Shown: positions 1-64,000 of the stretch, piece after piece
How the letters are laid out: every line of letters starts with the position of its first letter
Position numbering within the stretch: position 1 is the first letter of the stretch
Assembly (NCBI RefSeq): GCF_013410215.1
Contig: NZ_JACCFQ010000001.1
Location: forward strand, 620,001 to 684,000
Direction of reading: 5' to 3'
Length of the DNA stretch: 64,000 bases
Source of the DNA: Nesterenkonia sandarakina
Lineage (GTDB): Bacteria > Actinomycetota > Actinomycetes > Actinomycetales > Micrococcaceae
Notes under the pieces: generated by a model
The model's input: the letters and a program-made list of their open reading frames with translations, nothing else
The model's database searches: none
What the model was told of the DNA's origin: nothing
Made by a program: the position numbers and the translations under genes

Positions 1-1
1 C

Positions 2-241
2 CAGGCCTCGGTGGCGATCCAGGTCTCGGGAACCTTCGGGTCCCGGCAGGAGGAGGCACAGCGCCTGGGTCGGCTGCTGCGCCCCGGTGAGTCCGCCGAC
101 GGCGAGGACCCCAAGCGCGCGCACTTCTACTCCGTGGTCACCCGCGACACCGTGGACATGGAGTACGCGGCCAAGCGCCAACGGTTCCTCTCCGAGCAGG
201 GTTACGGGTACTCCATCCTGGACGCCGAAGACATCGTCTGA
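2..241 (+). CDS. DNA repair helicase XPB, C-terminal end (partial)
   Basis: The 5' part lies outside the window; about 79 residues remain. The segment QVSGTFGSRQEEAQRLGRLLRP is the SF2 helicase motif VI region (Q-x-x-G-R-x-x-R) typical of bacterial XPB (Ssl2-type) ATPases, and the tail HFYSVVTRDTVDMEYAAKRQRFL is the family's conserved C-terminus. XPB is an ATP-dependent 3'-5' helicase linked to DNA repair in Actinobacteria. It ends 110 bases before the response regulator, so it is probably a separate transcription unit. Only the last domain is visible, but the family match is strong. Confidence 0.88.
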   Translation, partial: QASVAIQVSGTFGSRQEEAQRLGRLLRPGESADGEDPKRAHFYSVVTRDTVDMEYAAKRQRFLSEQGYGYSILDAEDIV

Positions 242-350
242 GCACCCCGGGCAGCCGTGGCGCGTCCCCACCGCAGGCATGGACCGATGCGTCACCGCGC
301 AGCCAGGTAACGTCCAGCGAGTTTCCAGGAGTGAGGAGCATCCTGGACGG

Positions 351-1079
351 GTGAGTGAGAAAACCCCTGAAGCCAAGCTGCTCGTCGTCGACGACGAGCC
401 CAACATCCGCGAGCTGTTGGCCACCTCGCTGCGGTTCGCGGGATTCGAGGTCGCCGCGGCCGGCAACGGTCGAGAGGCGCTGGAGATCGCCGAGGAGTTC
501 CAGCCCGACCTCGCCGTCCTGGACGTGATGCTCCCAGACATGGACGGCTTCACCGTCACCCGCCGGCTGCGCGCCGCGGGGAAACACTTCCCGGTGCTCT
601 TCCTCACCGCTCGCGACGACACCGATGACAAGATCACGGGTCTCACCGTGGGCGGGGACGACTACGTCACCAAGCCCTTCTCCCTGGATGAGGTGGTCGC
701 CCGGATCCGGGCCGTGCTGCGCCGGACCGCTCCGTTCGAGGACGAGGACGCCGTGATCATGGTCGACAACCTCGAGCTCGACGACGACGCCCACGAGGTC
801 CGTCGCGGAGGTGAGATGGTGGAGCTCTCCCCCACCGAGTTCAAGCTGTTGCGCTACCTGATGATGAACCCCAACCGGGTGCTCTCCAAGCAGCAGATCC
901 TGGATCATGTCTGGGAGTACAACTTCAACGGCGACGCCTCCATCGTGGAGTCCTACATCTCCTATCTCCGCCGGAAGATCGACTCCGGCTCCGAGGGAGC
1001 TCCGATGATCCAGACCAAGCGCGGGGTCGGCTATGTGCTCCAGACCTGGGAGCGCCGGCAGCGCTCGCAGGGGCTGTAA
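351..1079 (+). CDS. OmpR/PhoB-family response regulator
   Basis: A 242-residue DNA-binding response regulator. The receiver domain (about 10-122) carries the acidic pair DDE at 14-16, phospho-acceptor Asp58 in LDVMLPD, Thr86 and Lys108 (TKPF). A winged-helix effector domain follows at about 140-235, ending RGVGYVL. GTG at 351 is chosen because it puts the receiver at the usual distance from the start; the open frame runs further upstream but is not receiver-like. A histidine kinase gene begins 61 bases downstream, so the two form a two-component pair. The closest named relatives that come to mind are the mycobacterial TcrA/TrcR/MprA types; the signal is unknown. Confidence 0.93.
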   Translation: MSEKTPEAKLLVVDDEPNIRELLATSLRFAGFEVAAAGNGREALEIAEEFQPDLAVLDVMLPDMDGFTVTRRLRAAGKHFPVLFLTARDDTDDKITGLTVGGDDYVTKPFSLDEVVARIRAVLRRTAPFEDEDAVIMVDNLELDDDAHEVRRGGEMVELSPTEFKLLRYLMMNPNRVLSKQQILDHVWEYNFNGDASIVESYISYLRRKIDSGSEGAPMIQTKRGVGYVLQTWERRQRSQGL

Positions 1080-1140
1080 CAGACTGCCCGGACCCGTCGC
1101 GGCCTCCACCCCGATACGCCGCTGCGCGTAAGGTCTGAGT

Positions 1141-2691
1141 ATGCGCCCGTTGAGCTCCGCCACCCAGACCTGGCGCAAGGCGTCGCTGAGGACCCAGCTG
1201 GTGCTGATCATGTCCGGGCTGCTGGTGCTGACCCTGTTCGTGACCACCTTCGTCTCGGCCTCGCTGTTCCGCCAGGAGCTGCTGCGCAACCTCGATGAGG
1301 ACATCTACGCCAACGCGAACAACGTCTCGGTGTTCCTCACTCGGCGCAGCGCCCCGGAGTTCGGGGACACCCAGTCCATCCTGCGCTTCTACGGGATCCT
1401 GATGGACTCCGAGGGGCAGCCGCTCCAGGCGACGGCGGGCCCCGGCGGAGATATTCCTGAGATCCCCAGCATGACCTTCGACGAGGTCTTCGAGCTCTGG
1501 CAGGACGGTGAGCACCTCGACGTCGCCGGCACCCAGGAGGGCTCCCGGGGCTGGCGCGTGCACGTGATGCCGCTGGAGAACGGGGAAGACACCCTGGCGG
1601 TGGCCCTGCCGCTGGAGCAGGTGGAGACCTCGGTGGAGCGCGCCACCTTCCTGGTGGCGACCATCGGGCTGATGGCCACGCTTGGGGCCTCCACCATCGC
1701 CTACGCCCTGGTCACCCGCGCCTTCCGCTCGCTGTTCCATGTGGAGAAGACCGCCGCGGAGATCGCCGGCGGGGACTTCTCCAAGCGTGTCGAGACCACC
1801 GCTCCCGCGGACACCGAGATCGGCAGGCTCTCCCGGTCGCTGAACGTGATGCTGGAACAGATCGACACCTCTTTCCAGGCCAAGAGCGCCTCGGAGGAGA
1901 ACATGCGGCGCTTCATCCAGGACGCCTCCCATGAGCTGCGCACCCCGTTGGTCACCATCCGCGGCTTCTCCGAGCTCTACCGGCAGGGCGGGGTCAGCGA
2001 CAACCCCGAGGCGGTGGGGATGGCCATGGGACGGATCGAGTCCGAGGCCAAGCGGATGGGACAGCTGGTCGAGGACATGCTCACCCTGGCCCGTCTCGAT
2101 GAGCAGCGTCCGCTGCAGAAGGCTCCGCTGGACCTGAACCTGATCGCTCACGACGCGATCATGGACCTGGCGGTCAACGCGCCGGACCGCGAGACCCGGG
2201 TCACCGGGCTCGACGGCGGCGCCCCGGTCCCGGCCCCGGCCGTGGGCGACGAGGGCAAGATCCGCCAGATCGTGACGAACCTGGTCACCAACGCGCTGCG
2301 CTACACGCCGCAGGGGACTCGGCTGGAGATCGCAGTGGGCACCCAGGAGCGCACCGACTCGCAGATCGACGCCGTCCTGGAGGTCCGCGACCACGGCGAC
2401 GGGATCTCCGAGGAGGACGCCACGAAGATCTTCGAGCGCTTCTACCGGGCAGACAACTCACGTCAGCGGGAGACCGGCGGCACCGGCCTGGGCCTGGCGA
2501 TCTGTGCCGCGATCGCGGCTCAGCACCAGGGCACCGTCCGACACAGTCCCACGCCGGGCGGCGGCGCCACGATGACGCTGCGACTGCCGATGGTGGCCCC
2601 CGACGACCAGAGCGACCACGAGACCGACATCGACGAGGATGAGCTGGACCAGCTCCGCGCCGCAGCCAGGGAACACCACACGCCTGACTGA
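1141..2691 (+). CDS. Two-component sensor histidine kinase
   Basis: A 516-residue membrane kinase. Transmembrane helix 1 lies near 20-43 and helix 2 near 163-186, enclosing an extracytoplasmic sensor of about 120 residues without cysteines. HAMP follows (about 186-240), then HisKA with His264 in DASHELRTPL. The HATPase domain shows an N box (NLVTNALRYTP), DHGDGI and GGTGLGLAI. It is the cognate partner of the response regulator just upstream. The start ATG has an AAGG 8 bases before it. The C-terminal 25 residues are acidic and probably unstructured. Confidence 0.93.
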   Translation: MRPLSSATQTWRKASLRTQLVLIMSGLLVLTLFVTTFVSASLFRQELLRNLDEDIYANANNVSVFLTRRSAPEFGDTQSILRFYGILMDSEGQPLQATAGPGGDIPEIPSMTFDEVFELWQDGEHLDVAGTQEGSRGWRVHVMPLENGEDTLAVALPLEQVETSVERATFLVATIGLMATLGASTIAYALVTRAFRSLFHVEKTAAEIAGGDFSKRVETTAPADTEIGRLSRSLNVMLEQIDTSFQAKSASEENMRRFIQDASHELRTPLVTIRGFSELYRQGGVSDNPEAVGMAMGRIESEAKRMGQLVEDMLTLARLDEQRPLQKAPLDLNLIAHDAIMDLAVNAPDRETRVTGLDGGAPVPAPAVGDEGKIRQIVTNLVTNALRYTPQGTRLEIAVGTQERTDSQIDAVLEVRDHGDGISEEDATKIFERFYRADNSRQRETGGTGLGLAICAAIAAQHQGTVRHSPTPGGGATMTLRLPMVAPDDQSDHETDIDEDELDQLRAAAREHHTPD

Positions 2692-2735
2692 GCCACCGCG
2701 CCACCGGCCGGTCTGCCCCGGTTGGGTCTGGCCCG

Positions 2736-2759
2736 CTGGTCTGCCTGCTGGTCTGCCTG
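2736..2759. repeat. Two tandem copies of a 12-bp unit
   Basis: CTGGTCTGCCTG occurs twice head to tail, embedded in a wider GCC/CTG-rich degenerate stretch (about 2703-2790) between the histidine kinase and the WXG100 gene. No coding potential is evident. It resembles other short-period repeats in intergenic gaps of this window. Confidence 0.6.
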
Positions 2760-2949
2760 CTGTGCTGGACCATCGCGGTCTGCCCCAGCGCGTTCTGCGC
2801 CTGGCGTCCCAGCCCGGGGTTCCACAGCGGAAGCTGCAGCGCCCGATGTGTGCTCGGCCCTCGGTAGCGTCCTGTGCCATCGGCGGGGCAGCGGGTCCCG
2901 CCAGATCCCTACTACGCACCGGTTGGACCGGTCACCCGAGGAGAGAACC

Positions 2950-3240
2950 ATGGCACTGCTACAGATCGACACCGCCGAGCTGCTCGCCAAGAGCCAGACC
3001 GTGGAGGCCACGCTGGGCCGCATCCAGAGCGATGTCAGCTCGATGGAGTCCCAGCTGCGTCAGCTGCAGGACTCCTGGAAAGGCTCGGCGTCCACGGCCT
3101 TCCAAGAAGTGCTCACCCAGTGGCGCGCCACCCAGGTCCAGGTGGAGCAGTCTCTGGCCAGCGTGCGCCAGGCGATGGCCTCAGCCTCCAGCCAGTACGA
3201 GGAGACCGAATCGGCGAACACCCGGATGTTCGGCCACTGA
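2950..3240 (+). CDS. WXG100 family (ESAT-6-like) protein
   Basis: A 96-residue helical-hairpin protein with the defining turn W43-K44-G45 between two amphipathic helices, no signal peptide and no cysteine. WXG100 proteins are normally small substrates or partners of type VII (ESX/Ess) secretion. Start ATG follows GAGGAG at good spacing; longer upstream translation would be low-complexity. No EccC/EssC ATPase, second WXG100 gene or LXG toxin is seen nearby, so this copy is an orphan in this window. The C-terminus lacks an obvious YxxxD/E signal, although YEETESA (residues 83-89) contains Y-E-E-T-E, which fits YxxxE loosely. Confidence 0.85.
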   Translation: MALLQIDTAELLAKSQTVEATLGRIQSDVSSMESQLRQLQDSWKGSASTAFQEVLTQWRATQVQVEQSLASVRQAMASASSQYEETESANTRMFGH

Positions 3241-3339
3241 GCAACGTCCCCGCGCAATTCGTCTGAGCAAGGTCAGGGGGCAAGGTCGCTGGGCGAGGTC
3301 ACTGGGCGCCCTCGCTGGGCAACCTGTCAGGGCAGACGA

Positions 3340-3376
3340 AGAACCCCGCCACAGACCAGGTCTGTGGCGGGGTTCT
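3340..3376 (-). terminator. Hairpin terminator of groL
   Basis: A perfect 16-bp stem (AGAACCCCGCCACAGA with its complement) with a 5-base loop lies 41 bases past the groL stop. It can serve both convergent genes (WXG100 gene forward, groL reverse). No strong U-tract follows, common for actinobacterial terminators. Confidence 0.8.
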
Positions 3377-3416
3377 CAGCTAGCGACGGTGCGCGAGGGA
3401 TCGGCTGGTCAGCTGA

Positions 3417-5087
<1,671 letters not shown>

Positions 5088-5233
5088 TCAAGCCGTGGTG
5101 TGTGACTGTCAGACGTGTTCGCGTCTGCTGGGTCGAACCATTCCAGGTGCCCGCGACGGACGGCCGTTCCCGCGTCACCGGGAACATCTGTATGGCCTCA
5201 CCTGCTCAGGTTCCTCTAGCAGTCTCGACACGA

Positions 5234-5277
5234 GAGTGCTAAACCAATTTTTAGCACTCTGACCTATCGAGTGCAAA
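5234..5277 (-). promoter_or_regulatory. CIRCE (HrcA operator) with an extra half-site
   Basis: TTAGCACTC (5251-5259), nine bases, then GAGTGCAAA (5269-5277) is a CIRCE element with one mismatch to TTAGCACTC-N9-GAGTGCTAA. A third, perfect half-site GAGTGCTAA lies at 5234-5242, 8 bases from the middle half. Read toward groL, TTGCAC (-35 like) and TAAAAA (-10 like) with a 17-base spacer fall inside the element, so HrcA binding would cover the promoter. The promoter call is inference. The remainder of the 378-base gap 5055-5432 shows no gene. Confidence 0.85.
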
Positions 5278-5432
5278 CCTCTGCGCCGAGGGCGGATCCA
5301 GCCTCCTCCGGCGGACCGCAGGCCACCGCCGGGACCACCACCGGCAGCCGCGCTCCGCTCCCCGAGTGCGGGACCGGCCTGCGCAGCTGATCTCCCAGTC
5401 GCCGGGCACGCAGACGGTACCCTTGAGGCGTG

Positions 5433-6635
5433 ATGGAGCATAGAGATTCAGGCGTCGCCGCCGCGTACCAGGTCCGCCCGATCAGCACCCAGGAGCACAC
5501 CCGCTTCCTCGCTGATCACAAGACCGCATCCTTCCTGCAGAACCCGCGCTGGCCCGCGGTGAAGAAGGAGTGGCAGGCGCAGAGCCTCGGAGTCTTCGAG
5601 TCCGGATCGGGCTCCGACGCCTCGCCGGTGGCCGCCGCGCTGGTGCTCTTCCGGCGACTCCCCATCCCCGCAGCGGTGCCGCTGCTCGGAGGGAAGAAGC
5701 TCGCCTATATGGCCGAGGGCCCGGTGATGGACCCGGCGGCCGCGGATCTGGAGCAGCTCCTGCCGCCGCTGATCGATCATCTGAAGTCCTCCGGCGCGTT
5801 CCTGATCCGCATGGGTCTGCCCTCGGTGCTGCGCCGCTGGGAGGCCAAGGAGGTCCGCCGGGCACTCGCCGCCGGGGAGAACACCAGCATCGAGGAGCTC
5901 GCAGAGCTCGAGGTCGACACGGCAGGTTCCGCCCAGGCCCGCCAGTGGCAGGAGCAGCTGCGCAGACTGGGATTCAAGGCCCCCGCGCCGAGCACCGACT
6001 TCGAAGCCGGACAGCCGCAGTTCCAGGCTCGGATCCCGCTCACCGATCCCTCAGGCGCTCAGCTCTCGATCGATGAGGTGCTGGCCCGGATGGATCAGTC
6101 CTCGCGCCGGCAGACCAAGAAGTCCACACGCTCGGAGCTGACGGTGAGCGTCGGGGCGGAAGCTGACCTTCAGGCCTGGCACACGCTCTACGCGGAGACC
6201 GCCGAGCGGGATGACTTCACCGGTCGGCCGCTGAGCTATTTCCAGGACATGTACTCAGAGCTCAACGCCTCCCCGTTGAGCGAGTGCACGCTCTACCTGG
6301 CGCACTTCGAGGATCAGCTGCTCGCCGCGGCGATCTATGTCCGGCAGGGCGAGTTCGCCTGGTACGTCTATGGCGCCTCCTCCGCTGCGGAGCGCAAGCG
6401 CTACGCGCCGCGGGCGCTGCAGCTGCGCCAGATCGAGGACTCCCTCGCCGCGGGCTGCCAGTTCTATGACCTCGGTGGGCTCAGCCCGTCACTGGACCCG
6501 GAGTACCCGCTGGCCGGGCTGACCCGGTTCAAGACGACGATGGGCGCCGATGTGGTGCAGACCCTCGGTGAGTGGGACTACGAGGTCAACCCGCTGCTGG
6601 CGAAGGCGTTCAACCTCTACATGTCCCGGCGCTGA
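5433..6635 (+). CDS. FemAB/FemX-type peptidoglycan bridge aminoacyltransferase
   Basis: A 400-residue cytoplasmic protein of the Fem ligase family (two GNAT-like subdomains). Recognisable features are the N-terminal FLQNPRWPAVKKEWQ, the basic KKSTRSEL stretch, and the C-terminal block YAPRALQLRQIEDSLAAGCQFYDLGGLSPSLD ending GLTRFKTTMGA. The family transfers amino acids from aminoacyl-tRNA to lipid II stem-peptide Lys to build the interpeptide bridge, which is variable in Micrococcaceae. ATG 5433 is preferred over GTG 5430 because GAGG then sits 4 bases upstream. A coiled-coil segment between the GNAT folds is weak. The donor amino acid cannot be read from sequence. Confidence 0.85.
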   Translation: MEHRDSGVAAAYQVRPISTQEHTRFLADHKTASFLQNPRWPAVKKEWQAQSLGVFESGSGSDASPVAAALVLFRRLPIPAAVPLLGGKKLAYMAEGPVMDPAAADLEQLLPPLIDHLKSSGAFLIRMGLPSVLRRWEAKEVRRALAAGENTSIEELAELEVDTAGSAQARQWQEQLRRLGFKAPAPSTDFEAGQPQFQARIPLTDPSGAQLSIDEVLARMDQSSRRQTKKSTRSELTVSVGAEADLQAWHTLYAETAERDDFTGRPLSYFQDMYSELNASPLSECTLYLAHFEDQLLAAAIYVRQGEFAWYVYGASSAAERKRYAPRALQLRQIEDSLAAGCQFYDLGGLSPSLDPEYPLAGLTRFKTTMGADVVQTLGEWDYEVNPLLAKAFNLYMSRR

Positions 6636-6642
6636 GCCCGCG

Positions 6643-6999
6643 CTACTCCGGGACCGCGATGGTCAACGACGCGATCAAGCCGGCCTCGTCCAGGACGAAG
6701 CTGCTCCGGAGATCGACCCGGCCGCCGGGGAAGTCGCCCTCCACGCGTTCGGTGATCTCCACGACGTCCTGTGCCTGCTCAGCAGACACCATGGTCTTGG
6801 TGTAGCTGAAGGCCTGCGCGACCTCACTGCGCCACCTGGCGATCTCCTCGCGCCCGTGGTGTCGTCTGCCGTCGTCGACGACGACCGCGTGTTCGTTGAA
6901 CAGCTCGGCGAGGGCCCGCGGTGAGCTCGACGCCTCGGCGTCGAGGTAGGCCGTCACCACGGCTGGCAGCGCGGTCGGGTGTGTGGTGCGCTCTGTCAT
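6643..6999 (-). CDS. SnoaL/NTF2-like protein
   Basis: A 118-residue single-domain protein with the cone-barrel pattern of the SnoaL/DUF4440 group: N-terminal helix YLDAEASSSPRALAELF, then HAVVVDDGRRHHGREEIARW, then strands ending LIASLTIAVPE. Start ATG 6999 has AGGAG 7 bases upstream; an ATG 18 bases further out is possible. Such proteins can be isomerases, binding proteins or scavengers; the reaction is unknown. It is divergent from the MerR gene and a MerR-type dyad lies in its promoter, so it is the likely target of that regulator. It converges with the Fem gene, 7 bases apart. Confidence 0.8.
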   Translation of the reverse strand: MTERTTHPTALPAVVTAYLDAEASSSPRALAELFNEHAVVVDDGRRHHGREEIARWRSEVAQAFSYTKTMVSAEQAQDVVEITERVEGDFPGGRVDLRSSFVLDEAGLIASLTIAVPE

Positions 7000-7090
7000 G
7001 AGGTGGCTCCTGTCCATGCAGTGGTTCGACTCTGGTGGGGTTCGGCGCAGTCCGCTGGGCGAGTTCTCGCGCCCACGTCCCGCTCTGGCC

Positions 7091-7121
7091 ACGCTGCCCC
7101 TTCCCCTTGGGGCAAGGTCAA
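7091..7121 (-). promoter_or_regulatory. MerR-type operator/promoter
   Basis: On the reverse strand TTGACC (-35) is followed directly by the dyad CCTT-n-CCC-nnn-GGG-n-AAGG (7099-7117), and a weak -10 (CAGCGT, 7091-7096) lies 19 bases away. A dyad filling an overlong spacer is the signature of MerR-activated promoters. It points toward the SnoaL-like gene and lies 65 bases upstream of the merR start. The -10 is poor, so the exact promoter is inferred. Confidence 0.6.
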
Positions 7122-7185
7122 GCGCTGGGCTGGATCCGCGAGTCGGCATTGGCGCTGGCCGAGTGTCAGGGGTGAGGATGTGTCC

Positions 7186-7995
7186 ATGGCTGCCTATATG
7201 ACCATCGGAGACTTCAGCCGGGCGACGAGGCTGAGCGCCAAGGCGTTGCGCTTCTACCATCGGGTCGGCCTGCTGGAACCGGCAGTGATCGACCCGGTGA
7301 ACCACTATCGCCTCTACGAATCGGCGCAGATCCCCGAGGCCCGGATGGTCCAGCGGCTGCGCTCCCTGGACATGCCGGTCGACGAGATCCGGCGGATCCT
7401 GGGCTCGACCGACCCGGCTGCCGGAGCGCAGGCGATCGCGCATCATCTGCACCGGATGGAACAGCGTCTGAGCGAGACCCGAGACGCCGTCGCTGCGCTG
7501 CGCGAGATGCTCACGGAGCCAGAGACACCCCTGGAGATCCGACGGGTTCCCGCCCTGGACGTGGTGATCATCAGAGACTCCATCGAGCTGCCCCAGCTCG
7601 GAGACTGGTTCACATCCGCCCGGCGGGAGCTGCGCGCTGGGCTCGAGGCGGCCGGGGTCGACGCCGTCGGGCCCCTGGGCGGGTTGTTCTCCACCGAGCT
7701 GTTCCTCCACGAGGCGGGCGACTGCGCCCTCTTCCTTCCAGTGGAAGCCGCACCCCGCGCGGCGTGCGGCGGACGGGCGACCTTCGAGACCCTTCCCGCC
7801 ACCCGGATGGCGGTGGCGGTCCACCAGGGATCCGACCACACGATCTCTCGCGCCTACGCCGCGCTGGGAGCGCGTGTCGCAGACCGCGGCGACAGCGCAG
7901 CAGGCCCGATCCGGGAGACCTATACCGGCGACGCCCCCTCCGGTGTCGGCACCACGGAGATCGGCTGGCCGCTCACCGACGCAGCCGCGACCTAG
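7186..7995 (+). CDS. MerR-family regulator with effector-binding domain
   Basis: A 269-residue protein. The N-terminal winged helix (MTIGDFSRATRLSAKALRFYHRVGLLEPA) and its long dimer helix are MerR class. Residues about 120-265 resemble the GyrI-like/BmrR C-terminal ligand-binding fold, suggesting a small hydrophobic or cationic inducer. ATG 7186 is chosen because GAGG sits 8 bases upstream; GTG 7180 is the alternative. The neighbour on the opposite strand is the SnoaL-like gene with the dyad described above. The inducer is unknown; a multidrug or aromatic ligand is possible given the adjacent pca genes, but that is speculation. Confidence 0.88.
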   Translation: MAAYMTIGDFSRATRLSAKALRFYHRVGLLEPAVIDPVNHYRLYESAQIPEARMVQRLRSLDMPVDEIRRILGSTDPAAGAQAIAHHLHRMEQRLSETRDAVAALREMLTEPETPLEIRRVPALDVVIIRDSIELPQLGDWFTSARRELRAGLEAAGVDAVGPLGGLFSTELFLHEAGDCALFLPVEAAPRAACGGRATFETLPATRMAVAVHQGSDHTISRAYAALGARVADRGDSAAGPIRETYTGDAPSGVGTTEIGWPLTDAAAT

Positions 7996-8018
7996 GTGCA
8001 GAGCCGCCAGACCTCACG

Positions 8019-8046
8019 GCGCACCAGTCAGCCCTGACCGGTGCGC
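8019..8046 (-). terminator. Hairpin across the pcaC stop codon
   Basis: GCGCACCAGTCA, a 4-base loop, and TGACCGGTGCGC form a 12-bp stem with one mismatch. It spans the end of pcaC and the gap to the convergent merR gene, so it is a plausible bidirectional terminator of the pca operon. No U-tract is present. Confidence 0.5.
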
Positions 8047-8414
8047 TCCTCCTGCAGCACCCGACGCCCGATGCTGAACGCCGTGTTCGCCGCGGGGACC
8101 GAGCAGTAGATGGCGCATTGCAGGAAGACCTCTTTGATCTGATCCTCGGTGAGCCCGTTGCGCAGCGCCGCGCGGATATGCATCTCCAGCTCCTCCCAGT
8201 ACCCGCCGGCGATCAGGGCGGTCAGCGTGATCACCGAACGGGTCGACCGGTCCAGCCCGGGGCGGGTCCAGATCGAGCCCCAGGCGTAGTTGGTGATCAG
8301 TTCCTGGAAGTCCTCGGTGAAGTCGTCCTTCTTGGCCTCGGCGCGGTCTACGTGGGCGTCGGAGAGCACCTCGCGGCGGACCTTCATGCCGTCCTGGTAG
8401 TGGGGATCAGTCAT
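8028..8414 (-). CDS. pcaC: 4-carboxymuconolactone decarboxylase
   Basis: A 128-residue AhpD-like all-helical protein matching PcaC (GMKVRREVLSDAHVDRA..., DFQELITNYAWGSIWTRPGLDRSTRS, ALRNGLTEDQIKEVFLQCAIYCSVPAAN). It decarboxylates 4-carboxymuconolactone to beta-ketoadipate enol-lactone. It is the last gene of the reverse pcaHGBDC operon and its start overlaps the end of pcaD by 8 bases in another frame. In many actinobacteria pcaD and pcaC are fused as pcaL; here they are separate, with both domains full length. Confidence 0.95.
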   Translation of the reverse strand: MTDPHYQDGMKVRREVLSDAHVDRAEAKKDDFTEDFQELITNYAWGSIWTRPGLDRSTRSVITLTALIAGGYWEELEMHIRAALRNGLTEDQIKEVFLQCAIYCSVPAANTAFSIGRRVLQEERTGQG

Positions 8415-9258
8415 TGAGGAACTCCTTGAGCAGTCGGGCGGTGGCCTCCGGGGCTTCGGCCGGGGCCTGATGGGCGACGCCGTCGAGCACCGCGGTCTGG
8501 GTGTGCGGGGCTGCGGCGAGGTCCTGCACCGCCGAGGGCGGACACACCGGATCCTCCACCCCGCTGATCACCAACAGCGGTCGGGCGACGCCGGCGAGCT
8601 CGGCCGTGAGGTCATAGCGGCCCAGAGCCCGGCAGGCGGCGGCGTAGGAATGCCGGTCGGTGTGCTGCAGGCAGTGCAGCAGCCCGGTGACCACCTCTGG
8701 CTCACGGGCCATGAACCCCGGGGCGAACCAGCGCTGCGCGGAGCCCTCGACCATGGTGGGAGTTCCCGCCTGCGCGACGAGCTCCGCGCGTTCGCTCCAC
8801 ATCTGGGGGTCACCGATCTTCGCCGCGGTGCACAGCGCCGCCAACCGGGTGAACCGCGTGTTCCCGCGCAGCGCGAGGGTCAGACTGACGGTCCCTGCGA
8901 TCGAGACCCCGGCGGCGTAGACCGGAAGATCGGCGGGCAGTCCGTGGTTGTCGGCGAGCTCGGCGACGAGCTCCTCCAGCGCGTCGGCGAGGTCGCTGAT
9001 CTCGAAGGACTCGGTGAAGGGCTCCGCATCGCCGTGGCCGGGCAGGTCCCAGCCGATCAGCGTGAAGCTCTCCTGCAGATGTGCCAGGGCACCCTGCCAC
9101 AGGACGGCGACGCTGGTCCCCAGCGAGGGGCCCAGCACCAGCACCGGCCGGGCGCCGGTGCGCAGATCCTCGACGGACCCGGAGAGCAGCTGCGGGGTCA
9201 GGGTCAGCGTGGCGGCTGACCCCGACGCATCCGGGTGGGGCAGGTGTGATTCAGACAT
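8407..9258 (-). CDS. pcaD: 3-oxoadipate enol-lactonase
   Basis: A 283-residue alpha/beta hydrolase. Visible are GPSLGTS, the oxyanion region GWDLPGHGDAEPF, the nucleophile elbow G-V-S-I-A-G (Ser in YAAGVSIAG), a cap domain and the catalytic His near GVAHQAPAEAPE. It hydrolyses beta-ketoadipate enol-lactone to beta-ketoadipate. The start ATG 9258 overlaps the pcaB stop by 8 bases, and the same 8-base overlap recurs with pcaC, implying translational coupling. Confidence 0.92.
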   Translation of the reverse strand: MSESHLPHPDASGSAATLTLTPQLLSGSVEDLRTGARPVLVLGPSLGTSVAVLWQGALAHLQESFTLIGWDLPGHGDAEPFTESFEISDLADALEELVAELADNHGLPADLPVYAAGVSIAGTVSLTLALRGNTRFTRLAALCTAAKIGDPQMWSERAELVAQAGTPTMVEGSAQRWFAPGFMAREPEVVTGLLHCLQHTDRHSYAAACRALGRYDLTAELAGVARPLLVISGVEDPVCPPSAVQDLAAAPHTQTAVLDGVAHQAPAEAPEATARLLKEFLND

Positions 9259-10705
9259 GATCGGTGGATCCTTCCGGCTGCACGAGGGTCTGGTCGGGGT
9301 GCGGTGGGTGGATGTCGGGCTGGGTGGCGCTGTGCTGAGTGGCGCTGTGCTGCGCGAACTCCTCCACGGCGGCGTCGATGAACTCCTGCGCCCGGCCCAG
9401 ATACTGCAGCGGGTCCAGCAGCTCATCGAGCTCCGCCGCGGTGATCCGATCCCCGAGCTGGTCCTCGAGCAGGCCTCGCAGCGGCACCGCTTCGACGACG
9501 CTGCGCCGCACCAGATCCTGCAGCGCCTTGCCTCCGCCGGGAAAGGAGCCTCCCAGACGCGCCATCAGTCGTTCGCTGAGCACGGCGTCGCCGCTGAGTC
9601 TCAGGTTGGCGCGCATCGCGTCGGGGCGCACCACCAGTCCCTCGAACAGCTCGGCGGCATGAGTGGCGGCGCCACCGGCGAGCCGGCTCAGCTCGACCAG
9701 GCTGGGCCATTCCGCGTGCCAGGCTCCCGCCGGCCGCTCGTCCTCGGCGGTGGCCGCCGCCAGGTAGAGCGTGCTCAGCTGCCCCGGGGCGCTCAGCGCC
9801 GCGGAGCGGATCAGCGTGGAGAGCACCGGGTTCTGCTTCTGCGGCATGGCAGAGGATCCGCCGCGACCCGGCGCAGCAGGTTCGCGCAGCTCGGCGATCT
9901 CGGGGCGCTGCAGCGTGAGCACGTCTCCTGCGGCCTTCCCCAGCGCCGCGAGCAGGCCTGCCAGCCCCGAGCCGAGATCCAGGATCACCTGGCGCTGGGT
10001 GTGCCAGGGGCGGGTCATCGGGCGCAGATCAAGACGGTCCGCGAGGTCAGCCGTGAGCGTGCCGGTGCGCTGGGCGCCGAGCGAGTCACTCAGCGAGGCC
10101 TGGGTGCCCACGGCCCCGCCCCACTGCAGCGGGAGCGCTGCCGCTGCCAGCTGAAGCCGCTGGATCGCCTGGGTCAGCCCGTCGAGCCACCCCGCGCAGC
10201 GCAGTCCGAAGCTGGTCGGCAGCGCGTGCTGGGTCAGGGACCGGGCCACGCAGATGGTCTCCCGATGCTCCTGGCTCAGGCTGCTCAGCGCCGCCCCTGC
10301 CCGGCGCGCCTCGTCGAGGACCTCGGCTGCGGCGTCGCGGCAGAGAAGCATCAGCGCGGTGTCCAAGATGTCCTGGCTGGTGGCGCCGCGGTGCAGCGCG
10401 GCGTCGGACTCCCCGGACTGGGCCAGGGCGTGACGGACGGCGGCGAGCATCGGGATCACCGGGTTGCCCCCGCCAGGGCCCTGCGCCGCGATCGCCTCGA
10501 CCTCGATTCCGGCACCCGCGGGGTCCTCGCTGATCGCCTGGATGGCCGCGGCACTCTCAGCAGGTGCCTGGTCGGCATCGGCGAGCGCCTGGGCCCAGGC
10601 GGCCTCCACGCGCAGCATTGCCCGCAGGATGGATTCCTCGGACATCAGCCGCGCCGTCGAGGTGCCGGCCCATGCCGGGCTCAGGATTCCGAAGGGTCCG
10701 GTCAT
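9251..10705 (-). CDS. pcaB: 3-carboxy-cis,cis-muconate cycloisomerase
   Basis: A 484-residue member of the fumarase/aspartase superfamily. The signature GSSAMPQKQNP loop is present, preceded by HRGATSQDILDTA and the LTQHALPTSFG block. It lactonises 3-carboxymuconate to 4-carboxymuconolactone in the protocatechuate branch. ATG 10705 begins at the conserved N-terminus; in-frame extension upstream would run into pcaG. It follows pcaG by 22 bases. The C-terminal 35 residues are His/Gln/Thr-rich and contain two AQHSATQ-like repeats. Confidence 0.94.
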   Translation of the reverse strand: MTGPFGILSPAWAGTSTARLMSEESILRAMLRVEAAWAQALADADQAPAESAAAIQAISEDPAGAGIEVEAIAAQGPGGGNPVIPMLAAVRHALAQSGESDAALHRGATSQDILDTALMLLCRDAAAEVLDEARRAGAALSSLSQEHRETICVARSLTQHALPTSFGLRCAGWLDGLTQAIQRLQLAAAALPLQWGGAVGTQASLSDSLGAQRTGTLTADLADRLDLRPMTRPWHTQRQVILDLGSGLAGLLAALGKAAGDVLTLQRPEIAELREPAAPGRGGSSAMPQKQNPVLSTLIRSAALSAPGQLSTLYLAAATAEDERPAGAWHAEWPSLVELSRLAGGAATHAAELFEGLVVRPDAMRANLRLSGDAVLSERLMARLGGSFPGGGKALQDLVRRSVVEAVPLRGLLEDQLGDRITAAELDELLDPLQYLGRAQEFIDAAVEEFAQHSATQHSATQPDIHPPHPDQTLVQPEGSTDHV

Positions 10706-10727
10706 GGTCGGGGCACGCTCCTGTCGA

Positions 10728-11309
10728 TCACTCCACCGGGCCGGTGAACTGCGGGGTGTTGGGATAGGTGAGGAACACGGTCTCCTGGGCACCTTGGAAG
10801 TGGATGTCGAAGCCCAGACTCCCGTCGGGCTCCCGGGTGGCGATCAGCGTCTGGCGGCGATCGGCCGGCACCGAGCTCAACAGCCGGTCCTGCTCGAGGG
10901 TGGACGGGTCGGCAGGCAGATAGGCCCGGGTGAAGAGTCGATCCATGAGCCCGCGGGCGAAGACCGTGACCAGGAAGTACGGTGCCACGCCGTCGCCGGT
11001 GCTGCCCGGTTCCACGGTGGTGAACGAGTAGTGCCCCACCCCGTCGACGGCGGCGCGGCCCCATCCGGTGAAGGTGTAGCCGTCGCGGTGCAGGGATCCC
11101 GGCTGCTGGGAGATCCCGCCGTGCTCATCGGGCTGCCAGATCTCCAACAGCGCGTCGGGCACCGGCACGCCGTCGCCGTCGTAGACGGTGCCGTGCAGCC
11201 GCACCGCGCCGGGGTGCGAACGGTCCACCAGGGCCTCGCCTCCGGCGTAGGGCAGCGCGTAGCCGAAGAAGGGCCCCACGGTCTGTGCGGGGGTCGGGGT
11301 GAGTCTCAT
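10728..11309 (-). CDS. pcaG: Protocatechuate 3,4-dioxygenase alpha subunit
   Basis: A 193-residue intradiol dioxygenase alpha subunit (TPAQTVGPFFGYALPY, GTVYDGDGVPVPDALLEIWQPDEHG, GWGRAAVDGVGHYSFTTVEPG). Alpha chains keep the fold but do not carry the iron; it packs with PcaH to form the ring-cleaving enzyme that converts protocatechuate to 3-carboxymuconate. It starts 1 base after the pcaH stop. Confidence 0.95.
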   Translation of the reverse strand: MRLTPTPAQTVGPFFGYALPYAGGEALVDRSHPGAVRLHGTVYDGDGVPVPDALLEIWQPDEHGGISQQPGSLHRDGYTFTGWGRAAVDGVGHYSFTTVEPGSTGDGVAPYFLVTVFARGLMDRLFTRAYLPADPSTLEQDRLLSSVPADRRQTLIATREPDGSLGFDIHFQGAQETVFLTYPNTPQFTGPVE

Positions 11310-11310
11310 A

Positions 11311-12108
11311 TCAGTGCTCCTCCTCCTGCTCGGCCCAGGTGCGGTTGCTTCCGGAAAGGACGATGTCCCAACGGTAGCCGGTGTTCCATTCGTGCTGGGA
11401 GACCGAGTGGTCGTAGGTGGCGACCAGGCGATCCCGGGCGGCCTGGTCGGTGATGGACTGGTAGATCGGGTCCAGGGCGAAGATCGGGTCCCCGGGGAAA
11501 TACATCTGGGTCACGATCCGCTGGGTGAAGTCGGTGCCGAAGAGCGAGAAGTGGATGTGCGCCGAGCGCCAGGCGTTGTTGTGGTTCTTCCATGGATACG
11601 GCGCCGGTTTGATGGTGGTGAAGCTGTACTCACCGTTGGGACCGGTCAGGGTGCGCCCCACCCCGGTGAAGTTGGGATCCAGCGGCGCGGGGTGCTGGTC
11701 ACGCTTGTGCATATAGCGTCCGGCGGCGTTGGCCTGCCACATCTCCACCAGCTGACCGGCCACGGCGCGTCCGTCCCCGTCGATCACCCGGCCGGTCACG
11801 ATGATCCGCTCCCCGATCGGCTCGCCGTTGTGCTGGATCGTCAGGTCCGCCTCCAGCGGGGAGACGTCGCGGTGACCGAAGGCCGGGCTGTAGAGCTCGA
11901 TATCCTCGGGGTCCGCGTGATGCAGGGACTTCGTCGGGTGTCGCAGCAGCGAGCTGCGATACGGCGGGAAGTTCAGCCGGGCGTTGGTCTCGACCTGGCC
12001 GCCGGCGTCGCGCTGGGCGCGATACTCTCCGTGGATGGCGGCGATCTCGGCGTCGATCTCTGCCTGAGAGAGCGCGGCGGCATCCGGGTTCGTGTTCTTC
12101 TCAGCCAT
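11311..12108 (-). CDS. pcaH: Protocatechuate 3,4-dioxygenase beta subunit
   Basis: A 265-residue catalytic subunit. The non-haem Fe(III) ligands expected for the family are visible as Tyr132 (GRYMHKRD), Tyr171 (APYPWKN), His184 and His186 (AHIHF). The signature LVEMWQANAAGRY is intact. It is the first gene of the pcaHGBDC operon; AAGGAG sits about 9 bases before the start. The 182-base gap upstream holds a CATTCAATG palindrome and a degenerate repeat. Confidence 0.96.
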   Translation of the reverse strand: MAEKNTNPDAAALSQAEIDAEIAAIHGEYRAQRDAGGQVETNARLNFPPYRSSLLRHPTKSLHHADPEDIELYSPAFGHRDVSPLEADLTIQHNGEPIGERIIVTGRVIDGDGRAVAGQLVEMWQANAAGRYMHKRDQHPAPLDPNFTGVGRTLTGPNGEYSFTTIKPAPYPWKNHNNAWRSAHIHFSLFGTDFTQRIVTQMYFPGDPIFALDPIYQSITDQAARDRLVATYDHSVSQHEWNTGYRWDIVLSGSNRTWAEQEEEH

Positions 12109-12210
12109 GGGTCCAGGCTCCTTGACGGGGATCGGCGGTGTGCGTCGCCAGTGTGTGACGTGGTTCTCACTCAGTCTGCTCAGGGCAAGCCCGCACCCGC
12201 CACACCATTG

Positions 12211-12221
12211 CCATTCAATGG
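12211..12221. promoter_or_regulatory. Candidate IclR-family operator upstream of pcaH
   Basis: CCATT-C-AATGG is a perfect 5-1-5 palindrome 103 bases upstream of the pcaH start. Its 9-bp core CATTCAATG is identical to the site before pobA (15406) and differs by one base from the site between the first IclR gene and the permease (13075). A half copy, CCATTG, adjoins it at 12205-12210. Confidence 0.6.
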
Positions 12222-12246
12222 CTCAACTGGCTAGACCGGCCGGACG

Positions 12247-12288
12247 GGCTGAGCTGGCTGGTTGGGCCGGACTGGCTGAGCTGGCTGG
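12247..12288. repeat. Direct repeat of a 15-bp unit in a degenerate GGCTGAGCTGG tract
   Basis: GGCTGAGCTGGCTGG is present exactly at 12247-12261 and 12274-12288, inside a wider tract (about 12221-12295) built of GGCTG/GGCCGG variants. It fills the gap between the IclR stop and the pcaH promoter. It has no coding or hairpin logic that I can see. Confidence 0.6.
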
Positions 12289-12290
12289 GC

Positions 12291-13034
12291 TCAGTGGCTC
12301 ATGCCCTCCAGCGCACGGGTGATGCCGCGCCCCGCGGTCTGCAGCGCCATCAGGAACTGTGGGATCTCGGCAGCGTCGCGCGGGACCACCACGGTCAGCG
12401 CCGCGACGGCGTGGCCGCCACCGCCCAGCACCGGCACCGAGACGCCGGTGGTCTCCGCGTTGATCACCCCGCTGAGCTGGGCATGCCCCCGGGTGCGCGC
12501 CTCCGCCAGCTCCCGGTGCAGCTGCGGCCGAGCCTCCTGGATCTGCGCTGCCCGGGGAGCCCACCAGCGCTGGACCACGTGGACCGGGGAATGGGCGAGC
12601 AGCACATGCCCCATCGAGGTCAGATGCGCCGGCATCGTGGTGGCCACCTCCGCGGGATTGATCACGGCCCCATGGCGGGAGAGTCGCTCGACGATCAGCA
12701 CCCCCTGGTCATCAAGGACCGCAAGCTGGGTGGTCTGCCGGACCACGGCATTGACGTCCTGCATGAAGGGAAGGGCCGCGGCCCGCAGGGTCCGGCTGAT
12801 CGGGGCACCCTGGGCGATCTCCCAGAGCCGCTGCCCCAGCACCAGCTCCCCGGAGTCCGAAGCGGCGAGCAGGCCATGGGCGCGCATGGTCCGCAGCAGC
12901 CGGTATCCGGTGGTTCGAGGCAGCCCCGCGGCGTCGATGAGCTCACCCGCAGGCAGGCTGGGGTGAACCTCAAGGACGGCGAGGATCCGCATCGCACGGT
13001 CGAGCACCGCGTCACCGCTGGACGAGTTGGCCAT
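12291..13034 (-). CDS. IclR-family regulator (probable PcaR type)
   Basis: A 247-residue regulator: N-terminal winged helix (about 8-70, LPAGELIDAAGLPRTTGYRLLRTM) and IclR effector domain (about 85-245, with TSMGHVLLAHSP and a Thr/Gly-rich GVSVPVLGGGGHAVAALTVV). It lies directly upstream of pcaH on the same strand and divergent from the aromatic-acid permease, so it probably controls one or both. It has the same length and the same N-terminal signature (MANSxxGDxVLxR) as the IclR gene at 14641, indicating paralogy. The effector is likely protocatechuate, 4-hydroxybenzoate or beta-ketoadipate, not determinable here. Confidence 0.9.
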   Translation of the reverse strand: MANSSSGDAVLDRAMRILAVLEVHPSLPAGELIDAAGLPRTTGYRLLRTMRAHGLLAASDSGELVLGQRLWEIAQGAPISRTLRAAALPFMQDVNAVVRQTTQLAVLDDQGVLIVERLSRHGAVINPAEVATTMPAHLTSMGHVLLAHSPVHVVQRWWAPRAAQIQEARPQLHRELAEARTRGHAQLSGVINAETTGVSVPVLGGGGHAVAALTVVVPRDAAEIPQFLMALQTAGRGITRALEGMSH

Positions 13035-13074
13035 GACGCCAGCCTAGCCAAGCCTGCAGCGTCAAGGCTTCGCC

Positions 13075-13083
13075 CGTTGAATG
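13075..13083. promoter_or_regulatory. Candidate IclR-family operator between regulator and permease
   Basis: CGTTGAATG (reverse complement CATTCAACG) matches the CATTCAATG core in 8 of 9 positions. It lies 41 bases upstream of the first IclR gene and 115 bases upstream of the permease gene, in their shared divergent control region. Confidence 0.45.
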
Positions 13084-13197
13084 AGCCGTCGGACGCTTTT
13101 CGAGCCGCGCAATTGTGTCTCGGGTCACGAAGGGCTAACGTCCGGTGAGTTCTGTGACCTGAGCCACGGCACGTCACCACCGTCCAAGGAGATCCTC

Positions 13198-14580
13198 ATG
13201 ACCCAGACCAGCCTCCGGGAATCGATCGACTCCCGCCCGATGAGCCGCTACCAATGGTTCGTCGTGGCGCTGGCCACTGCCCTGATGGGACTGGACGGCT
13301 ATGACGTGCAGGCCATGGCGTTCACCGCCAACCCGGTCTCTGCCGACCTGGGCCTCACCGGCACCGAACTCGGCCTGCTGCTCAGCGGAGGGCTGATCGG
13401 CATGGCCCTGGGCGCGATCTGGGTGGGACCCTTCGCAGACCGCTTCGGACGGCGCCGGATGCTGGTGATCGCGATGATCATCAACGCCGCTGGGCTCTTC
13501 CTCTCCGCCACCGCATCCTCGATGCCGGAGCTGATGGCCTGGCGAGTCATCACCGGGCTCGGCGTGGGTGGGATCCTGACCTCCGGCACCGTGCTGGTCT
13601 CGGAGTATTCCAACGCCAAGTACCGCGGCCTGTGCATGAGCATCTATGCCGCCGGCTACCCGGTGGGCGCCACCCTGGGCGGACTGGCCGCGATCCCACT
13701 CATCGGGAACTTCGGCTGGCAGGCGGTCTTCCTGCTCGGTGGCGCGGTGACCGTGCTGGCCGTGATCTTCGTCTGGCTCAAGATGCCGGAGTCCCTGGAC
13801 TTCCTCGGCGCGCGCGCCAGCGGGCCGCAGGCGAGCGGCGACGGCTCCGAACAGCGCCGCGCCGAGGAGATCGCCGCGCGGATGGGCATCACCGGCCCGG
13901 TGACGCTGGAGCGCGAGGATCCCAGCGACACGGGGACCCCGGACCGCTCGAAGAACTCCTATGCAGCCTTGTTCAGCCCGGAGAATCGGAGTCGCACGCT
14001 GCTGCTGTGGGCGATGTTCTTCATCGTGATGTTCGGCTTCTACTTCGCCAACACCTGGACCCCGCAGCTGCTCACTGAAGTGGGCTTCTCCACCGACGAG
14101 GGCATCATGGGCGGGATCATGCTGATGATCGGAGGCACCATCGGCGCGGTGCTCTTCGGCGTGTTCGCCTCCCGCTGGGACGTCCGCCGGGTCCAGGCGG
14201 TCTTCGCCATCTGCTCTGGCGCGATGTTCATCGTCTTCATCAGCGCCACCGCCTGGCTGCCCGCGGCGCTGGTGGCCGGAGTGCTGCTGGGCATGATCAT
14301 CAACGGCTGCATCTCCGGGATCTACACGATCGCTCCGATGACCTACGCGCCCCGGCTGCGCTCCACCGGGGTGGGTGTCGCCCTCGGCGTCGGGCGCACC
14401 GGCGCGATCATCGCCCCGATCGCCGTCGGTGCACTGCTGGACCTCGGAGCCACCCCCACGGCGCTCTACATCGGCGCCGGAATCATCGTGGCCATGGCTG
14501 CGGTCGTGGTGCTGCGAATCTCGCTGCACCAGCGCACAGCGAGCGAGCTGCGCGCTGATCCGGTCGCGGCCCGGGACTGA
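13198..14580 (+). CDS. Aromatic acid:H+ symporter (PcaK/BenK-like MFS)
   Basis: A 460-residue MFS protein with 12 predicted membrane helices. The loop 1 motif MGLDGYDVQAMAFTANP and loop 2-3 motif GPFADRFGRRRML are typical of the AAHS family that imports 4-hydroxybenzoate, protocatechuate or benzoate. A hydrophilic central loop (about 205-260) separates the halves. Start ATG has AAGGAG 6 bases upstream; an upstream ATG at 13081 is rejected as it has no such site. Between two IclR regulators and upstream of pobA, it most likely imports the substrate of this pathway. Confidence 0.9.
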   Translation: MTQTSLRESIDSRPMSRYQWFVVALATALMGLDGYDVQAMAFTANPVSADLGLTGTELGLLLSGGLIGMALGAIWVGPFADRFGRRRMLVIAMIINAAGLFLSATASSMPELMAWRVITGLGVGGILTSGTVLVSEYSNAKYRGLCMSIYAAGYPVGATLGGLAAIPLIGNFGWQAVFLLGGAVTVLAVIFVWLKMPESLDFLGARASGPQASGDGSEQRRAEEIAARMGITGPVTLEREDPSDTGTPDRSKNSYAALFSPENRSRTLLLWAMFFIVMFGFYFANTWTPQLLTEVGFSTDEGIMGGIMLMIGGTIGAVLFGVFASRWDVRRVQAVFAICSGAMFIVFISATAWLPAALVAGVLLGMIINGCISGIYTIAPMTYAPRLRSTGVGVALGVGRTGAIIAPIAVGALLDLGATPTALYIGAGIIVAMAAVVVLRISLHQRTASELRADPVAARD

Positions 14581-14640
14581 GCCGTGGGCACCGCACGGCA
14601 CCGGGGACCCCGCCCGACACCGGAAGCTAGCATGTGAGCC

Positions 14641-15384
14641 ATGGCGAACTCCCCCACCGGTGACTCGGTGCTGACCCGGCTGGACCGGGTGCTCTCCACC
14701 TTCTCTGCCGCGGAGAGCCTGCTCAGCGCCGCAGAGATCGCTCGTCGCACGGGACTTCCCCCGGCCACCGCACACCGGCTCTGCCGGGACATGGCGGAGC
14801 TGGGCTGGCTGGAGTCGCTGCCGGCGGGGTACATGGTGGGGACCCGACTCTGGGAGATGACCAACCGCTCAGCGCCGACGATGAAGCTCGCCGTGCGAGC
14901 CCGCCCCTACCTCACCGATGTCCACGCCGTGATGGGCCAGCACGTGCAGCTCGGGGTCATCGAGGGTCGCGAGGTGCTCTTCGTGGATCGGCTCTCGGCC
15001 CGGGAGGCCCCAAGCATCCATGGCGGGGTGGCCGGCCGGCTGCCGCTGCATGTCTCTGCCACCGGGCTGGTGCTGCTTGCTCATGCGCCCTCGGAGTTCC
15101 GCACCTTCTACCGCACCCAGCACCAGGACGCCGCCGGAGGACAGATCATCTCCGAAGACCGGCTGGAACAGGTGCGCCAGCAGGGCTACTGCGCACAGAC
15201 CGGAGTGATCGAGCGCGAGGTGACCGGGGTCGCGGTCCCGATCCGGCAGCGCGGCCGCTCGGTGGTGGCGGCCCTGGGCGTGGTCACCGACGACGACGAC
15301 GTCGCTCGCCGCCCCGCACCCTGGGTGCAGATGCTCCAGATCGCCGCCCGGGGCATCCAGCGCGAGATCAGCGGCAGAAGCTGA
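14641..15384 (+). CDS. IclR-family regulator (probable PobR type)
   Basis: A 247-residue paralogue of the IclR protein at 12291-13034. Winged helix about 8-70 (LSAAEIARRTGLPPATAHRLCRDM); effector domain with VSATGLVLLAHAP and GVAVPIRQRGRSVVAALGVV. It sits 61 bases after the permease and 132 bases before pobA, all on the same strand, so it may be co-transcribed with the permease and act on pobA. No clear Shine-Dalgarno is visible before its ATG. Acting as an activator of pobA is inference from position. Confidence 0.9.
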   Translation: MANSPTGDSVLTRLDRVLSTFSAAESLLSAAEIARRTGLPPATAHRLCRDMAELGWLESLPAGYMVGTRLWEMTNRSAPTMKLAVRARPYLTDVHAVMGQHVQLGVIEGREVLFVDRLSAREAPSIHGGVAGRLPLHVSATGLVLLAHAPSEFRTFYRTQHQDAAGGQIISEDRLEQVRQQGYCAQTGVIEREVTGVAVPIRQRGRSVVAALGVVTDDDDVARRPAPWVQMLQIAARGIQREISGRS

Positions 15385-15405
15385 AGCCAACTCGCTGCAT
15401 CCTCG

Positions 15406-15414
15406 CATTCAATG
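15406..15414. promoter_or_regulatory. Candidate IclR-family operator upstream of pobA
   Basis: CATTCAATG, the exact core also found upstream of pcaH, lies 103 bases before the pobA start, almost the same distance as the pcaH copy. A separate 12-bp palindrome TGTGGCGCCACA follows at 15422-15433. Confidence 0.6.
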
Positions 15415-15516
15415 AGATGACTGTGGCGCCACACACACCGGGTGCGCAGACTGAGGCACAGAGACAGACGTGGCTGGCCACCCGGAGGACCGGAGGCTGC
15501 TTCGAGAGGGAGAGAC

Positions 15517-16779
15517 ATGACCGAGCACACCACCCGAGTCGACGTGGGCATCGTGGGCGGCGGCCCGGCAGGGCTGATGACCGCGCTGCTGCTGAAGCGC
15601 CGGGGCATCTCCGCCGCGGTGATCGAGACCCGCACCAAGGACACCATCCACCACACCCAGCGCGCGGGGATCCTGGAGGCCGCCACCGTGGACATGCTGG
15701 TGGACGCGGAGGTCGGATCGCGGGTGCTCACGGCAGGCCATGAGCACGAGGGCACCGTGCTCAGCTTCGACGGGGAAGCGCACCGCATCGACTTCCAGGC
15801 ACTGGTCGGCCGCTCGGTCTGGCTGTACCCACAGAACGAGGTGTTCTTCGACCTGGCCAACGCCTGGGAGCGCGAGGGCGGGGAGATCCACTGGGCCGTC
15901 ACGGACACCGAGGTCCACGGGGTCGAGACCGCCTCCCCGCGGATCAGCTTCACGGACGCGCACGCTGCGCAGCGCAGCATCGAGGCCGATCTGATCATCG
16001 GCACCGACGGGTCCAGGTCGATGTGCCGCAAGCTGATTCCCGAGGCGGTGCGCACCGATCACTTCATCTCCTATCCCTTCGCCTGGTTCGGCATCCTCTG
16101 CGAGGCCCCACCCACCGCGCCGGAGCTGATCTATGCGAACTCCGAGCTCGGCTTCGCGCTGATCTCCCAGCGCAACGAGACCGTCCAGCGGATGTACTTC
16201 CAGTGCGACCCGGACACCGATGTCCAGAGCTGGTCCGAGGACGCGATCTTCGACCACATCCAAGCGGTGCTGGGCACCGAAGGCGGCGTGCAGCTCAAGC
16301 GCGGACCTATCATCGAGAAGACCGTGCTGCCCTTCCGGTCCTACGTCTGTGACCCGCTGAGCCACGGCCGGCTGGTCCTCGCCGGCGACGCCGGGCACAC
16401 CGTGCCGCCCACCGGGGCCAAGGGGTTGAATCTGGCCTTCGCGGATGTGCGAGCCCTTGTCCCGCGCGTGGAGGAGTTCATCACCGAGCTGCGCGAGAAC
16501 CGCACCGCAGATCCCGCCAAGGGGTCCGAAGGGCCTGAATCAAAGGAGCCTGGAGCAGCGGTCGAGACTCCGGAGGCGCTGCGCCGCTACTCGCGCACCG
16601 CCCTGGACCGGGTGTGGAAGGCGCAGAACTTCTCCTATTGGGCGACGAACCTGCTGCACCGCCAGCCCGAGGAGAACCCGTTCACCCATCAGCGCCGCCG
16701 AGGCGAGTTCGAGGCGATCACCGGCTCGGTGTACGGGCAGGCATACTTTGCGGATTCCTACACCGGGTGGAGCGACTGA
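15517..16779 (+). CDS. pobA: 4-hydroxybenzoate 3-monooxygenase
   Basis: A 420-residue flavoprotein hydroxylase. The FAD fold motif GIVGGGPAG is at 11-19, the R-x-G-I-L-E region is QRAGILE, and the second flavin motif is GRLVLAGDAGHTVPPTGAKGLN. It hydroxylates 4-hydroxybenzoate to protocatechuate using NAD(P)H and O2, feeding the divergent pca operon. It is about 25 residues longer than the pseudomonad enzyme, mainly because of a Glu/Pro-rich insertion near 330-350. ATG 15517 follows GGGAGAGAC at suitable spacing. Confidence 0.95.
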   Translation: MTEHTTRVDVGIVGGGPAGLMTALLLKRRGISAAVIETRTKDTIHHTQRAGILEAATVDMLVDAEVGSRVLTAGHEHEGTVLSFDGEAHRIDFQALVGRSVWLYPQNEVFFDLANAWEREGGEIHWAVTDTEVHGVETASPRISFTDAHAAQRSIEADLIIGTDGSRSMCRKLIPEAVRTDHFISYPFAWFGILCEAPPTAPELIYANSELGFALISQRNETVQRMYFQCDPDTDVQSWSEDAIFDHIQAVLGTEGGVQLKRGPIIEKTVLPFRSYVCDPLSHGRLVLAGDAGHTVPPTGAKGLNLAFADVRALVPRVEEFITELRENRTADPAKGSEGPESKEPGAAVETPEALRRYSRTALDRVWKAQNFSYWATNLLHRQPEENPFTHQRRRGEFEAITGSVYGQAYFADSYTGWSD

Positions 16780-16788
16780 GGCCTCGGG

Positions 16789-16830
16789 TCTGGTCCGGCA
16801 GGCCTCTGGTCCGGCAGGTCTCCGGACCAG
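16789..16830. terminator. Hairpin with 16-bp direct repeats between pobA and the SDR gene
   Basis: TCTGGTCCGGCAGG is repeated at 16789 and 16805 (16-bp period). The second copy can pair with CCGGACCAG to give a 9-bp stem (16806-16830). It lies between convergent genes and may end both transcripts. No U-tract is present. Confidence 0.5.
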
Positions 16831-16869
16831 CCCGGTCTGCGGTCCGGTCGGGGACCGCGAGCGCCTCGG

Positions 16870-17643
16870 CTACCTGGGCTCCAGTCGGATCGCCCCGTCG
16901 AGCCGGATGGTCTCGCCGTTGAGCATCGGGTTGCCCACGATATGCATCACCAGCCGGGCGTAGTCCGTCGGCTCACCGAGTCGGGCCGGGTGCAGCGTCT
17001 TGGCCCGCAGCGATTCCCTGGCCTCCTCGGGCAGTCCCGCCATCATCGGGGTCTCAAAGAGCCCCGGGGCGATGGTCATCACCCGGACGGCGTGACGGGC
17101 GAGCTCGCGGGCGGCGGGCAGCGTCAGCGAGGCCACCGCACCCTTGGAGGCGGCATAGGCGATCTGACCGATCTGACCTTCGAAAGCCGCCACTGAGGCG
17201 GTGTTGATCAGCACCCCGCGCTCACCCTCGGTGGGATCGTTGTGCTGCATCGCATCGGCAGCCTGGCTCATCAGATTCACCGTGCCACCGACGTTGATGC
17301 CAAGCACTCCCATGAACTGCTCCGCCGAGAGCGGGCCATCCCGACCGAGCAGCTTTCCCGGGGTGGCGACCCCGGCGCAGCTCACGGCCACCCGCAGCGG
17401 TCCCCGGACGACTGCCATCTCCACGGCGTCGCGGGAGGTGGCAGGGTCGGTGATGTCGCCGGCGCAGAAGGCGGCGCGCTCACCGAGCGAGGCGACGGCC
17501 TCGGCGCGCTCGGTGCTGCCCTCCGCGTCGGGCAGGTCCACCACCACCACCTGCGCGCCGGCCCCTATCAGGGCCTGGGCGGTGGCATGACCGAGGCCTG
17601 AGGCGCCTCCACTGACAACCGCACTGGCTCCCGACAGCTCCAT
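16870..17643 (-). CDS. SDR dehydrogenase, 3-hydroxyacyl-CoA dehydrogenase type-2 like
   Basis: A 257-residue classical SDR: nucleotide motif GGASGLG near the N-terminus, NTASVAAFEGQIGQIAYAASKGAV with the catalytic Ser and Y-x-x-x-K, and the C-terminal ETIRLDGAIR. The order of motifs resembles human HSD17B10/FadB2-type NAD-dependent 2-methyl-3-hydroxyacyl-CoA dehydrogenases. ATG 17643 follows AGGGAG at 6 bases. It is divergent from mmsA, and together with the next genes suggests isoleucine/valine or short branched acyl-CoA oxidation. Substrate specificity is inferred. Confidence 0.83.
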   Translation of the reverse strand: MELSGASAVVSGGASGLGHATAQALIGAGAQVVVVDLPDAEGSTERAEAVASLGERAAFCAGDITDPATSRDAVEMAVVRGPLRVAVSCAGVATPGKLLGRDGPLSAEQFMGVLGINVGGTVNLMSQAADAMQHNDPTEGERGVLINTASVAAFEGQIGQIAYAASKGAVASLTLPAARELARHAVRVMTIAPGLFETPMMAGLPEEARESLRAKTLHPARLGEPTDYARLVMHIVGNPMLNGETIRLDGAIRLEPR

Positions 17644-17831
17644 GCTGGTCTCCCTGTTCCTTCCGTCGAGCCGGCCGCGACGGTTCAGATACCGGTCGCA
17701 CGCGCGATAGTTGCACATCCAATAACTCGAGCCTACGCTAACACAGTGAGAGCTGCATCACAGGTGCCGCCGAGTGGATCAGCTCCGGCACAGGCGCCCT
17801 GCGGCCGATCTCAACGCGAAGGAGTTCGTCC

Positions 17832-19328
17832 ATGACAGAGCTGACCCACTTCATCCATGGCAAGCACGTGCAGGGCGCCTCTGGCAGGAGCCGAGAGATC
17901 TTCAACCCGGTCCGGGGCGAGCTCACCGCACGGGTCCCCCTCGCGAACTCCGCGGAGGTGGCACACGCCATCGAATCCGCTCAGGAGGCCTTCGGTGCCT
18001 GGTCGGGCATGAACCCGCAGCGGCGCGGGCGCATCCTGCTGAAGTGGGCGGAGGCGATCAATACGCATCGCGATGAGCTCGCGGAGACGCTCTCCAATGA
18101 ACACGGCAAGACCTTCGAGGATGCCAAAGGTGACATCCAGCGCGGCGTGGAGGTGGTGGAGTTCGGCGCCGGAGCCCCGCACCTGCTCAAGGGCGAGTTC
18201 TCCCACGATGCCGCCGCCGGGATGGATGTCCACAGCCTGCGCCAGCCCTTGGGCGTGGTCGCCGGCATCACCCCCTTCAACTTCCCCGCCATGATTCCGC
18301 TCTGGAAGGCCGGGACCGCCCTGGCCGCGGGCAACACCTTCGTGCTCAAGCCCTCCGAGCGCAATCCCTCCGTGCCGCTGCGCCTGGCCGAGCTCGCGCT
18401 TGAGGCCGGCATGCCGCCGGGCACGCTGAACGTGGTCAACGGGGACAAGGAAGCGGTGGACGCGCTCATCGAGGACCTCCGGGTCAAGGCCATCGGCTTC
18501 GTGGGTTCGACTCCGATCGCCCAGGCCATCTACACCGCCGCCGCGGCCGCGGGGAAACGCGCCCAGTGCTTCGGCGGGGCGAAGAACCACATGGTGATCA
18601 TGCCCGACGCGGACCTCGACCAGGCCGCCGATGCCCTGATCGGCGCCGGTTATGGCTCCGCCGGTGAGCGGTGCATGGCGATCTCCGTGGCCGTCCCGGT
18701 GGGTGAGGCCACCGCCGAGGCATTGCGGGCCAAACTCCTGGAGCGCATCGAGAAGCTGGTGGTGGGACCCTCGCTGGATCCCTCCAGCGATTTCGGTCCG
18801 GTGGTCGGCGCGGACGCCAAGTCCCGGATCGAGGGCTACATCGGGCTCGGCGTCGAGGAAGGTGCCGAGCTGGTGGTGGATGGGCGCGGCGTCGTCGTCG
18901 AGGGCCACCCCGACGGGTACTGGATCGGGGCCACCCTCTTCGACCACGTCACGCCGGTGATGCGGATCTACCAGGAGGAGATCTTCGGTCCGGTGCTGTG
19001 CATCGCGCGGGCCCGGGACTACGAGGAGGCGCTCCGGCTGCCCACCGAACACCAGTTCGGCAACGGCGTCGCGATCTTCACCCGCGACGGGGACACCGCG
19101 CGAGACTTCGCTTCCCGAGTGGAGGTGGGGATGGTCGGGGTGAATCTGCCGATCCCGGTGCCGATCGCCTACTACACCTTCGGCGGGTGGAAGGCCTCAG
19201 GATTCGGCGACCTCAATCAGCACGGCGTCGACGGGCTGAAGTTCTACTCCAAGACCAAGACGGTGAGCACACGCTGGCCCTCGGGCACCAAAGAGGGCGC
19301 CAGCTTCACCATGCCTGAAGGGAGCTGA
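17832..19328 (+). CDS. mmsA: CoA-acylating methylmalonate-semialdehyde dehydrogenase
   Basis: A 498-residue aldehyde dehydrogenase of the MmsA subgroup. Marker features are the ITPFNFPAMIPLW block, the GSTPIAQAIY nucleotide motif and the nucleophile Cys281 in SAGERCMAIS. It oxidises methylmalonate semialdehyde to propionyl-CoA with CoA release of CO2 in valine degradation. AAGGAG precedes the ATG by 7 bases. It is the first gene of mmsA-mmsB-ech, with 3-base gaps between genes. Confidence 0.94.
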   Translation: MTELTHFIHGKHVQGASGRSREIFNPVRGELTARVPLANSAEVAHAIESAQEAFGAWSGMNPQRRGRILLKWAEAINTHRDELAETLSNEHGKTFEDAKGDIQRGVEVVEFGAGAPHLLKGEFSHDAAAGMDVHSLRQPLGVVAGITPFNFPAMIPLWKAGTALAAGNTFVLKPSERNPSVPLRLAELALEAGMPPGTLNVVNGDKEAVDALIEDLRVKAIGFVGSTPIAQAIYTAAAAAGKRAQCFGGAKNHMVIMPDADLDQAADALIGAGYGSAGERCMAISVAVPVGEATAEALRAKLLERIEKLVVGPSLDPSSDFGPVVGADAKSRIEGYIGLGVEEGAELVVDGRGVVVEGHPDGYWIGATLFDHVTPVMRIYQEEIFGPVLCIARARDYEEALRLPTEHQFGNGVAIFTRDGDTARDFASRVEVGMVGVNLPIPVPIAYYTFGGWKASGFGDLNQHGVDGLKFYSKTKTVSTRWPSGTKEGASFTMPEGS

Positions 19329-19331
19329 ACC

Positions 19332-20294
19332 ATGGCGACGGATTCAGGAGGAACGTCCTTGAGCAGCACCAGCAGCGAGACACCCTCGCACCCGAGGGTG
19401 GCGTTCATCGGACTCGGCAACATGGGCGGGCCCATGGCTGCCAATCTCGCCCAGGCGGGCGTGCCGGTCTCCGGCTTCGACCTCAGCGCCGAGGCCCTGG
19501 AGACCGCCCGGGCCAAGGGCGTCGAGACCGTCACCGACCCGCTCGAGGCCGTCGCCTCCGCCGAGGTGGTGCTCACCATGCTCCCGTCTGGCCAGCACGT
19601 GCTCTCGGCCTACCGGGATTCACCGGGACTGCTCTCGGCAGCCAGGCCCGGGACGATCTTCCTGGACTGTTCGACGATCAACATCTCCGAGGCGCAGCAG
19701 GCCGCAGAGCTGGCCGAGCGCGCCGGATTCCGGGCCGCCGATGCCCCGGTGTCCGGGGGCGTGGTGGGTGCGGAGGCCGGAAGCCTGGCGTTCATGGCCG
19801 GGGGCCGAGTCGAGGTCTTCGAAGAGATCCGCCCACTGCTGGAGATCATGGGCGCCCGCGTGGTCCACTGCGGCGGCAGCGGCCTGGGCCAGGCGGCCAA
19901 GCTGTGCAACAACATGATCTTGGGCATCAGCCAGATCGCCGTGGGAGAGGCCTTCGTCCTGGGCGAACGGCTGGGACTGGACCACCAGGCGCTCTACGAC
20001 GTGGTCTCCAACGCCTCGGGTCAGTGCTGGGCGCTGACCACCAACTGCCCGGTCCCTGGACCCGTGCCGAGCTCCCCGGCCAACCGAGACTTCGCCCCAG
20101 GCTTCGCCGGCGCGCTGATGGCCAAGGACCTCACCCTCGCGAACAACGCGCTTCAGGATCAGGGAGTGGACGCCCAGCTGGGTCGACTCGCCGCCGCCAT
20201 CTTCGCCGAGTTCGCGCAGGGCCCCGGGGCACGGCAGGACTTCTCCGGCATCATCAACACCATCCGAGACAACTCCACACACCCAGGAGCCTGA
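19332..20294 (+). CDS. mmsB: 3-hydroxyisobutyrate dehydrogenase
   Basis: A 320-residue beta-hydroxyacid dehydrogenase: Rossmann motif FIGLGNMGGPMAANL, substrate motif DAPVSGGVVGAEAG and catalytic Lys in GLGQAAKLCNN. It converts 3-hydroxyisobutyrate to methylmalonate semialdehyde, the MmsA substrate. The start is uncertain: ATG 19332 lies 3 bases after mmsA with GGGAG ahead of it, but AGGAGG at 19346-19351 stands 7 bases before an in-frame TTG at 19359, which would remove a non-conserved Ser/Thr-rich leader. Confidence 0.93.
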   Translation: MATDSGGTSLSSTSSETPSHPRVAFIGLGNMGGPMAANLAQAGVPVSGFDLSAEALETARAKGVETVTDPLEAVASAEVVLTMLPSGQHVLSAYRDSPGLLSAARPGTIFLDCSTINISEAQQAAELAERAGFRAADAPVSGGVVGAEAGSLAFMAGGRVEVFEEIRPLLEIMGARVVHCGGSGLGQAAKLCNNMILGISQIAVGEAFVLGERLGLDHQALYDVVSNASGQCWALTTNCPVPGPVPSSPANRDFAPGFAGALMAKDLTLANNALQDQGVDAQLGRLAAAIFAEFAQGPGARQDFSGIINTIRDNSTHPGA

Positions 20295-20297
20295 GGC

Positions 20298-21074
20298 ATG
20301 ACCGACTATTCCACGATCCTGGTCTCCGCCGAGGCGCGGGTGGGCCGGATCACGCTGAACCGGCCGGAATCACTGAACGCCCTGAACACCGTGCTGATGG
20401 AGGAGGTGGTGCGTGCCGCCGGCGAGTTCGACGCCAGCACCGAGATCGGTGCGATCCTGATCACCGGCTCGGAGAAGGTGTTCGCGGCCGGAGCCGATAT
20501 CACCGAGATGGCGGAGCAGGACCACCCCGGGATGTACGCCGCCGACTGGTTCCGCCGCTGGGACGACCTCACCCGGCTGCGCACCCCGATCGTGGCCGCG
20601 GTCAACGGCTACGCCCTGGGCGGCGGCTGCGAGCTGGCGATGATGGCCGATGTGATCGTGGCCGGAGAAGGCGCGAGCTTCGGTCAGCCCGAGATCAACC
20701 TCGGCGTCATTCCCGGGATGGGGGGCTCGCAGCGCCTCACCCGATCGGTGGGCAAGGCCAAGGCGATGGACATGATCCTCACCGGGCGACGCATCCACGC
20801 CGAGGAGGCCGAGCGCATCGGCCTGGTCTCACGAGTCGTGGCCGATGCCGACACGCTCACCGAGGCCACCAGGGTCGCCGAGCTGATCGCCTCGAAGTCC
20901 AAACCCGCGGCGCAGATGGCGAAGGAGGCTGTGGGCGCGGCCTTCGACTCCTCGCTGCATCAGGGCCTGAGCTTCGAGCGGCGGATGTTCCATTCGCTGT
21001 TCTCCCTGGAGGATCAGTCCGAGGGCATGCGCGCGTTCCGCGAGAAGCGGGAACCGCGGTGGAGGCATCGCTGA
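20298..21074 (+). CDS. Enoyl-CoA hydratase
   Basis: A 258-residue crotonase-fold enzyme. The oxyanion-hole region [10 protein letters not shown] and both catalytic Glu positions ([13 protein letters not shown] and [16 protein letters not shown]) are present, as in true hydratases rather than 3-hydroxyisobutyryl-CoA hydrolases. C-terminal [26 protein letters not shown] is typical of short-chain hydratases. It begins 3 bases after mmsB and probably hydrates methacrylyl-CoA or a related enoyl-CoA in this pathway. Confidence 0.93.
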
Positions 21075-21082
21075 GCAGCGGC

Positions 21083-21589
21083 TCAGGAGGGGAAGTCCCC
21101 CGCTCGCTGGCGGAACTTCGCCAGGATGGTGTTCAGTTGATCGATCTCCTGTTCTTCGAACCCGGTGTGCTCGAAGAGCTGCTCATTCAGCGCCCGGGTC
21201 GCCTGTTCGGCCACTTGTTTGCCCTCCGGGGTGAGGACCAGGAGCATCGCGCGCCGGTCGGAGTCATGCGGCTCCCGGCGCACCAGGCCTGCTGACTCCA
21301 ACCGGTCCACGGCGTTGGTGATCGATGTCGGATGGACCTGCAGCAGCTGGCTGGCCTTGTTCATCGGCAGCCGCTCCTCCCGGGAGAATCCCAGCAGTGC
21401 GAGCACCTCATAACGGGCGAAGGTCAGCTTGAACGGTTTCAGGATGTCCCGTGCTCGCCCCAGGAGGATCTGCTGGGTCCGCATGATGGCGGTCACCGCC
21501 GCCGCCGGGGCAGCCGCGGACGTCCATCCCTGCCGCTCCCAGTTCTTCTGGATCTCAGCGATGGGGTCCTTCGCAAGCGGGGGCTGCAT
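21083..21589 (-). CDS. MarR-family transcriptional regulator
   Basis: A 168-residue protein with the MarR winged helix (LTFARYEVLALLGF, LQVHPTSITNAVDRLESAGLVRREPHDSDRRAMLLVLTPEG) flanked by dimerisation helices. It converges with the hydratase gene (8 bases) and lies upstream of the acyl-CoA synthetase gene on the same strand? No: it is 140 bases downstream of it, both on the reverse strand. An acyl-CoA or free acid ligand is likely by analogy with other regulators of fatty/aromatic acid CoA ligases. An inverted repeat in the synthetase/dehydrogenase intergenic region is a possible target. Confidence 0.88.
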   Translation of the reverse strand: MQPPLAKDPIAEIQKNWERQGWTSAAAPAAAVTAIMRTQQILLGRARDILKPFKLTFARYEVLALLGFSREERLPMNKASQLLQVHPTSITNAVDRLESAGLVRREPHDSDRRAMLLVLTPEGKQVAEQATRALNEQLFEHTGFEEQEIDQLNTILAKFRQRAGDFPS

Positions 21590-21729
21590 GTGGGGCGTCT
21601 CCTCTTCCGTGCTCGGTCAGACAAGTGTGCGGATGCACCGGAGTTTATCGGGGAATCCGCGCAGGCTCGGACCTGCCGGGGGAGCCGAGGCAGCGCCGTC
21701 GGACCGTCTCCTCACCGAACCGGACCGTC

Positions 21730-23481
21730 TCACGGGCGCTTCAGCCCCAGATCGACATCTCGGTACTCCACACCGAATCCTGCTGGGCTCGCACCTGCCT
21801 CGGCTCGCTGCGCCTCGGACTGGCGCAGCTGGACCCGCCGGATCTTCCCCGAGATCGTCTTGGGCAGCTCGGAGAACTCGATCCGCCTGATCCGCTGGTA
21901 GGGCGCCAGCCTGCCCAGCGTGAACTGGAGGATCTCCGCCGCGGTCGCCTCATTGGGCTCCCACCCGGAGGCCAGCGTCACATATGCCTTGGGAACGGAG
22001 AGCCGCAGCTCGTCCGGGGCCGGCACGATCGCTGCCTCCACCACCGCCGGATGCTCGATGAGCACCGACTCCAGCTCGAAGGGTGAGACCTTATAGTCGC
22101 TGGACTTGAAGACGTCATCGGCTCGTCCCACATAGGTGATCACGCCGCTGCTGTCCCGTGAGGCGATGTCTCCGGTGTGGTAAAGCCCCTCGCGGAAGAC
22201 CTCCGCGTTCTTCTCGGCGTCGCCGTAGTACCCCTTCATCAGACCCACCGGGCGCGGGTCCAGAGCCAGGCAGATCTCCCCCTCATCCGCCTGCGCGCCG
22301 GTGACCGGGTCGATCAGGACGACGTCGAATCCCGGCAGCGGGAGGCCCATCGCGCCGAACTTCACCGGCCGTCCCGGGGTGTTCGCGATCTGCAGCGAGG
22401 ACTCGGTCTGCCCGAAGCCATCCCGGATGGTCCTCCCCCAGGCCCGCTGAACCTGTTCGATGACCTCCGGGTTCAGCGGCTCGCCGGCGGAGACGGTGAC
22501 CCGTGGCGGTGTTTGCAGCTGTGCGAGGTCCGCCTTGATGAGCATCCGCCAGACCGTGGGCGGAGCGCAGAAGCTGCTCACCCCGGCGTCGTCCATCGCA
22601 TGCATCAGGGCTTCGGCGTCGAACCTGCTGAAGTTGTACAAGAAGATCGTGGCCTCCGCGATCCACGGTGCGAAGAAGTTCGACCAGGCATGTTTGGCCC
22701 AGCCCGGTGAGGAGACGTTCAGATGCACATCGCCGGGCTCGAGTCCGATCCAGTACAGCGTGGAGAGGTGGCCCACCGGATAGGAGGTATGGGTGTGCTC
22801 GACCAGCTTCGGCTTCGACGTCGTGCCGGAGGTGAAGTAGAGCAGCATCGTCTCCTCGGCTGAGGTCAGCACGACCTGCTCGAGCTCCGCTGATGCGGCG
22901 TAGGCATCGCAGTAGGAGTTCACGGTGCGCTCCGACACCTGCGGCACGACCGCTGCCTCCCGGTCGGCATACACCCCGGGCACGTGGATCAGCGCGTAGT
23001 CCCCCTGGACCTGCGTGAACTTCTTCAGCGTCGCGGAGTCCCCGACCACCCAGCTCGCCTCGGCCCGCTCGACCCGGTCCTGCAGATCGCGTGGGCCCAT
23101 CTGTGTCGTGGTGGGGACCAGCACCGCGCCGAGCTTGATCGCCGCGAGCATCGTCTCCCACAGCTCGACCTGGTTGCCCAGGATCAGGAGGATCCGGTCA
23201 CCCCGACGGACCCCGATGCTTCTCAGCCAGTTCGCCACCCGATTGGAGTCATCCCGAAGCTCGGCAAAGGTGCGGGTGAGCCGGGATCCGTCCTCCTCCA
23301 CGATCACCAATGCGTCCTGACCGGAGCGTTCGGGACGCTTGGCGACCTGGTCGAACCAGTCGAAGCCGAAGTTGAAGTGACTGAAGCGGGGCCAGACGAA
23401 GTCCCGGCGGGCGCGCTCCCAGTCCTGCTGAGCGCTCACGAGCTGATCCCGGGCCGCGCGGAACTCTTCGGTCACTGTCAT
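21730..23481 (-). CDS. Acyl-CoA synthetase (AMP-forming, medium-chain type)
   Basis: A 583-residue ANL-superfamily ligase. The P-loop is YFTSGTTSKPKL, the A5 motif GQTESSLQIANTPG, A7 YHTGDIASRD, and the catalytic Lys lies in the C-terminal PKTISGKIRR. The order and spacing match ACSM/medium-chain or short branched-chain acyl-CoA synthetases. It activates a carboxylic acid with ATP and CoA, probably providing the acyl-CoA for the divergent acyl-CoA dehydrogenase. ATG 23481 follows GGGAG by 7 bases. Confidence 0.92.
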   Translation of the reverse strand: MTVTEEFRAARDQLVSAQQDWERARRDFVWPRFSHFNFGFDWFDQVAKRPERSGQDALVIVEEDGSRLTRTFAELRDDSNRVANWLRSIGVRRGDRILLILGNQVELWETMLAAIKLGAVLVPTTTQMGPRDLQDRVERAEASWVVGDSATLKKFTQVQGDYALIHVPGVYADREAAVVPQVSERTVNSYCDAYAASAELEQVVLTSAEETMLLYFTSGTTSKPKLVEHTHTSYPVGHLSTLYWIGLEPGDVHLNVSSPGWAKHAWSNFFAPWIAEATIFLYNFSRFDAEALMHAMDDAGVSSFCAPPTVWRMLIKADLAQLQTPPRVTVSAGEPLNPEVIEQVQRAWGRTIRDGFGQTESSLQIANTPGRPVKFGAMGLPLPGFDVVLIDPVTGAQADEGEICLALDPRPVGLMKGYYGDAEKNAEVFREGLYHTGDIASRDSSGVITYVGRADDVFKSSDYKVSPFELESVLIEHPAVVEAAIVPAPDELRLSVPKAYVTLASGWEPNEATAAEILQFTLGRLAPYQRIRRIEFSELPKTISGKIRRVQLRQSEAQRAEAGASPAGFGVEYRDVDLGLKRP

Positions 23482-23521
23482 GGTGGTCTCCCTCGCGAAA
23501 TGCGTGATGCAGGTCACTTTC

Positions 23522-23546
23522 GAATATACTTGGAAGTCATATAGTC
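23522..23546. promoter_or_regulatory. Inverted repeat, candidate MarR operator
   Basis: The core ACTT-GG-AAGT (23528-23537) is flanked by TATA on both sides with a 1-base offset, giving a near-dyad in the divergent control region of the synthetase and dehydrogenase genes. Read toward the synthetase, TTTACC and TATATT with an 18-base spacer enclose it as possible -35 and -10. This AT-rich patch stands out against the GC-rich background. Confidence 0.5.
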
Positions 23547-23627
23547 GGTAAAGATGCTGTTTCACGTGCATCGACATGCCGTCTTCGCCAGAGAGGCCCG
23601 GGACGACCGGCTGAGAAGGAGACTCCG

Positions 23628-24878
23628 ATGACCACTCAGGACACCCACGGTGCCACTGCCTCCATCTCCGAGGATCCGGACCTGATGCAGCTGGCCCGCC
23701 ACCTCAGCCCCGAAGAACGTGAGCGGCTGCGCTTCATCGAGGATCACGCCCAGCGCACCGTTCGGCACCAGTCCCTCGAGGCCTGGAATGAGGCTCGCCT
23801 TCCGCTCGACATGCTCTCCGGACTGGGAGACATCGGACTGGGGCAGCTGCACCTGGACGGCTCCTCGCCGCTGCTGCGCGGACTCGTCCACGCCGCACTG
23901 GCGCGCGCCGATGTCTCGATCTCGGCGGTGATCGGGATCCACAACGAGCTCATCGTGGGCATGATCCATGCCCTGGGATCCCAGCGTCAGCGCGAGGAGT
24001 GGCTTCCGGATCTGCGCCGGCTGCGCACCTTCGGCGCGTTCTGCCTCACCGAACCCGACCATGGCTCCGACGTGGCCGGAGGACTGGCCACCTCGGCGAC
24101 GCTGCGCGGCGGGCAGTGGCGCATCCAGGGAGCCAAACGCTGGATCGGGATGGGCACGGCGGCCGACGTCGCCCTGGTCTGGGCTCGAGACACCGCCGAT
24201 GGGCAGGTCAAGGGATTTCTCGTCCCCACCTCGAGTGCCGGGTATCAGGCTCGAGAGATCACCCATAAGACCGGGCTGCGCATCATGCCCAACGCGGACA
24301 TCGAACTCGATGTCACCGTGCCGCAGGACGCACTGCTGCCAGGAGCGACCTCGTTCGCCGCCACGAACACCGGACTGCGCAGCTCCCGAGCCTGGGTGGG
24401 ATGGCAGGCGGTCGGCGCCCAGCAGGCCCTGCTGGACATCGCGCGAGACTATGCATCGCGGCGCGATCAGTTCGGAGTTCCGCTGGCATCCTTCCAGCTC
24501 ATCCAGGCTGCGCTGGGCAAGGTGGCCGGGAACCTGGCGGTCTCCACCTCCTTCATGGCCGAACTGACCAGGCTGCAGGCCGAGCGTGGACTGACCATGA
24601 TGCACGCATCCCTGGGCAAGGCGACGCTGACTCGACTGGCGCGGGACTCGGCCGCCGCCGCGCGGGAGATCTTCGGCGGCAACGGCATCCTGAGTGACCA
24701 CGAGGCCGCCAAGATCGCCGGAGACATCGAGGCGATCTACACCTACGAGGGGTCCCAGGGCATCAACCTGCTGATCGTCGGCCGGGAACTCACCGGAGTC
24801 TCCGCCTTTGCGCCGCACCGCAGGCCCGAAGGCACGGGCGTCAGCGTTGCGGCGGCGCAGTCCCAGGTTCAGAGCTGA
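23628..24878 (+). CDS. Acyl-CoA dehydrogenase
   Basis: A 416-residue FAD enzyme with the three-domain ACAD pattern: FCLTEPDHGSDVAG flavin/substrate loop, GAKRWIGMG, RRDQFGVPLASFQLIQ, and the catalytic base in YEGSQGINLL. The YEG base position and GNGIL loop favour the glutaryl-CoA/short branched-chain subgroups. AAGGAG lies 6 bases upstream of the ATG. It is divergent from the synthetase and likely carries out the alpha,beta-dehydrogenation step feeding the hydratase. The natural substrate is not resolved. Confidence 0.93.
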   Translation: MTTQDTHGATASISEDPDLMQLARHLSPEERERLRFIEDHAQRTVRHQSLEAWNEARLPLDMLSGLGDIGLGQLHLDGSSPLLRGLVHAALARADVSISAVIGIHNELIVGMIHALGSQRQREEWLPDLRRLRTFGAFCLTEPDHGSDVAGGLATSATLRGGQWRIQGAKRWIGMGTAADVALVWARDTADGQVKGFLVPTSSAGYQAREITHKTGLRIMPNADIELDVTVPQDALLPGATSFAATNTGLRSSRAWVGWQAVGAQQALLDIARDYASRRDQFGVPLASFQLIQAALGKVAGNLAVSTSFMAELTRLQAERGLTMMHASLGKATLTRLARDSAAAAREIFGGNGILSDHEAAKIAGDIEAIYTYEGSQGINLLIVGRELTGVSAFAPHRRPEGTGVSVAAAQSQVQS

Positions 24879-24884
24879 GCGGAA

Positions 24885-25493
24885 TCAGCCCTGGTATTCG
24901 TCCCCGATGATCAGCGTGACGTAGCTGGCCTGGTCATGGGACTCCACGGTCTCCGCCCCGAAGCTCTCGGCGAGCTCCTCGGCGAGCGCCTGCTCGGCCT
25001 CCCCTGAACCGGCGGGGTAGACCACGGCCGGGGTTTCGGCGCGCTCTTCGAAGTTCCAGCTGCCGTTCCAGACCACGTTGTAGTCGAGCTCCTCGAGCTC
25101 GGCGCTCATCGCCGTCTCCCCGCCTTCGACGCCCTGGTAGTTCGCGACCTGGACCGGGGTCTCGGTGTCACTGGCCGGCTGCGGCCCTGCGGGCTCCTCA
25201 GCTTCCGCCGTCTCACCTTCCTCGGCGGCGCCGTCTTCCGCCGCGTCCTCCTCGGTCACCGCGGCGTCCTGCTCCTCCGCCGTGGTGTCGGCGTCGGAGT
25301 CTGAGAGCATCGGCACGATGAAATAGGCGAACGCCCCGACCAGCAGCACGAACCCTGCCAGCAGCCCGATCCAGCGCAGCCCGCTGCCACCGGCGCCCCC
25401 GGTCCCGGAGGCCCCCGGCGCCCGGTGCTTGCCGGCCTCTCCTGCCTGGTAGGGCGGGACGTCGTCGAACTCGTCGTGCGGGTGCTGGCTCAT
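24885..25493 (-). CDS. Membrane-anchored LytR C-terminal domain protein
   Basis: A 202-residue protein: cytoplasmic Gly/Ala-rich N-terminus, one membrane helix (about 43-66), an acidic Glu/Ala/Asp linker (about 70-112) and a C-terminal LytR_C-like domain (VQVANYQGVEG ... YVTLIIGDEYQG). Such proteins sit at the cell envelope; the domain's biochemical role is not established. ATG 25493 has AGGACC just upstream. It is followed upstream by the DUF3263 gene on the same strand, 56 bases away, a linkage common in actinobacteria. Confidence 0.8.
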   Translation of the reverse strand: MSQHPHDEFDDVPPYQAGEAGKHRAPGASGTGGAGGSGLRWIGLLAGFVLLVGAFAYFIVPMLSDSDADTTAEEQDAAVTEEDAAEDGAAEEGETAEAEEPAGPQPASDTETPVQVANYQGVEGGETAMSAELEELDYNVVWNGSWNFEERAETPAVVYPAGSGEAEQALAEELAESFGAETVESHDQASYVTLIIGDEYQG

Positions 25494-25549
25494 AGGTCCT
25501 GTCCTCAAAGGTGCGTGGTCGATGCTCGGCGCTGCGGGGCCCGACCGGG

Positions 25550-25783
25550 TCAGCGGCGGGTCGCGCGGGCCCGGTGCCGGGCGTCGCGCTGCCGACGCAG
25601 GCGTTTGACCAGCATCGGGTCGTGGGCGAGTGCCGCCTCTGTGTCGATCAGTCGATTCAGCGCCTGGTAGTACGCCACGGCTGACATCTGCAGCGCGTCA
25701 CTGATGGCCTCGTCCTTCGCGCCGGCGTACTTCCACCACTGGCGCTCCAGGTCGAGCATCTTCTTCTCCGGTTCGGTGATCAT
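25550..25783 (-). CDS. DUF3263 family small protein
   Basis: A 77-residue protein matching DUF3263 (ILDLERQWWKYAGAKDEAI, YYQALNRLIDTEAALAHDPMLVKRLRR). It looks like a small helical DNA-binding-like protein with a very basic C-terminus (RQRDARHRARATRR). The family is confined to Actinobacteria and usually lies next to the LytR_C gene and uracil-DNA glycosylase, exactly as here. Function unknown. Confidence 0.85.
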   Translation of the reverse strand: MITEPEKKMLDLERQWWKYAGAKDEAISDALQMSAVAYYQALNRLIDTEAALAHDPMLVKRLRRQRDARHRARATRR

Positions 25784-25872
25784 CTCACCGTCATCTTACG
25801 GCGGGCCGACGAGCATTGCCGGAATATCGGTGCAGATGAACCCGGCGGTGTGTTCCTGGGAGCACGCTGTCT

Positions 25873-26622
25873 ATGGTGGTGGAGATGACATCACAGACTG
25901 AACTGATCGCTCCGCTGGAATCCGGCTGGCAGCGCGCCCTGGCCGGGGAATCCGCTCACTTCCAGAATGTCCGGGATGAGCTGACCCGCCGCCGCGACGC
26001 CGGGGAGCAGGTGCTCCCCGCCCCGGAGCTGGTGCTGCGCGGGTTCCGCCAGCCGTTCGAGGCGGTGAAGGTGCTGATCCTCGGGCAGGACCCCTACCCG
26101 ACACCGGGCCATGCCATCGGGATGTCCTTCGCGGTGGACCCGGAGGTGCGCCCGCTGCCGCGCAGCTTGAGCAACATCTTCACCGAGCTGGAGTCTGATC
26201 TGGGGATCCCGCGGAGCCCGCATGGAGATCTCAGCGACTGGACCACGCAGGGCGTGCTGCTGCTCAACCGGGTGCTCACGGTCACGGCCGGCGCACCGGC
26301 CTCGCACCGGGGCATCGGATGGGAGCAGATCACCGAGGCCGCGCTGAGCGCCCTGGTGGACCGCGGAACCCCGCTGGTCTCGATCCTGTGGGGGGCCGAC
26401 GCCCGGAAGCTGGCGCCGCTGCTGGATCGGGGCGAGCACACCGCGGTGCTCACCAGCCCGCACCCCTCACCGCTCTCGGCTCGGCGCGGGTTCTTCGGCT
26501 CGCGCCCGTTCTCACAGGCCAACGAGGCGCTCAGCCGACTCGGTGGGGAGCCCGTGGACTGGCGGCTGAATCCCGCCGAGCAGGCCGAGCAGGCCGGGCA
26601 GGCCGGGCACGCCGGGCCCTGA
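25873..26622 (+). CDS. ung: Uracil-DNA glycosylase
   Basis: A 249-residue family 1 UDG. Catalytic Asp73 is in GQDPYP, the Ser/Pro loop follows PRSLSNI, and His197 is in HPSPLS. It removes uracil from DNA to begin base excision repair. Start ATG 25873 is chosen; an in-frame ATG at 25885 would lack spacing from its GGAG. The last 18 residues are a degenerate A-E/G-Q tripeptide repeat encoded by a 9-bp period, beyond the normal family end. Confidence 0.95.
26575..26610. repeat. 9-bp tandem repeat at the 3' end of ung
   Basis: Four units of GCCGRGCAS in tandem encode Ala-Glu/Gly-Gln/His triplets at the C-terminus of the glycosylase. The family normally ends before this point, so the extension looks like a slippage expansion. 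Confidence 0.6.
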
Positions 26623-26645
26623 GGCTCGCGGCTTCGGAGAAGTCC

Positions 26646-28706
26646 TCAGCGACGTCGGGTGCGGGAGCGTTCGTGGGACTGCAGCCCTGCGGTGAACGGG
26701 CGCATCAGCACATCTCCGAGCACGATCCCGGCGGCGATCGCCATGATGATGATCAGCGCGTTGAACAGCTCGGTCAGTCCGCCCATCATGCCCACGGTGG
26801 AGGCGTCCATGGCGATCTGATACATCCCGCGGAACACCATCAGCCCGGGCAGCATGAACATCATCGCGGGGACCGCGACCACCAGCTGCGGCGAGCCCAT
26901 GCGCAGCGCCAGGACCCGTCCCAGCGCCCCCACCACCACGGCTCCGAAGACCGGGGTGATGCGTTCGCCCAGGCCGATGACCTCGGCGGCGTAGTAGGCG
27001 CAGAAGCCCAGCGCCGAGACCGCGCCGATCGGCAGCAGCATCCGCCAGCTCGCCTGTTCGACCACGGCGGCCGCCACGGCCGCCAGGAACACCAGTGCCA
27101 CCAGGACCGCCGGGTGGTAGAGCCGGGTCAGGCCCACCGCCACCTCGATCTCCGGGGCGCCGAGCATATTGGCGATCACCACCGCGGCCATGATGCCGGA
27201 AGTCATCCCGGCGAAGGCGATCATCGAGGACATCAGACGACCGGCAGCGGTGATCGGGAACCCGTTGATCCCGTCCTGGATGGCTGAGACGATCCGGGCT
27301 GAGGGCAGCAGGATCATCAGCCCGCCGGCGACCACCATGGACGGGCGGATCGGCATGTCCATCGCGAAGGCCCCCATGGCGAACGAGGTCGCCATGAACC
27401 CTCCGGCCGCCAGTCCGAAGTACTCCGGCACCCGCCAGGTGGCGAGCTGCCGGGTGGTCCAGAGCACCAGGATCGTGGCGAAGAAGCCCATCGAGGCGTC
27501 CAGCAGCGGGGCTCCGAGGAATGCGGCGAAGAAGCTTGCGAAGATCGCACCGCAGATGGTGACCATCCAGCGTGGATACGGCTTGGGCTCGCGAGTGATC
27601 TCCCGCAGCCGGTCCTCCGCGTCGCCGCGGGTGAGCCGGCCGGAGATGATGTCGGTGACCAGCTGATGCACCGAGGCCAGCGCCCGGAAGTTGTTCGACC
27701 AGGACCGCACCACTCGCACCCGGGAGTACGGGATCTTCCCGTCCGGGGCCCAGTTCAGGCTGATCGACTGGTTGGTGATGTCTGCGTCGGTGTTCTTCAT
27801 CCCGAAGGCGGCGGTGACAGCGATGATCGAGGTCTCGACCTCCAGCGCACCGGCCCCGTAGCGGAAGAGCGCCTCCCCGAGGTCCAGCACGAAGGCGATC
27901 GTGGCCAGCTCATCGGTCTCGACGTGCGCCTCGGCCTGGTAGGGGTTCTCGAAGGGCGTCCCGGCGAGCCGGTCCAGGATCGGCACGGTGCCGGTGGCCG
28001 CGCGCTCGGCCTGCATGATCCGGCGCAGCACCTGGGGCGAGCGCGGCCTGCGATCGAAGACGCTGGGGTCGAAGTCGGGGTCGCGCCGAGCCGAGCCGCT
28101 CAGCTTGGCCTTGAGCCAGGTGGGACGAAGCGCGGTTCCCCGGCGTGGGGAGTGGCTCAGCGGTGACTGCCGCAGCCGAGCCCCGGGGGCGCTGTGCGGC
28201 AGGCTGATCAGACCCGAGGAGGTCGGTGAGGCGGGCTGCTCGGTCCGCTGCGTCCAGGAGGTCGTGGTCTCCTGCGGTCCGGTCGGGATCTGCGGACCCA
28301 GCGGATCGGTCTGATGCCAGTCCCCGGTGGCAGGAAAGGCGTAGTGGTCCGTGGGCTCGCTCGCGCCGGGGGCGGTGGTGTAGGACTGCTCGAAGCTGGG
28401 ATCCGCGACGTATTCGTGGCGGGCCGCGTCGTTCTCGTCCTGTTCTGCGGCGCGGGCCACCGCCTCGGCGTCGTACTCCTCCCATTCCAGCGCGGCCTCG
28501 GCCTCTGCGGAGGCGTGCCAGGAGGAGGCGAAGGAGCTGCGCAGCGTCTGTACGAACCCGGTGGGGGTGGCTTCCTCCAGCACTTCCTGGGTGGAGTGCA
28601 CCACGGGGATGTGCGTGACATCGTCGGTGGGCTCGGTGCGCAGCGGGTCGATCGCTTCGGCGACGTAGTCTCCCGTGGGATGCCGGTCAACGTACTCGGG
28701 TGCCAC
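26646..28706 (-). CDS. Threonine/serine exporter family (ThrE) membrane protein
   Basis: A 686-residue protein. Residues from about 250 on match the ThrE domain (DUF1212: LATIAFVLDLGEALFRYGAGALEVE) with about ten membrane helices in two blocks, ending in the DUF3815-like half. The first 230-250 residues are a hydrophilic acidic/Pro/Ser/Thr extension of unknown role, longer than in corynebacterial ThrE. GTG 28706 is preferred because AGGAGG sits 4 bases upstream. Expected role: proton-driven export of Thr/Ser or a related small solute. A tRNA-Val gene lies immediately upstream. Confidence 0.83.
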   Translation of the reverse strand: MAPEYVDRHPTGDYVAEAIDPLRTEPTDDVTHIPVVHSTQEVLEEATPTGFVQTLRSSFASSWHASAEAEAALEWEEYDAEAVARAAEQDENDAARHEYVADPSFEQSYTTAPGASEPTDHYAFPATGDWHQTDPLGPQIPTGPQETTTSWTQRTEQPASPTSSGLISLPHSAPGARLRQSPLSHSPRRGTALRPTWLKAKLSGSARRDPDFDPSVFDRRPRSPQVLRRIMQAERAATGTVPILDRLAGTPFENPYQAEAHVETDELATIAFVLDLGEALFRYGAGALEVETSIIAVTAAFGMKNTDADITNQSISLNWAPDGKIPYSRVRVVRSWSNNFRALASVHQLVTDIISGRLTRGDAEDRLREITREPKPYPRWMVTICGAIFASFFAAFLGAPLLDASMGFFATILVLWTTRQLATWRVPEYFGLAAGGFMATSFAMGAFAMDMPIRPSMVVAGGLMILLPSARIVSAIQDGINGFPITAAGRLMSSMIAFAGMTSGIMAAVVIANMLGAPEIEVAVGLTRLYHPAVLVALVFLAAVAAAVVEQASWRMLLPIGAVSALGFCAYYAAEVIGLGERITPVFGAVVVGALGRVLALRMGSPQLVVAVPAMMFMLPGLMVFRGMYQIAMDASTVGMMGGLTELFNALIIIMAIAAGIVLGDVLMRPFTAGLQSHERSRTRRR

Positions 28707-28807
28707 GAACCCTCCTCGCAGGCAACTGAACCACAAAAGGACCCTGGCAGATGCCGGGGCCTTGCGGGGTGTGTGAGTGGTGGTGCCTGGATCACAGGCC
28801 AAGAGAG

Positions 28808-28881
28808 TGGATCTGAATGGACTCGAACCATCGACCTCTCGCGTGTGAGGCGAGCGCTCTAACCAACTGAGCTACAGATCC
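28808..28881 (-). tRNA. tRNA-Val (CAC)
   Basis: A 74-base cloverleaf: acceptor GGATCTG/CAGATCC, D-arm AGCTCAGTTGGTTAGAGC, anticodon stem CTCGC/GCGAG around loop CTCACAC (anticodon CAC), T-arm GGTTCGAGTCC. CCA is not encoded. Confidence 0.95.
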
Positions 28882-28921
28882 TGAGGCACCTGAGCGCGGA
28901 ATCCCGCGTTCACGTGCCTCA
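28882..28921 (-). terminator. Hairpin between the NAD(P)-binding gene and tRNA-Val
   Basis: TGAGGCAC and GTGCCTCA form an 8-bp outer stem enclosing a smaller GCGGAATCCCGC hairpin. It lies 23 bases past the stop of the upstream gene and directly before the tRNA, so it may separate the two transcripts. Confidence 0.5.
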
Positions 28922-28943
28922 GAAGGTTATCACCTGTTCAGAC

Positions 28944-29642
28944 TCAAGACGAAACCGATGCCAGTGCCTCCGGGATCGGGGTCTTGCCATCGAGGAAGTT
29001 CACAGTGGCGCGCACCGCGGCGCCGCTGCGCAGGGTCTCGGTGATGACCTCCGCGACGTTCTCCCGCGAGGTGTCCGTTGAGGTCTCCTCGCTGGACATG
29101 GTCTCCCCGGCGGTGGCCGGGTCGAGCACGGTGATCTTCCCGCTGGCAGGCTCCAGGGTCAGCGCACCCGGGCCCAGGATGGTGTAGTCCAGGGAGGTGC
29201 TGCGCAGATGGTTGTCCGCCTGGTGCTTGGCCAGCGCGTAGGGGTAGAACGAGCTGTTGGGGTCCACCGTGTTGATGTCGGTCTCGCTGCGCGCGTAGGA
29301 GACCATCACGTAGCGCGACACGCCTGCCTCGGCGGCGGCATCCATGCTGCGCACCGCGGCCTCGTGGTCCACGGCCTTGGTGCGGGCGGGGTTGCCTCCC
29401 CCAGCCCCGGCGGCGAAGACCACGGCGTGCGCGCCGGTGAACGCCTCGGTCAGTTCGGCGGTGTCGGCGGACTCGATGTCCAGGACCCGTGGGGTGGCTC
29501 CGGCTTCGGTGATGTCCTGGGCCTGATCGGGATCTCGGATCAGGGACTCGACGCTGAAACCGGCGGCGGTGAGCTTCGGTGCTGCCAGGAGTGCGATCTT
29601 GCCGTGGCCGCCGACGATGACGACGCGCTGAGATTCAGCCAT
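28944..29642 (-). CDS. NAD(P)-binding atypical SDR (YwnB/BVR-B-like)
   Basis: A 232-residue Rossmann protein with N-terminal VVIVGGHGKIALLAAPKL, acidic turn, VVFAAGAGGG and YVMVSYARSETD; the canonical Y-x-x-x-K is replaced by YALAKHQAD. This is the NAD(P)H-binding (NmrA/BVR-B-like) group, often reductases or redox sensors. ATG 29642 follows AAGGAG. It is probably its own unit; the role is unknown. Confidence 0.82.
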   Translation of the reverse strand: MAESQRVVIVGGHGKIALLAAPKLTAAGFSVESLIRDPDQAQDITEAGATPRVLDIESADTAELTEAFTGAHAVVFAAGAGGGNPARTKAVDHEAAVRSMDAAAEAGVSRYVMVSYARSETDINTVDPNSSFYPYALAKHQADNHLRSTSLDYTILGPGALTLEPASGKITVLDPATAGETMSSEETSTDTSRENVAEVITETLRSGAAVRATVNFLDGKTPIPEALASVSS

Positions 29643-29727
29643 GGGGTGCTCCTTCGGGTCAGGGTGCCTTCTCGAGTTCAGGCCCGCCGGGATGGGTCTT
29701 CCCGACGGTTCTCTCCCCACAACGTCA

Positions 29728-29756
29728 CAGCGCCCGCACTATTCCTGCGGGCGCTG
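29728..29756 (-). terminator. Hairpin downstream of the DHA2 transporter gene
   Basis: CAGCGCCCGCA and TGCGGGCGCTG form a perfect 11-bp stem with a 7-base loop, 110 bases past the transporter stop and 86 bases upstream of the next gene's start. No U-tract. Confidence 0.5.
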
Positions 29757-29867
29757 CGGCGGGCCGATCTCCCACGGCGCGGCCCGGCTGGTGCCGTGGC
29801 ACCCTGGCCGCGGGACCCGCGCCGGGTGACCGGCGCCGGGTGAGGCCTTAGCCCCGGGGCTGAGGCA

Positions 29868-31523
29868 TCAGCCTCGGGGGCTGGGTCCTGCCTGTGCGCG
29901 GTCCTCGATGTCGGTGTCGGCAGCGGCGCCCGTGAGCTTGGGATCTGCGACCACGGAATCCGTGACCTCAGGATCTGCAACTTCAGAATCCGTGACCTCA
30001 GGGTCTGCAATCTCAGAATCCGCGACCTCATCGCTCGTCGCCTCGACCGCGGGGGTGGCGCGCAGCGTGGTGGCCAGGATCAGGGTGCCGATGCTCAGCC
30101 CCGCAGCGAGGCGGAACGCCACGCGGAAGCCCTCCACGGCGGCGTCGTCCGGGTTCATCCCGGAGTTCACCGCGGCGGCGGTGCCCAGGCCGACGGCGGC
30201 CACCAGGGCGGCGGTGCCGATCGCGGCGGCCAGCTGCTGCAGCGTGTTCAGCGCCGCGGTGCCGTGAGAGTACAGCGCCTTGGGCAGCGGGTTCAGCGCC
30301 GTGGTGAAGGCCGGGGTGAATAGCAGCGCCAGGCCAGAGGAGAGCAGCAGGTGCAGGCCCAGCACCAGCGGCACCGGAGTGGTCGGCGAGAGCAGGCTCA
30401 TGCAGAACAGTGCCACGATCAGGATCGAGGCGCCCGGGATGACCAGCGGCTTGGGTCCCACCCGGTCGTAGAGGCGGCCGACGAAGGGCGCCATCAGCGC
30501 CATCAGCAGCCCGCCAGGCAGCAGGATCAGCCCGGTCTGCAGCGTGTCCAGGCCTCGGATGGTCTGCAGGAACAGCGGCAGCAGGATCAGCGCTCCGAAG
30601 AGCGCGATCATCATCAGCAGCATCATGGCCAGAGCGCGGGTGTACATCGTGTACGCGAAGGGCTTCAGGTTCAACAGCGCGGAGTCGGTCTTCTGCAGCT
30701 TCACCTGCAGCAGTCCGAAGCCGATCAGGCACAGCACACCTGCCACGAGGACGGCGATGGCCACCGGGTCCACGCCGGGGGCCGCGTCCGCGGAGACCTC
30801 CTGGGTGCCGTGCCCGCCGCCGATCTGGCTGATGCCGTAGACCACGCCGCCGAAGCCGGGGACCGCCAGCAGCAGCGAGGGGATGGAGAGTCGCTTCCCG
30901 GCGGTGCCGGGGTCCTTGTTCAGCCGGGGACGGCCCAGGAACAGCGCGATCACCGCGATCGGCAGGATCATCAGGAACAGCCAGCGCCAATCGGCCAGGT
31001 GCAGGATCAGACCCGAGAGCGCCGGCCCGGTGGCCGGAGCCACCGAGATCACGATCGAGATGTTGCCCATGACCACGCCCCGGCGGTGCAGCGGCACCAG
31101 GGTCAGCACAGTGGTCATCATCAGCGGCAGCATGATGGCGGTGCCGCTGGCCTGGACCACGCGACCTGCCAGCAGGACCTCGAAGCCGGGGGCCGCGGCG
31201 GCCAGGGCCGTGCCGGCGATGAACAGGCCCATGGCGGCGGTGAACACCGCGCGCAGGCTGTAGCGCTGCATCAGGAAGCCGGTGATCGGGATCACCGTGG
31301 CCAGGGTGAGCATGAACGCGGTGGTGAGCCACTGGATGGTCGGCTCGCTGACCTGGAACTCCTCCATCAGCGGCTGCAGCGCCACGTTCATCAGAGTCTC
31401 GTTGAGGATCATCACGAAGGTGGAGACCAGCAGCGCGCCGATGGTGAGCTTGTCTGCCGAGGGCAGTCGGCCGCCGTCGGGCGTCTTCACCTGCGAGCGG
31501 TCGTTGTGGGGTGAAGCGGGCAC
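29868..31523 (-). CDS. DHA2-family MFS multidrug exporter
   Basis: A 551-residue transporter with 14 predicted helices, including motif A-like FLMQRYSLRAVF and motif C GPALSGLIL. DHA2 members export drugs or amphipathic compounds by H+ antiport. GTG 31523 is preferred because GGAGG lies 4 bases upstream. The C-terminal 55 residues are hydrophilic and built from three 30-bp repeats encoding DSEVADPEVT-like decapeptides. No regulator gene is adjacent. Confidence 0.9.
   Translation of the reverse strand: MPASPHNDRSQVKTPDGGRLPSADKLTIGALLVSTFVMILNETLMNVALQPLMEEFQVSEPTIQWLTTAFMLTLATVIPITGFLMQRYSLRAVFTAAMGLFIAGTALAAAAPGFEVLLAGRVVQASGTAIMLPLMMTTVLTLVPLHRRGVVMGNISIVISVAPATGPALSGLILHLADWRWLFLMILPIAVIALFLGRPRLNKDPGTAGKRLSIPSLLLAVPGFGGVVYGISQIGGGHGTQEVSADAAPGVDPVAIAVLVAGVLCLIGFGLLQVKLQKTDSALLNLKPFAYTMYTRALAMMLLMMIALFGALILLPLFLQTIRGLDTLQTGLILLPGGLLMALMAPFVGRLYDRVGPKPLVIPGASILIVALFCMSLLSPTTPVPLVLGLHLLLSSGLALLFTPAFTTALNPLPKALYSHGTAALNTLQQLAAAIGTAALVAAVGLGTAAAVNSGMNPDDAAVEGFRVAFRLAAGLSIGTLILATTLRATPAVEATSDEVADSEIADPEVTDSEVADPEVTDSVVADPKLTGAAADTDIEDRAQAGPSPRG
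29941..30030. repeat. Three 30-bp tandem repeats in the transporter C-terminus
   Basis: Units at 29941-29970, 29971-30000 and 30001-30030 share most bases (GGATCTGCAAC/TCAGAATCCG/TGACCTCA). They encode an acidic D-S-E-V-A-D-P-E-V-T decapeptide in the cytoplasmic tail. The frame is kept because the period is a multiple of three. Confidence 0.85.
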
Positions 31524-31546
31524 AGATCCTCCATAGAACACTAAAG

Positions 31547-31590
31547 AACCCCAGAGCGGTTCACCGCTGGGGTGACACCACTCTGGGGTT
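31547..31590 (-). terminator. Hairpin downstream of tRNA-Thr
   Basis: AACCCCAGAG and CTCTGGGGTT form a perfect 10-bp stem. On the reverse strand it is followed by TTCTTTAG, a modest U-rich tail. It ends the tRNA-Thr transcript just before the transporter gene. Confidence 0.75.
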
Positions 31591-31595
31591 TTCGG

Positions 31596-31668
31596 AGCCC
31601 CCTGCCGGGTTCGAACCGACGACCTGCTGTTTACAAGACAGCTGCTCTACCAGCTGAGCTAAGGAGGC
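31596..31668 (-). tRNA. tRNA-Thr (TGT)
   Basis: A 73-base cloverleaf: acceptor GCCTCCT/AGGGGGC with one G-U, D-arm AGCTCAGCTGGTAGAGC, anticodon stem GCTGT/ACAGC around CTTGTAA (anticodon TGT), T-arm CGGTTCGAACCCG. CCA is not encoded. Confidence 0.95.
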
Positions 31669-31721
31669 GAGGCGCCCCGCCAGGCGGGGCGCCAGTCACC
31701 GATGGTATCAGTTCGTCAACG

Positions 31722-32573
31722 TCAGCTCTCCGACTGGTATTCCTCGATGTGCTCTTCGACGAGTTCCCGGAAGGGGCGCTCGGAGTCGGCCCAGGAGACC
31801 TCGTCCACGTAGACGCTCGGGGTGCCCTCGATGCCCGCGGCCTGCGCGTGGCGGGTGGTGTAGCTCGCGAACGCCCGGTAGGTGCCGTCCTCGATGCACT
31901 CGCCGATGTCCGCGTTGAAGGTCTCGCTGGCGAGCTGGGTGAGCTGATCGTTGGACATCTCGTCGTTGTTCACCCGGTTCGCGGTGACCTGCCCGAGGTA
32001 CTCGCTGTAGTTCTCCGGGGACTCCTCGGCCATGCAGGCGAAGGCGTTGGCCGCACGTGCGGAGTAGTTCGTGGAGGAGGAGAGGTAGGACACCGACCGG
32101 TACTCCGCGGTCACCAGACCCTCGTCGAGCCATTCCTGCATCTGCGCGGAGTGCTCAGCCTCGAAGTTCGCGCAGTGGATGCAGTAGGCGTCGGTGTAGA
32201 TGATGATGTGCGGAGCCTCTCCGGTCTCGCGCTCGGCCACCCCGGGCGGCAGCTCGGACTCGGGGTCTGCGACCTCGGAGGCGTCGATCTGGCCCAGGTC
32301 ATCACCCTCGGCCAGCTCGGTGGAGGAGCTCAGCACGAAGCCGCCCTGCTCGTTGGCCGCTGCCGGCGCCGGACCCTCGCTGGGCGCGGCACCGGAGTCG
32401 TCACGGTTGAGCACGAAGAGGGTCAGGCCCACGACGACGGCGAGCGCCACCACCACCACGCCCACTCGCAGCAGCACGGAGCCGAGCTTCTGCTTGCGCT
32501 CCTGCTCCTGCTGGATCTTGCGGGCCTGTTCACGCGCGTTGCCGCTGCGCGGGGATTCTGTGCTGCGAGCCAT
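31722..32573 (-). CDS. Membrane-anchored DsbA-like thiol oxidoreductase
   Basis: A 283-residue protein: charged N-terminus, one membrane helix (about 33-56), Ala/Pro/Glu linker, and a DSBA-type thioredoxin fold from about 118. The active site is C131-I-H-C134 and the cis-Pro loop is EGTPSVYV. It probably catalyses or shuffles disulfides in secreted proteins, with VKOR as the usual oxidising partner in actinobacteria (none here). GGAG lies 8 bases before the ATG. The 211-base gap to otsA holds no gene. Confidence 0.88.
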   Translation of the reverse strand: MARSTESPRSGNAREQARKIQQEQERKQKLGSVLLRVGVVVVALAVVVGLTLFVLNRDDSGAAPSEGPAPAAANEQGGFVLSSSTELAEGDDLGQIDASEVADPESELPPGVAERETGEAPHIIIYTDAYCIHCANFEAEHSAQMQEWLDEGLVTAEYRSVSYLSSSTNYSARAANAFACMAEESPENYSEYLGQVTANRVNNDEMSNDQLTQLASETFNADIGECIEDGTYRAFASYTTRHAQAAGIEGTPSVYVDEVSWADSERPFRELVEEHIEEYQSES

Positions 32574-32784
32574 GGTGTTCTCCGGTGACTATCTGGATCA
32601 TCTCTGTCCTGGTGCCCAGGACGATGATCGGGGTGTGGCTGGGGTCGAGATGACGCCGGGATCTGAATCCGGCAGTGCTCAAGATACAGGGTCAGCCTCG
32701 GGGCGGATGCCAGGGTATAGGCTCATGACGACGGCATCGCTGTCGCCAGGGGGTGTCTGCAGCTATCCACGGAAGGTGTCTCAC

Positions 32785-34320
32785 GTGCCAGAGAGCAACG
32801 AGAACGGCAACGGCTATGACTTCGTGGTGGTGGCCAACCGTCTGGCCGTCAACCACGTCACGAACGAGGATGGAACCACCGGCTGGGAGCGTTCCCCCGG
32901 CGGTCTGGTCACCGCGCTGGCGCCTCTGATGGAAAGCTCCGAGGGCGCCTGGGTCGGCTGGCACGGCGCCGCCGACGACGTGCTCGAGCCCTTCGACCAC
33001 GGCGACATGCACCTGGTCCCGGTCCCGCTGAGCAGCGAGGACATCGAGGACTATTACGAGGGATTCTCCAACGGCACGCTGTGGCCGCTCTATCACGATG
33101 TCATCGCCCGGCCAGATTTTCACCGCCACTGGTTCGAGGCCTACCGCCGGGTGAACCAGCGCTTCGCTGAGCACACCGCGCAGGTCGCCGCGCCCAAGGC
33201 CACCGTCTGGGTCCAGGACTACCAGCTGCAGCTGGTGCCCGCGATGCTGCGAGATCTGCGTCCGGACCTGACCATCGGCTTCTTCAACCACATCCCGTTC
33301 CCTCCCCCGGGCCTCTTCGCGCAGCTGCCCTGGCGGCACTCGGTGCTGCGCGGGCTGCTCGGAGCGGACCTGATCGGCTTCCAGCGTGCCTCTGACGCCT
33401 CGAACTTCCGCCGTGCGGTGCACAACCGGATGGGCTATTACGTGGAGGACGAGATGATCCACGTGCCGCTGCAGACCAACGCCCCGGATCACGGCTCCCC
33501 GCTGGCCGGCTTCAACGCCGACGCCGACCGCGGCACCGCGGTCCGGGTCAACAGCGCGCCCCCGGCCGGCGTCGCGCGCCTGGTGGAGGCCAAGGAGTTC
33601 CCGATCTCCATCGATACCGCCACCATCACGGCGCTGGCCAAGCGGGAGGACATCATCGCCCGCTCCCAGGAGATCCGTGAGGAGCTGGGCAACCCGGAGA
33701 CCGTGCTGCTCGGGGTGGACCGGTTGGACTACACCAAGGGCATCCGGCACCGGATGAAGGCCTATGAGGAGCTGCTGCAGAACGGCTCGCTGACCGTGGG
33801 CCAGGTCTGCATGGTCCAGGTGGCGAGTCCTTCCCGGGAAGGCGTGGAGAGCTACCGGCTGCTCAAGGAAGAGATCGAGCAGACGGTGGGCCGGATCAGC
33901 GGCGAGTTCGACACGCTCTCCCACCCGGCCATCCGGTACTTGCACCACTCCTACCCGATCGAGGAGATGGTGGCGCTCTACATGGCGGCCGATGTCATGC
34001 TGGTCACTGCGCTGCGTGACGGGATGAACCTGGTCGCCAAGGAGTACGTGGCGGCCCGGCGCGGGGACGACGGCGTCCTGGTGCTCTCCGAGTTCACCGG
34101 CGCCGCCGATCAGCTGCGCCAGGCGCTGCTGATCAACCCGCATGACGTCGACGAGCTCAAGGCCGCGATCCTGCGCGCGACCACCATGGACAGTGAGGAC
34201 GCCAGCGCTCGGATGGAGAACCTGCGCCGACAGGTGGTCCATCACGATGTCCGCCGCTGGGCCACCGACTTCCTGGACCGCTTGGGCGAGCTGACCGGCG
34301 TCGTGAGCGTGAAGGGATGA
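32785..34320 (+). CDS. otsA: Trehalose-6-phosphate synthase
   Basis: A 511-residue GT20 enzyme. Characteristic blocks are VVVANRLAV at the N-terminus, [42 protein letters not shown] and [13 protein letters not shown]. It makes trehalose-6-phosphate from UDP- or GDP-glucose and glucose-6-phosphate. GTG 32785 follows GGAAGG by 8 bases and gives the standard N-terminus. otsB follows at once, so this is the OtsAB route to the compatible solute trehalose, likely for osmotic or desiccation stress. Confidence 0.96.
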
Positions 34321-34322
34321 AC

Positions 34323-35129
34323 ATGGAGGCCTCCGTGGACACGGACCGTACGCTGCGCGGCGCTGTAGAGCGCTTCGCCGATCACCCGCGGATCCTGATC
34401 GCCCTGGACTTCGACGGCTGTGTGGCCGAGCTGGTCTCCAACGCCGCCGATGCCCGCCCGGTCCCGGCGAACGCCGAGGCCATCGCGGCCCTGGCAGAGC
34501 TGGACGGGGTGGACGTGGCCTATGTCTCCGGGCGCTCCCTGGAGTCCCTGCGTGAGCTTGCGCAGCCACCCGCGGGGGTGCTGCTGATCGGCTCGCACGG
34601 CGCGGAGAAGGATCTCGGCGAGGACGCGCCCGGCCTGGAGCTGAGCACCAACGAGACGCTGGCCCGTGGACAGATCATCTCCACCCTCGAAGAGGTCGCC
34701 GCGGATGCCGAAGGCGCCTGGGTGGAGCACAAGCCGGCCGGGGCGGCGCTGCACGTGCGCAACGTCGACGGGGATCAGCTCGGCGAGCAAGTGCTCGAAC
34801 ACGGACGGGCCGCGCTGTCCCTGGTCGACGGCGCGTACCTGAAGAACGGCAAGAAGGTCCTGGAATCCGTGGTCGTGCTGGCGACCAAGGGCGAGGGGAT
34901 CACCGAGCTGCGCCAGCACACCGGCGCGGACGCGGTGCTCTTCGCCGGGGACGATGTCACCGATGAACATGGCTTCGCGGTCCTCGAGGGAGAGGACCTC
35001 GGCATCAAGGTCGGCGAGGGTGAGACCGCCGCCGGTCACCGGATCGCCGAGCCGAAGGACCTCGCCGGCGTGCTGCGCCTGATCGTGCAGCGGCGCAGCA
35101 CCGACTCGGAAGCCCGACCGACCCGCTAA
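34323..35129 (+). CDS. otsB: Trehalose-6-phosphate phosphatase
   Basis: A 268-residue HAD phosphatase. The nucleophile motif is D29-F-D31-G, motif II SGRSLESL, and the metal motif GDDVTDEHGF. It dephosphorylates trehalose-6-phosphate to trehalose. ATG 34323 is preferred since AAGGG then sits 6 bases upstream; the alternative ATG 34317 would overlap the otsA stop as ATGA. Translation coupling with otsA is likely either way. Confidence 0.94.
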   Translation: MEASVDTDRTLRGAVERFADHPRILIALDFDGCVAELVSNAADARPVPANAEAIAALAELDGVDVAYVSGRSLESLRELAQPPAGVLLIGSHGAEKDLGEDAPGLELSTNETLARGQIISTLEEVAADAEGAWVEHKPAGAALHVRNVDGDQLGEQVLEHGRAALSLVDGAYLKNGKKVLESVVVLATKGEGITELRQHTGADAVLFAGDDVTDEHGFAVLEGEDLGIKVGEGETAAGHRIAEPKDLAGVLRLIVQRRSTDSEARPTR

Positions 35130-35138
35130 GGACCGCCC

Positions 35139-36410
35139 ATGACCACCCTGCCCGGACTCGGCCTCACCGCCTCAGGCACCATTCCCCAGGAGCTGCTGGA
35201 TCTGCCCTGGCAGCTTCCGCTGGAGGACTGGCCCGAAGAGGTCATCGCCGCACTTCCGCGCGGCATCTCTCGGCACATCGTGCGCTTCGCCTATCTGGGC
35301 GGCTCGGTGATCGCGGTCAAGGAGACCTCGGAGCGTGCCGCGCGGCATGAGTACCGGATGCTGCGCCAGCTGGGCAAGCTGGGCGCGCCCTGCGTGAAGC
35401 CGGTGGCCGAGGTCACCGGGCGCACCACCCCGGAGGGTGAGGAGCTCTCCCCCGCCCTGGTCACCCGGCATCTGCGCTTCTCCCTGCCCTATCGCGCGGT
35501 GTTCAATCAGATGATGCGCAAGGAGACGCTGCTGCGGCTGATCCACGCCCAGGCGCTGCTGATGGTGGAGCTGCACCTGATCGGCTTCTACTGGGGCGAC
35601 GTCTCGCTGTCCAATACGCTCTTCCGGCGCGACGCCGGCGCCTTCGCCGCCTACCTCGTGGACGCCGAGACCGGCGAGATCCATCCGAAGCTCTCCACCG
35701 GTCAGCGGGAGTATGACCTCGACGTCGCCCAGGTCAACATCGCCGGGGAGCTGATGGACCTGATGGAGGGCGGCATGGTGGACGAGGAGGTGGACCCGAT
35801 CGCGACCTCGCACCAGTTCATCGACGCCTACCGCGGTCTCTGGCAGGAGCTCACCGGTGACACTGCGTTCAACCCGGACCAGCGGTGGCTGATCGAGGAA
35901 CGGATCCGGCGGCTCAACGAGCTCGGCTTCGACGTGGAGGAATATGACATCCGCACCGTGCGGGAGGACTCCAAGCTGCTGCTGCGCCCCAAGGTGGTCG
36001 ACCCGGGTCACCACCAGCGACGCCTGATGAATCTCACCGGACTCGACGTGCAGGAGAACCAGGCGCGGCGGCTGCTCGGTGCGATCGACGCCTACCGGGC
36101 CGAGTCCGACCCGCACGGCGACGAGGCGGTCGCCGCCCATATGTGGACCCAGCAGGTCTTCCAGCCGCTGATCGCGCAGATCCCCAAGGAGCTGCGCAAT
36201 AAGCTGGAACCTGCGGAGATCATGCACCAGCTCATCGACCACCGCTGGCGGCTCTCCGAGCGGGAGCACCGGGACATCAGTCTGGAACAGGCGCTGCCCT
36301 CCTTCATCGACGAGGAGCTCAAGGGCCTGCGCGACGAGGCAACCCTGATGATCGATCCTCCCGGGGAAGTGATCGATCAGATGAACCGGCTCAACCGCGG
36401 CGAGGGCTGA
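35139..36410 (+). CDS. DUF4032 protein with an intact kinase-like fold
   Basis: A 423-residue protein starting 9 bases after otsB. The N-terminal half looks like a small-molecule/LPS-type kinase: Lys61 in VIAVKE, Glu71 on the following helix, catalytic loop W-G-D153-V-S-L-S-N158 and metal Asp174 in YLVDAETGE. The C-terminal half (about 255-420) is the family-specific helical DUF4032 region. All expected kinase residues are present, so activity is plausible, but no substrate is known to me. Position after otsAB hints at a link to carbohydrate or stress metabolism. Its last 20 bases overlap the convergent IclR gene. Confidence 0.85.
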   Translation: MTTLPGLGLTASGTIPQELLDLPWQLPLEDWPEEVIAALPRGISRHIVRFAYLGGSVIAVKETSERAARHEYRMLRQLGKLGAPCVKPVAEVTGRTTPEGEELSPALVTRHLRFSLPYRAVFNQMMRKETLLRLIHAQALLMVELHLIGFYWGDVSLSNTLFRRDAGAFAAYLVDAETGEIHPKLSTGQREYDLDVAQVNIAGELMDLMEGGMVDEEVDPIATSHQFIDAYRGLWQELTGDTAFNPDQRWLIEERIRRLNELGFDVEEYDIRTVREDSKLLLRPKVVDPGHHQRRLMNLTGLDVQENQARRLLGAIDAYRAESDPHGDEAVAAHMWTQQVFQPLIAQIPKELRNKLEPAEIMHQLIDHRWRLSEREHRDISLEQALPSFIDEELKGLRDEATLMIDPPGEVIDQMNRLNRGEG

Positions 36411-37173
36411 GCCGGCTCATCCGGCGGCCGATCTCCACTGCGGTGCGGCGCATCAGCGGCACCGCATGTCGGACGAACCCGTCATGCATCCGGCCGGTGG
36501 GGCCCGAGACCGAGAGCCCCATCGGCGAGGGACCGTGCGGCACCACGACGGCGAGGCAGCGCACCCCCATCTCCTGCTCCTCGTCATCGAGGGCATAGCC
36601 CTGGGCAGCGATCCGGGGCAGCTGGTCCAGCAGCGCCTGCGGCCGGGTCAGCGTCTTCTCGGTCAACGAGGGCATCCCGGTGGCGCCGAGGATCTCCCGC
36701 ACCCGCACCGGGTCCATTCCGGCCAGCAGCGCCTTGCCCACCCCGGTGGAGTGCAGGTGTGCTCGTCGTCCCACCTCGGTGAACATCCGCATCGAGTGCG
36801 GCGAGGGGACCTGCCCGATGTAGACGATCATCTCGGACTCCATGGCCGCCAGGTTCACGCTCTCGCCCAGCTCGGCCACCAGGGCCTGCATCTGGGGCAC
36901 GGCGGGGCCGCCCAGCTGGCGGGTGGCAGACTCCCCCAGCGGCACCAGATTCGCACCGAGCGCATAGCGCCGGTCGCTGAGCTGGTGCACCACCCCCACA
37001 CCCATCAGGGTGTGCAGCAGCCGGTGCACGGTGGGCCCGGCGAGCCCGGTGGCGGCCTTGAGCTCCCCGGCCGTGGCGGACCCGCCCAGACCGGCGAGCA
37101 CCTCGAGCAGCGCGAAGGCGCGCTCCACCACCTGTACGCGCTGTGAGTCCGCATTGCGGACATTGGCTTCCAT
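36391..37173 (-). CDS. IclR-family transcriptional regulator
   Basis: A 260-residue regulator with winged helix about 12-75 (ATAGELKAATGLAGPTVHRLLHTL) and effector domain about 90-255 (LHSTGVGKALLAGM, CLAVVVPHGPSPMGLSVSGP). It is divergent from aceB with 76 bases between starts, so control of malate synthase by glyoxylate or a related acid is likely, as for IclR/AllR-type proteins. It converges with DUF4032 and overlaps it by 20 bases. Confidence 0.9.
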   Translation of the reverse strand: MEANVRNADSQRVQVVERAFALLEVLAGLGGSATAGELKAATGLAGPTVHRLLHTLMGVGVVHQLSDRRYALGANLVPLGESATRQLGGPAVPQMQALVAELGESVNLAAMESEMIVYIGQVPSPHSMRMFTEVGRRAHLHSTGVGKALLAGMDPVRVREILGATGMPSLTEKTLTRPQALLDQLPRIAAQGYALDDEEQEMGVRCLAVVVPHGPSPMGLSVSGPTGRMHDGFVRHAVPLMRRTAVEIGRRMSRLSPRRG

Positions 37174-37183
37174 GATGCGAACT

Positions 37184-37194
37184 CTATGCCATAG
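37184..37194. promoter_or_regulatory. Palindrome between iclR-type gene and aceB
   Basis: CTATG-C-CATAG is a perfect 5-1-5 palindrome 11 bases upstream of the IclR start and 55 bases upstream of aceB. Its architecture equals that of the aromatic-cluster sites (5-1-5) but the sequence differs, as expected for a different family member. Binding is inferred. Confidence 0.5.
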
Positions 37195-37249
37195 GAATGG
37201 AGCAAGCGAGAGCATCCGCGTCGTCGTCATCTCTGCAAAGGAGCAGCGC

Positions 37250-38851
37250 ATGAGCATCACCATCCACGCCCCCTATGAGGTTCCCGGCACCGAGGAGATC
37301 CTCACCGATGAGGCCCTGGCATTCCTGCAGGAGCTGCACACCAGGTTCGCGGACACCCGCAACGAGCTGCTCGAGGACCGGCGCGCCGCGCAGGCGCAGG
37401 CGGCGAGCACCGGGACCGTGGACTTCCCCGCCGAGACCGCGCAGGTGCGAGACTCGGACTGGACGGTCGCCGAGCACCCCGCCGCGCTGCAGGATCGCCG
37501 CGTGGAGATCACCGGCCCGGCCGCTCCGGCGAAGATGGCGATCAACGCGCTGAACTCCGGCGCGAAGGTCTGGCTGGCCTGCTTGGAAGATGCGCTGGCC
37601 CCGAACTGGTTCAACGTGATCGACGCCCAGCGCAATCTTGCCGGTGCCGCCTCCGGGACCTTGGAGTTCACCTCTGCTGAGGGCAAGCAGTATCGGCTCC
37701 GCGACGACGTCCAGGCGCCCACCGTCGTGGTGCGCCCGCGCGGCTGGCACCTGCCGGAGAAGCACCTGAAGCTGGACGGAACTCCGATGATCGGTGCGCT
37801 GGTCGACTTCGGGCTGCACTTCTTCCACAACGCGAAGACGCTCACCGCACAGGGCCGGGGCCCCTTCTACTATCTTCCGAAGCTTGAGCACTATAGGGAG
37901 GCGCGGCTCTGGGATGAGGTCTTCAGCTTCGCGGAGGAGAAGCTCGGGATCCCCCATGGCACGGTCCGCGCCACCGTCCTGATCGAGACGCTGCCCGCGG
38001 CGTTCCACATGGAGGAGATCCTCTATGAGCTGCGCGATCACGCCTCCGGGCTCAACGCCGGACGCTGGGACTACCTGTTCTCCTTGATCAAGTACTTCCG
38101 CGCCGCGGGCGAGAAGTTCGTCCTGCCCGACCGGGCGCAGGTCTCCATGACCCAGCCCTTCATGCGGGCCTACACCGAATTGCTGGTGCAGACCTGTCAC
38201 AAGCGCGGAGCATTCGCCATGGGCGGGATGGCGGCGTTCATCCCGAACCGGCGCGAACCCGAGGTCACGGCCAAGGCCATCGAGAAGGTCCGGGATGACA
38301 AGTCCCGCGAAGCCGCCGACGGGTTCGACGGCTCCTGGGTGGCTCATCCGGATCTGGTCGAGCTCTGCAGCGAGGAGTTCACCGCCGTGCTGCAGGAGCA
38401 GCCGAACCAGCTGCACCGGCAGCGCGAAGACGTGTCGGTCTCCGCGGCAGACCTGCTCGACGTCGCCGCGGCGGAGGGTGACGTCACCGAGGCCGGCGTG
38501 CGGATGAACCTGTACGTGGCCGTCTACTACACCGCCATCTGGCTCTCCGGCAACGGCGCCGTGGCGATCCATAACCTGATGGAAGACGCTGCCACCGCGG
38601 AGATCTCACGCTCCCAGGTCTGGCAGCAGATCAACAATGGGACCGTCACCGCCGACACCGGCGTGCCTGTGACCAATCAGCTGGTCTCGGGGCTGCTCGA
38701 CGAGGAGGTCGAACGCCTGCGCTCGGAGATCGGGGACGCCGAGATGTTCTCGAAGTACTTCGAGCCGGCCGCCGAGATCGTGCGCTCCCTGGTCCTGGAT
38801 GAGGACTACATCGATTTCCTCACCCTGCCGGCCTACGAGCTCATGCCCTGA
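37250..38851 (+). CDS. aceB: Malate synthase A
   Basis: A 533-residue malate synthase of the MSA (AceB) size class. Conserved blocks include NWFNVIDAQRNL, VVVRPRGWHLPEKH, GPFYYLPKLEHYREARLW, TVLIETLPAAFHMEEILYELR and GMAAFIPNR. It condenses glyoxylate with acetyl-CoA in the glyoxylate shunt or glyoxylate salvage. AAGGAG is 6 bases upstream of the ATG. Isocitrate lyase is not in the window, so glyoxylate from allantoin or glycolate is equally possible as the source. Confidence 0.96.
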   Translation: MSITIHAPYEVPGTEEILTDEALAFLQELHTRFADTRNELLEDRRAAQAQAASTGTVDFPAETAQVRDSDWTVAEHPAALQDRRVEITGPAAPAKMAINALNSGAKVWLACLEDALAPNWFNVIDAQRNLAGAASGTLEFTSAEGKQYRLRDDVQAPTVVVRPRGWHLPEKHLKLDGTPMIGALVDFGLHFFHNAKTLTAQGRGPFYYLPKLEHYREARLWDEVFSFAEEKLGIPHGTVRATVLIETLPAAFHMEEILYELRDHASGLNAGRWDYLFSLIKYFRAAGEKFVLPDRAQVSMTQPFMRAYTELLVQTCHKRGAFAMGGMAAFIPNRREPEVTAKAIEKVRDDKSREAADGFDGSWVAHPDLVELCSEEFTAVLQEQPNQLHRQREDVSVSAADLLDVAAAEGDVTEAGVRMNLYVAVYYTAIWLSGNGAVAIHNLMEDAATAEISRSQVWQQINNGTVTADTGVPVTNQLVSGLLDEEVERLRSEIGDAEMFSKYFEPAAEIVRSLVLDEDYIDFLTLPAYELMP

Positions 38852-38880
38852 CACCAGCCGCATAGCGCCTCCGCGAAGGT

Positions 38881-38900
38881 GCTGAGAATCGGTTCTCAGC
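38881..38900. terminator. Hairpin between aceB and the TetR gene
   Basis: GCTGAGAA-TCGG-TTCTCAGC is a perfect 8-bp stem-loop between convergent genes, touching the TetR stop codon. No U-tract. Confidence 0.55.
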
Positions 38901-39435
38901 GCGGGGGTGCCAGCAGACGTTGCAGGCCATGGCGGTAGATTCTTTCTGCGGCCATGGCCTGCGGCGCGCCGGGGCCCCGCCCGGTAGCGGGCTGGGCCGG
39001 CTGCAGCAGCGCCTGATTCTGCTCGGTGGCCACGGCCCCCAGGGCGAAGCGCATCACCACTGCGGTCGTCTGCTCCGCCTCAGCCGGCGCCCACCCGGCA
39101 TCCCTGAGCCGCTGCGGCAGCAGCTGCGCCGGTGGCAGCGTGGTGTCGAGCGCGTAGGCCAGCAGCAGCAGATCGCCAGCATCGCGCAGCGGAAGCACAA
39201 GCAGGCGGAACCGAAGCATGAGCGCCAGTGCGTCCCCGGGCTCATCCAGGAGAGGGTCCAGGATCTCCTGGGCCACCGTGCGCAGCAGCTCCTGTTTGCT
39301 GGGCACGTGGTAGTAGAGCGCACCGGGGGCGACGTCGAGCTCCCTGGCCAGTCGACGCATGGAGACGTCCTGGAGACCGTATTGGCTCAGCAGCGATCGC
39401 GCCGTGGCGGTGATCAGCTCCAGGGAGAGTGCCAA
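38896..39435 (-). CDS. TetR-family transcriptional regulator
   Basis: A 179-residue protein with the TetR helix-turn-helix (MRRLARELDVAPGALYYHVPSKQELLRTVA, about 26-56) and a helical TetR_C ligand domain. The start is a TTG with AGGAA about 10 bases upstream; later starts would cut the DNA-binding domain. No divergent target is adjacent: the upstream neighbour is the membrane protein gene on the same strand. Ligand unknown. Confidence 0.85.
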   Translation of the reverse strand: MALSLELITATARSLLSQYGLQDVSMRRLARELDVAPGALYYHVPSKQELLRTVAQEILDPLLDEPGDALALMLRFRLLVLPLRDAGDLLLLAYALDTTLPPAQLLPQRLRDAGWAPAEAEQTTAVVMRFALGAVATEQNQALLQPAQPATGRGPGAPQAMAAERIYRHGLQRLLAPPR

Positions 39436-39567
39436 GAGGGTCGGTTCCTCACGTGATCAGGGACAGAGGGTGAAACGCTGGGGCGGCGGTCTCCCGCCGT
39501 GCCTGGCAGCCGGCGCCGGGAGCCGCACACAGGCGACGCCCACCGGGCCGCGCAGGGCAGGCAGCAG

Positions 39568-40257
39568 CTACAGGCCGTTGTCGCGGAAGAGCTTCTCGTC
39601 CGGGTCCGTCAGGGACTCTTCGATCAGCCAGCGGTTGGTCTGCAGCGCCTGGAGGTTCTTGGAGACCAGGGTGTCTCGGGTCTTGGCCACACCTTCAGCC
39701 AACAGCGCGATCTGCCCCTTGAACTCCGCGGCGTGCTGCGGCTTCTCGCTGTCGGGCAGAGCCAGAAAGAGCTCCAGTGTGCGTGGCAGGTGACGTTGGA
39801 TGGTGCGATTCACCGCATCCTGATGTTCGGGATACCGCGAGAGAGTGTCCCAGCGATCTACGATCTCCTCGAGACCGACCAGCATCATCCGGAGCTGACC
39901 CTTGGTCGAGGGGGGCAGCTGCGCGGACCGGTCTCGCACGGTGTCGCTGATCTGCGTGAGCTGGGCGTGCAGTCGCTGCTGGTCATCGTTGATCCGTTCG
40001 GTGCGCCGCAGTCGACTCTGCGCACTGCCGACGACGACGCCGTAGGTCCCGGCGGCGGCGGCTCCTCCGACCATGGCGCCGGCGAGGATCGCCCAGAGAT
40101 TGGGCAGCATGACCAGCAGCATCAGCCCGAAGCCGAGCAGGAACGCCAGGAGAGGCAGGGCGATGTGCGTGCGGCGCTGGGCATCGGTGCCCTGCGGTTC
40201 GCCGCGCGAGAGTTCAGAGCCGATGGGAACCTCCTGCTCACTGCTGCTGGGTATCAC
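39568..40257 (-). CDS. Membrane protein of unknown function (weakly XpaC-like)
   Basis: A 229-residue protein: hydrophilic N-terminus (about 1-32), two adjacent membrane helices (about 33-53 and 56-78), then a helical cytoplasmic domain rich in charged residues. The final LTDPDEKLFRDNGL recalls the end of XpaC/5-bromo-4-chloroindolyl phosphate hydrolysis proteins, whose genes usually neighbour a TelA-type toxic-anion gene; none is seen here. Start GTG lacks a clear ribosome site. Function not recognised with confidence. Confidence 0.65.
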   Translation of the reverse strand: MIPSSSEQEVPIGSELSRGEPQGTDAQRRTHIALPLLAFLLGFGLMLLVMLPNLWAILAGAMVGGAAAAGTYGVVVGSAQSRLRRTERINDDQQRLHAQLTQISDTVRDRSAQLPPSTKGQLRMMLVGLEEIVDRWDTLSRYPEHQDAVNRTIQRHLPRTLELFLALPDSEKPQHAAEFKGQIALLAEGVAKTRDTLVSKNLQALQTNRWLIEESLTDPDEKLFRDNGL

Positions 40258-40383
40258 TCAAGGATATAGCCCGCCGATGGACAGACTCTGGACGAGGCAT
40301 GAGGCAGACCTGGCGGCAGGCACCAGGGTCTGGAGGGGGCCCGTGCGAGCCAGGCCTGCCAACCCCGGGCCGTCACCGAACCA

Positions 40384-40431
40384 GGGCGGTCAAGAACCTG
40401 GGCGGTCAAGAACCCGGGAGGTCAAGAACCC
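40384..40431. repeat. Three 16-bp tandem repeats
   Basis: GGGCGGTCAAGAACCY occurs at 40384, 40400 and, as GGGAGGTCAAGAACCC, at 40416. They lie in the 284-base gene-free gap between the membrane protein and tRNA-Pro. The rest of that gap shows no gene. Confidence 0.8.
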
Positions 40432-40538
40432 CGGCTGGTGGAGCAGCGGCGGACCTGTCCCGGAGGATGCATCGGATGGTGAACCCAAAGATGGGCCGGG
40501 GTCCTGCCTGGCGGCAGATCCACGGCCCATCTCATCAG

Positions 40539-40615
<77 letters not shown>

Positions 40616-40719
40616 TGATCCCACGCCCCGAGAACCTTCATGGTCCAAGGGCGCAGACTGTCATCCTATCCAGGAAGGCATCCGCTGAGCAAAACGGCGA
40701 ATACCATCCCGGATACAGG

Positions 40720-40753
40720 TCAAGCCCGGACCCCCGCAGGGGACCGGGCTTGA
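40720..40753 (-). terminator. Terminator of the rRNA operon
   Basis: TCAAGCCCGG pairs with CCGGGCTTGA (10 bp) and an inner CCCC/GGGG extends the stem. It lies 17 bases past the 5S 3' end on the reverse strand. The T-rich side faces 5S, so the polarity of an intrinsic signal is not perfect. Confidence 0.7.
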
Positions 40754-40770
40754 ACCCTCTTTACTAAATA

Positions 40771-40889
40771 GTGTCCGGCGGCGACCTACTCTCCCACACA
40801 CTCCAGTGTGCAGTACCATCGGCGCAGTGGGCCTTAGCTTCCGGGTTCGGGATGGGACCGGGCGTTTCCCCCACGCTATGACCGCCGTA
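40771..40889 (-). rRNA. 5S ribosomal RNA
   Basis: The reverse strand reads TTACGGCGGTCATAGCG at the 5' end, CCCGGTCCCATCCCGAACCC in the loop and ends near GTAGGTCGCCGCCGGACAC. Size about 118 bases. Ends are approximate by a few bases. Confidence 0.95.
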
Positions 40890-41118
40890 ACTCTAGAACA
40901 ACACCTCATGTTTTCCCACACCACCACACACCCCGTACATCTGGGCTCTTGTGGTGGGGTACTCACCGGTGCTGTAAACCTAAACTCACAACAACACTCT
41001 TCACTTATCCCCCACACCGGCCCCTCGAACACTCGAGGAACCAGCACACATGGGGGTCTGACCTGACCCACACCACCACCAACAGGCCCCTCAAAAAGAG
41101 AGGGCGCGGTGGTGTTGT

Positions 41119-41157
41119 GGGGTTGTTGGCAGAGAACCGCCTAGTGGACGCGAACAC
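41119..41157 (-). promoter_or_regulatory. 3' arm of the 23S rRNA processing stem
   Basis: In the 310-base 23S-5S spacer (40890-41199) this segment is complementary to 44441-44480 upstream of 23S (shared core TAGTGGACGCGA and GTTGTTG). In the precursor the two would pair around 23S and form an RNase III processing stem. No tRNA or other gene is seen in the spacer. Confidence 0.75.
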
Positions 41158-41199
41158 GCAGTGTTCTAATGAAACTCACCGAGCACACTTGATAAGTGT

Positions 41200-46293
<5,094 letters not shown>

Positions 46294-46457
46294 AAATTAA
46301 TAAGAGAAAGCATCCACAACTAACAACAAACAGACCAGACCCTGCCAGAAAAACAAGGCCCTCACGATCCGTTCATCACCAGCCACAGACACCTGTTTAA
46401 TGAATCCTTGGCTAAATTTGCGATCACTACCACGGGGGTGGTAATGTCACTGTTATA

Positions 46458-46476
46458 ACCAAATAAATAATTTGGT
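46458..46476 (-). promoter_or_regulatory. Perfect inverted repeat in the rrn leader
   Basis: ACCAAA-TAAATAA-TTTGGT lies between the 16S start and the 16S processing arm. It could form a small AU-rich hairpin in the leader transcript. Role unknown. Confidence 0.5.
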
Positions 46477-46485
46477 ATCAACAAA

Positions 46486-46516
46486 CTTGGCACACTATTG
46501 AGTTCTCAAACAACAA
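46486..46516 (-). promoter_or_regulatory. Leader arm of the 16S processing stem with boxA-like sequence
   Basis: The reverse strand reads TGTTGTTTGAGAACTCAATAG, close to the antitermination/boxA leader sequence of actinobacterial rrn operons, and is complementary to 44551-44580 in the spacer. Pairing would bring the 16S ends together for RNase III cleavage. Confidence 0.75.
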
Positions 46517-46574
46517 CCGCTACCGGCACCATCAGGACTGTTGTTTTCCTGAATCGCTCCGAAGCAACTTTGTA

Positions 46575-46603
46575 AGCTTACCAACAAGCTTCCGCATCGT
46601 CAA
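46575..46603 (-). promoter_or_regulatory. rRNA operon promoter (proximal)
   Basis: TTGACG (46598-46603), a 17-base spacer and TAAGCT (46575-46580) on the reverse strand, about 280 bases before 16S. The -10 is weak by E. coli standards but resembles mycobacterial/micrococcal rrn promoters. Confidence 0.6.
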
Positions 46604-46707
46604 TTCGGTGTTTCCACCGTATTTGACTGACATGATCAGCACCACGCGGCTGCAGCGAAGATTCGCTGTCTGCCAGACCGTGCTGCTCGTCGTCTGCGCG
46701 GTTCTCA

Positions 46708-46737
46708 ACTCTACGTCGTGATCCTCGCTGGCGTCAA
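46708..46737 (-). promoter_or_regulatory. rRNA operon promoter (distal)
   Basis: TTGACG (46732-46737), an 18-base spacer and TAGAGT (46708-46713) on the reverse strand. With the proximal one this gives tandem promoters, usual for rRNA operons. The remaining upstream region to 47041 (about 300 bases) holds no gene that I can see. Confidence 0.6.
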
Positions 46738-47041
46738 CTCGAGGTCAACACCAGATGAACACCATAAAAACAGTAGAACGAGAACCCCCTGATCAGTGGT
46801 TTCCCTTCGCTGGTGTGGGGCCTGATTGGTCCGAAAACCCAGGCCGCCGCAGCGAGGAACTCACTGGTGGGGTGAAGCTATGTGGTTATCAAATCCGCTC
46901 CGAGTTCCAGCCGGTCTGCCTCTCGGCTTTCCGCTGTGCCCCGTGAGCACGAGATAGAACTTTACACACACCCCAGACCAGCGCGCAAACCAGATCCGCT
47001 GCGACCTCGGTCACACCCCTGGATCCCCGCGAGCCGGGGGT

Positions 47042-48505
47042 TCACTCGGGGTGCAACGCCAGGGAACGGCCGAATATCCATCGCCCCTCGCTGCGCTGCA
47101 CCAGCTCCAGCGCCTCGGTGAGCACCGCGGCGTGGAACAGGGTCGAGTCCAGACCCGCCTCGGCAGCGTCGCTGTGTCGGTATCCCTCCAGCAGAGCGGT
47201 GGTCACCTGCTCGCACCAGAGTTCGCCGTCCAGCTCCGACGCATCGGCCTGCGCAGATCTCGGTGTCTGTGCCGATGCCGTCGTCGATGCCGGTGTTGAT
47301 TCCGTGGTCATCCTCTGCATCGTGAGCTCCGCGATGGAGATCAGCACGGCGACCACGTCGCGAAGCGGCAGAGCGTGGTCCGACATGCCGCCCTGCTCGT
47401 CGATGATCCAGGGACCTTCGGGGCCGGTGGCCCGGATGCGCTCCAGGTTCAGTGCGCCGTGGATCTTCTGCAGGCTCATCGCCTGGTCGGTCTCGCGGAG
47501 CTGGGTGATCAGCCGGTCTACCGTCGCACCCAGCACATCGGCTTCGGATTCCTCGAGGGTCGTGTGCACCTGGGACCAGCTGTGCTCCAGCGCTGCCACG
47601 GCCTGGTCGATCGTGGTCCTGCGCTGCTGATCCGTCTGCGGATAGGCCCCGAAGGTCCCGGCCAGATCAGCGTGGAAGTTCCCGAGGGTGCGCCCGATCT
47701 GTTCAGCTTCGCTCTGGAAGTCCGATGCTTCGAGCAGCGCGGCATCCACCTGGGCCGAGGCAGCCGGGGCACCGAGAGAGGCTTCACGGATGAGCCCGAG
47801 GTCACAGGAGACCCACGGCTGTTCCGCCGCTTCGGAGTCCGCCTCGGGCCAGGTTCCGGTGACCACTCCCAGAACGCGGGAGACCGTGCGGCTGCCCGTG
47901 CGTCCCATCCGCACCACCGTGTCCAGGGCACCGGAGCGCTGCTCTGGTCTGCGGGGGAAGTCGATGATGGTGCGCTGGTCCTGCCCGGTGCCGGCCTCGA
48001 GGGTGATCGCGGTGCGAGTCATCGCTGCGGTGGGCGCCTCGAGCACCGTGCGCTGCAAGGTGGCGCTGAAGGCGGGCCAGTCGGCGAAGTCCTCGAAGGC
48101 CTGGCCGCGGGAGCGCCCATTGCGGCTGCCCTGTCCGCGGCGGACCATCTCGTGGATGGCTGCCAGGAAGGCACGATCGTGTGCGCCGTCGTAGACCCAG
48201 AGGTCTCCATCGACTCCGCGAAGGCGACCGATGAAGGCGGCCTTGCCGGCCAGCGCGGAGGGCCTGCTGCGCAGCGCCATCGGCACCGCGAGCCGCTCCT
48301 GGCCGGCGGCGTGCTCCACCAGAAAGACATGCAGCTCCAGGCGCACCCTCTGGTCGGGCTCACCCTCCGGGGCGGGAAGCCGCAGACCACCGACGCGGGT
48401 GATCACGCGGCGACCTGGTGCAGCCGTGAACCAGGACTGCTGGGACAGCCAGGTCCCCACCAGATCCAGGAACCCTGGCTGCTCCTCGCCTCGGAAGCTG
48501 CGCAT
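47042..48505 (-). CDS. Maltokinase-like protein with a degenerate kinase loop
   Basis: A 487-residue protein. The N-terminal ~110 residues fit the maltokinase N-cap (WLSQQSWFTAAPGRRVITRVGGLRL, LWVYDGAHDRAFLAAI), and the rest follows the Mak/TreS-Pep2 aminoglycoside-kinase-like fold. In active maltokinases the loop reads H-G-D-x-H-L-G-Q; here it is H349-G350-A351-L-N-L-E-R, and the D-F-E-G metal motif is D-E-Q-G. The catalytic Asp is therefore missing, suggesting a pseudokinase or diverged activity. It is the last gene of the carD-ispDF-cysS-rlmB operon and starts directly at the rlmB stop. No treS or glgE is in the window. Confidence 0.8.
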   Translation of the reverse strand: MRSFRGEEQPGFLDLVGTWLSQQSWFTAAPGRRVITRVGGLRLPAPEGEPDQRVRLELHVFLVEHAAGQERLAVPMALRSRPSALAGKAAFIGRLRGVDGDLWVYDGAHDRAFLAAIHEMVRRGQGSRNGRSRGQAFEDFADWPAFSATLQRTVLEAPTAAMTRTAITLEAGTGQDQRTIIDFPRRPEQRSGALDTVVRMGRTGSRTVSRVLGVVTGTWPEADSEAAEQPWVSCDLGLIREASLGAPAASAQVDAALLEASDFQSEAEQIGRTLGNFHADLAGTFGAYPQTDQQRRTTIDQAVAALEHSWSQVHTTLEESEADVLGATVDRLITQLRETDQAMSLQKIHGALNLERIRATGPEGPWIIDEQGGMSDHALPLRDVVAVLISIAELTMQRMTTESTPASTTASAQTPRSAQADASELDGELWCEQVTTALLEGYRHSDAAEAGLDSTLFHAAVLTEALELVQRSEGRWIFGRSLALHPE

Positions 48506-49498
48506 CTACCGCTGAGCCCCCTGGCGCCGCATCGCGATCTCGTAGAGGCTGATGCCCACCGCCATGGAGGCGTTCAGCGACTCGGTGGCCGAGGTGATCG
48601 GGATGGAGACGATCTGGTCGCAGGTCTCACGGACCAGGCGGGAGAGTCCCTTGCCTTCGGAGCCGACCACGATGATCACCGGCTCCTGGGCGAGTTCGAT
48701 GTCTTGGAGCGAGATATCGCCCCCGCCGTCGAGGCCGAGCACGAAGTATCCGAGCTGCTTCGCCTCCTTCAGCGTCTGGGTGAGGTTCTTCGCCCGCGCC
48801 ACGGGAATCCGTGCCGCGGCTCCCGCAGAGGTCTTCCAGGTCGTGGCGGTCACCCCGGCGCTGCGCCGTTCCGGGATCAGCACCCCGTGGGCGCCGAATG
48901 CGGAGGCGGCGCGCAGCATCGCGCCCAGGTTGCGCGGATCAGTGATCGAGTCGCACGCCAGGAACAGCGGCTGGTGGGCGATGTGTCCCTTGGCCGCGCG
49001 TTCCAGCTCGTCCTCGGCCAGATCCAGCGCGTCGAGGTAGTCATAGGGCTCCAGCAGCAGCGCGAGTCCCTGGTGGACCGCTCCCCCGGTGGCGTTGTCC
49101 AGGTGGCGGCGGGTGACCTCGCGGACCCGCACCCCGGCCTCGGCGGCGAACTGCAGAGCCTCGCGGACCCGACCGTCGGACTCGACGTCCGTGGCGACGT
49201 GGAGTTCCTTGGCAGGGACTCGTTCGCGCAGCGCCTCGAGCACCGAGTTGCGTCCGGCGACCATGTCCTCGGCGCCGAACCCGGAGCCGCGCTGGCGCGG
49301 TGCGTTGCTGCTGGACTTGGTGGCCGCCCGTTCGGCGAGCATCTTCTGCCGGTGCGCCTTGTGATACACCCGGTCCTCGGCCTTCGGCGTGGGGCCCTTG
49401 CCGCGCAGCGCGCGCCGCCCCTGACCGCCGGACCCGGTCTGGGGGCCCTTCTTCTCTCGTCGGATCGCGGCCGACTTGGGCCGTGAATCTCTTGCCAT
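48506..49498 (-). CDS. rlmB: 23S rRNA (guanosine-2'-O-)-methyltransferase RlmB
   Basis: A 330-residue SPOUT methyltransferase: substrate-binding domain (about 80-155, GRNSVLEALRERVPAKELHVA) and catalytic knot domain with DSITDPRNLGAMLRAASAFG, IIVVGSEGKGLSRLV and IPITSATESLNASMAVGISLYE. It methylates the 2'-O of G2251 (E. coli numbering) in 23S rRNA. The first 75 residues are a basic, disordered extension common in actinobacteria. It starts 2 bases after cysS. Confidence 0.94.
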   Translation of the reverse strand: MARDSRPKSAAIRREKKGPQTGSGGQGRRALRGKGPTPKAEDRVYHKAHRQKMLAERAATKSSSNAPRQRGSGFGAEDMVAGRNSVLEALRERVPAKELHVATDVESDGRVREALQFAAEAGVRVREVTRRHLDNATGGAVHQGLALLLEPYDYLDALDLAEDELERAAKGHIAHQPLFLACDSITDPRNLGAMLRAASAFGAHGVLIPERRSAGVTATTWKTSAGAAARIPVARAKNLTQTLKEAKQLGYFVLGLDGGGDISLQDIELAQEPVIIVVGSEGKGLSRLVRETCDQIVSIPITSATESLNASMAVGISLYEIAMRRQGAQR

Positions 49499-49500
49499 GA

Positions 49501-50991
49501 TCAGCCTTTCCTCGCCCCGGTGGCGGGGCTGGTGGTCGAACCCGTCCGGGCAAGCGCCCAGCGGGTTCCATCTTTGGAGTCTTCCAGCGCGATCCCGGCC
49601 TCGGTGAGCCGGTCGCGCAGAGCGTCGGCGCGGGCGTAGTCCTTGGCGGACTTCGCCTGCACGCGCTCATTGAGCAGCGCCTCGACCAGCTCAGCCAGAG
49701 ACTCTTCGGCCTCAGAGCTGCCCGACTCCCCGGCTTCGGGGACATCGCTGAGTCCGAGCACCCGCATCATGGTGTTCACGGCTGCCGCGCTGCGGGTCAT
49801 AGCTTCGGTGTCCCCGGCGTCGAGCGCGGTGTTGCCGGCCCGCACACTCTCATGCAGCACCGCCAGCGCCTGGGGAACGTTGAGGTCGTCGTTCATCGCC
49901 GCGGCAAACGCCTCGGGCACGGTCTGACCACCGCCCAGGTCCTGGTCTCCGAGGCTGCGCTGGGCACGCGCCAGGAAGGTCTCGACCCGTTCGACCGCTG
50001 ACTGGGCCTCCTGCAGGGAGGTGGGTCGGTAGTCCAGCTGGGAGCGGTAGTGCGCCTGCCCCAGGAAGTAGCGCACTGCGCGCGGGCGGGCCGCGGCGAG
50101 CATCTCCTCCGGTGCGATGGTGTTGCCCAGGGATTTGGACATCTTCTCTCCGGCGTAGGTGACCATCCCGTTGTGCAGCCAGAAGCGTGCGAAATCGTCG
50201 CCCGCGGCCGCGGACTGCGCCAGCTCGTTCTCGTGGTGCGGAAAGCGCAGGTCCAGGCCGCCACCATGGATGTCGAATTGGCTGCCGAGGTACTTGGTCG
50301 CCATCACGGAGCACTCCACGTGCCACCCGGGACGCCCGGCGCCCCAGGGCGCGTCCCAACGGGCGGTCACCGGGTCGCTGGACTTGTGGCCCTTCCACAG
50401 CGCGAAGTCGCGGGGATCGCGCTTGCCCCGTGCGTCGGCGTCGGCCGCGTCCTGCATGTCTTCGGCCCGCTGATGGGTCAGCTCCCCGTAGCGGGGCCAG
50501 GAGCGGACATCGAAGTACACGTCCCCGGAGCCGTCCTGGGCCGGGTAGGCATGCTCGGCGTCGATCAGCCGCTGGATCAGTGCGAACATCTCGGTCATAT
50601 GTCCGGTGGCGCGCGGCTCGTAGCGTGGGCGCTTCACTCCGAGCGCGTCGTAGGCCTGATGAAACGCCTGCTCGAAGCGGTACGCGAGGGCGAACCAGGG
50701 CTCCTGCGCCGGGTAGTCCGGGGTCGCGGCATGTTCTGGCAGGTGGGACTGGGCCGACTTCTCCAGGATCTTGTCATCGATGTCGGTGACGTTGCGGACG
50801 CTGAGCACATCGAAGCCGCTGTGTTCGAGCCAGCGGATCAGAATGTCGAAGGCCACCGCGGATCGCACGTGCCCGACGTGGGGACGCCCCTGGACGGTGG
50901 CGCCGCAGTAGTACAGGGACACCCGTCCCGGTTCCAGGGGCTCGAAATCCCGCACGGTCGCCGTCTTGGTGTCATAGAGTCGCAGTCCCAC
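49501..50991 (-). CDS. cysS: Cysteinyl-tRNA synthetase
   Basis: A 496-residue class I synthetase. The zinc Cys29 and HIGH-type motif H38-V-G-H41 ([11 protein letters not shown]) are present, as is KMSKSLGN and the WHVECSVMA zinc/Cys site block. It charges tRNA-Cys. The final [13 protein letters not shown] tail is species-specific. It starts 4 bases after ispDF. Distinguished from MshC by the KMSKSLGN context and length of about 496. Confidence 0.95.
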
Positions 50992-50995
50992 GCGC

Positions 50996-52447
50996 TCAGC
51001 CTATCCGGTCCTCGGTTCGCAGCGTGTAGACCACAGCGGTGGCGGTGGCCAGGATGCCCTCGCCGCGCCCGGTGAAGCCCAGTCCGTCCGAGGTCGTGGC
51101 GCTGATCGCGACCGGCGCTCCTGCCGCGGCGCTGAGCACCTGCTGCGCCTCAGCTCGGCGCGGGCCGAACTTGGGGCGCTGCCCCACGAACTGCACCGCG
51201 ATCGAGCCGATGCCGAAGCCCTCCCGGGCCAGGATGCGCGCGGCCTCGGCCAGCAGCTGCGCCCCCGAGGCGCCTTCGAGCTCCGGGCGGGCGGTGCCGA
51301 TGGTGTCTGCCCCGAAGTGCACGCCCAGATCGCCCAGCCCAGCGGCACTGAACAGCGCGTCGCAGCAGGCGTGGGCCACGGCGTCGCCGTCGGAGTGTCC
51401 GGTCAGTCCCTGCTGGCCCGGCCAGTACAGCCCCGCCAGCCAGAGGTCCCTCGGCTGGTCCTCCGGGGCGAAGCCATGGACGTCGTGCCCGATCCCCACC
51501 CGCGGGAGCACCGGCTGGGCTGCGGCGCCGGTGGTCTGGATCAGCGACTCGGCCGCCGCGAGATCGGAAGGGCCGGTGATCTTCACGGCCTGCTCGGAAC
51601 CAGGCACCACAGCGACCTCGACTCCCATGGCTTCAGCGATCATGGCCTCATCGGTCAGCGTCTCCGCCTGGGCGTCCGGGAGGTCTCCGATGAAGTCGAA
51701 GGCCCGCTGCAGCAGCTGAAGGGTGAAGCCCTGCGGGGTCTGCACCGCGCGCAGCTCGGACCTCGGCACCGTCTCGAGGACCGTCTCCGCACCGGTGGCC
51801 GCGCCAGGCTCGGTGTGCACCCGCTTGATGGTGTCGGTGACCCGCAGAGCCGGGACGACGGCGGGGGCGCCTGCCTCCACGGCGGCGAACACCGTCTCGT
51901 AGACGCCCGGTGGGGTCATCGCCCGGGCGGCGTCCTGGATCAGCACCGAGGTGGACGCGGGATCCCACGTGCCTGCTGCCGCGCGCAGCAGCTCATGGAC
52001 TCCGGCGCGCACCGAGGAGGATCTGCTGGCGCCGCCCCGGGTGAGGTGGACAGGGACCCCCGTGGCGGTGCGGAACTGCTCCCCCACGGCGGTGAGCGTC
52101 TCGACGCTGCTCTTATCCGCAGGCAGCACGAGCACCACGGCGTCCAGGCCCGGAGCCTCTGGGTCTGGAGTCCCCGGGCCTGGAGCCGCCCCGCCTGGGT
52201 TCATGGGGCCCTGGGTGAGCTCCTGGATGCGCTGCATCACATGGGCGAGAATCGGGCGTCCCGCCAGTTCCACGCAGGCTTTCGGTATGCCGCGGCCAAG
52301 CCGCTCTCCGCTGCCGGCGGCCACAACGATGATCGCCCGGCGCGCTGTGACAGGTGTCCCTGTCCCGGCGTCCGGGCGATTCATCGACGAGGCTCCCTGA
52401 GGAGCTTCCCTGGCTGCCGGTGCGACCTGTGGTCCCACCTGGCTCAT
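50996..52447 (-). CDS. ispDF: Bifunctional IspD-IspF enzyme
   Basis: A 483-residue fusion. The N-terminal IspD domain (about 35-310) has the nucleotide loop [17 protein letters not shown] and makes CDP-methylerythritol; the C-terminal IspF domain (about 322-480) has the metal site [17 protein letters not shown] and [10 protein letters not shown] and forms the cyclic diphosphate. Both act in the non-mevalonate isoprenoid pathway; IspE is elsewhere. ATG 52447 is 2 bases after the carD stop; ATG 52384 has a better GGGAG site and would drop a non-conserved 21-residue leader. A Pro/Gly-rich insert (about 95-112) is from GGAGCC/GGGTCT repeats. Confidence 0.94.
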
Positions 52448-52449
52448 AT

Positions 52450-52968
52450 CTACTCGGCGACCTTCTCGGGCTCTGCAGCCGTCGGGGCCTGATCGAGGAT
52501 CTCGTCGAGGAGCTTTGCGGCGTCCTCCTCGTCGAGCTTCTTCGCCAGCGCCAGCTCCGAGACCAGGATCTGCCGGGCCTTGGCCAGCATGCGCTTCTCC
52601 CCGGCGGAGAGACCGCGATCATTCTCGCGCCGCCACAGGTCACGCACGACTTCGGCCACCTTGTTCACATCGCCGGAGGCGAGCTTCTCAAGGTTGGCCT
52701 TGTACCGGCGCGACCAGTTGGTGGGCTCCTCGGTGTACTCGGCACGCAGCACGTCGAAGACATGCTCCAGACCTTCTGCACCGACGACATCACGCACACC
52801 GACCAGGTCCACGTTGTCTGCTGGCACCTCGATGGTCAGGTCACCCTGGGAGACCCTGAGCTTGAGGTACATCTTTTCCTCGCCGCGAATGGTGCGGGTC
52901 TTCACTTCTTCAATCGTCGCCGCACCGTGGTGTGGGTATACGACCGTCTCGCCGACCTCAAAATTCAT
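52450..52968 (-). CDS. carD: RNA polymerase-binding regulator CarD
   Basis: A 172-residue protein with the N-terminal RID ([22 protein letters not shown]) and the nearly invariant C-terminal block [35 protein letters not shown], including the Trp that wedges the promoter bubble. CarD stabilises open complexes, notably at rRNA promoters. ATG 52968 gives the canonical N-terminus; an earlier frame adds 12 non-conserved residues. It heads the tight ispDF-cysS-rlmB-mak-like operon. Confidence 0.96.
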
Positions 52969-53239
52969 GTAATGATTCCCCTTTCCCGACCTCAAGTTTA
53001 TCACGCGTCACAATCGGCTCCGCGTGTCGCACCGGGGCGCCTGCGCCGTCACCACATAGGGTTCGCCGCCATCTGATTTCGACATCCTGTAGAATTGTGC
53101 TCAGTTCAGACCGGCACGAAGGCGAGGATTTCCGCGCTGACGTGGACGACATCTGCGACGCACACTGATCTCCGGGCACCGACACCGCGTACCCTGGAGC
53201 TGATCTGCATCGCCCCAAGCCCGTGAGGAGACTCTCCCC

Positions 53240-53800
53240 GTGAAGTTCTCAGCCGATAAGACCCGCCGCCTGGCAGCGGTCTCTGTGGCAGCTGCCGCGC
53301 TCCTGGGCGCCAGCGGCTGCAGCGCCGTCAACTACCAGGCCACCACTCAGCAGTACGCCGCCTCCGACGGCACCCGCGCCGACGTCGAAAACGTGCAGTT
53401 CCGCCACATGGCCTTCGTCACCGACGAGGCCGGCAACCCTGCCCGGGCGATGGGCTCGATCATCAACAGCGGCGCCGAGGACGTCGAGGTGGAGCTCGAC
53501 GTCGACGGCGAGAGCTTCTCCGCGACGCTTCCGGCCGGCGAGAAGGTCTCCCTGGAGCTCGACGAGGAGCTCGTCGTGGAGTCCTTCCAGGGCGATCCCG
53601 GCGAGATGCATGAGATCACCGTCAGCGTGGACGGCGAGTCCGAGCAGATCATGGCTTCGGTCTTCGACGGGGTCCTCCCGGAGTACCGGCACCTGCTCCC
53701 CAACGGCTTCGACGAGTCCATGGCAGAGCACCTCGTGCATGGTCCCGACACCTGGGGCAGCGGCGCAGCGCACCACGATCCAGACGACGAGGGCCACTGA
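53240..53800 (+). CDS. Putative lipoprotein of unknown function
   Basis: A 186-residue secreted protein. A signal peptide with lipobox L-G-A-S-G-C27 ends near residue 27. The mature part is acidic with an Ig-like/beta-rich region (VENVQFRHMAFVTDEAGNPARAMGSIINSGAEDVEVELDVDG) and a His/Asp-rich C-terminus (HHDPDDEGH) that could bind metal. Reminiscent of LpqE/PCuAC-type lipoproteins, but the copper-site residues are not clearly conserved. GTG start with GAGGAG upstream. It is divergent from carD. Confidence 0.8.
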   Translation: MKFSADKTRRLAAVSVAAAALLGASGCSAVNYQATTQQYAASDGTRADVENVQFRHMAFVTDEAGNPARAMGSIINSGAEDVEVELDVDGESFSATLPAGEKVSLELDEELVVESFQGDPGEMHEITVSVDGESEQIMASVFDGVLPEYRHLLPNGFDESMAEHLVHGPDTWGSGAAHHDPDDEGH

Positions 53801-53808
53801 GGCTCAGT

Positions 53809-53857
53809 GACACGACGAAGGACCCACTTCACGATGAGGTGGGTCCTTCTTCGTGTC
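53809..53857. terminator. Bidirectional terminator hairpin
   Basis: GACACGACGAAGGACCCAC pairs with GTGGGTCCTTCTTCGTGTC (one mismatch over 19 bp). It lies between the convergent lipoprotein and glutaredoxin-like genes. Confidence 0.85.
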
Positions 53858-53873
53858 CGGGGGCTGATCGTCC

Positions 53874-54134
53874 TCAGGACCCCGCAGTGGCCTCTCGGAG
53901 CAGCCGTCGCAGACGCTGCGGGTCGATGCGCCAGAAGTCCCTGACCCGCCCATCGATGCGCAGCACCGGGATCTCCTCGGCGAAGCTGGCCAGCAGCGTC
54001 GCGTCCTCGGTGATGTCGTGTTCGATGAATGTCACGGAGAACTCCGCGCAGGCTTCGCGGGTGACCGCCACGGCCTCTTCGCAGAGGTGGCAGCCCTGCT
54101 TGGTGAGCAGCTCGACCTCGACCGTGTGACCCAT
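53874..54134 (-). CDS. Glutaredoxin-like protein (DUF836)
   Basis: An 86-residue thioredoxin-fold protein with C15-H-L-C18 and the cis-Pro loop EEIPVLRI. DUF836/glutaredoxin 2-like proteins reduce disulfides or act with low-molecular-weight thiols such as mycothiol; specificity unknown. ATG 54134 has GAGGGG upstream. It is separated from the bS22 peptide by a terminator. Confidence 0.85.
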   Translation of the reverse strand: MGHTVEVELLTKQGCHLCEEAVAVTREACAEFSVTFIEHDITEDATLLASFAEEIPVLRIDGRVRDFWRIDPQRLRRLLREATAGS

Positions 54135-54171
54135 GACGGGGCCTCCCCTCTCGGTGGTTTCCTGATCCGAC

Positions 54172-54211
54172 GAAGAAACCCCGGCCGCCTGTGGGCTGCC
54201 GGGGTTTCTTC
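54172..54211 (-). terminator. Terminator downstream of the bS22-like gene
   Basis: GAAGAAACCCCGG and CCGGGGTTTCTTC form a perfect 13-bp stem, 16 bases past the stop of the small ribosomal-type gene. The T-rich 3' arm supports intrinsic termination. Confidence 0.85.
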
Positions 54212-54227
54212 ACGCGTCCAAGAAGTC

Positions 54228-54326
54228 TTATTTCTTGTTGCGGCGCTGGTGACGAGTCTTCCGCAGACGTTTGCGGTGCTTCTTCTTCGCCATGCGCTTG
54301 CGGCGCTTCTTGATCACTGAGCCCAT
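54228..54326 (-). CDS. AURKAIP1/COX24-domain ribosomal mini-protein (bS22)
   Basis: A 32-residue, extremely basic peptide (MGSVIKKRRKRMAKKKHRKRL to the NKK end). This is the actinobacterial small-subunit protein bS22, first described in mycobacterial ribosomes. ATG 54326 with AAGGAC upstream. It is too short for most gene finders but is strongly conserved. Confidence 0.9.
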   Translation of the reverse strand: MGSVIKKRRKRMAKKKHRKRLRKTRHQRRNKK

Positions 54327-54426
54327 GGGGTGCAGTCCTTGTCTGTAGGTAAACAACGAGAAAAAGGTCTCGGAACAGTGTAGCCGCAACGCCCTGCTGG
54401 CACAGAATCGGCGGATCCGCCCAGGA

Positions 54427-55611
54427 TCAGTCGAACCAGGGGTCGAGCCCATAGAGCGGGAAGATCTCCCTGCGGGTCTGCATCACCGCGCGATCCACGG
54501 CATCGGATGGGTCGTAGCCGAGCTCCCAGGAGCGCCACCACAGCTCGGCGTCGTCGCCCATGGTCTCCGGTGTGAGCACCTGGTGGCGCTCACGCACATA
54601 GTCCCGCCAGGCCCCCGGCACCGGGGTCTTCAGGGAGAGCGGCGCCCCCACGATCACCCCGGTCAGATGGGTCCAGCTGCGCGGGACCACGGTGTGCACG
54701 GCGTAGCCGCCGCCGCCGGTGGCGATCCAGCGCCCTTCGCAGTGCTCATCGGCGAGGTGGGCGATGTCCAGCGCGCTCTGCCGATGCGCGTCCACGCTGA
54801 GCAGCAGATCAGACAGCGGGTCATCGCGGTGCGAGTCGCAGCCGTGCTGGGAGACGATGACCTCGGGCTCGAAGGCCGCCACCAGCTGCGGGACGACCGC
54901 GTGGAAGGCGCGCAGCCAGCCGGCGTCGCCGGTGTTCTCCGGCAGCGCGATGTTCACGGCGGAGCCCTCGGCGCCGGGTCCTCCGGTCTCGTTGGGGAAC
55001 CCGGTGCCCGGGTAGAGCGCGACCCCGGTCTGATGGATCGAGATGGTCATCACGCGGGGATCGTCGTAGAAGATGTCCTGCGTGCCGTCCCCGTGATGGG
55101 CGTCCACATCGATGTAGACCACCCGGCGGGTGCCCTGCTCGAGCAGCAGCGCGATGGCCACCGCGGAGTCGTTATAGACGCAGAAGCCGCCTGCCCGGGA
55201 TCTCGCGGCATGATGCATCCCTCCGGCGAAGTTCAGCGCGCGCACCGCGGTTCCCTCCACCAGCGCCTGGGCGCACTGCCGGGTGCCGTCGACGATGCGG
55301 GCCGCGCCGAGATGGATCTCGCTGAACACCGGGGTGTCCTCGGTGCCGAGACCGTGATCTTCCGAGGCGTGCCCGCGCTCGGCGGCGTTCTTCACGGCGC
55401 TGATATAGTCGCCCGAGTGCACCGTGCCCAGCACGGCGTCCGAGGCGATCCCGGTCTCCAGCCGCTGCACGTGCGCGCCGTCGAAGAGGCCGAACTCCCG
55501 GCAGAGCCGCGCGGTGAGGTCCAGCCGCACCGGATCCATGGGGTGGTCGGAGTTGAAGCGATACTCGAGCAGCGCCTCGTCCCATACGAGAGCGACAGGA
55601 AGTTCTCCCAC
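54427..55611 (-). CDS. acuC: Acetoin utilization protein AcuC (histone deacetylase family)
   Basis: A 394-residue class I-type deacetylase. The active-site His pair is GGMHHAA, the zinc ligands are in YIDVDAHHGDGTQ, and GGGGYAVH matches the C-terminal loop. AcuC deacetylates lysines on central-metabolism proteins such as acetyl-CoA synthetase. GTG 55611 is chosen because AGGAGG is 6 bases upstream; a longer frame lies antisense to trkA. It follows trkA by 11 bases. Confidence 0.93.
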   Translation of the reverse strand: MGELPVALVWDEALLEYRFNSDHPMDPVRLDLTARLCREFGLFDGAHVQRLETGIASDAVLGTVHSGDYISAVKNAAERGHASEDHGLGTEDTPVFSEIHLGAARIVDGTRQCAQALVEGTAVRALNFAGGMHHAARSRAGGFCVYNDSAVAIALLLEQGTRRVVYIDVDAHHGDGTQDIFYDDPRVMTISIHQTGVALYPGTGFPNETGGPGAEGSAVNIALPENTGDAGWLRAFHAVVPQLVAAFEPEVIVSQHGCDSHRDDPLSDLLLSVDAHRQSALDIAHLADEHCEGRWIATGGGGYAVHTVVPRSWTHLTGVIVGAPLSLKTPVPGAWRDYVRERHQVLTPETMGDDAELWWRSWELGYDPSDAVDRAVMQTRREIFPLYGLDPWFD

Positions 55612-55622
55612 GGGTGGCCTCC

Positions 55623-56294
55623 TCAGGCGTGGTCGGCGAAATACTCCAGCTGGGAGACGTCTCCGGAGACGATGATGGTGTCTCCTGCGGAGACCAGGGT
55701 GTCGGGCTGGGCGTAGACGAAGTCCTTTCCCGGTGACTTCACGCCCACCACATTGACCTTGTGCCGGCGCCGGGGCTGGCACTGGTCGATGGTCTTGCCG
55801 TGAAGCTCGCGCGGCGGGCGCATCTTCACGATCGCGAAGTCGTCGTCGAACTTGATGAAGTCCAGCATCTGACCCGAGACCAGGTGCGCGGCGCGGACCC
55901 CGGCGTCGTGCTCCGGGTAGATCACGTGGTGGCACCCGATCCGGGTGAGGATCTTGCCGTGGGTCGGATTGATCGCCTTGGCCCAGACCTGACTCACCCC
56001 CAGGTCGACCAGGTTCGCGGCGATCAGCACCGAGGATTCGATGGAGGTGCCGACGCCGACGACGGCGGAGTCGAACTCCTGGGCACCGACCTGACGCAGC
56101 GCCTCGATATCGGTGGCATCGGCCTCGACCACATGGGTGAGCATGTCGGCGTACTTCTGGACCAGGCTGCGGTCCCGCTCCACGGCGAGAACTTCCTTGT
56201 TCTGGCTCACGAGCTGGTTGCTCAAGGCGATGCCGAAGCGGCCGAGGCCCACGACCAGGACCGGCTTGTTGCTCTGGGGGTTCAGCTTGGCCAC
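55623..56294 (-). CDS. Potassium uptake regulatory subunit TrkA/KtrA
   Basis: A 223-residue RCK protein: RCK_N Rossmann region (VLVVGLGRFGIALSNQLVSQ, acidic VERD) and RCK_C from about 140. KtrA-type rings bind ATP/ADP and c-di-AMP and gate the KtrB/TrkH channel. It lies downstream of the channel gene with a 146-base gap in which I see no gene. Confidence 0.92.
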   Translation of the reverse strand: MAKLNPQSNKPVLVVGLGRFGIALSNQLVSQNKEVLAVERDRSLVQKYADMLTHVVEADATDIEALRQVGAQEFDSAVVGVGTSIESSVLIAANLVDLGVSQVWAKAINPTHGKILTRIGCHHVIYPEHDAGVRAAHLVSGQMLDFIKFDDDFAIVKMRPPRELHGKTIDQCQPRRRHKVNVVGVKSPGKDFVYAQPDTLVSAGDTIIVSGDVSQLEYFADHA

Positions 56295-56440
56295 GAATGC
56301 GTCCTTTTCCGCGAAGAGGCTGCTCGGCCCTGCGGAGCCGAGTCTTGAAGTGCTGACTCAAGGGTAAACCCCCGGACTCGCCCCGGCGGCACCGGGAAGA
56401 CGCCCCGCTTCCGGGGATCCGCCCGGATTCCAGGGGGACC

Positions 56441-57850
56441 TCAGCCGATCATCGGACGACCCTCGGGGTAGCGGTAGCGGACCCGGCTGCGCTGACGCAC
56501 GGTCAGCGAGGCGGCGAAGGTGATGATTCCGACGCGGCCGGCGAACATCAGTGCGGCGAGCACGTAGAGCCCCTCCGGCGGCAGGTCCTCGGTGAGCCCG
56601 CTGGTGAGACCCACGGTGGCGAAGGCGGAGACCGACTCATAGAGCGGGCGTCCCATGTCGAGTCCGGTGATGTACATCAGCCAGACGGTGGAGATCAGCA
56701 CCAGGGTCGCACCCATGGCCACCACCGAGACGGCCACCCGCACCGCCGAGGGCGGGATGGTGCGTCCGTGTGCGGTGGACTCGGTGTCGCCGCGGGCCTC
56801 GGCCAGGAATGCCAGCCAGATCACCGCGATGGTGGTGACCTTGATGCCTCCGGCGGTGGAGGCGGACCCGCCGCCGGCGAACATCAGCGCGTCTGAGATC
56901 AGCATGGTCTCGGAGTTCTGCAGGTTCGACTCGACCACCGAGAACCCTCCGGAGCGCATGTTCACCGAGGCGAAGAGCGAGTTCTGCAGCTTCTCCGCGA
57001 CGCTCATATCGCCGATGGTGGAGCTGTTGGACCATTCCATGACCCCGTAGAGCACCGCGCCGATCACCATGAGCAGCAGCGTCACCTCCAGGGTCAGCTT
57101 GGTGTGCAGGTTCCAGCGCCGGACGTGCCAGCGGTTGGTCCAGAGCATGAAGAGCACCGGGAAGCCCAGGCTGCCCAGGAAGACCCCGACCATGATGGTC
57201 CAGATGACCACCGGGTCGTTGCCGAAGCCGGCGAAGCCCTCGGCGTGCGCCACGAATCCGGCGTTGTTGAATGCGGAGATGGCGTAGAAGGTGCCGTCCC
57301 AGACCCCGCTGGAGATATCTCCGTTGATCTGGATGAAGCGCGGAATCAGCACCAGCATCAGCAGCGCCTCCACCACCGCGGAACAGATCACGACGGTTCG
57401 GATGACCTGGCCGGTCTCCCCCATCGATCCGGTGGAGATGCCGCCCTCCTGGGCCACCAGCCGGGTCCGCAGCCCGAGGTTGCGGGTCACCGAGATCGCC
57501 AGCAGCGCGGCGATGGTGATGATGCCCAGGCCGCCGACCTGGATCCCGATCAGGATCACCAGCTCACCGGCGAAGGACCAGTGCTCAGCGGTGTTCACCG
57601 GGGTGAGCCCGGTGACGGTCACTGCTGAGGTGGCCACGAAGAGCGCCTCGTGGAAGGCGGCGGACGACCCTGACGCGGTGGCCCAGGGCATGTTCAGCAG
57701 CGAGGCGAACACCGCGATGGTCACCCCGAAGATCAACATCGCGGCGCGGGCCGGCGAGGTGCTGGTCAGTCGTCGCGTCCAGTGCTTCAGGTAGGCCCGG
57801 AACCCGACTCGGCGGCCTCCGCCGGGCTCAGTCTGCGCTGCGGAGCTCAT
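56441..57850 (-). CDS. TrkH/KtrB-type potassium transporter
   Basis: A 469-residue membrane protein with four pore repeats; selectivity-type segments TSAVTVTGLTP, SAFNNAGF, NMRSGGFSV and SAFATVGLTSGL are visible. It imports K+ (Na+-dependent in Ktr systems), relevant for osmotic adaptation together with otsAB. ATG 57850 overlaps the proC end by 23 bases. Pairs with the RCK gene just downstream. Confidence 0.94.
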   Translation of the reverse strand: MSSAAQTEPGGGRRVGFRAYLKHWTRRLTSTSPARAAMLIFGVTIAVFASLLNMPWATASGSSAAFHEALFVATSAVTVTGLTPVNTAEHWSFAGELVILIGIQVGGLGIITIAALLAISVTRNLGLRTRLVAQEGGISTGSMGETGQVIRTVVICSAVVEALLMLVLIPRFIQINGDISSGVWDGTFYAISAFNNAGFVAHAEGFAGFGNDPVVIWTIMVGVFLGSLGFPVLFMLWTNRWHVRRWNLHTKLTLEVTLLLMVIGAVLYGVMEWSNSSTIGDMSVAEKLQNSLFASVNMRSGGFSVVESNLQNSETMLISDALMFAGGGSASTAGGIKVTTIAVIWLAFLAEARGDTESTAHGRTIPPSAVRVAVSVVAMGATLVLISTVWLMYITGLDMGRPLYESVSAFATVGLTSGLTEDLPPEGLYVLAALMFAGRVGIITFAASLTVRQRSRVRYRYPEGRPMIG

Positions 57851-58733
57851 CGGTGATCTCGGCTGAGCGGTGTGCACTGGCGCTGACCGCGGCGCGGACG
57901 GCCGCCGGCAGCCCGTGGTCGTCGAAGGCGTCGATGGCGCGCTCGGTGGTCCCGTTCGGGGAGCAGACCGCACGGCGCAGCCCCGCGGCGTCGGCGGTGC
58001 CCGCGCGCTGGTTCTCGACCAGCATCTTTCCTGCCCCGTAGATGGTCTGGGCGGCCAGATCCGCGGCCAGCGCCGGATCCAGTCCCAGCTCTTCCCCGGC
58101 CCGCGCCATCTGTTCAGCGAGGTAGAAGGCGTAGGCGGGCCCGGAGCCGGAGATCCCGGTCAGCGCGTCGATCTGAGACTCCTCGATCACATGCACCGCA
58201 CCGCTGGCACCGAGCAGCTCAGCCACCGTCTCGGTGTCTGCTGGGCTGACGTGGCTGCCCGGGACCAGCCCGACCACGCCGAGCCCCACCGAGAGCGGAG
58301 TGTTCGGCATCGACCGGATCACCGGCTGACCCGCGGGCAGTGCGTCCTCGAGCATCTCGACACTGATCGCGGCGGCCACAGAGACCACCACGGCCCCCGG
58401 CTTCAGCGCCTCGGCGATCTCTGCCGCCAGGGCCGTGGTGCCGTGCGGCTTGACCCCGAGGAAGATGATGTCGGCCTCCGCCGCGACGCGCCGGTTGACC
58501 TCGGCGTCGTCCTGCTCGGCGAGCACCCGGATCCCATAGTGGGCCGCGCGCTCCCCCGCGGTGGCGGCGCTGCGGGTGGTGGCCTGGACCTGCTCCGGGG
58601 TCACCGTCGACTCCAGCAGACCCGCCAGGATCGCCCCGTTCATGGAGCCCAGGCCGAGCATCGCGATCTGCGGCGCGGCGGGAGTGCTGGTGCTGGTGCT
58701 GGTGCTGGTGCTGGTGCTGGTGCTGGTGGGCAT
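57828..58733 (-). CDS. proC: Pyrroline-5-carboxylate reductase
   Basis: A 301-residue reductase: Rossmann motif IAMLGLGSMNGAILAGL, VISMP-type IRSMPNTP, and the signature LTGISGSGPAYAFYL. It catalyses the final step of proline synthesis with NAD(P)H. ATG 58733 is chosen as AGGAG sits 5 bases upstream; a GTG 6 bases earlier would overlap that site. The N-terminus is extended by seven Thr-Ser dipeptides. Confidence 0.95.
   Translation of the reverse strand: MPTSTSTSTSTSTSTSTPAAPQIAMLGLGSMNGAILAGLLESTVTPEQVQATTRSAATAGERAAHYGIRVLAEQDDAEVNRRVAAEADIIFLGVKPHGTTALAAEIAEALKPGAVVVSVAAAISVEMLEDALPAGQPVIRSMPNTPLSVGLGVVGLVPGSHVSPADTETVAELLGASGAVHVIEESQIDALTGISGSGPAYAFYLAEQMARAGEELGLDPALAADLAAQTIYGAGKMLVENQRAGTADAAGLRRAVCSPNGTTERAIDAFDDHGLPAAVRAAVSASAHRSAEITDELRSAD
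58686..58727. repeat. Hexanucleotide repeat in the proC N-terminus
   Basis: GCTGGT occurs seven times without mismatch (42 bp), encoding (Thr-Ser)7 just after the proC start codon. Changes in copy number keep the frame and would alter only the length of the leader. Confidence 0.95.
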
Positions 58734-58735
58734 CG

Positions 58736-59575
58736 TCACTCCTGGCCGAGGTGGGTGCGGGCGAAGGCCAGGGATTCGGCGAGCCAGCGCTCGCGATCTC
58801 CGACGTTGCGGGCGGTGCGGGTGGCGACCTCCACGGCGACGACGCCGTTGAAGCCGGTCTCGGCGAAGTCCGGACGAGCCAGCAGCTCCATGGCCTCGGC
58901 CACCCGCTGCTCTCCCTGGCCGGGGATCAGGTGGTCGTCCTTGAAGCCGTTGGACCAGCCGTCGGTCAGGTGCACATGGCGCAGCCGCTGCCCCAGGGCG
59001 CGGACCGCCTCCAGCGAGTCGGCCTCAGCCGTGGCTGCGTGGGAGAAGTCCCAGGTCACGTGGGGGTAGGGCTGGTCCACCGGGTCCCAGTGCGGGAGGT
59101 ACATGGTGGCCTCCCGGGTCCCGGCCCGCCACGGGTACATGTTCTCCACGGCGAAGAGCACGCCGGTCTCCTGCTCCAGCTGCTCGATCCCCTCGGCGAA
59201 GCCTTCGGCGTAGCCGACCTGCCAGCGGAAGGGCGGGTGTGCGACGACGACGCCGGCCCCGACCTCCTGCGCGAGTGCGGCGCTGCGCTTGAGCTTCTCC
59301 CAGGCGGAGCCCCAGACCTGCTGGGTGAGCAGCAGGGTCGGAGCGTGGATGGCCATGATCGGCAGACCGAAGCGCCAGGAGAGCTCGTTGAGCGTGGAGG
59401 CCTGCTGCGACTCGCTGCGGTGGGTCACCATGACCTCCATGCCGTCGTAGCCGAGGTCGTCCGCGATGGAGAATCCCTCCGCGACTCCCATCGGGTAGAC
59501 CGAGGAGGTGGAGAGCGCCACGGGAATCCGGGGCAGCTCGTGGGGCGGGCGCGGCTGGACGTCTTCAGTGGGCAT
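58736..59575 (-). CDS. Sugar phosphate isomerase/epimerase family protein
   Basis: A 279-residue TIM-barrel protein of the xylose-isomerase-like/AP endonuclease 2 superfamily. Conserved metal-site patches include [40 protein letters not shown] and HVHLTDG. The reaction is unknown. It starts inside the end of ppx (11-base overlap) and its stop adjoins proC, so it is co-transcribed with these. Co-occurrence with ppx and proC is common in Micrococcaceae. Confidence 0.87.
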
Positions 59576-60626
59576 GTTCCACCGCCGCCGCCGCCAACGG
59601 CCGTCCGCCGGGGATCTCGCCGCGGGAGGGCTTGCGCAGCTCGCGGGCGAGGTTGACGTGTCCCACGCCGGGGGCGGTGGGCACAGCCACGGCTCCCTCG
59701 CGGACCAGCGAGTCCAGCCGACGCAGGATCAGGCCCTCGCGCAGCGCCCAGGGGCAGATCTGCAGCGTCTCGATGCCGAAGACCTTCATCGCCTGCTCGG
59801 CCACCAGCGCCCCGGCGAAGACCTGTCGGGCGCGCAGGGTGGAGACCCCGGGAAGCTCTGCCCGTTCCGCCGCGCTCATCGTCGCCAGGCGCTTCACCAG
59901 CGGCTTCAGCTCGGCGTGGGCCAGGCCTCGAGGCACATAGGGGCCCTCCGCGGAGGGTGCGGCACCGGTCATCCGAGCCAGCGAGCGGAAGGTCTTCGAG
60001 GTGGCGAGCACCTCGGTATGTCCGCTCAGGGTCGGGAACTCGCGGCGCGCCGCCTCGAGCTCCTCGCGGACATAGCTCTTCAACGCCTTGACCTGATCCT
60101 TGCTGGGCGGGTCCTCGCCCAGCCAGTCCCGGGTGAGTCGTCCTGCTCCCAGCGGCACCGAGACCGCCGTGGAGGGCAGCTCGTCGCGACCGTAGGCGAT
60201 CTCGAAGGAACCGCCCCCGATGTCGAAGTTCAAGATGTCCCCGGCGCTCCAGCCGCGCCAGCGCCGGGCCGCGAAGAAGGTCATCGCCGACTCCTGGGCG
60301 CCGCTGAGCTCGGTGAGCTCCACACCGGTCTCAGCCGCCACCCGTTGAAGCACCGCCTCCCCGTTCGCGGCCTCGCGCAGTGCAGAGGTGCAGAATGAGA
60401 GCAGGTCTTCGGCGCGGTGCCGGGCGGCGAAGCGCGCGGCCTCGGCGATGAAGCCGGTGAGCTCGCGCTGGCCCTCTTCGGTGATCGCTCCCTGCTCGTC
60501 GAGGTGCTTGACCAGGGAGAGCGGTCGCTTATGGGAGGCGAAGGCCTCGGGCTTGGCTCCGAGGTGAGCATCGACCAGCAACAGGTGCACGGTGTTCGAA
60601 CCGATATCCAGCACGCCCAGACGCAT
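59565..60626 (-). CDS. Exopolyphosphatase/pppGpp phosphohydrolase family protein
   Basis: A 353-residue ASKHA-fold protein: N-terminal [14 protein letters not shown], second phosphate motif FDIGGGSFE and [15 protein letters not shown]. The Ppx/GppA family hydrolyses polyphosphate or pppGpp; the short two-domain form without the C-terminal HD domain is typical of actinobacterial Ppx1/Ppx2. Specificity cannot be told from sequence. It starts 16 bases after topA. Confidence 0.9.
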
Positions 60627-60641
60627 CAGGTGACTCCTTGA

Positions 60642-63440
60642 CTAGGATCCGGTCTTCGCGGTGGTCTTCTTGGCTGGTGCCTTCTTCTTGGCCGGAGCCT
60701 TCTTCGCAGCAGGCTTCTTGGCCGCGGGCTTCTTCGGGCCTGCGGCTCGCTTCTCGGCGAGCAGCGAGTACGCGTGCTCCTTGGTCAGCGTCTCGAGTGA
60801 GACGCTGCGCGGGACCGTCACGTTGGTCTCCCCGTCGGTGACGTAGGGGCCGAAGCGGCCGTCCTTGACCACCACCTGCTTCTCGGAGGTCGGATCGGCG
60901 CCGAACTCGGCAAGCGGGGGCACCGCGGCCCGCCGGCCGCGCTGCTTGGGCTGGGCGTAGATGGCCTTCGCCTCCTCGAGGGTGATCGAGAACATCTGGT
61001 CCTCGGTCTCCAGGGAGCGCGAATCCGAGCCCTTCTTCAGGTAGGGGCCGAAGCGGCCGTTCTGCGCCGTGATCTCCTCGCCGTCCTCGTCGACGCCGAC
61101 CACGCGTGGCAGCGAGAGCAGGCGCAGCGCCTGCTCCAGCGTCACGGTCTCCAGCGTCATGTCCGAGAGCAGCGAACCGGTCCGGGGCTTGACCTTGGCC
61201 GGCTTCTTCTTCGGCTTGGGCTTGCCGTTCTTGTAGTACTCGGTCGGCATCGCCGCCATATGCTCTTCGAGCTGGGCCTCGGTCAGCTCTTCGATGACCT
61301 CGGTGACGTAGGGGCCGTATCGTCCGTCCTTGGCGACGATCTCGCGACCGGTCTCCGGATCGGTGCCGAGCACCCGTCCGGAGTGCTGGGCCTGTTCGAA
61401 GAGCTCCTCGGCCTTGGCGGAGGTGAGCTCGTCGGGGGCCAGGTCCTGGGGCAGGTTGGCACGCTGGGGCTCGAGCTCTCCCTCGGCGTTGACCACGCCA
61501 TCGGGGTTCGGCCGCTCCAGGTAGGGGCCGTAGCGGCCCACCCGCAGATTGACTCCGGGAGCGATCTCAATGGAGTTGATCGCCCGGGCGTCGATCTCCC
61601 CGAGGTTCTCCACGACGTGCTTAAGCCCTTCGACGCCGTCTTCGGCCCCGAAGTAGAAGCCCTGCAGCCATGCCTCACGCTGAAGCTCGCCGCGGGCGAT
61701 CTGGTCCAGGTCTTCTTCCATGCGAGCCGTGAAGTCGTAGTTCACGTACCGGCCGAAGTGCTCCTCCAGCAGGCGGATCACGCTGAACGCGGTCCAGGAG
61801 GGGATCAGCGCCGACCCGCGCTTGGTGACGTAGCCGCGGTCCATGATGGTCGAGATCGTCGGCGCATAGGTGGAGGGACGTCCGATCTCGCGCTTCTCCA
61901 GCTCCGCGACGATCGTGGCCTCGGTGTAGCGCGCCGGCGGGGTCGTCTCATGGCCCTTGGCCTGGACGTCGCGCCCGGTCAGGCGCTCCCCGGTCTCGAT
62001 CTTGGGAAGCCGCTTGTCGGTCTTGCCGGCCTTGGCGTCCTCGTCCTCTGCGGAGCTCTCGCGGACCTCCTCGTAGGCGGCGAGGAACCCGGGGAAGGTG
62101 ATCACGGTGCCGGAGGCGCCGAAGGTGGCGGTGGTCCCGGCCTGGGCTCCTTCGGAGACCTGGGCGCTGAGCCGGACCGAGGCGGTGAAGCCCTTGGCGT
62201 CGGCCATCTGGGAGGCGACGGTGCGCTTCCAGATCAGCTCGTAGAGCTTGAACTCATCCTTGGAGAGTTCCTGGGCGACCTGGCCGGGGGTGCGGAAGTG
62301 ATCCCCCGAAGGGCGGATCGCCTCGTGCGCCTCCTGTGCGGTCTCGTTCTTCTTGGCGTAGTGCCGCGGGCTGGAGGGCACGTGATCGGAGCCGTAGAGC
62401 TCGGTGATCTGCCGGCGAGCCGCGGTGATCGCCTCGGTGGAGAGCGTCACCGAGTCGGTACGCATGTAGGTGATGTAGCCGTTCTCGTAGAGCCGCTGCG
62501 CCACCTGCATCGTCGCCCGGGAGGAGAAGCGCAGCCGTCGGGAGGCCTCCTGCTGCAGCGTGGAGGTGATGAACGGGGGCTGCGGGCGGCGCGAGTAGGG
62601 CTTGTCATCCACCGAGTCCACGGTGAACTGCGCCTGGGTCAGTCCCTCCGCGAGGGCCTCCGCGGCCTCCCGGTCCAGGACGCTGACCTCGGTCTTGGAC
62701 CGGGTGGATTTCAGCTCGCCACGGTCGTTGAAGTCCGATCCGGTGGCCACCCGGGCCCCGTCCACGGCGTTGAGCTTGGCGGTGAACTCCTCACCGGCGG
62801 CGGTGGCGAAGCCGCCGGAGAGGTCCCAGTAGCCTGCCGGGATGAAGGCCATGCGTTCGCGCTCGCGCTCGACCACCAGCCGGGTGGCCACGGACTGCAC
62901 ACGGCCTGCGGAGAGGCCCTTGCCGACCTTGCGCCAGAGCACCGGGGAGATCTCGTAGCCGTAGAGCCGGTCCAGGATGCGTCGGGTCTCCTGCGCGTCG
63001 ACGAGGTCGTCGTCGATCTGACGCACGTTCTGCAGCGCCCGGGTGATGCCTTCTTTGGTGATCTCGGTGAAGGTCATCCGGTAGACCGGGACCTTGGGCT
63101 TGAGCACCTGCAGCAGGTGCCAGGCGATGGCTTCACCCTCGCGGTCGGCGTCAGTGGCGAGGTAGAGCTCAGAGGCTTCCTTCAGCGCACGCTTGAGCTC
63201 GGTGACCTTCTTCTTCTTGGAGTCAGAGATCACGTAGTAGGGCGCGAAGCCGTCGTCGGGGTTCACCGCGAACCGGCCGAAGGGGCCCTTCTTCATGTCC
63301 GTGGGCAGCTCGGAGGGCTGTGGCAGGTCACGGATATGCCCGGCGGAGGCGTCCACGATGAACTCATCGCCGAGATACTTGGCGATGGACTTGGACTTCG
63401 CCGGGGACTCGACGATGACGAGTTTCTTGCCTTCGGGCAC
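60642..63440 (-). CDS. topA: DNA topoisomerase I
   Basis: A 932-residue type IA topoisomerase: Toprim domain (KLVIVESPAKSKSIAKYLG ... ATDADREGEAIAWHL), catalytic Tyr325 in YITYMRTDS, and C-terminal topo_C repeats (FGPYLKKG, GPYVT). It relaxes negative supercoils. The last ~35 residues are a Lys/Ala/Pro tail (AAKKPAAKKAPAKKKAPAKK type) as in many actinobacteria, which binds DNA. GTG 63440 follows AAGGAG. Confidence 0.97.
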   Translation of the reverse strand: MPEGKKLVIVESPAKSKSIAKYLGDEFIVDASAGHIRDLPQPSELPTDMKKGPFGRFAVNPDDGFAPYYVISDSKKKKVTELKRALKEASELYLATDADREGEAIAWHLLQVLKPKVPVYRMTFTEITKEGITRALQNVRQIDDDLVDAQETRRILDRLYGYEISPVLWRKVGKGLSAGRVQSVATRLVVERERERMAFIPAGYWDLSGGFATAAGEEFTAKLNAVDGARVATGSDFNDRGELKSTRSKTEVSVLDREAAEALAEGLTQAQFTVDSVDDKPYSRRPQPPFITSTLQQEASRRLRFSSRATMQVAQRLYENGYITYMRTDSVTLSTEAITAARRQITELYGSDHVPSSPRHYAKKNETAQEAHEAIRPSGDHFRTPGQVAQELSKDEFKLYELIWKRTVASQMADAKGFTASVRLSAQVSEGAQAGTTATFGASGTVITFPGFLAAYEEVRESSAEDEDAKAGKTDKRLPKIETGERLTGRDVQAKGHETTPPARYTEATIVAELEKREIGRPSTYAPTISTIMDRGYVTKRGSALIPSWTAFSVIRLLEEHFGRYVNYDFTARMEEDLDQIARGELQREAWLQGFYFGAEDGVEGLKHVVENLGEIDARAINSIEIAPGVNLRVGRYGPYLERPNPDGVVNAEGELEPQRANLPQDLAPDELTSAKAEELFEQAQHSGRVLGTDPETGREIVAKDGRYGPYVTEVIEELTEAQLEEHMAAMPTEYYKNGKPKPKKKPAKVKPRTGSLLSDMTLETVTLEQALRLLSLPRVVGVDEDGEEITAQNGRFGPYLKKGSDSRSLETEDQMFSITLEEAKAIYAQPKQRGRRAAVPPLAEFGADPTSEKQVVVKDGRFGPYVTDGETNVTVPRSVSLETLTKEHAYSLLAEKRAAGPKKPAAKKPAAKKAPAKKKAPAKKTTAKTGS

Positions 63441-63546
63441 TGATCTCCTTGAGGGACTTCTTGCGGTGCAGCTTCGGGCGCTCAGCAGTGGGCTGGCCGT
63501 CGAGTGCTCAATATATCAGCGAGCAGAACACGTCGAGGCCGGGGAA

Positions 63547-64000
63547 TCAAGACTCCCTGAGGTAGCCCTCCACGTAGAGCTCGAGGACCTCACGGCGCAG
63601 CGCCTGCTCGAGATCCTCCTGCTCTGCAGCCTCGGCAGCGGTCAGTGACGCGACCGCTGTGATCAGCGCTCCGGTCTGATACTCCCCGTCGGAGGCGCCC
63701 AGCAGACCCGCCGCGGCGCTGGAGACGGGACGGCTGCGGCGCAGCCCGGAGCCCTGACGTGCCAGGATCACCTCGGGGTGGGCAGCGCCGAAGCGCTGGT
63801 GGCGCTCCTCGGTGACATCGGCGCCCACGCACAGCGCCGTCTCGAACACCGCCTCAGGGTTCGCTGCGGCGCGCTGGGCCCGGGCGGCGGTCGCACCGAT
63901 GACCGGTCCCAGCGGCTGCTCCACGGGCCCGGTGAGCTCCTCGAATCTCCTCCAGGGCAGGTTCTCGGCCTGGTCTGCGCCGCGCCGGCGCAGGAAGATC
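63547..64000 (-). CDS. DUF7059-type methyltransferase, C-terminal end (partial)
   Basis: The frame is open to the window edge on the reverse strand; about 150 C-terminal residues are visible (WRRFEELTGPVEQPLGP ... RQGSGLRRSRPV ... LLGASDGEYQTGALITAVASL). This resembles the C-terminal winged region of the actinobacterial DUF7059-containing SAM-dependent methyltransferases that normally sit upstream of topA. Identification rests on motif memory, and the catalytic domain is outside the window. Confidence 0.65.
   Translation of the reverse strand, partial: IFLRRRGADQAENLPWRRFEELTGPVEQPLGPVIGATAARAQRAAANPEAVFETALCVGADVTEERHQRFGAAHPEVILARQGSGLRRSRPVSSAAAGLLGASDGEYQTGALITAVASLTAAEAAEQEDLEQALRREVLELYVEGYLRES

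What the first reader, a model, noticed from the sequence alone, without database searches (positions are those of the whole stretch)
47042..48505. Maltokinase-like protein that has lost its catalytic Asp
The loop expected as H-G-D-x-H-L-G-Q reads H-G-A-L-N-L-E-R (residues 349-356), and D-F-E-G reads D-E-Q-G. The N-cap and overall length are kept and the gene sits in a core operon with carD, ispDF, cysS and rlmB. A conserved pseudokinase in this position would be a regulator or scaffold, not a maltose kinase.
Basis: partly seen in the sequence, partly recalled or inferred. Interest (0 to 1): 0.55.

Follow-up and report, generated by a model that had tools for sequence, protein, structure and literature searches.

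The report
Genus-wide pseudo-maltokinase, relic of GlgE cluster
A sugar-kinase-like protein kept by every Nesterenkonia genome examined has lost the parts needed to work as a kinase, appears to be the leftover piece of a larger glycogen-making gene cluster, and now seems to be kept for another, probably protein- or RNA-binding, role.

Summary
In detail: the minus-strand gene at 47042-48505 (487 aa) reads HGALNLER where maltokinase (Mak) has HGDxHLGQ. The Asp is the least telling loss: 12 of 27 intact-frame Nesterenkonia orthologues keep it. All 27 have lost the ATP-phosphate Lys (now D/E), the catalytic-loop His and the maltose-site Lys and Tyr; the Mg-binding Asp is Glu in 26 of 27. The gene is in 30 of 30 genomes of the genus; GlgE is found in 0 of 30 and a second Mak cap in 0 of 30. 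Synteny gives the origin: in 15 of 24 loci fetched from other Micrococcaceae genera, rlmB is followed by glgX-(phosphorylase)-glgE-treS-mak::glgB; in 25 of 25 Nesterenkonia loci only a Mak-like half follows rlmB. Conservation has moved from the active site to residues 1-160, whose second part turned basic, and selection is purifying. Best reading: a maltokinase-derived pseudokinase taken over as a non-catalytic binding protein, partner unknown. The rlmB neighbourhood is inherited and says little about function.

The parts
47042..48505 (-). pseudo-maltokinase gene (psMak), 487 aa
   Evidence: ORF and translation; Mak_N_cap; AF2 model matches maltokinase structures, Z 27; 30 of 30 genomes of the genus
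48176..48451 (-). Mak N-terminal cap domain (residues 19-110), in the most conserved part within the genus
   Evidence: Pfam PF18085; pairwise identity in residues 1-110 0.66 in psMak against 0.41 in Mak::GlgB
48098..48175 (-). residues 111-136, genus-conserved segment ending RRGQGSRNGRSRGQA; part of the basic stretch 111-160
   Evidence: R122, R123, G126, R128, G130, R131 invariant and N129 nearly so in 25 aligned sequences; R128 and N129 absent from the 12 Mak::GlgB compared; net charge of 111-160 +3.7 against -1.5
47960..47962 (-). D182, at the site of the ATP-phosphate-binding Lys
   Evidence: D 23, E 4 of 27 psMak; K in 12 of 12 Mak::GlgB; the genus profile aligns it on the Lys of the AMLKV motif of 4u94
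47438..47461 (-). catalytic-loop position, HGALNLER (residues 349-356)
   Evidence: position 351 is D in 12 of 27, otherwise A, Q, G, E, R, N or S
47390..47398 (-). DFE-motif position, reads E-Q-G (residues 370-372)
   Evidence: E370 in 26 of 27; D in 12 of 12 Mak::GlgB
47105..47116 (-). position of the maltose-site Lys and Tyr (residues 464-467); three further residues just after it are deleted
   Evidence: K464 in 0 of 27 (E 24), Y467 in 0 of 27; K and Y in 12 of 12 Mak::GlgB
48506..49498 (-). rlmB, ends directly before psMak (0 bp between stop and ATG)
   Evidence: TIGR00186; junction read
49501..50991 (-). cysS
   Evidence: TIGR00435
50996..52447 (-). ispDF
   Evidence: PRK09382, TIGR00453 and TIGR00151 matches
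52450..53004 (-). carD
   Evidence: Pfam CarD_C and CarD_TRCF_RID
44768..46292 (-). 16S rRNA, downstream border of the locus
   Evidence: Rfam RF00177

Best explanation
psMak is the Mak-like half of an ancestral Mak::GlgB fusion, left between rlmB and the rRNA operon when the ancestor of Nesterenkonia lost glgX, the phosphorylase gene, glgE, treS and the GlgB half. It folds like a maltokinase but should not transfer phosphate the way maltokinases do: the ATP-binding Lys is replaced by an acid, the P-loop and maltose site are gone and the Mg-binding Asp is Glu. It is kept for a non-catalytic role, most likely binding a protein or RNA partner through the conserved N-cap and the newly basic segment after it, and is probably made together with RlmB. 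Shown by sequence: the losses, the genus-wide retention, the synteny, the shift of conservation and the purifying selection. Inferred: that deletion from a Mak::GlgB cluster is the ancestral event, that no phosphotransfer remains, that residues 1-160 are the working surface, and co-translation with rlmB. Not known: the partner.
For: Fold: a profile of 25 of the 27 orthologues finds PDB maltokinases (4u94, E 1.9e-10); the AF2 model (best of five, pLDDT 82.1, pTM 0.82) matches 4u94 at Foldseek E 5.2e-19, TM 0.58 and 5jy7/4u94 at Z 27.4/27.2. Losses: K182 to D/E in 27 of 27; P-loop EQSN lost (N161 kept in 3 of 27); H353 0 of 27; DFE Asp to Glu 26 of 27; K464 and Y467 0 of 27; 26 of 68 residues invariant in 12 Mak::GlgB are absent from at least 25 of 27 psMak. 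These residues matter in real Mak: mutants of the Mg Asp and the P-loop Asn were inactive, maltose-site Lys/Tyr mutants nearly so (PMC4306142 passages). Fold-holding H278 and D383 are kept in 27 of 27. Context: GlgE 0 of 30, one Mak_N_cap per genome in 30 of 30. Synteny. Conservation shift: residues 345-392 0.51 in psMak against 0.73 in Mak::GlgB; residues 1-110 0.66 against 0.41; 111-160 0.63 against 0.35. Net charge of residues 111-160 +3.7 against -1.5. dN/dS 0.07-0.41 in the 25 closest of 210 pairs.
Against: psMak evolves faster than its neighbours (dN/dS 0.02-0.08 for rlmB and 0.06-0.15 for cysS in the same pairs), and 3 of 30 genomes, all drafts in many contigs, have a broken frame, so constraint is moderate. 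One orthologue (L015) still reads HGDLSLGQ. The tree does not place psMak among the Mak::GlgB domains (long branch); origin rests on synteny. Three of the five AF2 models were poor (pLDDT 62-71). The N-cap itself is about neutral (mean -0.6 for residues 14-110), only less acidic than in Mak::GlgB. Nothing here measures activity, expression or binding.
Confidence: 0.68

Rival explanations
1. A slowly decaying relic without function, carried along because it lies directly behind rlmB.
For: Broken frame in 3 of 30 genomes; faster evolution than rlmB and cysS; the window's own lineage has a long branch and dN/dS 0.34-0.41 against its four closest relatives.
Against: Present in 30 of 30 genomes; intact frame in 27 of 30; dN/dS below 0.42 in the 25 closest pairs; 122 positions near-invariant in the genus, 27 of them with a residue that the 12 compared Mak::GlgB do not have there, or 22 if columns with more than 3 gaps in Mak::GlgB are left out. 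A decaying gene should not gain new invariant residues. At least three loci of other genera carry no such gene behind rlmB at all (L167, L169, L172).
Confidence: 0.15
2. An enzyme with changed chemistry or substrate (another phosphotransfer, or nucleotidyl or aminoacyl transfer) using the remodelled cleft.
For: Some cleft positions are invariant or nearly so in the genus: R164, D/E182, H278, D280, H349, G350, E370, D383.
Against: Position 351 drifts freely (at least 7 changes between D and other residues on the tree), and residues 345-392 are less conserved than in Mak::GlgB; no Lys at the ATP site in any of 27 sequences.
Confidence: 0.1
3. A still active kinase of the maltokinase or glucosamine-kinase kind, at least in the orthologues that keep HGD.
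For: 12 of 27 keep Asp351; L015 reads HGDLSLGQ.
Against: All 27, these 12 included, lack the Lys, His353, Lys464 and Tyr467; the window protein has no match to NCBIfam GlcN_kinase at E up to 1, whereas an intact-motif Mak::GlgB has one below the cut-off; no GlgE match to use maltose 1-phosphate.
Confidence: 0.04

Closest known systems
Maltokinase Mak/Pep2 (PDB 4u94, 4o7o, 5jy7)
   Same: N-cap plus bilobal kinase fold (predicted), similar length, conserved structural His and Asp
   Different: P-loop, ATP Lys, catalytic-loop His and maltose-site Lys/Tyr lost; Mg Asp is Glu; catalytic Asp variable; no GlgE match and no TreS over its cut-off in the genus
Mak::GlgB fusion of Micrococcaceae (NCBIfam PRK14705)
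   Same: behind rlmB and, where seen, before 16S rRNA; same first half; best NCBIfam match of psMak
   Different: psMak lacks the GlgB half, and glgX, glgE and treS are not beside it; active-site residues lost
Bacterial spore kinase (CotI/YtaA family) pseudokinases
   Same: small-molecule-kinase-like fold with repeated loss of catalytic residues while the structural His and Asp stay (PMC2860764 passages); YtaA 2q83 is the best non-Mak, non-glucosamine-kinase match of the model, Z 15.4
   Different: different subfamily and organisms; spore proteins; a Mak-type cap was not described in the passages seen
CG0192-related N-cap-only proteins (NCBIfam NF047744)
   Same: a Mak N-cap without a working kinase
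   Different: 223 aa in the one example read (L107:5971-6642); psMak scores 46.5 bits against a cut-off of 165

Membership tests
Maltokinase (Mak/Pep2, EC 2.7.1.175) | Mak N-terminal cap domain | tested here: met
   PF18085 55.4 bits, cut-off 22
Maltokinase (Mak/Pep2, EC 2.7.1.175) | overall maltokinase fold | tested here: met
   AF2 model, Z 27.4 and 27.2 to 5jy7_I and 4u94, 401 and 414 residues aligned, rmsd 5.8 and 5.5; a predicted, not a solved, structure
Maltokinase (Mak/Pep2, EC 2.7.1.175) | P-loop EQSNTS and ATP-phosphate Lys | tested here: not met
   window reads PTAAMT at 158-163; Lys replaced by D/E in 27 of 27
Maltokinase (Mak/Pep2, EC 2.7.1.175) | catalytic HGD Asp and Mg-binding DFE Asp | tested here: not met
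   A351 and E370 in the window; D351 in 12 of 27 and E370 in 26 of 27 orthologues
Maltokinase (Mak/Pep2, EC 2.7.1.175) | maltose-site Lys and Tyr in the C-terminal segment | tested here: not met
   K464 and Y467 absent in 27 of 27, three residues deleted nearby
Maltokinase (Mak/Pep2, EC 2.7.1.175) | GlgE and TreS in the same genome | tested here: not met
   GlgE N-S domain 0 of 30; TreS_nterm over cut-off 0 of 30, though 28 of 30 have weaker GH13 matches; 26 of the 30 genomes are at least 90% complete
Mak::GlgB fusion (PRK14705) | GlgB half present | tested here: not met
   487 aa ORF, match 87.4 bits against cut-off 2376, profile 7-446 of 1224 only; GlgB in 3 of 30 genomes and not in this one
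Mak::GlgB fusion (PRK14705) | position between rlmB and the rRNA operon | tested here: met
Pseudokinase | kinase fold with catalytic residues lost and structural residues kept | tested here: met
Pseudokinase | no phosphotransfer activity | not testable with these tools
   needs an assay
Glucosamine kinase (NF041273) | match to the family model | tested here: not met
   not among families at E up to 1
CG0192-related protein (NF047744) | score over the curated cut-off | tested here: not met
   46.5 bits, cut-off 165

The most novel reading that the evidence does not exclude
After the GlgE pathway was lost, a fragment of its kinase became a housekeeping regulator of Nesterenkonia: translated with the 23S rRNA methyltransferase RlmB next to the rRNA operon, its first 160 residues rebuilt into a surface with a basic stretch that binds RNA, the ribosome or a central enzyme, with an Arg164-Asp182 cross-strand pair plugging the old ATP site.
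Probability: 0.15. Interest if true: 0.75.

Novelty: new variant of a known kind. Interest (0 to 1): 0.5.

Why it matters
It offers a case, documented by synteny, of how a pseudokinase can arise in bacteria: by losing the rest of its pathway and half of its own fusion protein and then being kept across a genus. The before state (intact-motif clusters in related genera), the after state and a no-gene state can all be compared, and one deletion strain would show whether the leftover is useful. It also warns that a conserved operon neighbour can be there for historical reasons only, and that these genes should not be named maltokinase or branching enzyme.

Tried and rejected
Sequencing error at Ala351: rejected, two relatives share the Ala and other losses are in all 27. 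Second intact mak elsewhere in the genome: no second Mak cap. A role as partner of TreS: TreS_nterm over cut-off is in 0 of 30 genomes; a full-length weaker match (506-535 bits, cut-off 678) is in 21 of 30 and was not found in G009, G013, G023 and G026 (97-99% complete), which have psMak, so psMak does not seem to depend on it. Whether that weaker match is a TreS was not settled. psMak outside the genus: none seen among 297 genomes of the order (the two Nesterenkonia score 808 and 695 bits, the next is Mak::GlgB at 220), nor in the genome-contig collection by two peptide patterns (best 80 of 88 confirmed stretches kept, 78 loci; 24 are Nesterenkonia or Garicola, the next is Arthrobacter at 29-30% identity); both searches can miss divergent copies. 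Placing psMak on the tree among Mak domains: not resolved; the split between psMak and all other Mak has support 100 and length 1.41, and the four Mak domains from outside the family (L064, L068, L081, L099) fall inside the Micrococcaceae ones. Median dN/dS over wider pairs (0.36) is near saturation and not used. My first wording that the N-cap itself turned basic was dropped: the basic part is 111-160, the cap is near neutral. Literature, held library only: no paper with maltokinase and pseudokinase, none with Nesterenkonia and maltokinase. Listings only were seen for maltokinase with Arthrobacter (5 papers), GlgE with Micrococcaceae (1), Nesterenkonia with trehalose and glycogen (9); of the 3 papers with pseudokinase and aminoglycoside phosphotransferase and the 26 with maltokinase, GlgE and structure, passages were read of PMC2860764, PMC4306142, PMC6509496 and PMC11046441, and of PMC6520443. 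The cg0192 search returned methylation-probe names in the 8 of 20 papers listed.

Full report
What is there. The gene is on the minus strand, ATG at 48505, TGA ending at 47042, 487 aa. It begins directly after the rlmB stop codon. Upstream on the same strand are cysS, ispDF and carD; downstream lie the 16S, 23S and 5S rRNA genes. Only the N-cap is seen by Pfam (Mak_N_cap); the Pfam APH kinase model, which finds a Micrococcaceae Mak domain, finds neither the window protein nor the two relatives tested. The fold is nonetheless that of maltokinase: a profile of 25 of the 27 usable genus sequences finds PDB maltokinases, while the single window sequence finds none. A model made with 23 sequences (best of five, pLDDT 82.1; the others 81.0, 71.2, 66.3 and 62.3) matches maltokinases best (Foldseek E 5.2e-19, TM 0.58; Z 27.4 and 27.2, then 23.6 for a third maltokinase, 22-23 for glucosamine kinase and 15.4 or less for the rest listed).

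The genus and the distribution. Record titles of the 24 nearest loci name Nesterenkonia, and once Garicola koreensis. All 30 genomes of the genus held have the gene, each with exactly one Mak cap; 26 of the 30 are at least 90% complete. Three of the 30 have it in broken frames (G001, G021, G027). These three were left out of the alignment, as was a second copy of the window's own locus (L002), leaving 27 rows. Among 297 genomes drawn from the order, the two Nesterenkonia score 808 and 695 bits and the next is a Mak::GlgB fusion at 220. Outside the genus the best matches in the family are Mak::GlgB fusions of about 1200-1500 aa.

What was lost. Reference residues are from the M. vanbaalenii and M. 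tuberculosis Mak work, read as passages of PMC4306142, and the Mg ligands Gln310 and Asp322 from a passage of PMC11046441. Aligned with 12 Mak::GlgB domains (13 minus one partial, L162), the ATP-phosphate Lys is D (23) or E (4) in 27 of 27, the P-loop EQSN is gone (Asn kept in 3), the catalytic-loop His353 is never His, the Mg-binding Asp is Glu in 26 of 27, and the maltose-site Lys and Tyr are never kept. Catalytic Asp351 is D in 12, A 3, Q 3, G 3, E 2, R 2, N 1, S 1, with at least 7 changes between D and other residues on the tree, or 8 losses if never regained. The Mg-ligand Gln356 is kept in 5 of 27, and one orthologue, L015, reads HGDLSLGQ. The spread suggests that the Asp went late and repeatedly, after the losses shared by all (inference). 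Kept are residues that hold the fold together: H278, H349 and D383 in 27 of 27. The same pattern, catalytic residues lost while a structural His and Asp stay, is described for bacterial spore kinase pseudokinases (PMC2860764, passages).

Where it came from. Twelve loci of other genera were fetched because their genomes have a match, and 12 more, 9 of them from genomes without a match (part); this is not a random sample. Of these 24, 15 have rlmB-glgX-(phosphorylase, opposite strand)-glgE-treS-mak::glgB in that order, with cysS before rlmB in 14 (the fetch of L176 ends before it), and in 6 of the 15 the 16S gene is seen next, while the others end before it; 1 (L170) was cut before mak; 3 have glgE and glgB but no treS or mak in the stretch fetched (L168, L171, L173; L168 has no glgX either); 3 show none of these genes and 16S after rlmB (L167, L169 and, 3.9 kb on, L172); 2 have rlmB within about 330 bases of the contig end (L165, L166). 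Gene names on L153 were checked against NCBIfam and, for glgE, Pfam (GlgE_dom_N_S and GLGE_C, also on L171 and L173); the other loci were named by similarity to L153. In Nesterenkonia 25 of 25 loci (window plus 24) read ispDF-cysS-rlmB-psMak; 16S, whole or in part, follows in 10 and the contig ends 207-768 bp on in the other 15. The gap from rlmB stop to psMak start, estimated from the alignment, is -4 to 5 bp in 17 of 25. GlgE is found in 0 of 30 genomes, while Corynebacterium glutamicum rings among the 14 controls; GlgB is in 3 of 30, in G029 in a separate glgX-glgB-phosphorylase group away from rlmB. The simplest history is loss of everything between rlmB and the Mak half, and of the GlgB half. 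The tree separates psMak from all other Mak domains with support 100 but does not show which Mak is closest.

Is it kept for something? In the 25 closest of 210 pairs, dN/dS of psMak is 0.069-0.413, against 0.021-0.077 for rlmB and 0.057-0.151 for cysS: constrained, but loosely, and the pairs are not independent. More telling is where the constraint sits. Within Mak::GlgB the catalytic region (345-392) is best conserved (0.73 pairwise identity), residues 1-110 stand at 0.41 and 111-160 at 0.35; within psMak these are 0.51, 0.66 and 0.63. One set is a single genus and the other many genera (overall 0.55 and 0.46), so the ratios rather than the values count. Of 122 positions near-invariant in psMak, 27 carry a residue that none of the 12 Mak::GlgB has there, 14 of them in residues 1-160; leaving out five positions where most Mak::GlgB rows have gaps, these are 22 and 9. 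Mean net charge of residues 1-160 is +3.2 (range -1 to +10) against -6.7 (-11 to -2), and of 236-482 -21.0 against -12.8. The basic part is 111-160 (+3.7 against -1.5); residues 14-110 are about neutral (-0.6 against -4.9). Residues 164 (Arg in 27 of 27) and 182 (Asp/Glu in 27 of 27) face each other across the hairpin of strands 162-169 and 177-184 of the model if the turn is regular (inference), so a salt bridge may fill the former ATP site.

Conclusion. The finding holds in substance: by sequence this is a conserved pseudokinase. Its headline residue is the weakest evidence, and its operon context has a historical cause. A non-catalytic binding role through residues 1-160 is the most likely function; decay without function is the main rival. 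The partner is open.

Noticed in passing
L168, L171, L173: Three Micrococcaceae loci keep glgE and glgB behind rlmB but show no treS and no mak in the stretch fetched; maltose 1-phosphate would have to come from another route or from genes elsewhere.
   Followed up: partly
L107:5971-6642: A Streptomyces protein of 223 aa with a Mak N-cap and no kinase domain match (CG0192-related). What these cap proteins do is unknown to me.
   Followed up: partly
L032, L033, L034, L036: Some Mak::GlgB fusions read HADYHLGQ (L032-L034) or HSDYHLGQ (L036) instead of HGD in the catalytic loop, with the other motifs kept.
   Followed up: no
L194:3439-5073 (G000:C1:258938-260572): A full-length TreS-like GH13 enzyme below the TreS cut-off (530 bits, cut-off 678) in the window's genome and 20 other genomes of the genus; true activity unclear.
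   Followed up: partly
L180 (G029:C1:933000-945000): One Nesterenkonia has a separate glycogen gene group with glgX, standalone glgB and a phosphorylase of the TIGR02093 type, away from rlmB.
   Followed up: partly
window 46293-47041: About 750 bp between psMak and 16S rRNA hold one promoter-like site (46737-46708, minus strand) and one terminator-like site (46361-46337); in 46200-53300 promoter-like sites were 2 against 0.5 expected and terminator-like 1 against 2.2.
   Followed up: no
L027, L028, L030 (also L055, L059, L062): Three Nesterenkonia drafts have psMak in two pieces in different frames; assembly error and true loss cannot be told apart here.
   Followed up: partly
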